A DNA stretch of 32,271 bases from a virus. Below are positions 1-32,271 of the stretch, piece after piece (position 1 is the stretch's first letter; every line of letters begins with the position of its first letter). The notes under the pieces are model-generated. The model was not told the origin of the DNA. It made no database searches and was given only the letters and a program-made list of their open reading frames with translations. Position numbers and translations under genes: made by a program. The stretch lies in the IMG/VR virus record IMGVR_UViG_3300032246_001091, positions 1-32,271 of that record, one strand, 5' to 3'.

Positions 1-142
1 ATTCCAACCTAAGATTGGATTTAAAACTCGTTACGGCATGGTTGCTAACCCATTTGCACAAGGTCTTACACAAGGTAACGGCATTATCAATGCTCGTACA
101 AACGTGTACTATCGTATTTTTGGCGTTAAGAACTTGATGTAA
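1..142 (+). CDS. gp23: Major capsid protein gp23, C-terminal fragment
   Basis: The window opens inside a reading frame that ends at TAA 140-142, and only the last 46 residues are visible. The segment FQPKIGFKTRYGMVANPFA closely resembles the end of the T4 gp23 family (PKIGFKTRYG...NPF), the protein that forms the hexameric capsid lattice after head-protease cleavage. The codons (CGT, GGC, ACC) are those of a highly expressed gene. A strong terminator follows about 50 bases later, as expected at the end of a major structural transcript. The 5' part lies outside the window. The family call is confident; the short length is the only limit. Confidence 0.88.
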   Translation, partial: FQPKIGFKTRYGMVANPFAQGLTQGNGIINARTNVYYRIFGVKNLM

Positions 143-193
143 TAGAGTAGTCGAAAGACACTTTAGAAAAAAATCACCATAGAGTGATATTTC

Positions 194-222
194 AAAGACC
201 ACCTTCGGGTGGTCTTTTTTTT
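194..222 (+). terminator. Rho-independent terminator after gp23
   Basis: A perfect 10-bp stem (AAAGACCACC / GGTGGTCTTT) is closed by a stable TTCG tetraloop and runs into eight T residues. It would end the capsid transcript before the next gene. A weaker 5-bp hairpin (ATCAC/GTGAT) sits just upstream at about 173-188. Confidence 0.92.
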
Positions 223-226
223 GGTG

Positions 227-234
227 CCTAAATA
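227..234 (+). promoter_or_regulatory. Late promoter variant, CCTAAATA
   Basis: CCTAAATA matches six of the eight positions of the T4 late consensus TATAAATA (all of TAAATA). It lies between the gp23 terminator and a structural gene. It ends 5 bases before the ATG at 240, so a normal late start would fall at or next to the start codon, leaving essentially no leader. Function is inferred from position and similarity. Confidence 0.5.
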
Positions 235-239
235 ACTAT

Positions 240-767
240 ATGTCAGCGATTTCAAGAACTCCTCAAAATACTAACTTTCTCCAACCGACAAAGTTTACGT
301 TCCAATTGGATAGGATTGGTACTGGTCAATACTTCTGCCAGTCTGTAAATGTACCCGGAGTAAGTCTAGGACAGGCCCCAATCAATTTTCCAGGCTTAGA
401 TGTATATGCGCCTGGTAACAAGATGGTTTATAGCCAGTTAACCATTCGTTTTCTGGTGGATGAAAAGTTGCAATCTTGGATAGACCTGCATAACTGGTTC
501 CGTTCTATTGCGGCACCGACTGGAACCGATGAGCGTAACAGATTGTCTGCAATACAGAACCAGTCAAAAACTAAAAGTACCCCATATTCAGATGGTACTT
601 TAACCATTCTTTCTGCATTAAACAATCCACTTATTAGAGTAAAGTTTTACAATTTGTTTCCAACTAATCTGGCAGACATACAGTTTGACACCTCTTTATC
701 CGCAGACGATACCATTACTGCGGAAGCCACATTTCAGTTTGATTACTTTGACTTTGAAACTACTTGA
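240..767 (+). CDS. gp19-family tail tube-type protein
   Basis: This 175-residue protein resembles the T4 gp19 tail-tube family. The N-terminus places FLQPTKFTFQLDRI and the 'FCQSVNVPGVSL' stretch where gp19 homologues have the same pattern, and the middle has a 'FLVDEKLQSWIDLHNW' segment typical of this fold. T4 gp19 is 163 residues, so length fits. The gp19 fold stacks as hexameric rings to form the inner tail tube; the related gp54 tube-initiator is longer. It follows the gp23 terminator and a late-type promoter, which suits a virion protein. It could instead be a baseplate or tube-associated paralog of gp19, since T4-like phages often carry more than one copy of the fold. Confidence 0.68.
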   Translation: MSAISRTPQNTNFLQPTKFTFQLDRIGTGQYFCQSVNVPGVSLGQAPINFPGLDVYAPGNKMVYSQLTIRFLVDEKLQSWIDLHNWFRSIAAPTGTDERNRLSAIQNQSKTKSTPYSDGTLTILSALNNPLIRVKFYNLFPTNLADIQFDTSLSADDTITAEATFQFDYFDFETT

Positions 768-792
768 CAACATAACGTATATGTGATATTAT
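764..792 (+). promoter_or_regulatory. Sigma70-type promoter for uvsY
   Basis: TTGACA (764-769), a 17-base spacer, then TATTAT (787-792). The -35 box overlaps the stop codon of the preceding structural gene, so an early transcription unit starts on top of a late gene's end. The leader to the uvsY ATG is about 20-25 bases, AT-rich, with no clear Shine-Dalgarno sequence. Confidence 0.82.
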
Positions 793-821
793 GAAGGTTT
801 AGAATACATTTTTATTATATT

Positions 822-1256
822 ATGGAAAACTTAGAACAAGTATTAAAACATTGGGAACGTGATACAGTTATTGACCAGACAGAACCTGGCAAAGAACTGA
901 TTAAGATTCCCACTCTACACAACAAATACCTTGGTATTCTCACTAAGCACAAAATTGCCGCAAAGAAGGCACATTTTGATTATCTCCGTATGAGAAAAAT
1001 TAAATGGGAATATTATACAGGCAAAATGTCCCAAGAAGAACTTGCAGAGTATGGTTGGGAACCATTTCAGTTTACACTCAAATCCGACATTAATACATAC
1101 TTAGAGGCCGATAGTGATTTAATTAAATTATTGGAAAAGAAAGTATATCACGAAGAAACGGTATCTGTTTTAGAATCTATTTTATCAGAACTTAAATCCA
1201 GAACCTTTCAATTGCGTGACTTTATATCATGGGAAAAATTCATTGGTGGACAATGA
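822..1256 (+). CDS. uvsY: Recombination mediator UvsY
   Basis: This 144-residue protein matches T4 UvsY (137 residues) in size and overall pattern: an N-terminal charged helix, a middle block with KAHFDYLRMRKIKWEYYTGKM corresponding to T4's basic 'KARLDYYSGR' region, a 'LEADSDLIKL' segment equivalent to T4 'LSADKDVLKV', and a C-terminal helix 'ILSELKSRTFQLRDFISWEKF' equivalent to 'ALDAIKSRGFAIKHIQDMRAFE'. UvsY loads the UvsX recombinase onto ssDNA coated with gp32. It is driven by the sigma70 promoter at 764-792, and uvsW follows after one intervening gene. The residue-level parallels make the call firm. Confidence 0.9.
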   Translation: MENLEQVLKHWERDTVIDQTEPGKELIKIPTLHNKYLGILTKHKIAAKKAHFDYLRMRKIKWEYYTGKMSQEELAEYGWEPFQFTLKSDINTYLEADSDLIKLLEKKVYHEETVSVLESILSELKSRTFQLRDFISWEKFIGGQ

Positions 1257-1274
1257 TGGTCAAATACGATTCTT

Positions 1275-1282
1275 TATAAATA
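1275..1282 (+). promoter_or_regulatory. T4-type late promoter TATAAATA
   Basis: An exact TATAAATA match lies 18 bases upstream of ATG 1301. AGGAG at 1290-1294 gives the ribosome binding site. It would give late expression of the zinc-finger gene and possibly of uvsW. Confidence 0.72.
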
Positions 1283-1300
1283 CTCAAAAAGGAGTGTTTA

Positions 1301-1741
1301 ATGGAAAATATATTTGAAAACCTCAAAGATACAAAATACGAAGATATAGATAAACAAGAATTTGAATCTCAAAGAGAGTTATTTGTATCTGAAGCATTAA
1401 AAAGAAATTCTACCTTTATTAAATGTCCACATTGTAATGTTACTGGCAATGAACCAAATATGTTGCGGTGGCATTTTGATAATTGTGAAACGGTATTAAG
1501 ATGTTGTAAACAATGTGGCAATACAATACCACGACAAGGAATAAAACCTTTTTTATATAATGTCAAAAAATATTGTAACAGAAAATGTTACATGGAAAGT
1601 AAAAAAGGTAAGCCGCCTATTGTTATGACTCATGAGGTTAAAGAAAAATTATCCAAAATTGCTTTAAGTCAAAGTGAAAAAAGAAGTGAAAGAATTAAAA
1701 TGAATAAACCATGGGAAACAAGATGGAAGAAAAAGACCTAA
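1301..1741 (+). CDS. Zinc-finger protein like the DNA-binding part of a homing endonuclease
   Basis: This 146-residue protein has a CPHC-x12-H-x3-C finger (C42, C45, H58, C62) followed by a second cysteine cluster (C68/C69, C72, C92, C96). The C-terminal stretch around 102-133 (GKPPIVMTHEVKEKLSKIA) resembles a NUMOD3 DNA-binding repeat. Fingers of the form 'CPHC...RWHFDNC' are typical of the DNA-binding halves of phage GIY-YIG and HNH homing endonucleases. No GIY-YIG, HNH or other catalytic motif is visible. It lies between uvsY and uvsW, starts from its own late promoter with a good AGGAG, and its 3' end overlaps uvsW by 31 bases. It may be a catalytically lost homing endonuclease or a DNA-binding regulator. 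Confidence 0.6.
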   Translation: MENIFENLKDTKYEDIDKQEFESQRELFVSEALKRNSTFIKCPHCNVTGNEPNMLRWHFDNCETVLRCCKQCGNTIPRQGIKPFLYNVKKYCNRKCYMESKKGKPPIVMTHEVKEKLSKIALSQSEKRSERIKMNKPWETRWKKKT

Positions 1742-3228
1742 TTATATCCAAATTGGATGAGGTCTATGCCAAGATACGATGTGAAAAATCTGTTGCAAAA
1801 GAACTACATGAATATTTTTCATTTATGGTTCCAGGATATCAATTTGTTCCGGCTTATAGAAATAAAATATGGAATGGTAAAATTTATCTTTACCATCTAA
1901 ACACTTCTCAAATCTATCTAGGTTTATTAAATTATGTGGAACAGTTTTGTGAAGAAAGAAATTACACCTTTGAATATGAAGGTGGTGTAGATGTAGAAGA
2001 TGAGTTTTCTTTATATCATGCCAAAAAGTTTGCAGAAGATTTATACATTCATTCAAATGGCAAACCAATTGAAACTAGAGAACATCAATTAAATGCCTTT
2101 GTTCATGCTATGCAAAAACGGAGAGCCTTATTAGTTTCTCCAACCGCATCTGGTAAATCTCTTATCATTTATCTTATCTGTCGGCAACTACTAGATTATC
2201 AAAATCTCAAAGGTTTAATTATTGTGCCAACCACATCGTTGGTAGAACAATTATACTCCGACTTTGGTGATTATTCAAGTGAAGTTGGATTCAAAAACTT
2301 TATGTGTGTTCATAGAATATACCAAGGTAAAGAAAAAGAAACGGATAAACCTATTGTCATTTCTACTTGGCAATCTTTGTATAAGATGCCAAAAGAATAT
2401 TTTGAACAATTTGATTATGTTATTGGTGATGAGGCACATCTATTCAAAGCACAATCTCTTACTTCTATATTAACCAATTGTGTTAATGCCAAATACCGTA
2501 TTGGTCTTACAGGTACTTTAGATGGAACTAAAACACACAAGTTGGTTTTAGAAGGTCTTTTTGGTCCTGTTCGTAAAGTAGTTACCACAAAAGAGTTGAT
2601 TGATGATAATAAATTGGCTCAATTTGAAATTAAATGTCTTGTATTAAAACACACCGATGAAGAATGTTTATTGGTAAAAGATAAGACTTACCAAGAAGAA
2701 GTTGATTATCTTATTTCACATGAGGCAAGAAATAAATTCATTAAGAATCTTGCAGTTAGCTTAGGTAAAAATACTTTGGTTCTCTTTCAAATGGTTGACA
2801 AACATGGCAGAATACTGTATGATATGATAAGAGAAACAGAGAAGATTGGTGATAGAAAAGTATTCTTTGTTTATGGTGGTACAGAAACAACTGACCGTGA
2901 AGAAATAAGAAAGATTATGGAGATTGAAAACAATGCTATTATTGTGGCTAGTTTTGGGACTTTTTCTACTGGAATTAACATTAGGAATTTGCATAACATT
3001 ATATTTGCGATGCCAACTAAATCGACAATTCGAACTTTGCAAAGCATTGGACGAGGCCTACGACAGAGTGATGGCAAAGAAATAGCCACTTTATATGATA
3101 TTTCGGATGACCTTAGATATAAAAAACATATGAATTATACACTTAAACATTTCGTGGAAAGAACAAAGATATATAATGAGGAGAAGTTCCCCTTTAAAAT
3201 ATACAAAATAGGATTAAAAAATGCTTGA
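1711..3228 (+). CDS. uvsW: DNA/RNA helicase UvsW
   Basis: This 505-residue superfamily 2 helicase has Walker A SPTASGKS (143-150), DEAH (240-243), motif III-like LTGT (267-270) and motif VI QSIGRGLRQ near 440. The N-terminal ~100 residues match the small DNA-binding domain of T4 UvsW (587 residues in T4). UvsW unwinds R-loops and branched DNA, and helps switch T4 replication from origin-dependent to recombination-dependent. The start is uncertain: ATG 1711 lies inside the upstream gene and lacks a clear Shine-Dalgarno, and ATG 1723 (MEEKD) is an equally plausible start. The end overlaps the next gene by 8 bases. Confidence 0.92.
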   Translation: MGNKMEEKDLIISKLDEVYAKIRCEKSVAKELHEYFSFMVPGYQFVPAYRNKIWNGKIYLYHLNTSQIYLGLLNYVEQFCEERNYTFEYEGGVDVEDEFSLYHAKKFAEDLYIHSNGKPIETREHQLNAFVHAMQKRRALLVSPTASGKSLIIYLICRQLLDYQNLKGLIIVPTTSLVEQLYSDFGDYSSEVGFKNFMCVHRIYQGKEKETDKPIVISTWQSLYKMPKEYFEQFDYVIGDEAHLFKAQSLTSILTNCVNAKYRIGLTGTLDGTKTHKLVLEGLFGPVRKVVTTKELIDDNKLAQFEIKCLVLKHTDEECLLVKDKTYQEEVDYLISHEARNKFIKNLAVSLGKNTLVLFQMVDKHGRILYDMIRETEKIGDRKVFFVYGGTETTDREEIRKIMEIENNAIIVASFGTFSTGINIRNLHNIIFAMPTKSTIRTLQSIGRGLRQSDGKEIATLYDISDDLRYKKHMNYTLKHFVERTKIYNEEKFPFKIYKIGLKNA

Positions 3229-3604
3229 GTATAAAACACAAATAATTAAATTACAGAATGGGGATGATTTGATTGCGAATGTAACATTAAATGGTATGGA
3301 TTATATACTTGATGAACCTATGTCTTTTGGATTAGATTTAAGAGGTCATAACTCTAATTTGGTTATGAGGCATTATTTGCCAGTTCAGCTGGTAAAAAAG
3401 AACCAAATGCAAATTAATATGAATGATGTTTTGACAGTACTTGAACCTGAAGAAGAATTCTGTGAATACTACATCAATACGGTAGTTAGACTCCGAGAGT
3501 TGTTACGGGCAAAGTCTTTAGTCGATGATTTGTCGGATGAAGAAATACAAGATATGATTAATAATTTTGAAGATATGGATCATGATGGAGTTACATTACA
3601 TTAA
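3221..3604 (+). CDS. Sm-like phage protein (copy 1)
   Basis: This 127-residue protein starts with 'IIKLQNGDDLIANV', the pattern of an Sm1 motif (strand, loop, strand), followed by 'YILDEPMSFGLDLRG'. The middle has 'LPVQLVKKNQMQINMNDVL', and the acidic tail is 'DDLSDEEIQDMI'. A crystal structure of an Sm-like protein of putative cyanophage origin has been reported, and this protein has the look of that family. A second member (19784-20095) shares the same opening and the 'xxDFINNYKQV'/'EEFCEYYINTV' segment. It overlaps uvsW by 8 bases and precedes gp55, so it is co-transcribed with recombination and transcription genes. RNA binding is inferred from the fold only. Confidence 0.55.
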   Translation: MLEYKTQIIKLQNGDDLIANVTLNGMDYILDEPMSFGLDLRGHNSNLVMRHYLPVQLVKKNQMQINMNDVLTVLEPEEEFCEYYINTVVRLRELLRAKSLVDDLSDEEIQDMINNFEDMDHDGVTLH

Positions 3605-3639
3605 TACTTTCAACCAAGGACATACTCGACTATACACAC

Positions 3640-3669
3640 TTGTCAAGCATATGTCAATAACAATATGTG
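3640..3669 (+). promoter_or_regulatory. Weak sigma70-like promoter before gp55
   Basis: TTGTCA (3640-3645), 18 bases, TATGTG (3664-3669). The -10 box is poor. If used, transcription would start at about 3676, the A of the gp55 ATG. The -35 sits in a small palindrome CTTGTCAAG (3639-3647). Confidence 0.3.
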
Positions 3670-3675
3670 GTAAAC

Positions 3676-4212
3676 ATGGCGACTAAACAAAAACATTATA
3701 TTAATAACGGCGACTTTCTTCAAGCTTTAATTGAGTATAAAGAAAACTGTAAACTGGCAAAAAAGAATAAAACAGAACCTCCTCCTATTCCTAATTATAT
3801 TGGAGAGTGTTTTATGAAAATTGCAGAAGGTTTATCTCACAAACCTAATTTTATAAACTATACCTATCGTGATGAAATGATGTCAGATGGTATTGAAAAC
3901 TGTTTAATGTATTTTAATAACTTTGACCCCACCAAGTCAAAGAATCCATTTGCCTATTTTACTCAAATTATCTACTTTGCCTTTTTACGAAGAATCAGTA
4001 AAGAGAAGAAACAAACCTATGTTAAGTACAAAGCCACAGAACAAATGGGTATTTTGGATGAATTTGAAATGTTAGAACTTGAAGATGGTACTTCAATGCA
4101 ATTCCAATTGTATGACAATATTGCCGAATTTATTGAAACCTATGAACAAACAAAGTCCAAAAAGAAAGAGGTAAAGAAACCTAAAGGGCTTGAAAAGTTT
4201 CTAGGAGAATGA
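3676..4212 (+). CDS. gp55: Late sigma factor gp55
   Basis: The product is 178 residues when started at ATG 3676; a GTG at 3667 would add three. It aligns well with T4 gp55 (185 residues): 'YINNGDFLQALIEYK' versus T4 'YVNNKELLQAIIDWK', 'MKIAEGLSHKPNF' versus 'MLIAEGLSKRFNF', and 'DEMMSDGIENCLMYFNNFDPTKSKNPFAYFTQ' corresponding to T4's sigma region-2 helix. gp55 binds host RNA polymerase core and recognises TATAAATA promoters with gp33 and the clamp gp45. Those promoters occur several times in this window. No Shine-Dalgarno precedes either start, and a weak promoter sits exactly one spacing upstream of ATG 3676. Confidence 0.92.
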   Translation: MATKQKHYINNGDFLQALIEYKENCKLAKKNKTEPPPIPNYIGECFMKIAEGLSHKPNFINYTYRDEMMSDGIENCLMYFNNFDPTKSKNPFAYFTQIIYFAFLRRISKEKKQTYVKYKATEQMGILDEFEMLELEDGTSMQFQLYDNIAEFIETYEQTKSKKKEVKKPKGLEKFLGE

Positions 4213-4216
4213 TATA

Positions 4217-4393
4217 ATGTACAAAGTATATTATTATAGTGGCAGCACTACAGCATTAGATAAAATGCAAACTAAAGAATTTTCAACACTAGTTGAAGCA
4301 ACCACATAGGCTAACTCACAACCTATGGGTTCAATTTTAGAAATTAAACATTATGAAAATCGCACTAATAACGGACCAACACTTTGGCGCTAG
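4217..4393 (+). pseudogene. Small gene interrupted by an in-frame amber codon
   Basis: ATG 4217 has GGAG 10 bases upstream (4204-4207) and opens a 30-codon frame, MYKVYYYSGSTTALDKMQTK..., that stops at TAG 4307-4309. The same frame stays open for 27 more codons to TAG 4391-4393. The continuation (ANSQPMGSILEIKHYEN) has the look of the second half of a small phage protein, so the amber probably splits one original gene of about 58 codons. The tail of the second half overlaps the start of gp47 by 41 bases. It may be a truncation or readthrough. TAG is a normal stop elsewhere here, for example at 16943, 27496 and 31435. Confidence 0.5.
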
Positions 4394-5423
4394 AAATGAT
4401 TCAATCCATTTCTTAGATTACTATGAAAAATTCTACGAACATACGTTCTTTCCTGCTCTTGAATCTCAAGGTATTGATACTGTGCTTATTCTTGGGGATA
4501 CTTTTGACCGCCGTAAGTATATAAACTTTTTTACTTACAAACGTGCCAGAGAAATGTTCTTTGACAAATTATATCAAAGAGAAATTAATGTATTCATGTT
4601 GGCAGGTAATCATGACACCTATTTTAAAAATACCAACGATGTAAATTCGGTTGAATTGTTGTTAGGTGAATACTCTAATATTGTTGTGATATCTTCACCA
4701 AAAACAATTACAATAAATGGTAATCATATCTGTATGTTACCTTGGATTTGTGCCGAGAATTATGCAGACAGTATGAAAGAGTTAAAAGATACCAAATCAG
4801 ATGTTGTTATGGGTCATTTAGATATTGCTGGATTCCAAATGCACCGAGGTTTATCTTCAACAGAAGGACTAGACCGCAATATATTTTCTCGCTTTGACAT
4901 GGTAATGTCTGGCCATTTCCATCACAGGTCTACCAGTGATAACATTTATTATCTTGGTAATCCATATGAACTTACTTGGCAAGATTACAATGACCCCCGT
5001 GGTTTTCATATAATGGACTTAGACACTCGTAAATTAACTTTTATTGAAAATCCAAATGTCATGTTCCATCGTGTTACTTATGATGATAAAGAACATAGCA
5101 TTACCGAAATTAATGATAGAGATTTAAGTAAGTATACCAATACCTATGTTAAAGTTGTGGTAGTCAACAAAACTAATCCTTATCTATTTGACAAGTTTAT
5201 GGAAAGATTATACAATGTTAACCCAATTGATGTTACCATTGCGGAAGACTTTGCTGACTTGACAGAAGGCGTAGAAGATGATATGATTAATGAAGCAGAA
5301 GATACAATCACAATCATTAATAAATTTGTGGATGGTATTACCGAAGAACATATTGATAATGAAAAGCTGAAAACTGTAATGAAAGAATTATATGTTGAGG
5401 CATTGAACCAAGAACAGGCATGA
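4353..5423 (+). CDS. gp47: Recombination nuclease subunit gp47 (Mre11/SbcD-like)
   Basis: This 356-residue calcineurin-like metallophosphoesterase (T4 gp47: 339) has the metal-binding motifs in order: D8-Q-H10, GD49-x-FDRR, GN86-H87-D88, GH at about 155 and GHFHH near 189. With gp46 it forms the nuclease complex that resects DNA ends for recombination-dependent replication and host DNA breakdown. The start is ATG 4353. The end overlaps gp46 by the 4 bases ATGA, so the two subunits are translationally coupled. All catalytic motifs are intact. Confidence 0.95.
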   Translation: MKIALITDQHFGARNDSIHFLDYYEKFYEHTFFPALESQGIDTVLILGDTFDRRKYINFFTYKRAREMFFDKLYQREINVFMLAGNHDTYFKNTNDVNSVELLLGEYSNIVVISSPKTITINGNHICMLPWICAENYADSMKELKDTKSDVVMGHLDIAGFQMHRGLSSTEGLDRNIFSRFDMVMSGHFHHRSTSDNIYYLGNPYELTWQDYNDPRGFHIMDLDTRKLTFIENPNVMFHRVTYDDKEHSITEINDRDLSKYTNTYVKVVVVNKTNPYLFDKFMERLYNVNPIDVTIAEDFADLTEGVEDDMINEAEDTITIINKFVDGITEEHIDNEKLKTVMKELYVEALNQEQA

Positions 5424-7135
5424 TTATATTTGAAAAAGTCCGTTGGAAGAATTTTCTTTCAACTGGCAATAGTTTTACGGAAATCAATTTAACTAAATCA
5501 CCAAATACTCTTATCATTGGTAATAATGGTGCGGGTAAATCCACTATTTTGGATGCATTATGTTTTGGTTTGTTTGGTAAACCATTTCGTAAGATTAACA
5601 AACCCCAATTATTAAACTCTATTAACAATCAGGCAGCTGTTGTTGAGATTGAGTTTTCTATTGGCAAAAAATCATATAAAGTAATTCGTGGTATTAAACC
5701 AAACACATTTGAAGTTTATTGCAATGGAGTTATGGTTGACCAAGATGCCAAAGCAAAAGATTACCAAGAACATTTAGAAAAGTTTATTCTTAAATTAAAT
5801 TATAAATCTTTTACTCAAGTTGTTATATTAGGTTCTGCATCGTTTGTTCCATTTATGCAACTATCTCCGGCAGACCGAAGAGCAATTATTGAAGATTTAT
5901 TAGACATTAATATCTTCTCCTCAATGAATGGTGTGGTCAAAGAAAAAATGTCTTTTATTAAAGACACCACACAAAAGACCAAATACGAAATGGATTTGAC
6001 ATCTGAAAAGATTAACTTTCAGAAACAAAGTATTGAAGAACATAAGAATCGTTCCAAAACAGAGATTGAAAAGAAAAGAAAAGAAGTCAATGAAAGTATT
6101 GACCAATCTTTTACTTTACAAAAAAATGTGGAATTAATCCAAAAACACATTGATGTATTGCAAAGTAAGATACAAGATAAGTTGTCAATCGAAAAGAAAA
6201 GTGCCAAATTGGTACAGTTGGAATCTAGGTTAGAATCTCGTTTAAAAAAATTAGAAAAGGAATATAAGTTCTATGAAGAAAACCACGACTGCCCAACCTG
6301 CAAACAAGGTATTGCTGACACCTTCAGACATAGCCAGCTTAGTGGAATCGATAAAACAAAAGGAGAAATTGGAGTTGGAATCCAGGATATTGAAACAAAA
6401 ATCCAAGAGGCGAACAACCGTATCGAAGAAATCCAAAAAATAGTTAAACATATTCAAGACCATAATAATGAAATTGTTAAACATAATTCAACCATATCGG
6501 CAATCAATATCTACATTGATAAATTGCAAAGAGAAATTAATGAACTGGCAAGTAATAAGGATAGTATTGAAGAAGATAATCAGAAGCTTAAGGAACTCAA
6601 ACAAGAGTTGTCCGTGTTGCTCACCAAGATGGAAGAATTATCAGTAGAAAAACAATACTATGATTTTGCAAGTTCTTTATTAAAAGATACTGGTATCAAA
6701 ACAAAGATTATTCGACAATATTTACCAATCATGAATAAATTGATTAATAAGTATTTGACTGCAATGGACTTCTTTGTAAACTTTAATATTAATGAACAAT
6801 TTGAAGAAACAATTAAGAGTAGACACCGTGATGAGTTTGGTTATGCCAACTTTTCTGAAGGTGAGAAGATGCGTATTGACTTGGCACTATTGTTTACATG
6901 GCGCCAAATTGCCAAGCTAAAGAATTCAACAAACACTAATTTGTTGATATTAGATGAAGTGTTTGATTCCTCATTGGATGGAACTGGCACAGAGGAGTTT
7001 TTGAAATTGATACATGAGATGGGTAGTGATACCAATATCTTTGTTATATCACATAAAGGTGACCAGTTGTTTGATAAGTTCCGGAGTATAATTCGGTTTG
7101 AGAAAAAGAATAATTTTAGTCAGGTGGCAAAATGA
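5420..7135 (+). CDS. gp46: Recombination ATPase gp46 (Rad50/SbcC-like)
   Basis: This 571-residue SMC-type ATPase (T4 gp46: 560) has Walker A GNNGAGKS (34-41), then a long coiled coil interrupted by the zinc hook CPTC (291-294). The second coil follows, then the ABC signature FSEGEKM (478-484) and Walker B LLILDEVFD (508-516). It drives the gp47 nuclease and tethers DNA ends by hook-mediated dimerisation. It is coupled by ATGA overlaps to gp47 upstream and to peptide deformylase downstream, forming one compact operon. Confidence 0.95.
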   Translation: MIIFEKVRWKNFLSTGNSFTEINLTKSPNTLIIGNNGAGKSTILDALCFGLFGKPFRKINKPQLLNSINNQAAVVEIEFSIGKKSYKVIRGIKPNTFEVYCNGVMVDQDAKAKDYQEHLEKFILKLNYKSFTQVVILGSASFVPFMQLSPADRRAIIEDLLDINIFSSMNGVVKEKMSFIKDTTQKTKYEMDLTSEKINFQKQSIEEHKNRSKTEIEKKRKEVNESIDQSFTLQKNVELIQKHIDVLQSKIQDKLSIEKKSAKLVQLESRLESRLKKLEKEYKFYEENHDCPTCKQGIADTFRHSQLSGIDKTKGEIGVGIQDIETKIQEANNRIEEIQKIVKHIQDHNNEIVKHNSTISAINIYIDKLQREINELASNKDSIEEDNQKLKELKQELSVLLTKMEELSVEKQYYDFASSLLKDTGIKTKIIRQYLPIMNKLINKYLTAMDFFVNFNINEQFEETIKSRHRDEFGYANFSEGEKMRIDLALLFTWRQIAKLKNSTNTNLLILDEVFDSSLDGTGTEEFLKLIHEMGSDTNIFVISHKGDQLFDKFRSIIRFEKKNNFSQVAK

Positions 7136-7704
7136 GCGAAATAATTAAATTTGATACAAACGATGCCTTAAAAGGTGATTATGTAGAAGTTCAAAAAATA
7201 AAAACTTTTCCATTAGTTGGTGAAGATAATCCTATTCTAAAAGAGGTATTGCCTGAGTTTAATTTTAAAAATCCGCCAGTTAATCCAAATGAATTTGCTT
7301 CCACTTTAGTGGAAACTTGCAAAGAAAATAAAGGTTATGGTCTTTCGGCCAATCAATGTGGATTTAGACATCGTGTTTTTGTAATGGGTGCTAATGATGA
7401 TTATGTTGCATTTTTTAATCCAAAAGTAATTTCTTCTTCTGGTGAATCACACATGGTTGAAGGATGCCTTTCTTTTCCGTTATTAGGTTTGAGTATTACC
7501 AGACCGGCAACTGTTGAGGTGGAATATCAAGACTTCCACGGAGAAACTAAGAAGGCAACCTTTAGTGGTTTATCTGCTCGTTGTTTCCTCCATGAGCTTG
7601 ACCACATGAATGGAATCGTGTATACTAGTCGTGCAAAGCCAATGGCATTACAGTCCGGAATAAAAAAACGGAATAAATTAATCGGAAAGTTAAGAATTAG
7701 ATAA
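7132..7704 (+). CDS. def: Peptide deformylase
   Basis: The three family motifs are intact: I, GYGLSANQ (68-75); II, EGCLS (110-114); III, HELDH (154-158). The metal ligands are therefore Cys112, His154 and His158, with Glu155 catalytic. The enzyme removes the formyl group from N-terminal Met of new proteins. Phage-encoded deformylases are known from marine T4-like phages. At 190 residues it has a ~20-residue N-terminal extension compared with minimal phage forms. Here it is translationally coupled to gp46 (ATGA) and shares a base with the next gene (TAATG), so it would be made early with the recombination proteins. Confidence 0.93.
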   Translation: MSEIIKFDTNDALKGDYVEVQKIKTFPLVGEDNPILKEVLPEFNFKNPPVNPNEFASTLVETCKENKGYGLSANQCGFRHRVFVMGANDDYVAFFNPKVISSSGESHMVEGCLSFPLLGLSITRPATVEVEYQDFHGETKKATFSGLSARCFLHELDHMNGIVYTSRAKPMALQSGIKKRNKLIGKLRIR

Positions 7705-8963
7705 TGGCAACACCAATTGAATTCGTAGAATCACAATGGAAAAAATGGTCGGAAGAAAATACGACCTTTGAACATATTGATGAAGAAGCAATGAAAGAGG
7801 TACTTATCAAAGACCTAACATATGCTTCTCAAATGGATGTTCGTGAATATACTTTATATCAGAAATGGTGTGAAGTAAAAGAAAGATATCCAATGCATGA
7901 AGTTTCCACTTTATTTGGCCAAGAAATGGCCATGATAAATCCCGAACAAAGAGAATTGGTGAATGAAGTTAAAGCCAACTTCTGGATGCCAAAGGAACCG
8001 GACGATTATGAGAAATTAAAACCTGTTATGGTTCTTTCAAATGGTCCTGATGCTGAAAGATGGAATGCCATTCGAACATTCTCATCTACAATGAAAAATA
8101 ATTCTAACATTGGCCGTAATTTGTTTTATGTCTTAACAGATGAAGTAACTAATAAATACCTTGGTGTCATCTGTATCTCCTCAGACTTTCTGGATTTGAC
8201 TCCGAGAGATAATGCAATTGGATGGTCGAGAGATATTAAGACACAGCAACACATGATTAACCATACTGCAATCGGTTCTACAATCGTTCCATTACAACCA
8301 CTTGGGTTTAATTACATGGGTGGCAAGTTGTTGGCACTAATGTGTTTATCCGATACAGTTCAAAAGGATTGGAAAAGACAATATGGAGATGTCCTTGTTG
8401 GAGTTACAACTACTTCTCTTTATGGGAATACTAAGTCTGGTGGTCTATCTCAGTACGATGGATTAGAACATTGGAATAAAATGGGATTCTCCTCAGGTTC
8501 TGTTGCCTTTGAACCTAGTAGAGCAACCAAAAGATTAGTATTCGATTGGATTAAAGAGAATCACACTCGTAAATATTTTGAATGGTGGGAAGCCAAGAAC
8601 ACTCAAGGTCTTCCGCTTAAGCGTGACCATAAGAATCGCTCATTAAATTTTGCCTATTCTAAACTTGGCATTCCTAAAAATTTAATCCGTACCGAACATC
8701 AACGTGGAATTTATTTTTCTCCACTATACAATAATACAAACGAATTTCTCCGTAAGGAGATTACCGATTCTGACCTCGTAAAATCATTTGATACCAGCGA
8801 AGAAGCTTTGGCAAACATTTGGAAGACCAAATATGCCAAAGGTAGAATTAGGCAACTTCAGAAAAAAGATAATGTTTCATATGAAACACTTTTCTATGAT
8901 GACCTAATTGAGTTGTCTTGGGAAGATACCAAGGCAAAATATTTGCCACAAGTTGGCAGATAA
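7704..8963 (+). CDS. DUF4338/DruA-like protein, copy 1
   Basis: This 419-residue protein of unproven function is paralogous to the product of 26393-27496. Shared motifs in order: KYLGVI (151-156), RDNAIGW (168-174), STIVPLQPLGFNYMGGKLLA (192-211), DW..QYGD (222-229), TTTSLYGNTKS (235-245), QYDGLEHWNKMG (250-261). This order resembles the DUF4338 domain (IGW, LP, L-S, DW..YG, ET..., A-NW..LG), which includes DruA of the Druantia defence system. I infer that relationship from memory of the motif pattern, at moderate confidence. The N-terminal ~100 and C-terminal ~150 residues are specific to this copy. It ends the gp47-gp46-deformylase operon. A DNA-modification or anti-defence role is a guess. 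Confidence 0.5.
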   Translation: MATPIEFVESQWKKWSEENTTFEHIDEEAMKEVLIKDLTYASQMDVREYTLYQKWCEVKERYPMHEVSTLFGQEMAMINPEQRELVNEVKANFWMPKEPDDYEKLKPVMVLSNGPDAERWNAIRTFSSTMKNNSNIGRNLFYVLTDEVTNKYLGVICISSDFLDLTPRDNAIGWSRDIKTQQHMINHTAIGSTIVPLQPLGFNYMGGKLLALMCLSDTVQKDWKRQYGDVLVGVTTTSLYGNTKSGGLSQYDGLEHWNKMGFSSGSVAFEPSRATKRLVFDWIKENHTRKYFEWWEAKNTQGLPLKRDHKNRSLNFAYSKLGIPKNLIRTEHQRGIYFSPLYNNTNEFLRKEITDSDLVKSFDTSEEALANIWKTKYAKGRIRQLQKKDNVSYETLFYDDLIELSWEDTKAKYLPQVGR

Positions 8964-8988
8964 TCAAGTATACCACATATATACTTGA
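8964..8988 (+). repeat. 9-bp inverted repeat overlapping a promoter
   Basis: TCAAGTATA (8964-8972) and TATACTTGA (8980-8988) form a perfect dyad with a 7-base loop. The right arm overlaps the -35 box TTGACA (8985-8990) of the promoter for the winged-helix gene at 9068. The placement suggests a repressor operator. It has no T-run, so a terminator is less likely. Confidence 0.6.
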
Positions 8989-9014
8989 CAAACACACCTA
9001 CATAATGATATGAT
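8985..9014 (+). promoter_or_regulatory. Sigma70-type promoter for the winged-helix gene
   Basis: TTGACA (8985-8990), an 18-base spacer, TATGAT (9009-9014). It gives a leader of about 45 bases to ATG 9068 and is covered on its -35 side by the dyad at 8964-8988. Confidence 0.75.
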
Positions 9015-9067
9015 GTGTTTACTTGCACTACGCAAGGATATTTTATTAACTTACTATGGAGTTTTAC

Positions 9068-9334
9068 ATGAAAAAGCAATTATCCGCTAAAGCCAAAATC
9101 CTCAATTTCTTGAGCAAGACAGACGGCTACAACACATTAACCACAGCTCAAGCTCGTGCTCGTTTCGGCATCATGAATGTCGGTGCTCGCATTGATGAGT
9201 TGCGCCAAGAGGGTAATGTGATTTACACAAATACCCGTAGCCGTGCAGATGGTAGCAAGGTTAAGTCTTATCGTTTGGGCAAGCCAACTAAGTCTTTGGT
9301 TCGCACAGCAATTCAAGCTGGTTATGTTCTGTAA
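9068..9334 (+). CDS. Small winged-helix DNA-binding protein
   Basis: This 88-residue basic protein resembles the HTH_39-type winged helix: helix 'AKILNFLSK', 'LTTAQARARFGIMNVGARIDELRQEGNVIYT' as helix-turn-recognition helix, then a wing 'GSKVKSYRL'. ATG 9068 is chosen over ATG 9056 because GGAG (9058-9061) sits correctly before it. The gene has its own promoter, a dyad over the -35 and a terminator, so it is a single-gene unit. Its codons differ from its neighbours: all ten arginines are CGT/CGC and none AGA, and base composition is visibly more GC-rich. That matches the capsid gene fragment and suggests very high expression, as for an abundant DNA-binding protein or autoregulated repressor. 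Confidence 0.65.
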   Translation: MKKQLSAKAKILNFLSKTDGYNTLTTAQARARFGIMNVGARIDELRQEGNVIYTNTRSRADGSKVKSYRLGKPTKSLVRTAIQAGYVL

Positions 9335-9349
9335 TCAGTAGTATCGAAT

Positions 9350-9383
9350 AGGGGTATCTACGCAAGTGGTTACCCCTTTTTTT
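9350..9383 (+). terminator. Rho-independent terminator
   Basis: Stem AGGGGTA (9350-9356) / TACCCCT (9371-9377) with a 14-base loop, then a T-run to 9383. It closes the winged-helix unit. Confidence 0.85.
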
Positions 9384-9405
9384 CTTACCATATATCGGAG
9401 TAATA

Positions 9406-10302
9406 ATGGAAATCCAAATAAAAGCAGAAGAACTTAGAACAAAACGATTATTCGTTGCTACCCCCATGTACGGTGGGCAAAATCATGGTCTATACATGAA
9501 GGCGTGTTTAGACTTACAAGGTATGTGTATGCAGTATGGCATTCAAGTTAAATTTTCATTCTTGTTTAATGAATCTTTAATTACCCGTGCTCGTAATTAT
9601 CTCGTAGATGAGTTCTTGCATCGTTCTGATTGCACTCATTTACTGTTTATCGATTCTGATATTCATTTTAACCCACAAGATGTAATTGCCATGTTGGCAC
9701 TAGACAAAGATGTTATTGGCGGCCCTTATCCTAAAAAGGCAATCAAATGGCGTTCTGTCAAAAAGGCCATCGAGCGTAACCCAACTATTGATCCAGGAAT
9801 GTTAGAGAAAGTTACTGGTGATTATGTTTTTAATCCGGTTAAAGGTACTGCACAATTTAATGTTACAGAACCACTTGAAGTGTTAGAGATTGGTACCGGA
9901 TTTATGATGGTTAAACGTGAAGTATTCCCTAAGTGGGAGAAAGCATATCCTGAGTTCCGTTATAAACCTGACCATGTAGGCCAAGCAAACTTTGATGGTA
10001 GTCGTTATATTCATGCGTATTTCGATACTGTGATTGACAATGGTTATCCTTTTGACCATGTACATTCATTAATGGTCGATGCAGCTGCTGGTAAAGATGT
10101 TAAAGAAGGCTTTGATAAGTTACTTAAATTAGAAAAAGATGCTTCACATCGTTATCTATCAGAAGATTATATGTTCTGCCAATACTGGCGTAACATTGGC
10201 GGCACAATCTACCTATGTCCTTGGATGAAAACTGCACATATTGGTACTTATCATTTCCAAGGAGATATGCCATCTGTTGCTAATTTTGTTGGAGAAATGT
10301 AA
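9406..10302 (+). CDS. GT-A fold glycosyltransferase-like protein
   Basis: This 298-residue protein opens with 'RLFVATPMYGG', followed by a helical segment and 'HLLFIDSDIHFNP', whose DSD (83-85) is the metal/nucleotide-sugar motif of GT-A enzymes. 'DVIGGPYPKKAIKW' and 'LEIGTGFMMVKREVF' are typical of phage and bacterial family 2-like or Anp1-like transferases. GGAG lies before ATG 9406. It starts the block that leads through dNTP pyrophosphohydrolase to the clamp, overlapping the next gene by one base (TAATG). The acceptor could be phage DNA, a virion protein or host glycan; nothing here decides it. Confidence 0.7.
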   Translation: MEIQIKAEELRTKRLFVATPMYGGQNHGLYMKACLDLQGMCMQYGIQVKFSFLFNESLITRARNYLVDEFLHRSDCTHLLFIDSDIHFNPQDVIAMLALDKDVIGGPYPKKAIKWRSVKKAIERNPTIDPGMLEKVTGDYVFNPVKGTAQFNVTEPLEVLEIGTGFMMVKREVFPKWEKAYPEFRYKPDHVGQANFDGSRYIHAYFDTVIDNGYPFDHVHSLMVDAAAGKDVKEGFDKLLKLEKDASHRYLSEDYMFCQYWRNIGGTIYLCPWMKTAHIGTYHFQGDMPSVANFVGEM

Positions 10303-10751
10303 TGTCCACATTTGTTTTATCTGAAATTCCTGAAGAAGAAAAGATAAAAAGTCTTAAAGATAAATTAGTTGAAGAAGCACCATATCATCCAGGTTATGAA
10401 GGTGCTTCATCACAAGATATTGTTAAAGCATCGCAATCGGCCACCACAGGTGGTCGTAAGTTTGATGGCGGTAAATTGCAATATGGTTTAGTACCACCAA
10501 ATGCATTAAAGGCAACAGTAGAGATTCTTACCTTTGGTGCAGAGAAGTATGAACCAGATAATTGGAAAAAAGTTCCTGATGCTAAGCGTAGATACTTTGA
10601 TGCCATGCAACGGCATCTTTGGGCTTGGAAACAAGGTGAACAAAATGACCAAGAAACTGGTAAGAATCACTTGGCACACGCTATGTGCTGCTTGATGTTT
10701 TTGTATGAACATGATACAATTGATTTTTTAGATAATGGAGAAGTGAAATGA
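10302..10751 (+). CDS. dATP/dGTP pyrophosphohydrolase-like protein
   Basis: This 149-residue protein matches the N-terminal dGTP/dATP diphosphohydrolase family (formerly DUF5664): 'GRKFDGGKLQYGLVPPNAL', 'ILTFGAEKYEPDNWKK', 'RYFDAMQRHLWAWKQGE', 'DQETGKNHLAHAMCCLMFL'. The conserved acidic and His residues in the last two motifs are expected metal ligands. Relatives are MazG-like all-alpha NTP pyrophosphatases, and some act in phages that replace or trim purine dNTP pools. No PurZ-type adenylosuccinate synthetase is seen in the window, so base replacement is not indicated. It overlaps gp45 by ATGA, tying nucleotide-pool control to replication. Confidence 0.75.
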   Translation: MSTFVLSEIPEEEKIKSLKDKLVEEAPYHPGYEGASSQDIVKASQSATTGGRKFDGGKLQYGLVPPNALKATVEILTFGAEKYEPDNWKKVPDAKRRYFDAMQRHLWAWKQGEQNDQETGKNHLAHAMCCLMFLYEHDTIDFLDNGEVK

Positions 10752-11422
10752 AGCTGTCAACCGAAACACTAAATGTATTGAAGAATTTTTCTGCCATCAA
10801 TGAAGGCATTGAATTCAAAAAAGGTAATACTCTTAAAACGATGTCCTCTGGTAAAACTGTTTTGGCAGAAGCCAGTCTTAAAGATTCTTTTACAGATGAA
10901 TTCTGTGTAGATGATTTAAATGAGTTTCTTCAGGTTCATGCCTTGTTTGATAACAAAGCAGAACTTGTATTTGATGACCATAACATCAATTTTAAAAATG
11001 GTCGCCAAAGTGTTAAGTATCGTAAGACGGCAAAGAACATGATTGTTACTCCACCTGAGAAGGCTCTTACTCTACCAACAGAAGATGTTAAATTTACCTT
11101 AACTGCGGAAGATTATGATTGGGTAATTAAAACTGCCAAAGTATTATCTTCTACACATATTGCCGTACAATCAGATGGTGAAAAGGTAGAAATCATTACT
11201 TTCAATGCCGATATTGATACTGCCCATGTGAATTCGATTCAAATTGGCGATGGTGATGGTAAAAAATATAAAGCAGTTTTCAACATTGACAACATGAAAT
11301 TAATTCCTGGTGCATATGAAGTTATTATCTGTTTCAAAGGATTAAGTAATTTCAAAAATGCCAAAGGCGATATTCAGTATTGGATTGCTACAGAAGCAAA
11401 ACACTCCAAATTTGGAGTTTAA
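10748..11422 (+). CDS. gp45: Sliding clamp gp45
   Basis: This 224-residue protein (T4 gp45: 228) opens with 'MKLSTETLNVLKNFSAINEGI', parallel to T4 'MKLSKDTTALLKNFATINSGI'. Further along, 'DEFCVDDLNEFLQVHALFDNKAEL' corresponds to T4 'FDVAIYDLNGFLGILSLVNDDAEI'. gp45 forms the trimeric ring that holds polymerase gp43 on DNA and also activates late transcription with gp55/gp33. Upstream coupling is by ATGA and the next gene begins at the very next base after the stop. Confidence 0.93.
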   Translation: MKLSTETLNVLKNFSAINEGIEFKKGNTLKTMSSGKTVLAEASLKDSFTDEFCVDDLNEFLQVHALFDNKAELVFDDHNINFKNGRQSVKYRKTAKNMIVTPPEKALTLPTEDVKFTLTAEDYDWVIKTAKVLSSTHIAVQSDGEKVEIITFNADIDTAHVNSIQIGDGDGKKYKAVFNIDNMKLIPGAYEVIICFKGLSNFKNAKGDIQYWIATEAKHSKFGV

Positions 11423-12046
11423 ATGGAGCCAATTGTAGTTGATAATTTTTTACCTGAAATTTATCAAAGTGCCTTTTACAGTATACTAACAGAACCAACG
11501 AGTATATTTACATATACTTTTAATAAGTATTCTGTAAATGCATCGGGTAATTCCGATGCATGGAAACATTTATTTTACACCGATGTGCCAACTCAAGAGC
11601 ATATTCAGTTCAATAGAACTTTTATAAAAGACAATAAAATTGTCAATGAAGAATATTATAAATATTTTGCGCCATTGGTTGCCTGCTTTGAAACACACAC
11701 AAATACTAAAGTTGGAAATATAATCCGAATCAAAGCAAATCTTTTACTTAACCAAGAAGGACCTAAACTTCAACCTCCTCATGTTGATGGTTTAAGATTA
11801 GTTGATGATAAACCCGTTTGTATGGGTAAAAAATCTCTAATATATTATGTAAATAATTCTGATGGAGATACTATTCTATATAATGAAAGATTTACAGGTG
11901 GGCCTGTTGGTCGTGTTACTGAACAATTGAGAGTCACGCCTAAAAAAGGTCGTGCAATTATTTTTGATTCGAATCAATTACACTCTGGTTGTGCTCCAAC
12001 AAACAAAGCATATAGAGTGGTTATTAATTGTATTTTTGGTGAATGA
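11423..12046 (+). CDS. 2-oxoglutarate/Fe(II) dioxygenase-like protein
   Basis: This 207-residue protein has the iron triad H120-x-D122 ('PPHVDG') and H187 ('LHSG') and the 2OG-binding R198 ('YRVV'), on a predicted double-stranded beta-helix with 'MGKKSLIYYVN' and 'GRAIIFDSNQ'. It starts directly after the gp45 stop and precedes gp44, a pair that is normally adjacent in T4, so it is an insertion in the replisome operon. Family members hydroxylate proteins, sugars or small molecules. The substrate cannot be read from the sequence. Confidence 0.78.
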   Translation: MEPIVVDNFLPEIYQSAFYSILTEPTSIFTYTFNKYSVNASGNSDAWKHLFYTDVPTQEHIQFNRTFIKDNKIVNEEYYKYFAPLVACFETHTNTKVGNIIRIKANLLLNQEGPKLQPPHVDGLRLVDDKPVCMGKKSLIYYVNNSDGDTILYNERFTGGPVGRVTEQLRVTPKKGRAIIFDSNQLHSGCAPTNKAYRVVINCIFGE

Positions 12047-12073
12047 TGTTATATTATATTATGGGAGTTTTTG

Positions 12074-13006
12074 ATGGAACAATTATTATGGGTGGAGAAG
12101 TATAGGCCACAACGGGTTGAAGATTGTATTTTGCCAGATGCAATTAAGACCACATTTCAAGAATATGTAAACAAAAAAGAAATACCAAACTTATTATTAT
12201 CGGGTTCGGCTGGTGTTGGTAAAACAACAATTGCCAAAGCTCTCTGTGAAGAAGTTGGTTGTGACTATATCGTTATCAATGGCTCCGATGAATCTGGCAT
12301 TGATGTTCTCCGTACTAAAATTAAAAATTATGCTTCTTCTGTTTCACTTACCGGTGGCAGAAAAGTAATCATTATCGATGAAGCCGATTATCTTAACCCT
12401 AATTCAACTCAACCAGCAATGCGTGGTGCAATTGAAGAATTTGCATCAAACTGTTCTTTTATATTTACCTGTAATTACAAGAACCGCATTATTGATCCAA
12501 TCCATTCTCGTTGCTCAGTCATTGATTTTAAAGTCAACGGTTCTAAACAAAAAATGGCTTCAGCATTCTTTAAAAGAGTTGAGTGGATTCTGGAACAAGA
12601 AAACATCACATATGACAAAAATGTGGTGGCAGCAATCATTACAAAACACTTTCCAGACAATCGTAGGGTTCTTAATGAGCTGCAGCGATATTCGATTTCT
12701 GGCACAATTGATACTGGTGTTCTCTCTAATATTGCTGATATTCAACTTGAATCTCTCATCAAAGCATTAAAAGAAAAAGACTTTGGTTCTACTCGCAAAT
12801 GGGTAACTAATAATCTCGACAATGACCCCGTAAAAGTTTATCGTAAATTTTATGATGGACTTTATGAAGTACTGAAAGCCAATTCAGTTCCGCAATTGGT
12901 TCTTATTCTTTCCAAATATCAATATCAATCGGCCTTTGTTGCTGACCAAGAAATTAATATGATTGCTTGTCTTACAGAAATTATGGTAGACTGTGAGTTC
13001 AAGTAA
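12074..13006 (+). CDS. gp44: Clamp loader large subunit gp44
   Basis: This 310-residue AAA+ ATPase (T4 gp44: 319) has 'WVEKYRPQ' at the N-terminus, Walker A GSAGVGKT (44-51), Walker B IIIDEAD ending at 105, and an SRC arginine-finger motif ('IHSRCSVID'). With gp62 it opens and loads the gp45 clamp. ATG 12074 is preferred over TTG 12071 because GGGAG (12063-12067) precedes it by 6 bases. It overlaps the next gene by one base (TAATG). Confidence 0.95.
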   Translation: MEQLLWVEKYRPQRVEDCILPDAIKTTFQEYVNKKEIPNLLLSGSAGVGKTTIAKALCEEVGCDYIVINGSDESGIDVLRTKIKNYASSVSLTGGRKVIIIDEADYLNPNSTQPAMRGAIEEFASNCSFIFTCNYKNRIIDPIHSRCSVIDFKVNGSKQKMASAFFKRVEWILEQENITYDKNVVAAIITKHFPDNRRVLNELQRYSISGTIDTGVLSNIADIQLESLIKALKEKDFGSTRKWVTNNLDNDPVKVYRKFYDGLYEVLKANSVPQLVLILSKYQYQSAFVADQEINMIACLTEIMVDCEFK

Positions 13007-13431
13007 TGAATATATTCAATTTATTGGGTATTGAGCCCAAAGAGGAAGAAATTTCCAAAGCTTGTGGCCATTGCGGTATTGTAAAACCTTTATCACAATT
13101 TCCAAAACATCGTGCTCACCACGACAGTAGGTGTTTTCTTTGTAAGAAAATACACGCTCAAGAAATCAAGGCCTTAAAAAAGGATCCATTAACTCCGCCT
13201 AAGCCCAACAAATGTGATTGTTGCGGTAGACCTGATGTTGGCGGACAAATGCTTGGTTTGAGAAAACAAGTAGGTCTTTGTTTAGACCACTCATATGATG
13301 AAAATGGAAAACCATATTTCAGAGGATGGATTTGTATACAATGCAATTCGGGTATTGGTTATCTTGGTGATACTTTGGAGGCTGTAAAAAAGGCTATTGC
13401 TTATCTTGAAAAAGGAGTTAAAAATGCCTGA
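13006..13431 (+). CDS. Recombination endonuclease VII-like HNH protein
   Basis: This 141-residue protein has a treble-clef/endonuclease VII look. CGHC (20-23) and CFLC (43-46) form one zinc site. CDCC (70-73) is followed by 'GLCLDH' (D94, H95) and 'FRGWICIQCNSGIGYLGD' (C110, C113, N114), which carry the D/H...N catalytic core. T4 endonuclease VII (gp49) resolves Holliday junctions and trims DNA during packaging, and the same fold is used by freestanding HNH homing endonucleases. Its position between gp44 and gp62, which are adjacent in T4, suggests insertion. It shares one base with gp44 and overlaps gp62 by 8. Confidence 0.78.
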   Translation: MNIFNLLGIEPKEEEISKACGHCGIVKPLSQFPKHRAHHDSRCFLCKKIHAQEIKALKKDPLTPPKPNKCDCCGRPDVGGQMLGLRKQVGLCLDHSYDENGKPYFRGWICIQCNSGIGYLGDTLEAVKKAIAYLEKGVKNA

Positions 13432-13813
13432 TTTGTTCAAAGAGATTATACCATCAATCTTACAGACTAAGAAAAACCCATTCCAAAACAAACAAGATTA
13501 TAAAGACTATAAGCCTTTTTTAGTCAACCGAGCCTTGTCCTATCACATGGACTGCATCATCTATGTGAACCAAATGAATCTTTATCCTAGTATAGACAAG
13601 GACTTACAATATTCATATCTTCTAAATACTATAAGGTCGATGAAACGGAAATTTGAACCGTGGCAGAAATCAAAGACCGATAACAATCTGGAAGCCGTTA
13701 AAACATATTTTGGTTACTCCAATGAGAAAGCCAAAGAAGCTTTGCGTATTCTAACTGATGAACAAATCGCTGACATAATAATAAAAACAACAAAAGGCGG
13801 AGTGAAAAAGTAA
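13424..13813 (+). CDS. gp62: Clamp loader small subunit gp62
   Basis: This 129-residue protein lies in the T4 gp62 position, between the gp44 region and regA. The 'DLFKEIIPSILQTKKN' opening and 'YVNQMNLYPSIDKDLQYSYLLNTIRSMKRKFEPW' middle are consistent with gp62 homologues of marine T4-like phages, which are shorter than T4's 187-residue form. gp62 completes the clamp loader with four gp44 subunits. ATG 13424 is chosen over the upstream in-frame ATG 13397 because AGGAG (13413-13417) sits 6 bases before it. It ends in a TAATG overlap with regA. Confidence 0.82.
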   Translation: MPDLFKEIIPSILQTKKNPFQNKQDYKDYKPFLVNRALSYHMDCIIYVNQMNLYPSIDKDLQYSYLLNTIRSMKRKFEPWQKSKTDNNLEAVKTYFGYSNEKAKEALRILTDEQIADIIIKTTKGGVKK

Positions 13814-14220
13814 TGATTTCAATTATAGATTTAGTTGAAGTTACATTGGGTGAAAAAGATGATTTTCTTAAAGTGCGTGAAACTCTTACCCGTATCGGTG
13901 TAGCTTCCAAAAAAGACAGAATACTCTACCAATCTTGCCATATCTTACACAAGCAAGGTAAATATTATATCGTTCATTTCAAAGAACTCTTTGCATTAGA
14001 TGGTAAACCCACCGACATTTCTGAGAATGACTTGTCACGCCGTAATGCCATTGCTAAACTACTGCAAGATTGGGGTTTAGTAAAGGTGGTAAATTCAAAA
14101 CAGATTGAGGAACCTCCTCCAATCTTTCTATCTCAAATCAAAATTCTTTCGCACAAAGAAAAAGATGAATGGGATTTAGTACCAAAGTATAATATTGGTA
14201 AAAAACCCGGTGCCTATTGA
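13813..14220 (+). CDS. regA: Translational repressor RegA
   Basis: This 135-residue protein closely tracks T4 RegA (122): 'DDFLKVRETLTRIGVASKKDRILYQSCHILHKQGKYYIVHFKELF' versus T4 'EDFLKVKETLTRMGIANNKDKVLYQSCHILQKKGLYYIVHFKEML', and 'EWDLVPKYNIG' versus 'EWKLVPKYTIG'. RegA binds AUG regions of early phage mRNAs and blocks ribosomes, including those of the clamp operon and its own. An 11-residue insertion or extension near the start distinguishes it from T4. It is the last gene of the clamp operon. Confidence 0.95.
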   Translation: MISIIDLVEVTLGEKDDFLKVRETLTRIGVASKKDRILYQSCHILHKQGKYYIVHFKELFALDGKPTDISENDLSRRNAIAKLLQDWGLVKVVNSKQIEEPPPIFLSQIKILSHKEKDEWDLVPKYNIGKKPGAY

Positions 14221-14239
14221 TTTAACTCCCAAAATATAG

Positions 14240-14247
14240 TATAAATA
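14240..14247 (+). promoter_or_regulatory. T4-type late promoter TATAAATA
   Basis: An exact TATAAATA match lies 20 bases after the regA stop. Normal spacing puts the transcript start at about 14253, within the first bases of the hairpin at 14252-14273. It should give late expression of the permease-like gene. Confidence 0.78.
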
Positions 14248-14251
14248 TGAC

Positions 14252-14277
14252 TGCACTCCAATTATGGAGTGCATTTT
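14252..14277 (+). terminator. Hairpin plus T-run, terminator or 5' stabiliser
   Basis: A perfect 9-bp stem TGCACTCCA (14252-14260) / TGGAGTGCA (14265-14273) with loop ATTA is followed by TTTT. It can end transcripts arriving from the regA operon. For transcripts starting at the late promoter just upstream it would instead be a hairpin at the extreme 5' end. The same layout recurs at 15341-15380. Confidence 0.65.
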
Positions 14278-14294
14278 GATTTGAGGAGTATTAT

Positions 14295-15332
14295 ATGGAT
14301 GTATTAAAACTATTAGATGGCCTAGGTTATCTATGGATGGTATTCTTTATAATGATTGCTGCTGGACTAGCCAAAGAGTATTCTCTTTTTGCCCCAGCGT
14401 ATTCTTATATTAAGAACACCTTCCGTTCTAATAAATTTGTTGTTGTTCTTCTAAGTGCAGTTGGTGGTGTTTTACCAATTGAAGGTAGAGTAACAGTATC
14501 AGCAGGTTTACTAGACACCGTAGTTCCAAAAAATGGTCCAAGTCGTGAGAAGATGGGTATCGTTGATTATCTATCGACACACCACTATTATATGTGGTCA
14601 CCTTTAGAAAAAACAGTTGTTCTTCCTATCGCAGCTTTTGGTCTCACTTATGCAACTTTTATTGGCATGATTGCGCCATTGCTTGTTGTTAGTTTAGCTT
14701 TCATTTCTTGGTACATTTGGTATCAAGTTAAAGATGAAGATATTGCCATTCTGCCTGGCAATTTTAAACTCAGCACAGTAATGCGTAATGTCTTTCCTAT
14801 GTTTATTGCTTTGGGTGCTTACATTTATGTTGGCGGTAAAGATAATGTTTTTGTAATTTTTGGTCTGTTAGCTCTGTATTATGTTTTCATTACACAACAA
14901 TGGAACTATAAAAAGTTATTAGACTATGTGAATTGGGAAGTAATAATCACAGTTGCCGTTGTTATCATTCTAGGTAACTTCTTTAAATCCTATAATAACG
15001 AATTTAATGCATACCTCAAAGGTTCGGGTTTTGACCCACATTCTTTGATTGGTATGACTTTGATTTCGCTTGTTGGATTCGTTGCAAGTTTTCTGATGGG
15101 TAGTAGTGGTAAGTTTGTTGCATTTGCCGTATTGATGGCTCAGGTATTTGGTCAAGAGTTTTTTGTATGGTTCTTTGCAATTGACTATGCCGGTTATTTA
15201 CTGAGTCCTACACACAAATGTGTTATGATTGGAAACCGTTATTTTGGTACACCACTCAAAACATATTATAAGGCACTTGGTATTTGGGCAATATTATTAA
15301 TTATTACCGCTGGACTATTGACATTTTTGTAA
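14295..15332 (+). CDS. Polytopic membrane protein, permease-like
   Basis: This 345-residue protein has about nine hydrophobic segments, starting around residues 8-26, 46-62 and 105-140 and ending at 325-345. Notable motifs are 'GGVLPIEGRVTVSAG', 'YLSTHHYYMWSPLEKTV' and 'GYLLSPTHKCVMIGN'; the last two resemble DUF401-type transporters of the ion-transporter superfamily. That assignment is from pattern memory. It has a good ribosome site (GAGGAG) and a late promoter, so it would be made late. An inner-membrane transporter in a T4-like phage is unusual and could be an auxiliary metabolic gene. The substrate is unknown. Confidence 0.55.
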   Translation: MDVLKLLDGLGYLWMVFFIMIAAGLAKEYSLFAPAYSYIKNTFRSNKFVVVLLSAVGGVLPIEGRVTVSAGLLDTVVPKNGPSREKMGIVDYLSTHHYYMWSPLEKTVVLPIAAFGLTYATFIGMIAPLLVVSLAFISWYIWYQVKDEDIAILPGNFKLSTVMRNVFPMFIALGAYIYVGGKDNVFVIFGLLALYYVFITQQWNYKKLLDYVNWEVIITVAVVIILGNFFKSYNNEFNAYLKGSGFDPHSLIGMTLISLVGFVASFLMGSSGKFVAFAVLMAQVFGQEFFVWFFAIDYAGYLLSPTHKCVMIGNRYFGTPLKTYYKALGIWAILLIITAGLLTFL

Positions 15333-15340
15333 AAATATGT

Positions 15341-15348
15341 TATAAATA
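15341..15348 (+). promoter_or_regulatory. T4-type late promoter TATAAATA
   Basis: An exact TATAAATA match lies 8 bases after the permease stop. The expected start, at about 15354, is inside the hairpin at 15351-15377. It would drive hsp20. Confidence 0.78.
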
Positions 15349-15350
15349 TA

Positions 15351-15380
15351 AGTGTAGATGCCTTCGGGGTCTACACTTTT
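15351..15380 (+). terminator. Hairpin plus T-run, terminator or 5' stabiliser
   Basis: Stem AGTGTAGA (15351-15358) / TCTACACT (15370-15377), with an inner CC-TTCG-GG tetraloop helix, is followed by TTTT. Probably it ends the permease transcript and also caps the hsp20 late transcript. Confidence 0.75.
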
Positions 15381-15410
15381 ATTAACTCGCTTATCAATAA
15401 GGAGAAACAC

Positions 15411-15878
15411 ATGACAAGCACAACTCTATCTTTATTCCCACAATGGACTTCACTCCATAAATCTTTGGATCCTTTCACAGTTGGTTTTGATGATGTATTA
15501 GACCAAATCCGTGATATCTCCGAAACAGTCGCCAAGAATGTACCTGGATATCCTCCATACAATATTAAACAAGTCAAAGACAACAAGTATGTCATTGAAA
15601 TGGCAGTTGCTGGTTTTGCCAAAACTGATATTGAAGTTACTTTAGAAGGTAACAAATTGGTAATTAAAGGCGCAGCTGTTGAGGCTGATGAGGACTCAAC
15701 CAACTTTATCTACAAAGGTATTGCCAACCGTAATTTCAATCGCACTTTTACTCTTGCCGATAAGGTAGAAATCAAAGATGCCGAAATTGCAAATGGTATG
15801 CTTAAAGTTTGGTTAGAAAATATGGTAAAAGTTCAAGATGCGGTAAAGAAAATTACTGTAAAATCGAAAGATGAGTAA
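15411..15878 (+). CDS. hsp20: Small heat shock protein, Hsp20 family
   Basis: This 155-residue protein has an N-terminal arm ('LSLFPQWTSLHKSLDPFTVGFDDVL') like IbpA/IbpB. An alpha-crystallin domain covers about 45-140 ('YNIKQVKDNKYVIEMAVAGF', 'LEGNKLVIKG', 'RNFNRTFTLADKVEI', 'NGMLKVWLE'). Hsp20 holdases bind unfolded proteins, and T4-like phages of cyanobacteria and other aquatic bacteria often carry one, perhaps to aid assembly. The domain is complete. GGAG precedes ATG 15411 and the gene follows a late promoter. Confidence 0.92.
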   Translation: MTSTTLSLFPQWTSLHKSLDPFTVGFDDVLDQIRDISETVAKNVPGYPPYNIKQVKDNKYVIEMAVAGFAKTDIEVTLEGNKLVIKGAAVEADEDSTNFIYKGIANRNFNRTFTLADKVEIKDAEIANGMLKVWLENMVKVQDAVKKITVKSKDE

Positions 15879-15936
15879 TTGGTGGCCTGTATCCGATGAG
15901 GAATGGGAACAATTGAATTACCCAAACGGTAAATAA
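15871..15936 (+). CDS. Tiny 21-residue reading frame
   Basis: ATG 15871 overlaps the end of hsp20 by 8 bases and encodes MSNWWPVSDEEWEQLNYPNG plus Lys, then TAA. Four tryptophan/tyrosine-rich positions and an immediate terminator suggest it could be a real late micro-gene coupled to hsp20. No clear ribosome site is seen, and there is no recognised function. Confidence 0.35.
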   Translation: MSNWWPVSDEEWEQLNYPNGK

Positions 15937-15939
15937 TAA

Positions 15940-15967
15940 AAAGAGGCCTTGACTGGCCTCTTTCTTT
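15940..15967 (+). terminator. Terminator containing a -35 box in its loop
   Basis: Stem AAAGAGGCC (15940-15948) / GGCCTCTTT (15955-15963), with the loop TTGACT, then CTTT. It ends the hsp20 transcript. The loop is also the -35 box of the next promoter. Confidence 0.88.
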
Positions 15968-15977
15968 GAGTTATAAT
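15949..15977 (+). promoter_or_regulatory. Sigma70-type promoter for the speD operon
   Basis: TTGACT (15949-15954), a 17-base spacer, perfect TATAAT (15972-15977). The -35 is exactly the loop of the hsp20 terminator. The expected start is 15984, the A of the next ATG. Confidence 0.82.
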
Positions 15978-15983
15978 TATATC

Positions 15984-16214
15984 ATGAAAAACTGGAACAA
16001 AACTAAACCAAGACCTGGTCATACTGGCGGTAAAGCCGTCCTTAAAAAGGTTCGTTCAAAAACGAATCAAGATGTCTATTATACCTATTCAAATTGGGCG
16101 ACCAATGAGATTGAAGGTATCACTTTTATTCCCGTGGTCAAAGATATACCCGATTCAAAGAAGAATCAGGTGGTATTTTATATGCGTAAAGATAATGTGG
16201 AGTATGTGAAATGA
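15984..16214 (+). CDS. Small basic protein, unknown
   Basis: This 76-residue protein starts MKNWNKTKPRPGHTGGKAVL and contains 'DVYYTYSNWATNEIEGITFIPVV' and 'NQVVFYMRKDNVEYVK'. I recognise no domain. ATG 15984 is preferred over TTG 15966, which lies upstream of the -10 box and could not be on this transcript. With the -10 ending 6 bases before ATG, the mRNA would be leaderless. It is the first gene of a four-gene operon ending with speD, overlapping the next by ATGA. Confidence 0.7.
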   Translation: MKNWNKTKPRPGHTGGKAVLKKVRSKTNQDVYYTYSNWATNEIEGITFIPVVKDIPDSKKNQVVFYMRKDNVEYVK

Positions 16215-16417
16215 GTAAATTAACAGAACATCAATTATTAACAAATTGCAAACGCCCATTTAATCCAAAAAATAAATGTGATATTGTTTTATTGAAACAA
16301 TTTTTATCAGAAACTAAGTGGGGCAGTCCTTGTCCTTTTCTTTTAGAAGAACCATATCTAACAATACCTGATATGATGAAAGACAAATATATTAAATTTC
16401 AATTGGGGATAAAATGA
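16211..16417 (+). CDS. Small protein, unknown
   Basis: This 68-residue protein starts MSKLTEHQLLTNCKRPFNPK and includes 'DIVLLKQFLSETKWGSPCPF', in which a short acidic/aromatic helix is followed by a WGSPCPF turn. No domain is recognised. It is coupled by ATGA overlaps to the gene before (16211-16214) and after (16414-16417), which supports it being translated. It is probably a conserved phage accessory protein. Confidence 0.65.
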   Translation: MSKLTEHQLLTNCKRPFNPKNKCDIVLLKQFLSETKWGSPCPFLLEEPYLTIPDMMKDKYIKFQLGIK

Positions 16418-16587
16418 TAGATTGGTTAATGTATTCTGGTTGTAATATTACCCTTAAATTAAATCCATTTCATTGGAGGATTTCTTTTAAATATCTTCAA
16501 ACAAACGAAGCATGGGAACAAGATGCTTTAGTTATAGAACTTTTACCAATTACTATTCGTGTTTGGTTTGATAATGGAGAGTGGTAA
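16414..16587 (+). CDS. Small Trp-rich protein, unknown
   Basis: This 57-residue protein starts MIDWLMYSGCNITLKLNPF and contains 'HWRISFKYLQTNEAWEQDAL' and ends 'IRVWFDNGEW'. Alternating hydrophobics suggest a small beta-rich fold. It fills the gap between its neighbours exactly, starting in an ATGA overlap and ending in a TAATG overlap with speD, which supports it as a real gene. No function is recognised. Confidence 0.65.
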   Translation: MIDWLMYSGCNITLKLNPFHWRISFKYLQTNEAWEQDALVIELLPITIRVWFDNGEW

Positions 16588-16943
16588 TGCAACCTTGGGG
16601 ACACCATCTAATTTTAGATGTAAAAGGTTGTCAACTTGACCGAGCTAAAGATCCAGAATATATCAAACATTTTGTCAAAGACTTGGTGAGATTGATTGAA
16701 ATGGTACCTTATGGCCAACCTCAAATGACCCATTTTGCGGCTGGTACCAATAAAGCCGGTTGGACTGTCATACAGTTAATTGAGACCTCCAACATCATAG
16801 GACACTTCCTAGATGTTTCGGGAGACCTATATCTTGATGTATTCAGTTGTAAAGATTTTGAGGCGGAGGTAGTCACCAAAGCGGTTTATGACTATTTCCG
16901 ACCAGAATCTATCCGCCGCCGGCGTATTTGGCGTTCGGCATAG
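16587..16943 (+). CDS. speD: S-adenosylmethionine decarboxylase-family protein
   Basis: This 118-residue pyruvoyl-enzyme-type protein has the family shape: 'WGHHLILDVKGC' start, 'QPQMTHFAAGTNKAGWTVIQLIETSNIIGHF', then 'YLDVFSCKDF'. Relative to Thermotoga AdoMetDC, Ser68, His73 and Cys88 keep the exact spacing (+5, +20) of catalytic Ser63, His68 and Cys83. The residue before the serine is Thr where bacterial enzymes have Glu, so self-cleavage would be at Thr-Ser. AdoMetDC makes decarboxylated SAM for spermidine. Some family members have changed to arginine or ornithine decarboxylation, so the substrate is not certain. ATG 16587 is preferred over GTG 16581. It is the last gene of the operon from 15949. 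Confidence 0.75.
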   Translation: MQPWGHHLILDVKGCQLDRAKDPEYIKHFVKDLVRLIEMVPYGQPQMTHFAAGTNKAGWTVIQLIETSNIIGHFLDVSGDLYLDVFSCKDFEAEVVTKAVYDYFRPESIRRRRIWRSA

Positions 16944-16944
16944 T

Positions 16945-16952
16945 TATAAATA
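16945..16952 (+). promoter_or_regulatory. T4-type late promoter TATAAATA
   Basis: An exact TATAAATA match directly after the speD stop gives a leader of about 57 bases to sprT at 17015. Within that leader, GGTC (16990-16993) and GACC (17009-17012) could pair around the AGGAG site (17003-17007), which may modulate translation. Confidence 0.72.
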
Positions 16953-17014
16953 GCCATGAGTGAGCAAGTACGGAGCGCTATAATTATTGGGTCAATTTAC
17001 TAAGGAGAGACCTA

Positions 17015-17566
17015 ATGAAGTTAAGTATAGTTGGTTGTCCCGATAAAGAACGCTTTAGACCTTTTGTCAAGCGGGCAGCGCTGTTTTACGCTCAGGAATT
17101 AATGTCTGAAAAAATGTTGGAAAACATCTTTGTGCGAATTAAGTTTACCAAAGATATACCTGCATACGGATATGCTTCGGTTGAAGATTATAATGATAGT
17201 GGTAAACCAAGAGAATTTGAAATTGAGTTACACTCTGGCATTGGTGGTCATGATATTCTCAAAACATTAGCCCATGAAATGGTTCATGTGAAACAATATG
17301 TTTACGGTGAAACCAATGAAAGATTAACTCGCTGGAAAGGCCAAAGAGTTGATTCTGATACGATTGATTATTGGGTTCAACCTTGGGAAATAGAAGCACA
17401 TGGATATGAGGCTGGTTTATTTACCAAATTTGCTATTAAAGAAAAACTTTGGGAAATATTTAAAGGTGTCACTAATCCAGATTCAGAAATTGAAATAGAA
17501 CCTTTGGGATGGAAAGAACATGACACACAAGGATACTTTGAACAAAACCTACGGGAACATTCCTAA
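17015..17566 (+). CDS. SprT-like zinc metallopeptidase
   Basis: This 183-residue protein has the zincin motif HEMVH (87-91) and a downstream 'WEIEAHGYE' (124-132) that can supply the third ligand. SprT-like domains usually have HExxH plus a later His/Cys/Glu; the wider arrangement fits phage SprT-like peptidases. The N-terminus (1-60) resembles the alpha/beta part of that fold. Targets are unknown; proposed roles include removing DNA-bound proteins, as for Spartan. It is driven by a late promoter. The 3' end overlaps a small gene in another frame (17520-17663). Confidence 0.75.
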   Translation: MKLSIVGCPDKERFRPFVKRAALFYAQELMSEKMLENIFVRIKFTKDIPAYGYASVEDYNDSGKPREFEIELHSGIGGHDILKTLAHEMVHVKQYVYGETNERLTRWKGQRVDSDTIDYWVQPWEIEAHGYEAGLFTKFAIKEKLWEIFKGVTNPDSEIEIEPLGWKEHDTQGYFEQNLREHS

Positions 17567-17663
17567 AGAAGTAGGTTTTGCCTTTGACATCATGGATTCT
17601 CTACCCACATTTCGTGGAATCAAATACTGGTATATTTTAACAAAAAGATACTTTACCCGTTGA
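17520..17663 (+). CDS. Small overlapping gene, unknown
   Basis: This 47-residue frame, MTHKDTLNKTYGNIPKEVGF then FDIMDSLPTFRGIKYWYILTK, starts at ATG 17520 (GGAAAG upstream) in the +1 frame relative to sprT and overlaps its end by 47 bases. The composition is protein-like (aromatic and basic C-terminus, no low complexity), and the frame ends exactly where the next -35 box begins: the TGA overlaps TTGACA. No function is recognised. Confidence 0.5.
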   Translation: MTHKDTLNKTYGNIPKEVGFAFDIMDSLPTFRGIKYWYILTKRYFTR

Positions 17664-17688
17664 CAAAAAAATAAAATAGTGTTATAGT
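17660..17688 (+). promoter_or_regulatory. Sigma70-type promoter
   Basis: TTGACA (17660-17665), a 17-base spacer, TATAGT (17683-17688). The expected start of about 17695-17696 is the A of ATG 17696. It is the likely promoter for the 41-codon gene and the tandem RNAs downstream. Confidence 0.8.
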
Positions 17689-17695
17689 ATTACAT

Positions 17696-17821
17696 ATGAA
17701 AGAAAAGGCAAATACATCTCCAACTCCTTCTTGGGGTAGAATGTTGACTAAAAAAGAATTATTAGATTTACTTGCCAGAATTGAAGCAAAAGGTAAGGCA
17801 AGAAAAGATAAAGAAAAGTAA
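17696..17821 (+). CDS. Small Lys-rich protein, possibly leaderless
   Basis: This 41-residue frame, MKEKANTSPTPSWGRMLTKK then ELLDLLARIEAKGKARKDKEK, has a Ser/Pro-Thr linker followed by an amphipathic, strongly basic helix. It begins exactly at the expected start point of the promoter 17660-17688, with no room for a ribosome binding site, so translation would be leaderless. The stop TAA is 3 bases before the first structured RNA. No function is recognised. Confidence 0.5.
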   Translation: MKEKANTSPTPSWGRMLTKKELLDLLARIEAKGKARKDKEK

Positions 17822-17824
17822 TAT

Positions 17825-17894
17825 GCGGCCGGGGTATAGAACCAGAGTAGGTGTCCAATCTACTCACTTAGTGCAAATCTAAGCCACCGCTCCA
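17825..17894 (+). ncRNA. Glycine-tRNA-like RNA, element 1
   Basis: A 70-base tRNA-like fold. The acceptor arms 17825-17831 and 17884-17890 pair at 5 of 7 positions (1-4 and 7; C-A and C-C mismatches at 5 and 6). The anticodon stem 17845-17851/17859-17865 has a 7-base loop reading TCC at anticodon positions (17854-17856). The T-arm stem is CTTAG/CTAAG with loop TGCAAAT. Discriminator T and encoded CCA (17891-17894) follow. G1:C72, C2:G71, G3:C70, C35, C36 and U73 are the known bacterial glycine identity set. The D-arm is shortened, position 33 is G not U, and T55 is G. It is either a degenerate tRNA-Gly(TCC) or a non-canonical glycine-accepting RNA. Confidence 0.5.
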
Positions 17895-17901
17895 GTTTTA
17901 T

Positions 17902-17968
17902 GCGGAGTGTAATAGTACGATTTAAGACACCCTCTTAAATTATCTGAGCATAGCAGAACTCCGCTCCA
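17902..17968 (+). ncRNA. Glycine-tRNA-like RNA, element 2
   Basis: A 67-base tRNA-like fold, 7 bases after element 1. The acceptor GCGGAGT (17902-17908) / ACTCCGC (17958-17964) is perfect. A mini D-arm GTA-ATAG-TAC follows. The stem ATTTAAG/CTTAAAT (17920-17926, 17934-17940) is perfect with loop ACACCCT, reading ACC at anticodon positions. The T-arm TCTG/CAGA has only 4 pairs and a non-canonical loop AGCATAG. Discriminator T and encoded CCA (17965-17968) follow, then a T7 run. Position 33 is C, and G18G19 and the TTC of the T-loop are missing. The glycine identity positions are again present. The intact stems argue against simple decay, but function is unproven. Confidence 0.45.
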
Positions 17969-18066
17969 TCAATTTTTTTGATTAAGCTCATTAAAATATA
18001 TCATAAAGTAAATAACACAATTTTATTGATTTGAGTAATATATAAGTTTTTAACTATGGAGTAAAT

Positions 18067-18534
18067 ATGTCTATTACAATTAAAAACCTTGAGAGTGCAT
18101 TGGCTGGCGAATCAATGGCTCACATCAAATATCGTTATTTTGCCAAAATGGCTCGTGATGAAGGCTTTGAAAGTATTGCAAAGCATTTTGAACATACAGC
18201 AGACCAAGAAATTCTCCATGCATGGGGACACCTTGAGTTATTAATTGGTAAACCATCTACTAAAGAATGTTTAGAAAAAGCCATTGAGGGTGAAACATAC
18301 GAGTTCACTACGATGTATCCAAAAATGCAATCAGATGCAGCCTTAGAAGGCAATCAAGAAGCAGAACGTGAAGCTGCACATCAAATTGCTGAGTCACAAA
18401 CTCATGCAGAAGAATTTAGAGCAATTCTTGCAAAAGCAGAAAAACGATTTACAGCTTTAAAGAAAGTTGAAGAACGCCACGCAAATGCTTATCAATTAAA
18501 ATTAGATGAACTCTTACAAGTGGAGCCAAGATAA
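18067..18534 (+). CDS. Rubrerythrin-type diiron protein, no rubredoxin domain
   Basis: This 155-residue ferritin-like four-helix protein shows 'ALAGESMAHIKYRYFAKMA' (Glu15), 'FEHTADQEILHAWGHLELL' (E48-x-x-H51), and 'EGETYEFTTMYPKM' (Glu76/Glu79). Rubrerythrins reduce hydrogen peroxide. In the last helix the usual ExxH reads E-S-Q-T-H (109-113), so the glutamate is one residue further away than expected. The protein contains no CxxC and ends without the rubredoxin domain normally fused to it. That domain is encoded by the next gene, sharing one base (TAATG). GGAG precedes ATG 18067. Confidence 0.85.
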   Translation: MSITIKNLESALAGESMAHIKYRYFAKMARDEGFESIAKHFEHTADQEILHAWGHLELLIGKPSTKECLEKAIEGETYEFTTMYPKMQSDAALEGNQEAEREAAHQIAESQTHAEEFRAILAKAEKRFTALKKVEERHANAYQLKLDELLQVEPR

Positions 18535-18689
18535 TGACAGCGGAAATTTTACATAAGTGTATTGTATGTGGTCATGTTCATGATGAAACTGTTGAAGGTA
18601 AATGGGAAACTTTACCCGATGACTTTGAATGTCCTGATTGTGGTGTTGGTAAAGAAGATTACATTTCGGAACTCTGGCATCAGGTTTGA
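18534..18689 (+). CDS. Rubredoxin
   Basis: This 51-residue protein has two CxxCG knuckles, C9-IV-C12-GH and C33-PD-C36-GVGKEDY, with the aromatic/acidic linker 'ETLPDDFE' typical of rubredoxin. The four cysteines hold one iron atom for one-electron transfer. It starts on the last base of the rubrerythrin stop (TAATG), so electron donor and peroxidase are translationally coupled. This reconstructs a rubrerythrin in two chains. Confidence 0.88.
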   Translation: MTAEILHKCIVCGHVHDETVEGKWETLPDDFECPDCGVGKEDYISELWHQV

Positions 18690-18699
18690 TATATACAGA

Positions 18700-18777
18700 A
18701 GCGGGGTAGCTCAGTCCGGTGGAGCGCTGGACTCATAATCCAGAGGCCGTGCGGTTCGAATCCCACCCCCGCAACCA
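18700..18777 (+). tRNA. tRNA-Met (CAT)
   Basis: The acceptor GCGGGG/CCCCGC, T8-A9, D-stem GCTC/GAGC, anticodon stem CTGGA/TCCAG with loop CTCATAA (CAT at 18734-18736), T-loop TTCGAAT and encoded CCA are present. Taking T8-A9 as reference, position 1 is A18700 opposite A at position 72, a mismatch at the 1-72 pair. The T-stem pairs only if one C is bulged out (GTG-C-GG with CCCAC). CAT could also be a tRNA-Ile2 needing lysidine, but the arms look more like elongator Met. The start could be called at 18701. Confidence 0.9.
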
Positions 18778-18790
18778 TTAAGGAGATATT

Positions 18791-18931
18791 ATGAGTGAGA
18801 TTAAAATTAATAGTAAAAAAATGCCTAATATACCTACTGCCAAACCTAAAGGTGTGGCAAAGCCAATTCAGGCAAAAACTCCAATTAAAGCAAAAATGAA
18901 TGTTATGCGGAAGGCTGGGAGAGGAAGATGA
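18791..18931 (+). CDS. Small basic protein, unknown
   Basis: This 46-residue protein starts MSEIKINSKKMPNIPTAKPK and continues with KGVAKPIQAKTPIKAKMNVM and an Arg-rich end RKAGRGR. It is highly basic and Pro/Lys-repetitive, so probably disordered and nucleic-acid or membrane-surface binding. A perfect AGGAG (18780-18784) stands before the ATG. Its stop overlaps the next start (ATGA). No function is recognised. Confidence 0.6.
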   Translation: MSEIKINSKKMPNIPTAKPKGVAKPIQAKTPIKAKMNVMRKAGRGR

Positions 18932-19062
18932 TTGAAAAAGAAGTAGAAGAATTGGATCCTGTTAAAGAACAGGATTCAAAAAATGAAGATGATGAGTTCA
19001 AGCGCATAGAGCGAGAACAACAAAAAAAATATAAAGAACCTAGTGTTGTTATTTGGCCATAG
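18928..19062 (+). CDS. Small acidic protein, unknown
   Basis: This 44-residue protein starts MIEKEVEELDPVKEQDSKNE and is followed by an acidic and basic helix ('DDEFKRIEREQQKKYKE') ending PSVVIWP. It is charge-rich, probably helical, and complementary in charge to the upstream basic product, with which it is translationally coupled. It converges with the minus-strand operon, ending 3 bases before it. Confidence 0.55.
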   Translation: MIEKEVEELDPVKEQDSKNEDDEFKRIEREQQKKYKEPSVVIWP

Positions 19063-19080
19063 ATTTTAAAATTTGGCCAA
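19053..19080. terminator. Inverted repeat between converging operons
   Basis: TTGGCCA (19053-19059) and TGGCCAA (19074-19080) can pair around a loop containing the self-complementary ATTTTAAAAT. It sits where the plus and minus transcripts converge and overlaps both last genes, so it may act as a weak two-way terminator. There is no clean T-run. Confidence 0.35.
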
Positions 19081-19152
19081 ACATTCCAAACCGGTCAATA
19101 TTAGAGAACCCATTAAAACAAATGAAAATATAATAATTGGTAATTTATTCAT
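19066..19152 (-). CDS. 28-residue single-span membrane peptide
   Basis: On the minus strand, MNKLPIIIFSFVLMGSLILT then GLECLAKF. Residues 4-21 form one hydrophobic span. GAGG 7 bases upstream of the ATG supports translation. It is the last gene of the minus-strand operon. No homologue is recognised by eye; small-holin-like or membrane-modulating roles are guesses from size and hydrophobicity. Confidence 0.5.
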   Translation of the reverse strand: MNKLPIIIFSFVLMGSLILTGLECLAKF

Positions 19153-19167
19153 AATAACCTCAGTTAG

Positions 19168-19254
19168 TTAACGTGTGAATGCTCCTGATTCTACTATCAT
19201 CAGAACTAAACACAAAATTAAAACTCCAATAAAAATTAATGGTTGCTCTCTCAT
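19168..19254 (-). CDS. 28-residue single-span membrane peptide
   Basis: On the minus strand, MREQPLIFIGVLILCLVLMI then VESGAFTR. Residues 5-21 form one hydrophobic span. The ATG overlaps the stop of the 146-residue gene (ATGA), so the two are translationally coupled. No function is recognised; it is paired with a second peptide of the same length immediately downstream. Confidence 0.5.
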   Translation of the reverse strand: MREQPLIFIGVLILCLVLMIVESGAFTR

Positions 19255-19691
19255 TTATACAACTTAAAAAAATACGTTACTAGAGCAGCTGCTGTCATAC
19301 ACCACCAAAATACTTGAACTTGTTTTTGACGGTCAACATCCATTAATTTTTCTTCTTCAGAACGCTCTTTTTCCATCTTTGATTTTAGAGCTTCAATTTC
19401 ACCCCAAGCATTCTTACCGTATTTAGAAATTGCTTGTTTTTTAATGTTTTCTATTTCTTTTTCGTGAGCTTTATCCCTCTCATATTTTTCAAAAGCTCTG
19501 AATTCAGCCATCGACTGCATATATTCTTGCCGAGCTTTGGCTTGCAATCTTTGGACGTGTTGTTGTTGAACGGCTCTTTCCATATCCGCTTGTTGGTCGG
19601 ACACCACACCACCTAATTGTTTACCCACATTTTGAGCACCTTTTAATGTACTCACGGCACCTTGAGCGCCAGTAATAATTGGATCAGCCAT
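19251..19691 (-). CDS. Coiled-coil protein with C-terminal membrane segment
   Basis: This 146-residue protein opens with 'MADPIITGAQGAVSTLKGAQNVGKQLGG'-like small-residue helices, then a long charged coiled coil (about 30-120), then a hydrophobic tail ending 'CMTAAALVTYFFKLYK' (about 128-146). The pattern (MADPI start, amphipathic head, 'KYGKNAWGEIEALKSKMEKER' coil) recalls a hypothetical family common in marine T4-like phages. A TATAAATA lies on the minus strand at 19769-19762, so expression is probably late. It may be a virion-associated or membrane protein; the function is not known. Confidence 0.6.
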   Translation of the reverse strand: MADPIITGAQGAVSTLKGAQNVGKQLGGVVSDQQADMERAVQQQHVQRLQAKARQEYMQSMAEFRAFEKYERDKAHEKEIENIKKQAISKYGKNAWGEIEALKSKMEKERSEEEKLMDVDRQKQVQVFWWCMTAAALVTYFFKLYK

Positions 19692-19711
19692 TTAATTATA
19701 CCATTAATTTG

Positions 19712-19740
19712 TTGACAGGAGGGACAAAAAATAGTATAAT
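19712..19740 (+). promoter_or_regulatory. Consensus sigma70 promoter of the replication operon
   Basis: Perfect TTGACA (19712-19717), a 17-base spacer, perfect TATAAT (19735-19740). It drives the operon from 19784 (Sm-like, gp43, uvsX, gp41 and others). It is the strongest-looking host-type promoter in the window. Confidence 0.92.
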
Positions 19741-19761
19741 TGTAATTCAAATCATCATATG

Positions 19762-19769
19762 TATTTATA
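19762..19769 (-). promoter_or_regulatory. Minus-strand late promoter TATAAATA
   Basis: Plus-strand TATTTATA is an exact TATAAATA on the minus strand, about 70 bases upstream of the ATG at 19691. A late transcript from it would run across the early promoter at 19712-19740 in the opposite direction. Confidence 0.65.
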
Positions 19770-19783
19770 ATAGAAAGGTAATT

Positions 19784-20095
19784 ATGGACATCAAAGTACT
19801 TAAATTAATCACAATGGAAGAGGTTTTATCTGAGATTGAATCAGAGGATGAAACACATTATGTTTTAATCAATCCAGTCGGTATTGCAGTAGTTCGTGGT
19901 AAAGATGGTCAACCCAATGTAGGTTTAGCTCCATTTCCACTCCACGGAGAACAAAAAACTGATGCCACTATTGCCATACCTAAGCGTAGTGTAGTATACT
20001 CTTATATTCCTTCTGAGGATTTTATTAATAACTACAAACAAGTTTTTGGTGCTGGCATCGTAGTGCCTCCACAAAAACAAATCATTACAGGTTAA
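19784..20095 (+). CDS. Sm-like phage protein (copy 2)
   Basis: This 103-residue protein begins 'MDIKVLKLITMEEVLSEIES', matching the Sm1-like start of the 3221-3604 product, then 'HYVLINPVGIAVVRGKDGQP', 'LAPFPLHGEQ' and the end 'SEDFINNYKQVFGAGIVVPP'. This is the family with the reported cyanophage Sm-like structure. ATG 19784 is chosen because GAAAGG precedes it and the promoter lies at 19712-19740. The stop TAA is one base from the TTG start of gp43, so it is the first gene of the replication operon. It could affect operon mRNA; that is inference. Confidence 0.58.
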   Translation: MDIKVLKLITMEEVLSEIESEDETHYVLINPVGIAVVRGKDGQPNVGLAPFPLHGEQKTDATIAIPKRSVVYSYIPSEDFINNYKQVFGAGIVVPPQKQIITG

Positions 20096-20096
20096 A

Positions 20097-22631
20097 TTGA
20101 GTAATTTTTACACTAATGTACAAAGCTTTGGTAATAACATACTTTATCGAGGCATTCAAAATGGTAAGGCGGTAAGGGAGAGAATTGACTATTCTCCCTC
20201 GCTTTATATTCCATCCAAAAAAATCACCAACTTTACAAATTTAGATGGTGATTATCTAGACCAGAAAATCTTTGGTGACATTCGTGCCGCTAGAGATTAC
20301 ATCAAACAGTTTGAGGGAGTACCTGGTACTCCTACAATCTATGGTCAAACCAGATATGAATATGCCTTTATTGCCGACCAACACCATGGTATGGTTGATT
20401 ATGATTTTAATAAAGTTCAGATTGCTGTAATTGATATTGAAGTTGGTTCTGAGAATGGATTTCCTGACCCATATAAAGCAAACGAACCTATCACGGCTAT
20501 TTGTATTAAATTTCTAAATCAAACTCCTTTTGTATTTGGTTGTGGTGAGTATGAAGTAAAAGGCGATGAGGTGTATATTCGTTGTAAAGATGAATACAAT
20601 CTCTGTAAGCAATTTATGGAGTTTTGGAAAGACAAATATCCTGATATTGTAACCGGTTGGAATACAAAGTTCTTTGATATACCATATCTCATTAATCGTT
20701 TTCGTAAAATTCTTGGCGAACCAGAGACCAAGAAATTATCTCCTTGGAACTATATTTCTGAACGCAATACAGTAATTAACGGCCGACAATTGACCGCATA
20801 TGGTTTACTTGGTGTTGAATCACTTGATTATATTGAACTATACAAATGGTATGCACCAGGAGGTAAGTCACAAGAATCTTATCGATTGGATAACATCGCT
20901 CAGGTTGAATTGGGTGAAGGCAAAATCTCATATGATGATTATGATAACCTACATTCATTGTATCGTTTAAATTATCAATTGTTTATTGAGTATAACATTA
21001 AAGACGTTGAACTCATTATCAAATTAGAAAACAAGTTGAAACTACTTGAATTGGCTGTAACTCTTGCCTATGACACCAAAACAAACTTTGAAGATGTCTT
21101 TGCCCAAACTCGTATGTGGGATTCTTTGACATATGCCTATCTGTTTGAGAAAGGTATTATTGTTCCACCACGAATTACTAAAGAAAAAGATTCTGCATTT
21201 GAAGGCGCTTATGTTAAAGATGTTCAAGTTGGCAAACATGATTGGGTTGCTAGTTTTGACTTGAACAGTCTGTATCCACATTTGATGATGCAATATAATA
21301 TTAGTCCCGAAACATTGATAGAACCAGAAAACTACACAGATGAAATGCGTGAGGTATTATCTCAAGGCGTTGATGTTAATAAATTGTTGGCCAAAAAAGT
21401 TGACTTGTCTAAACTTAAAGGAGTCACAATTACTCCTAATGGTCAATTCTTTAGAACCGACTTTCAAGGTTTTTTACCTAAGATGATGGAAGAAATGTAT
21501 CAAGATAGAAAGAAGTTTAAAACTTTAATGTTGAAAGCAAAACAGGATTATGAAAATGAAACAGATGAAAGTAAAAAATATGAAATTGAAAACCGAATTG
21601 CTAAGTACAACAATATCCAACTTGCAAAAAAAGTTTCCCTTAATTCTGCTTATGGTGCTCTTGGTAGCCAATATTTTCGTTTTTATGACCTACGAATGGC
21701 CCTTGGTGTTACTACTGCTGGACAATTAAGCATTCGTTGGATTGAGGCCAAACTTAATGATTGGATGAACAAATTATTAAAAAGTGAGAAAGACTATGTT
21801 ATTGCATCGGATACAGATTCGATTTATCTCAACCTTGGTCCATTGGTTGATAGCATTGTTAAGACAAAGACTGAAACTGGAAAAGTTATCTCCATCATGG
21901 ATCGTATATGTGAAGATAAAATTCAACCTTATATTGACAAGAGTTATCAAGAACTTGCAGAGTATGTCTGTGCGTTCTCTCAAAAAATGGAGATGAAACG
22001 AGAAGGCCTTTCTAGTGTAGGTATTTGGACAGCAAAGAAACGATATATTCTTAATATTTACAATAATGAAGGTGTGCAATACAATGAACCTTACATTAAA
22101 GTAATGGGTCTTGAAATGATTAAATCTTCTACTCCATTTGTCATTCGTGAAAAAATGCGAGAAGCAATTAAAATTATATTGAATGGCAAAGAAGAAGATA
22201 TACATGAATTTATTGAGAATTTTAAACAAGAATTCAAATCTTTATCACCTGAAGAAATCTCCACACCAAGAGGACTTAACGGATTGGCTAAATACTCCGA
22301 TGCCGCAACTTTATATAAATCAGGTACACCGATTCATGTAAAAGGCGCTATATTGTATAACCACTATCTTAAAGAAAAAGGATTAACCAAGAAGTATCCA
22401 CTCATTCAAGAAGGCGAAAAGATTAAGTTTACCTATCTTAAAATGCCAAATCTATTCAAAGATACTGTTGTGTCTTTCCCATCCAGATTTCCAAAAGAAT
22501 TCGAATTGCAAGACCATATTGATTATGATACCCAATTTGACAAAAACTTTTTGGAACCTGTTAGAGTTATACTTGAATGTATTAAATGGAAAACAGAAAA
22601 GGTTAGTTCCTTGGAGGACTTTTTCGCATGA
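20097..22631 (+). CDS. gp43: DNA polymerase gp43
   Basis: This 844-residue family B polymerase (T4 gp43: 898) has exonuclease motifs DIEV (113-116), NTKFFD and YNIKDV, polymerase motif A DLNSLYP (388-394), motif B 'KKVSLNSAYGALGSQY' and motif C DTDS (572-575). Both exonuclease and polymerase sites are intact, in a single unsplit gene. The only start that keeps the N-terminal 'FYTNVQSFGNN' (T4: 'FYISIETVGNN') is TTG 20097; the first in-frame ATG comes about 100 residues later. The TTG has only a weak AGG site, so expression may be held low or depend on the upstream gene. The stop overlaps the next gene by ATGA. Confidence 0.97.
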   Translation: MSNFYTNVQSFGNNILYRGIQNGKAVRERIDYSPSLYIPSKKITNFTNLDGDYLDQKIFGDIRAARDYIKQFEGVPGTPTIYGQTRYEYAFIADQHHGMVDYDFNKVQIAVIDIEVGSENGFPDPYKANEPITAICIKFLNQTPFVFGCGEYEVKGDEVYIRCKDEYNLCKQFMEFWKDKYPDIVTGWNTKFFDIPYLINRFRKILGEPETKKLSPWNYISERNTVINGRQLTAYGLLGVESLDYIELYKWYAPGGKSQESYRLDNIAQVELGEGKISYDDYDNLHSLYRLNYQLFIEYNIKDVELIIKLENKLKLLELAVTLAYDTKTNFEDVFAQTRMWDSLTYAYLFEKGIIVPPRITKEKDSAFEGAYVKDVQVGKHDWVASFDLNSLYPHLMMQYNISPETLIEPENYTDEMREVLSQGVDVNKLLAKKVDLSKLKGVTITPNGQFFRTDFQGFLPKMMEEMYQDRKKFKTLMLKAKQDYENETDESKKYEIENRIAKYNNIQLAKKVSLNSAYGALGSQYFRFYDLRMALGVTTAGQLSIRWIEAKLNDWMNKLLKSEKDYVIASDTDSIYLNLGPLVDSIVKTKTETGKVISIMDRICEDKIQPYIDKSYQELAEYVCAFSQKMEMKREGLSSVGIWTAKKRYILNIYNNEGVQYNEPYIKVMGLEMIKSSTPFVIREKMREAIKIILNGKEEDIHEFIENFKQEFKSLSPEEISTPRGLNGLAKYSDAATLYKSGTPIHVKGAILYNHYLKEKGLTKKYPLIQEGEKIKFTYLKMPNLFKDTVVSFPSRFPKEFELQDHIDYDTQFDKNFLEPVRVILECIKWKTEKVSSLEDFFA

Positions 22632-23638
22632 CATTTCTAACACTACTTTGTGCATTAGCACTATCAGGTATTGCTGCTTGGTATTCCGTAATTGGATTAG
22701 CAGCAATTTTTACTGGCGCCTTTTGGCCAATCATCCTTATGGGTTCAGTTCTTGAAGCCAGTAAATTAGTTACCGTATCATGGTTGTATCGTAATTGGAA
22801 AGAATGTCCAATACTATTAAAATCATATCTAACTAGTGCGGTTATTATTCTTATGCTCATTACATCAATGGGTATTTTTGGTTTCTTATCTAAGGCGCAT
22901 ATTGATTCTACACTTGATGCTGGTGCTAATAATGTAGAAATTAAAACACTCAATGTGCAAGAGAAGATTGCCAAAGAAAGATTGGATTATTTGTTGGCTC
23001 GTGCCAAGGATCCATCAACGGCAAGTAATCGGTTGGATAAACAAATTCAGGACACTCAAAAAGAACTTAATGAAATTACCAAAAAGAAATTACCATTACT
23101 AAAAGAATCCAATAAACTTGTGGCAGAAGTTGGTCCTATCAAGTATGTTGGTGACATGGTGTATGGTAGTGAAGATGACAATGCCATTGATAAGGCAGTT
23201 CGTTTGGTAATCATGTTAATAATGGTTGTATTTGACCCTCTAGCTGTGTTATTATTAATAGCAGCGAATATGTCAATGCGTGGTATTCCAGGTAAACCCA
23301 TTGTTAAGAATGGTGAAGTGGTTGGTTTAACGCCAAGTGATATTCCTGTATTTGTTCCTGAAAAAGAAAAAGAAAGTACCGTTGAGGTTGATAAAGAAAA
23401 CATTGCTGAAATTTCAAAATTAGGTACAGAAGAAACTTTACAGGCAACTGAACCTGAAGAAGAAAAAGTGGAACCCATTAAAATACCTGAAGATATGGAT
23501 CCATTTACAGGACAACCTATTCAAAAGAAACGTGGGTTTCCAAATCGTAAAAGTAATGCAGAAAAACTAGAACCTAAGTATGATTATGATGCTGAGTTTG
23601 CATTTAAACAAAAAGGTAATGATAACAGTAATTCTTGA
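22628..23638 (+). CDS. Membrane protein with central coiled coil
   Basis: In this 336-residue protein, hydrophobic segments lie at about 3-20, 22-45, 68-88 and 191-214. Between the third and fourth is a charged helical stretch (105-168), probably a coiled coil. The fourth ends in 'DPLAVLLLIAANMSM'. The C-terminal 110 residues are acidic, Pro-rich and probably disordered. It is coupled to gp43 (ATGA) and followed by uvsX. A membrane protein inside the replication operon suggests a link between replisome and membrane. No domain is named with confidence. Confidence 0.55.
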   Translation: MTFLTLLCALALSGIAAWYSVIGLAAIFTGAFWPIILMGSVLEASKLVTVSWLYRNWKECPILLKSYLTSAVIILMLITSMGIFGFLSKAHIDSTLDAGANNVEIKTLNVQEKIAKERLDYLLARAKDPSTASNRLDKQIQDTQKELNEITKKKLPLLKESNKLVAEVGPIKYVGDMVYGSEDDNAIDKAVRLVIMLIMVVFDPLAVLLLIAANMSMRGIPGKPIVKNGEVVGLTPSDIPVFVPEKEKESTVEVDKENIAEISKLGTEETLQATEPEEEKVEPIKIPEDMDPFTGQPIQKKRGFPNRKSNAEKLEPKYDYDAEFAFKQKGNDNSNS

Positions 23639-23649
23639 AAAGGTAATTT

Positions 23650-24738
23650 ATGAGTATACTTGATAAAATTAAAAAGAATAGTAGTATTAAAGATTCGGCT
23701 ATTCTTTCAAAATCGAAATTCTTTACGAATAAGGATATGATTCCAACTTCTGTGCCAATTATTAATGTGGCCTTGAGTGGTAAATTGGATGGAGGTTTAA
23801 CACCAGGTCTTACAATGTGGGCAGGTCCATCAAAACACTTTAAGACTGCTTTTTCATTATTGATGGCAAAATCTTACTTGGACAAATATCCAGATGCGGC
23901 TCTTTTATTTTACGATTCTGAGTTTGGTACTCCTCAGTCTTATTTCGATTCGTTTGGAATTGATACTGATAGAGTCCTTCACACACCTCTTACAGATATT
24001 GAGCAGTTAAAGTTTGATATAATGCAACAACTCACCAGTTTAGAACGTGGTGAACATTTAATTATTGTTATTGATTCAATTGGTAATTTGGCTTCAAAGA
24101 AAGAAGTTGATGATGCACTTGATGGCAAATCAGTTGCCGATATGAGTAGAGCAAAACAAGTGAAGTCGTTATTCAGAATGGTAACTCCTCATTTATCATT
24201 AAAAGACATTCCAATGATTGTAGTTAATCATACATATAAAGAAATTGGAATGTTTCCTAAAGACATTGTTGGTGGTGGCACAGGTTCATATTATTCTGCG
24301 GATAACATCTTTATTATTGGGCGGCAACAAGAAAAAGAAGGCACAGAAGTTGTAGGTTACAACTTCATTATCAATGTGGAGAAATCAAGATATGTCAAAG
24401 AAAAATCTAAAATACCTGTTACTGTGCGCCATGACGGCGGCATTAGTAAGTGGAGTGGTTTACTTGATATCGCACTTGATGGTAAATTTGTTGTTAAACC
24501 ATCTAATGGTTGGTACTCAAGGGTGGACCAGATATCTGGTGAGGTAGAAGATAAAAAATATCGTATCAAAGAAACCGATACATCAGATTTTTGGTTACCA
24601 ATTTTAAAAACTAAAAAATTCCAAGATTATGTTTCAGACAAATATCAGATTGCAACTGGCGGTATTATGCAAGATGACATTGAGGAAGCATTTGATGTGG
24701 AGACCACGAATGGAGTAGAAGATGAAGAACTTAGTTGA
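23650..24738 (+). CDS. uvsX: Recombinase UvsX
   Basis: This 362-residue RecA-family protein (T4 UvsX: 391) has Walker A GPSKHFKT (59-66), Walker B 'LIIVIDSIGN' (137-146), and 'IVVNHTYKEIG' then 'GGGTGSYYSADNIFII' of the L2/ATP-cap region. UvsX forms the filament for strand invasion, loaded by UvsY (this window, 822-1256). The acidic C-terminal tail is typical. It sits between gp43 and gp41, as in related phages. The 3' end overlaps the next gene by 17 bases. Confidence 0.95.
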   Translation: MSILDKIKKNSSIKDSAILSKSKFFTNKDMIPTSVPIINVALSGKLDGGLTPGLTMWAGPSKHFKTAFSLLMAKSYLDKYPDAALLFYDSEFGTPQSYFDSFGIDTDRVLHTPLTDIEQLKFDIMQQLTSLERGEHLIIVIDSIGNLASKKEVDDALDGKSVADMSRAKQVKSLFRMVTPHLSLKDIPMIVVNHTYKEIGMFPKDIVGGGTGSYYSADNIFIIGRQQEKEGTEVVGYNFIINVEKSRYVKEKSKIPVTVRHDGGISKWSGLLDIALDGKFVVKPSNGWYSRVDQISGEVEDKKYRIKETDTSDFWLPILKTKKFQDYVSDKYQIATGGIMQDDIEEAFDVETTNGVEDEELS

Positions 24739-25054
24739 AGGCATTGATTACTGTTACATCTATCCTAAAGATGATCCACAAGCGGTACATATTAAATTTT
24801 TAGAAGGACCATACAAAAGTACCATATTCAAATATGGTAAAGTAAAATTTGATGAAAAAGATGGCCAGGTCTATTTACTTTTTGCTTATGATGTGTTAGA
24901 ATCAACAGTAAGTAAACCAAAGAAGTTGGAAAAAGATGTTGACTTTAAAAACTACATTGGCGACTTATTAGTAGAAATAATGTCAAACAATATTGAACAG
25001 GAAGTATATGATGAAGTTGGAACAAGCGATATTAAAGAATCTGATTTACAATGA
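24722..25054 (+). CDS. Small conserved protein between uvsX and gp41
   Basis: This 110-residue protein has 'GIDYCYIYPKDDPQAVHIKFLEGPYKSTIFKYG' (beta-rich start), 'VYLLFAYDVLEST' and an acidic helical end. A similar small gene often lies here in marine T4-like phages, but I recognise no function. It overlaps uvsX by 17 bases and gp41 by 47, which suggests tight co-translation within the replication operon. Confidence 0.6.
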   Translation: MKNLVEGIDYCYIYPKDDPQAVHIKFLEGPYKSTIFKYGKVKFDEKDGQVYLLFAYDVLESTVSKPKKLEKDVDFKNYIGDLLVEIMSNNIEQEVYDEVGTSDIKESDLQ

Positions 25055-26396
25055 AGATTATTTAAGAAAAGTATTACCGTTTTTAAAACCAGATTATTTT
25101 TCGGACAGAACCGAAAGAACCTTATATAATGAAATTACATCGTTTACGGAAAAATATAATTCTTCGCCATCGGTTGAAGCAATTGGTATTGCCATCAAAG
25201 AAAAGAGTAATCTTTCGGATGAGGAAGTTAAGGGATGCGAAACTTATCTCCAAGAAATTGAGGCAAATAGCAAAGCAGAAACCGAGGTTCAATGGCTTGT
25301 TGATAAAACGGAAAAATTTTGCCAAGAGAAGGCGATTTACAATGGTGTACTACGGGCTATTTCAATTCTCGATGGTAAGGACAAAAACCAGGACAAAGGT
25401 GCGATTCCCTCTATATTATCGGCCGCTTTGGCAGTTTCATTCGACACCACAGTAGGACATGATTACTTAGAAGATAGCGATGAACGATATGAATTTTACC
25501 ACAGAAAAGAAGAACGTATTCCATTCGATTTGGATTACTTTAATAAGATTACCAAAGGTGGTCTGCCTGCTAAAACTCTTAATATTGCTTTGGCTGGAAC
25601 TGGTGTTGGTAAAAGTTTATTCATGTGTCATGTCGCTGCGGGCGCCATGGTTCAAGGCAAGAATGTATTGTATATCACATTGGAGATGGCAGAAGAAAAG
25701 ATTGCAGAACGAATTGATGCAAATCTACTCAATGTTACGCTCGATGATTTGATTGACCTTCCGAAAGATATGTATGATAAGAAAGTTGCCAAAGTCCGTG
25801 AAAAGACTTATGGTAAACTTATCATCAAAGAATATCCAACCGCTTCGGCATCTGCAACTCATTTTAGGACATTACTCAATGAACTTAATCTTAAACGTAG
25901 TTTTAAACCTGATATTATTTTTATTGATTATCTTAACATATGTTGCTCTTCTCGTATTAAAGCCGGTGCGAATATTAATTCATACACCTATGTTAAATCG
26001 ATTGCAGAAGAACTTAGAGGACTTGCGGTTGAGTATAATGTTCCTATTGTTTCTGCCACGCAGACTACTCGTTCAGGATTTACAAGTAGCGATCCAGGTC
26101 TTGAGGACACCAGTGAATCATTCGGACTCCCAGCCACCGCAGACTTGATGTTTGCTTTGATTACAAGCGAAGATTTGGAAGAACTTGGTCAGATTATGGT
26201 TAAGCAATTAAAAAATCGGTATAATGACCCAACATATTATAAACGATTTACAATTGGTGTTGACCGAGCAAAGATGAGATTGTATGATGTAGAACAGTCT
26301 GCCCAACAAGGCATTGCTGATGCCGGTAAAGCACCAATTGGTGCCTTCAACAAAATTCAACCGCAGAAAAAATCATTTGATGGATTTAAAGTATGA
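25008..26396 (+). CDS. gp41: Replicative helicase gp41 (DnaB-type)
   Basis: This 462-residue helicase (T4 gp41: 475) has a DnaB-like N-terminal domain: 'AILKNLIYNEDYLRKVLPFLKPDYF' versus T4 'IILSHLIFDQAYFSKVWPYMDSEYF'. Walker A GTGVGKS lies at about 197-203, followed by 'VLYITLEMAEEKIAERIDANLL', 'IIFIDYLNICCSSR' (Walker B) and 'ESFGLPATADLMFALI'. It unwinds the fork ahead of gp43. ATG 25008 or 25011 are equivalent starts, with AGGA at 24999-25002. The upstream in-frame TTG 24993 is unlikely. The stop overlaps the next gene by ATGA. Confidence 0.95.
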   Translation: MMKLEQAILKNLIYNEDYLRKVLPFLKPDYFSDRTERTLYNEITSFTEKYNSSPSVEAIGIAIKEKSNLSDEEVKGCETYLQEIEANSKAETEVQWLVDKTEKFCQEKAIYNGVLRAISILDGKDKNQDKGAIPSILSAALAVSFDTTVGHDYLEDSDERYEFYHRKEERIPFDLDYFNKITKGGLPAKTLNIALAGTGVGKSLFMCHVAAGAMVQGKNVLYITLEMAEEKIAERIDANLLNVTLDDLIDLPKDMYDKKVAKVREKTYGKLIIKEYPTASASATHFRTLLNELNLKRSFKPDIIFIDYLNICCSSRIKAGANINSYTYVKSIAEELRGLAVEYNVPIVSATQTTRSGFTSSDPGLEDTSESFGLPATADLMFALITSEDLEELGQIMVKQLKNRYNDPTYYKRFTIGVDRAKMRLYDVEQSAQQGIADAGKAPIGAFNKIQPQKKSFDGFKV

Positions 26397-27496
26397 TGTT
26401 AAGTAAAGATGATGCTTTGCATTGTGCAAAGGTCTTTCACGATTACTTTGGTAACTTTGACCGCATTGATGAGTATATGCGTGACCAAAAGTTAAACTCT
26501 TTGGCAGAAATGCCATCTTCATTATTTCCCCCTGAAGAAGAATTATTCTCTGATTTCTCCATGCATCCAAATGATATGGATATTGAAGTGTGTGAGATAC
26601 CAAATGAAACATGGGAAACATTACTTGCCATTATTAGTTCCCATGTTAATATCCGACCTGTTGGTCGGAATCTCCATTTGGCAGTCAAAGAAAAGAACAC
26701 AGGAAAGTATCTTGGATTCATTCGTTTAGGTTCGCCTGTCATCAACTGTAAACCCCGAAATGAATTGCTTGGACAAGTGTTTACGCAGAAACCTGAATGG
26801 GGAAAACGCTTCAATGATTCAGCGATGATGGGTTTCGTAATTGTACCATCTCAACCATTCGGTTTTAATTATCTTGGTGGTAAACTATTGGCGGCCATTT
26901 GTACCAGTCATACTGTCAGAGAAATGGTAAATAAGAAATACAATATGAATTTGTGTTTGTTTGAAACTACCAGTCTGTATGGTTCTACAAAATCATCTTC
27001 TCAATACGATGGTATGAAACCTTTGATTCGCCATCAAGGTGAAACCGAGTCCGACTTTCTACCAATGATGCACGGCAAACCGTATTCTGATTTAGTAAAA
27101 TTTGTAGAAGATAAAGTGGGGAAGATTGTGGATGATAATATCTCCAGTAGAAAACTAAAGATATCAATGAAGATTATATCTATGACTAAGTCTGCTTTAA
27201 AAGGTACTGGTGAAGCAGCAGCATTCCAATTAACGATTGACAACGCTAAAAAGTTGACAGAACAGAAAAGATATTATACATCCGATTATGGATTTAAGAA
27301 TATGATTGATTATGTGGACTGTAAGACTGATGTTCTTTTACCTGGTGAAAACTATGAGAAACATAATTTAGAGAATATCATTGACTGGTGGAAGAAGAAA
27401 GCCAGTAATCGTTATGAAACATTGAGAAGTGAAGGTCGCCTCCGTACAACACTTGAAGTCTGGACTAACGATACAAATATTGACATTATCCGTTAG
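26393..27496 (+). CDS. DUF4338/DruA-like protein, copy 2
   Basis: This 367-residue paralog of the 7704-8963 product is coupled to gp41 by an ATGA overlap. Shared motifs: KYLGFI (105-110), FVIVPSQPFGFNYLGGKLLA (148-167), 'ETTSLYGSTKS' (191-201), 'SQYDGM' (203-208). The N-terminal 100 residues differ from copy 1 apart from 'GRN'. The C-terminal half (about 210-367) is helical and rich in Lys/Arg and Asp/Glu. Again this resembles the DUF4338 pattern, at moderate confidence. It ends the replication operon. A role with phage DNA is suggested by context only. Confidence 0.48.
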   Translation: MMLSKDDALHCAKVFHDYFGNFDRIDEYMRDQKLNSLAEMPSSLFPPEEELFSDFSMHPNDMDIEVCEIPNETWETLLAIISSHVNIRPVGRNLHLAVKEKNTGKYLGFIRLGSPVINCKPRNELLGQVFTQKPEWGKRFNDSAMMGFVIVPSQPFGFNYLGGKLLAAICTSHTVREMVNKKYNMNLCLFETTSLYGSTKSSSQYDGMKPLIRHQGETESDFLPMMHGKPYSDLVKFVEDKVGKIVDDNISSRKLKISMKIISMTKSALKGTGEAAAFQLTIDNAKKLTEQKRYYTSDYGFKNMIDYVDCKTDVLLPGENYEKHNLENIIDWWKKKASNRYETLRSEGRLRTTLEVWTNDTNIDIIR

Positions 27497-27504
27497 GTGT
27501 GTAT

Positions 27505-27512
27505 AATAAATA
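27505..27512 (+). promoter_or_regulatory. Late-type promoter AATAAATA
   Basis: AATAAATA followed by CTC matches the extended pattern TAAATACTC also found at 1277-1285. It lies in the 37-base gap before the next gene and is flanked by inverted CCGTTA/TAACGG (27490-27495, 27521-27526). It is probably the start of a late operon. Confidence 0.5.
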
Positions 27513-27533
27513 CTCTTACTTAACGGAGATAAT

Positions 27534-28886
27534 ATGGCAGGACTTTCAGCAGCAGACTTCTTTAAAGAACCTACAAGTGTCAGGCCAGACAGAAAACTGC
27601 TCGTATTAAAAAAATATAAGGCAGAAGAAGCCTTTCAAATGGCTGATGGCAAATTTGTTGTTTTTAAATTTGAAAAATCTGTTTACGATAAAATAAGTGG
27701 TTTAAAACCTGGCGATAATGCTGGGTATAATTCAATCATTTTAAAAGACACCAAAGGAAAGCCACACAAATTAAATAAGATTGGTAAATCAAAAGAATTT
27801 GGCGGTGGCGGTTCAGGTTCAGGTGGAGGTGCTGAGAACACCAAAAACAATGAATCGTCCGTTTGTTTATGGTGTGCAGTATATAAAGTTTTTGGTAAAG
27901 CCGATATTGCTACTGTAATTAAAAATTATAGTAATCCAAAAGTTAAAGCAATATATGATGTTGATGAAACAGACAAAAATATGATTTCTCAAACAGATGA
28001 ATTATGGTTAGGACATTATGAAAGAACTGCTAAATTCTTGGTGAATGGATTGTTTAATCGAGGTGATTATATCTACCATAGAGGTGGTCCTTTTGTTGCA
28101 AAAATCTATAAGAAGTTTTCTGAATTAAATAAATTATTACCTACACCTTTTGCAAATGCGAATAAATGGAATCCTGCGGACATTTGGGTTTCAAAAAAAG
28201 GATTTAATTTAGAAGGTTTAGACAAATGCCAAACAATTGATTGTTTAAATCGTTATATATTAAATGCTTTAAAAGATAGAGTATTAGTTGGCATTTCTTT
28301 AAAGAAAACAGAAAACCGTATTCACCAAACAAACTTTAATGTGGGTGAAAAAAGACCTCCAATGAAATGGAATGGTTACAGAGTTGCGGCTAAAGGAAAA
28401 GGCATCTTTGGTTCAAAAGACGTTTATGTTTATGGTAAAGGTGAAGATGAAGTTGAAATGCAAGTCCGTTCATTTGATGATTTGTCTGGTTATCAAGGAG
28501 AAATTATTGGCGCAAAAGCAAAGTATGGTAAAATTGCTCATGGTCCAATAAATGTTGTATTATCTGATTTAAAACTGCCAATATTATCACCACAACAAAC
28601 AATTGTGGCCAAAGCAAGAAATAAAGATAAAACTATGATTAAAGAATTATATAAGATGTTTAAAAAATATGAAGAACCTGGAGTTACAGAACAAAACTTT
28701 ATTACAACAGTTACTTCTAAAGACACCAAAGCTGATTGGTTGTTTTCAAAATATTTGGGAGTTAAATTGATTGATATATTAATGTCGGCGCCTATGTCAA
28801 AAAGAGATGCGTTTGTTCAAGGTGCAATTGGATACGCTCTATCAAATTCAAAAAATAGTTCAGCGTTTATAAAAATATCAGAATAA
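27534..28886 (+). CDS. Modular protein with Gly/Ser linker, unknown
   Basis: This 450-residue protein has an N-terminal module (1-90, 'DRKLLVLKKYKAEEAFQMADG' and 'KFVVFKFEKSVYDKI') linked by GGGGSGSGGG (about 89-98) to a larger, mostly alpha/beta part ('KWNPADIWVS', 'RVLVGISLKKTENRIHQTNF'). Similar linker-joined proteins occur among structural and late genes of T4-like phages, but I cannot name the family. ATG 27534 has GGAG upstream and a late-type promoter, which suggests a late protein. 'KWNPADIWVSKKG' followed by 'VGISLKK' could be a nuclease-like core; this is only a guess. Confidence 0.5.
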   Translation: MAGLSAADFFKEPTSVRPDRKLLVLKKYKAEEAFQMADGKFVVFKFEKSVYDKISGLKPGDNAGYNSIILKDTKGKPHKLNKIGKSKEFGGGGSGSGGGAENTKNNESSVCLWCAVYKVFGKADIATVIKNYSNPKVKAIYDVDETDKNMISQTDELWLGHYERTAKFLVNGLFNRGDYIYHRGGPFVAKIYKKFSELNKLLPTPFANANKWNPADIWVSKKGFNLEGLDKCQTIDCLNRYILNALKDRVLVGISLKKTENRIHQTNFNVGEKRPPMKWNGYRVAAKGKGIFGSKDVYVYGKGEDEVEMQVRSFDDLSGYQGEIIGAKAKYGKIAHGPINVVLSDLKLPILSPQQTIVAKARNKDKTMIKELYKMFKKYEEPGVTEQNFITTVTSKDTKADWLFSKYLGVKLIDILMSAPMSKRDAFVQGAIGYALSNSKNSSAFIKISE

Positions 28887-28894
28887 GGTAAATT

Positions 28895-29173
28895 ATGGCA
28901 CTAATAGATTTTGATAAACTAGCATCACAATACGATGATGATAATGATTTTGGATTCTCTGCGGTATCTGAAGAAGAATATAATTCGGTTATTAAAAATA
29001 CCGAAAAGACTGCCGACAATTATAAAGCACGGCTTGCCGAAGTAGAGAAAATTATTATACCATTCCTTACTAAGTTACATTCGACCGGAGACAAAGAATA
29101 TATATATTGGCCAAATCGTAAACCTATTATTGAAAAACAAATAGAAAGAATATTGAAATTAACTAAGGATTAA
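28895..29173 (+). CDS. Small helical phage protein
   Basis: This 92-residue protein starts MALIDFDKLASQYDDDNDFG; the C-terminal half 'DNYKARLAEVEKIIIPFLTKL' and 'EYIYWPNRKPIIEKQIERIL' is helical. The pattern 'FGFSAV...YIxWPNRxxxI' is familiar from hypothetical proteins of many marine T4-like phages. There is no known function. It lies between the linker protein and the sugar module and is spaced tightly on both sides. Confidence 0.68.
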   Translation: MALIDFDKLASQYDDDNDFGFSAVSEEEYNSVIKNTEKTADNYKARLAEVEKIIIPFLTKLHSTGDKEYIYWPNRKPIIEKQIERILKLTKD

Positions 29174-29175
29174 TT

Positions 29176-29886
29176 ATGAGCGCAACTGTGATTATACCTG
29201 TAACTGGTACGCCAGAGTGCAGGACTGCTATTGAATCTGTATTGAATCAAACCTATAAAGATACAACTTGTTATGTTGTTTGTGATGGCGAAGAACATTA
29301 TGAAAAAGTTTCAAATATCGTAAAAGAGTTTGATAGTAAAATCAAACTGGCTTCACTACCTATCAATGTCGGCGCCAAAGGATTCTATGGCCATCGTGTC
29401 TATGCAGCTTTCACACATCTAATTAATAGTGATTATGTTATGTGGTTAGACCAAGACAATTGGTTAACTTCTAGTCATATACAAACCTGTGTTGATACTA
29501 TTGAAAAAAGAAATCTTGATTGGTGTTATTCGTTAAGACAAATTCGTGATAAATCTGGTAAATTCATTTGTTTTGATGATTGTGAATCGTTAGGTAAATG
29601 GCAAACATATCATGGAATTAATCATATCGACACAAACTCCTACTGCGTTAAAACTGATGTTGCAATTAAGATTGCACAGGTATGGCATGGTGGTTGGGGA
29701 CAAGATAGAGTTTTTCTAAATGCGATTGCTCAATATTTTCCAAAATGGGATTGCACAAATCAGTATACAGTAAATTATCGAGTAGATGGAGGCAAAGGTT
29801 CTGTTAATGCAGAATTTTTTATAAATGGTAATGATGTGATGTTTAAAAAATATGATGGTAGTTATCCATGGAGAGCCACCTCTTAA
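29176..29886 (+). CDS. Family 2 glycosyltransferase
   Basis: This 236-residue GT-A enzyme has 'ATVIIPVTGTPECRTAIESV' then 'LNQTYKDTTCYVVCDG', the GT2 nucleotide-sugar-binding start. The metal motif DQD (92-94, 'VMWLDQDNWL') follows, with 'GGWGQDRVFLNAIAQYF' as the catalytic-side acidic segment. It adds a sugar to an unknown acceptor. It begins the four-gene sugar and oxygenase module at the end of the window, with TAATG coupling to the next gene. Confidence 0.82.
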   Translation: MSATVIIPVTGTPECRTAIESVLNQTYKDTTCYVVCDGEEHYEKVSNIVKEFDSKIKLASLPINVGAKGFYGHRVYAAFTHLINSDYVMWLDQDNWLTSSHIQTCVDTIEKRNLDWCYSLRQIRDKSGKFICFDDCESLGKWQTYHGINHIDTNSYCVKTDVAIKIAQVWHGGWGQDRVFLNAIAQYFPKWDCTNQYTVNYRVDGGKGSVNAEFFINGNDVMFKKYDGSYPWRATS

Positions 29887-30647
29887 TGATGAAAAACATT
29901 ATAAATGACCATAATTGGGAAGAACTCTCTAAAAGTTTTTTAAATTCAAAACCTTTTAATTATGTTGTAATTGATAATTTCTTTAACGAAGATTTTGCAA
30001 TGAATATTTTTGAAAGTATGCCAGATTATAGTCAGGCCGATGTTAATTACAATAATGTGGCAGAAAAGAAAAAACTATCTGACAACTGGCACAAATTTCC
30101 TAAAAGTATTTACACGGCTTTCTTTAATTTGGTGTCCACAAAGTTTGTGGAATCCATGAGAACACTTACACAAGAAGAAGAATTAGAAGCAGATTATGGT
30201 TTGCATGGTGGTGGTGTTCATATGCATAAGACAGGTGATTATTTGAATGTTCATTTGGACTATGATATACATCCTAAAGTACCAATGCAAAGAAAATTAA
30301 ATATTATTATTTACATGACACCAGAGTGGAAAGAAGAATGGGGTGGTCATATTGAATTATGGTCACACAACGCAGAAGAAAATCAACCAAAAGAGTGTAT
30401 TCAAAAGTTTGCCCCACTATTTAATAGAGCAATAATCTTTGATACTACACAAAATTCTTGGCATGGTGTTGGAGTATCTCAACCACTAATACCTCCTGTT
30501 GGTGTATTCAGAAAAAGTTTAGCAGCATATTATGTTGTTCCTACTGACCATACAGTTGGTAGAAATAGAGCATTGTTTATGCCAAGACCAGAGCAAAAAG
30601 AAGATAATAGTGTAATGGAGTTCTGTTTACAGAGAGCGGGATTGTAA
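29886..30647 (+). CDS. 2-oxoglutarate/Fe(II) dioxygenase
   Basis: This 253-residue protein has iron ligands H123-x-D125 ('NVHLDYD') and H193 ('SWHGV'), the 2OG residue R209 ('FRKSLAAYY'), and 'RKLNIIIYMTPEW' before 'WGGHIELW', typical of prolyl-hydroxylase-like enzymes. ATG 29886 (TAATG coupling with the transferase) is preferred over ATG 29868. Its place among sugar genes suggests it modifies a sugar or glycosylated component, though protein hydroxylation is possible. It overlaps the epimerase by one base. Confidence 0.8.
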   Translation: MMKNIINDHNWEELSKSFLNSKPFNYVVIDNFFNEDFAMNIFESMPDYSQADVNYNNVAEKKKLSDNWHKFPKSIYTAFFNLVSTKFVESMRTLTQEEELEADYGLHGGGVHMHKTGDYLNVHLDYDIHPKVPMQRKLNIIIYMTPEWKEEWGGHIELWSHNAEENQPKECIQKFAPLFNRAIIFDTTQNSWHGVGVSQPLIPPVGVFRKSLAAYYVVPTDHTVGRNRALFMPRPEQKEDNSVMEFCLQRAGL

Positions 30648-31435
30648 TGTCAAAATTATTGGTAGTTGGTGAAACAAGTTTTATTGGTAAACATCTTAAT
30701 AATGACCTTTTTGATAAAATTTCTTACAAAAAATTACATAGCGTTGACCTATCACAATATGATGTGGTAGTTAATTGTGCTTTAAATCCTTTATATAAAA
30801 CTCACGCATATGACAAAAAGATTGATGTTGATTTGGAAGTTGGTCTAGCGGCTTGCAAATCTGGTTGTCATTATGTTATGATATCCACCAGTAAAGTTTA
30901 TGGAAATTCTGATAAGTTAAAAACTTATACCGAATTAGATAAAGTAGAATCTACTGACCATTATAGTGAGAATAAACTAATTACTGAGAATCTTTTACTA
31001 AGTAATTTTCCAAAACAAATAACTATTCTTAGAGGATCTAATATATTTGGTTTTGAATATGGTAGAAATTCGTTTGTTGGTTATTGTATGAGCCAATTGG
31101 TAAATGAAGGTTTAATTAAAATAACAATTGATGGTTTAACCCAAAGAGATTTTCTTTATGTTGAAGATGCGGCAAGAATTATTGAAAAGGTTTGTGAAGT
31201 AAAACCTCTTGGTGTTTATAACATGAGTTCAAATCAACCAACCACAGTTTATGATGTATGTGAAAATTTAATTAGAGGTTATCCTTATATTGGTGGAATT
31301 ACCGGTGAAGGCAAAATTGAAAGACAATTTCTACTTGATAACACCAAATTAAAAGAAGCTTTAAAAATGGAAATTGGTCCATTTGACTTTAAAAATATAT
31401 TTTATGAATTAGGAAAACGGCTATGCAAGATTTAG
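30647..31435 (+). CDS. NAD-dependent epimerase/dehydratase-type protein
   Basis: This 262-residue short-chain dehydrogenase of the extended type has nucleotide-binding GETSFIG (8-14), 'VVVNCAL' (40-46), 'MISTSKVYG' (78-86), catalytic Y106-SEN-K110, and 'RDFLYVEDAARIIEKV'. These enzymes interconvert or reduce nucleotide sugars (RmlD/GalE group). It is shorter than GalE (about 330), nearer to RmlD. It is coupled by one base to the oxygenase and overlaps the next gene by 13 bases. Confidence 0.85.
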   Translation: MSKLLVVGETSFIGKHLNNDLFDKISYKKLHSVDLSQYDVVVNCALNPLYKTHAYDKKIDVDLEVGLAACKSGCHYVMISTSKVYGNSDKLKTYTELDKVESTDHYSENKLITENLLLSNFPKQITILRGSNIFGFEYGRNSFVGYCMSQLVNEGLIKITIDGLTQRDFLYVEDAARIIEKVCEVKPLGVYNMSSNQPTTVYDVCENLIRGYPYIGGITGEGKIERQFLLDNTKLKEALKMEIGPFDFKNIFYELGKRLCKI

Positions 31436-32271
31436 TAATCTCGGCAATATCAGGTTATGACTTTGAAAAAATTAAACAATGGGTATACTCATTAGGCAGA
31501 AGTGGTTATAAAGGTCGTAAAGGCATGATTTGCCACAACGTAACTGATGAAACCATTAAAAAATTACAAGAAAATGGTTTTGAAATCTTTCTAACTACAC
31601 AACAAAGAAACAAAGAAAATAATGGTTGGCATTTTGCAGACAATTTTGGTTATCAAGTACCGCACACAAGACATTATTTTCATTGGAACATATTAAGAAA
31701 CCTAAAAGACATTCGTTATGTTATTTCTACCGATGTTGATGTAATATTTCAATCAAATCCATCAGAGTGGTTAGAAAAGAATCTTGGAGATAAAAAACTA
31801 AACTACGGATGCGAAGGCCTTAAATATAAAGATGAGGCTTGGGGTAACGGTAATATGATGGAATGTTTTGGTCCTGTAGTTCACGATTACATGAAAGAAA
31901 GACCAATATATAATGCAGGATCCATGGCAGGAGAGTTTCAAACATTTATTGATTACTCATTAGCAGTTTGGTTATCGATTGCACAGAGTAAACATCCTAC
32001 GCCAGACCAGGCGGGTGTAAATTTGATATTATCATTAGAACCTTATAAGTCAATTACTAAGTTCAATGACCACGACACGAATTGGGCTTGTCAATGTGGT
32101 ACAACAGTAGACCCAAGTAAGATTGCTGGATTCAGACCTAATCTATTAAGTCCTGAACCGACATTTGATGGTGAATTTGTTTATAACAGTAAAGGTGAAA
32201 AGTATGTTTTAGTTCACCAATACAATAGAGTGCCTGAATGGAAGGCAAAGATTGAGAGTAAATATGAAAAT
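31423..32271 (+). CDS. Glycosyltransferase-like protein, 3' end missing
   Basis: ATG 31423 opens a frame of 283 codons that runs off the window without a stop. 'MQDLVISAISGYDFEKIKQW' is followed by 'RYVISTDVDVIFQSNPSEWL', with D104-V-D106 as a GT-A-type metal motif, and 'CEGLKYKDEAWGNGNM' and 'PTPDQAGVNLIL' downstream. This suggests a nucleotide-sugar transferase acting with the upstream epimerase and transferase. It overlaps the epimerase by 13 bases. Confidence 0.7.
   Translation, partial: MQDLVISAISGYDFEKIKQWVYSLGRSGYKGRKGMICHNVTDETIKKLQENGFEIFLTTQQRNKENNGWHFADNFGYQVPHTRHYFHWNILRNLKDIRYVISTDVDVIFQSNPSEWLEKNLGDKKLNYGCEGLKYKDEAWGNGNMMECFGPVVHDYMKERPIYNAGSMAGEFQTFIDYSLAVWLSIAQSKHPTPDQAGVNLILSLEPYKSITKFNDHDTNWACQCGTTVDPSKIAGFRPNLLSPEPTFDGEFVYNSKGEKYVLVHQYNRVPEWKAKIESKYEN

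Follow-up and report, generated by a model that had tools for sequence, protein, structure and literature searches.

Compact tRNA-Gly-like RNAs of T4-like phages keep the bacterial glycine identity set and depart from ordinary decoding positions

The staphylococcal non-proteinogenic tRNA-Gly have lost the GG at positions 18-19 and carry UU or CU there (PMC4052509), and tRNA-Pyl has a D-loop of 4-5 nt, no G18G19 and a long anticodon stem, yet it decodes (PMC7609411). Among phages, tRNAs with altered anticodon loops are proposed as a means against tRNA nucleases (PMC10264068). The glycine identity set in bacteria consists of U73, G1-C72, C2-G71, G3-C70, C35 and C36, and the TacT toxin reads two of the same positions, U73 and G71 (PMC9976931). 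Gly-tRNA is the target of most of the GNAT toxins tested (PMC9177977), while FaRel2 relies on a purine-5/pyrimidine-68 determinant (PMC11559606).

Here we describe two compact tRNA-Gly-like RNAs, designated E1 and E2, in a 32,271-base virus record from a T4-like phage, the whole of which we refer to as the window. Its DNA polymerase matched thousands of T4-like records, none of them at 60% identity or more, and the closest cultured relative of this polymerase is that of a cyanophage (49.6% identity). The original prediction placed two tRNA-sized folds of 70 and 67 nt, separated by a 7-nt spacer, in a 245-base gene-free gap behind a strong promoter. A check of the sequence bore out the lengths, the spacer and the coordinates, as well as the GCGG...CCGC-T-CCA ends, ATAG D-arms and long anticodon-type stems of both elements, with TCC (E1) and ACC (E2) at positions 34-36 and G33 and C33, respectively. 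The promoter and the 245-base gap also stood; the promoter is followed first by a 41-aa reading frame, and the gap runs from the end of this frame to the rubrerythrin gene. The features are as follows.

17660..17688, + strand: sigma-70-type promoter (TTGACA, 17 nt, TATAGT), 11 of 12 consensus matches, with TG preceding the second hexamer
17696..17821, + strand: basic reading frame of 41 aa, transcribed together with E1 and lying before it; similar to the small basic protein that is often next to such RNAs
17825..17894, + strand: E1, compact tRNA-Gly-like RNA, 70 nt, class I loop UGUCCAA (cmsearch 96.1 bits, folding, covariation)
17825..17831, + strand: E1 acceptor 5' strand, partner 17884-17890; 6:67 non-standard in 22 of 22 family members
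17833..17843, + strand: E1 D-arm, 3 bp, loop AUAGA
17845..17865, + strand: E1 anticodon-type arm, 7 bp plus the 32:38 pair; loop UGUCCAA at 17852-17858 with G33, UCC at 17854-17856
17867..17883, + strand: E1 T-arm, 5 bp, loop UGCAAAU (G55); both-side changes in 3 of 5 pairs
17884..17894, + strand: E1 acceptor 3' strand, U73, encoded CCA
17902..17968, + strand: E2, compact tRNA-Gly-like RNA, 67 nt, class II loop (cmsearch 93.4 bits, folding, covariation)
17902..17908, + strand: E2 acceptor 5' strand, partner 17958-17964; 33 of 42 relatives lack a 7:66 pair
17909..17918, + strand: E2 D-arm GURAUAGYAC, 3 bp; R:Y covaries (A-U 24, G-C 18)
17919..17941, + strand: E2 anticodon-type arm with an invariant G-U at its base, both-side changes in 6 of 9 pairs; loop 17927-17933 with ACC at 17929-17931 and C37
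17943..17957, + strand: E2 T-arm, 4 bp, loop AGCAUAG (G55)
17958..17968, + strand: E2 acceptor 3' strand, U73, encoded CCA
18067-18534: rubrerythrin gene, downstream of E1 and E2
at 18700: ordinary tRNA-Met, after the rubrerythrin gene (ARAGORN)

The 41-aa frame had no convincing Pfam or PHROG match. It belongs with other small basic phage proteins (MLTKNGKPRLGPLN...) to a family that often adjoins the RNAs (also at L172, L179, L211 and other loci), and the idea of a fixed RNA-protein pair was rejected because distant homologues occur without the RNA. A short conserved palindrome, ATCAATTTTTTTGAT, is located at window positions 17968-17983, immediately 3' of the last RNA gene; it is also found in locus L032, with an imperfect copy in L065.

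Ordinary tRNA-Gly (UCC) has the same GCGG...CCGC acceptor, U73, CCA and C35C36 as E1 and E2, and its loop UUUCCAA differs from the E1 loop at position 33 only. The compact RNAs are nevertheless 67-70 nt long where ordinary tRNA-Gly has 74-75, with a 3-bp D-arm bearing a loop of 4-5 nt, an anticodon stem of 7-9 bp and a variable region of 1 nt, and they carry an A18/G55 elbow, G33 or C37, and a broken 6:67 or 7:66 pair. Much of this architecture is shared with tRNA-Pyl, which has a 0-1 nt gap between acceptor and D-stem, a D-loop of 4-5 nt, a long anticodon stem, a tiny variable region and neither G18G19 nor TPsiC (PMC7609411), but tRNA-Pyl combines G73 with CUA where the compact RNAs combine U73 with UCC or ACC, and the compact anticodon stem is longer still. 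The four-arm folds reach z scores of −2.4 for E1 (3 of 200 dinucleotide shuffles as good) and −3.9 for E2 (0 of 200), and the reverse strands of both fold less well than the forward strands. Of the 22 E1 family members, 21 have a C.C mismatch at 6:67 and one has U.C, and the C5.A68 mismatch in the acceptor stem is found only in the window's copy. The E2 loop, ACACCCU in the window, is AUACCCU in most relatives.

The first relatives came from loci fetched through the rubrerythrin protein, which held copies with compensatory substitutions, and IMG/VR was scanned with patterns for E1 and E2 that contained no acceptor-stem letters. We counted distinct sequences rather than matches, since IMG/VR samples similar phages repeatedly; the records are mostly fragments. 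With duplicates removed, the E1 family comprises 22 distinct sequences of 70 nt and the E2 family 43 of 67-68 nt, both from uncultured T4-like phages. In the E1 alignment (n = 22), 95.3% of pair cells hold standard pairs and 32 cells are changed on both sides, against 9.7 in shuffles (0 of 500 as high) and 0-2 in slid controls; in the E2 alignment (n = 42, one insertion-bearing sequence excluded), 96.4% of pair cells are standard and 93 are changed on both sides, against 28.7 in shuffles (0 of 500 reaching this number) and 2-20 in slid controls, with double changes at 11 pairs. The slid controls correct in part for relatedness and the shuffle controls do not. Compensatory changes are found in all four arms of both families, so the conserved pairing that was originally proposed as a check is present in each. 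G-U oppositions outnumber A-C oppositions by 29:1 in E1 and 103:1 in E2, an excess that fixes the transcribed RNA strand. A conserved peptide in E2 was considered and rejected because early stops differ among members, and kissing between E1 and E2 through complementary loops was dropped because several long records carry one element only.

A covariance model of either element also recovers the other, along with intermediate forms and, at about 30-37 bits, ordinary phage tRNA-Gly, and a D-/T-loop pattern picks out at least 119 stretches; in total, the superfamily holds at least 112 distinct compact RNAs. Tandem pairs are present, and loci L370, L372 and L383 join a UGUCCAA-type to a CCC-type loop, as the window does. 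G1-C72, C2-G71, G3-C70 and U73 are found in 112 of 112 compact RNAs, a figure that is partly imposed by the patterns. With the acceptor-free patterns, GCGG, CCGC and U73 are present in every true relative, both acceptor strands appearing in 38 E1 and 60 E2 interior matches and neither in 17 and 3 unrelated matches. C35C36 is kept in essentially all of the 112, a few loops being placed uncertainly by the parser. The complete bacterial glycine identity set, as first read from the two elements, is confirmed in both and is conserved while the stems elsewhere covary.

The decoding positions, on the other hand, are altered as predicted: E1 has G33 and E2 has C33 with C37, whereas all 57 distinct tRNA-Gly of the ordinary type in the loci of the compact RNAs, taken as a control, have U33, A37 and A38. 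The earlier statement that position 33 is G or C is typical of the E1 family, in which G33 is invariant, but U33 predominates among E2 relatives; over the 112 compact RNAs, this position is U in 55, G in 46 and C in 11. C37 is present in 58 of 112 and is invariant in the E2 family, and G never occurs at position 34, only U, A or C. The loop has seven bases as drawn, but 32:38 is Watson-Crick-capable in 105 of 112 (A-U 53, U-A 43, C-G 9, with GU uncounted), so the anticodon-type loop may be reduced to five bases. Of the two positions 6:67 and 7:66, just one is non-Watson-Crick in 96 of 112 compact RNAs, and never both, while both are paired in 54 of the 57 ordinary tRNA-Gly. Every T-stem pair is kept in all 69 members with the E1-type T-arm, four of the five via several pair types. 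Staphylococcal non-proteinogenic tRNA-Gly are marked by T-stem base pairs that are weak for EF-Tu. The 69 G55-type members have no G49-U65 and no G51-C63; ordinary tRNA-Gly of these phages also lack G49-U65, and only 16 of the 63 sequences tallied have G51-C63.

Loss of G18G19, originally ascribed to element 2, holds for E2 and applies to E1 as well. In the compact RNAs, G18G19 and TPsiC are missing and an AG D-loop of 4-5 bases is combined with an xGCRA or AGCAWAG T-loop. Among full-size phage tRNAs, U55 is accompanied by GG in the D-loop in 612 canonical cases, and all 27 with G55 have AG there (26 tallied and one, a tRNA-Gly in L389, put aside by the parser); the combination of G55 with GG occurs in zero tRNAs, and four staphylococcal genes carry UU or CU. 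The G55 types include tRNA-Met, Gly, Val, Ala, Trp and Tyr (for example L065 3743-3817, L104, L202 and L389). From these sequence correlations, we infer that the compact RNAs probably keep the contact between D-loop and T-loop (A18.G55, G19-C56) and thus an L shape. In several phage tRNAs with U56, position 19 seems to be A, which would preserve the 19:56 pair. Full-size G55 tRNA-Gly genes also appear in what look like stand-alone units of promoter, tRNA and T-run hairpin (L364 682-756, L378 261-335, L396 3381-3455, L427), and blastn of two full-size G55 tRNA-Gly against 50,697 phage records was empty.

Of 77 distinct sequences upstream of an element, 60 contain a sigma-70 promoter no more than 60 nt away (9% in shuffles). 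The −10 box ends 8-9 nt from G1 in 53 of the 60, which places the start of the RNA almost at the transcription start. The 3' neighbour is most often the gene for the small basic protein (29 of 61 for E1, 29 of 90 for E2); others are tRNA-Gly or a further such element (16 for E1, 19 for E2), GroES-like genes and other genes. The same upstream gene recurs in 107 of 145 loci. The genes near the elements are ordinary T4-like genes, with no recognisable anti-defence genes among them. An ordinary tRNA-Gly lies in the fetched stretch of 126 of 310 loci, a few of these being the full-size G55 genes themselves. Ordinary tRNA-Gly genes at the site of the elements had been named as an observation that would speak against the prediction; those found adjoin the elements and do not replace them.

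ARAGORN left E1 and E2 uncalled, and Rfam gave no convincing family on either, whether at gathering scores or with the tRNA model run at E up to 10 under lax filters. Across three whole carrier records, the Rfam tRNA model missed the elements and found the ordinary tRNAs, one of them the adjoining tRNA-Gly. In blastn against 50,697 phage records, the gap region and E1 were unmatched and E2 had only chance matches of 18 nt, which leaves the elements absent from cultured phages, and the E2 pattern gave two chance matches only in 84,980 genomes, so that E2 is absent from the cellular genomes scanned. With respect to Rfam 15, ARAGORN, INPHARED and open-access papers, the RNA family is previously uncatalogued. 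Its carriers are uncultured freshwater viruses of bacteria.

The same phage contigs hold other RNA genes of interest. Permuted tmRNA genes occur near the rubrerythrin gene in freshwater phages (L013 581-966, L014 1680-2042, L015 1801-2204, L016 1619-2045, L049 1935-2351 and L058 1880-2349), tRNA genes with a CUA anticodon, like those of amber suppressors, are found at L055 2844-2920 and L059 2313-2389, and 92-nt tRNA-Ile(UAU) calls of odd geometry recur in related phages (L002 5901-5992, with similar calls in L003, L019, L021, L022, L026-L028 and L039).

The reading that we favour, and consider moderately probable, is that E1 and E2 are compact phage RNAs derived from tRNA-Gly that are charged with glycine, do not decode and act outside translation, most likely as decoys. 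The sigma-70 promoter would drive their transcription along with the neighbouring small genes, and the RNAs would end in their encoded CCA. The host glycyl-tRNA synthetase would add glycine to them, and we regard this charging as quite likely because every bacterial glycine identity element is kept. The ribosome would use them poorly or not at all, which is probable because both the decoding loop (G33 or C37, with 32:38 paired) and the acceptor/T-stem junction are changed, although the U33 of about half of the superfamily counts against this. The coexistence with ordinary tRNA-Gly in 126 of 310 loci indicates that these loci do not carry the compact RNAs just as the phage's tRNA-Gly for decoding. 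E1 and E2 would then act either as free glycyl-RNA or through a tRNA-Gly acceptor surface.

As decoys during infection, they would soak up host factors acting on glycyl-tRNA or on its acceptor stem, the clearest known example being the Gly-tRNA-specific GNAT toxins. What such a toxin's decoy would require is precisely charging and an acceptor stem without ribosomal consumption, and U73 and G71, both read by TacT, are invariant in the compact RNAs. A decoy for a FaRel2-type toxin fits less well, since most members lack the purine-5/pyrimidine-68 determinant, 79 of 112 having U5-A68. No recognisable anti-defence genes lie nearby and no host toxin is tied to the RNAs, both of which count against the decoy role, and taken on its own we offer that role as a possibility only. 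Extending it to a widespread, undescribed class of phage RNAs, glycylated by the host, unable to decode and serving as decoys or sponges for defences acting on glycyl-tRNA, is a step we take with slightly greater reserve.

If E1 and E2 were instead unusual working tRNAs for glycine codons, compact like tRNA-Pyl and able to evade host nucleases that attack normal tRNA-Gly, their kept L-shape lengths (D plus anticodon stack of about 11 bp, acceptor plus T of 11-12 bp) and the U33 of most E2 relatives would be expected, and because tRNA-Pyl decodes with an equally compact core (PMC7609411), compactness by itself is no argument against translation; a stronger one is the change at positions 33 and 37. 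The defence-evading phage tRNAs proposed to counter tRNA nucleases with altered anticodon loops (PMC10264068) are likewise phage-encoded, have a sigma-70 promoter and lie in or near tRNA clusters. In addition, no ordinary tRNA-Gly was matched with the E1 model in several long records carrying E1 only, where E1 might replace it. However, defence-evading tRNAs replace decoding tRNAs, whereas the compact RNAs are mostly without decoding features and are often adjoined by a normal tRNA-Gly(UCC), and the invariant G33 of E1 and C37 of E2 stand against the U33 and A37 of every ordinary tRNA-Gly in the control. A position 34 that is never G and a loop that may shrink to five bases through 32:38 also weigh against decoding, and we judge this explanation unlikely.

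Less likely again, though the chief alternative to a decoy among uses outside translation, is that the RNAs donate glycine to a tRNA-dependent enzyme off the ribosome, like the staphylococcal cell-wall tRNA-Gly. The likeness originally suggested is partial: glycine identity, loss of G18G19 (PMC4052509), G55, a paired 32:38 and, in some members, C37 are common to both, and the CUUCCCG loop of the staphylococcal cell-wall tRNA-Gly is identical in six compact phage RNAs, but the staphylococcal RNA is a full-size cloverleaf that ARAGORN recognises and that has Fem enzymes as partners, with a different size and D-loop. FemAB (PF02388) scored above the cut-off in 0 of 31 carrier records, a count that covers the Fem family on the phage side only. 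The elbow is AG at 18-19 in the compact RNAs and UU or CU in the staphylococcal ones, and G55, which five other phage tRNA types (Met, Val, Ala, Trp and Tyr) also have, is thus no cell-wall signature; homology with the staphylococcal cell-wall tRNA-Gly was rejected on these two grounds. A Staphylococcus locus, L409 12302-12643 (− strand), carries four tRNA-Gly of the non-proteinogenic type with CUUCCCG loops beside a prophage.

A 5' leader or processing structure acting in cis on the downstream gene would account for elements that often start 8-9 nt past the −10 box and stop 17-24 nt short of a start codon, which belongs most often to the small basic protein in the proportions given above, but many elements precede tRNA-Gly, another element, GroES-like or other genes, more distant relatives of the small protein are without an element, and glycine identity and an encoded CCA are unneeded by cis structures, all of which makes this improbable. 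Decay of tRNA-Gly genes, the alternative originally set beside glycine charging, might explain some non-canonical positions, the acceptor-stem mismatches and the C5.A68 of window E1, but it is ruled out by the compensatory changes in both families, with 95-96% of pair cells kept, double-change counts that no shuffle reached, invariant loops and conservation over scores of contigs.

The E1 and E2 families represent RNAs that current tRNA finders and Rfam overlook and that many uncultured freshwater phages carry. Since they keep the identity set and drop decoding features, they offer a natural test of what charging requires as opposed to decoding, and phage tRNAs, with their correlated A18/G55 elbow, depart in a second, directly testable way from a rule that is near-universal among tRNAs. 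If the compact RNAs are charged but not decoded, then phages use aminoacylated RNAs outside translation. If the decoy role is true, it would go some way towards explaining why glycyl-tRNA is the chosen target of so many bacterial toxins, and RNA mimicry of aminoacyl-tRNA would be an anti-defence strategy of these phages.
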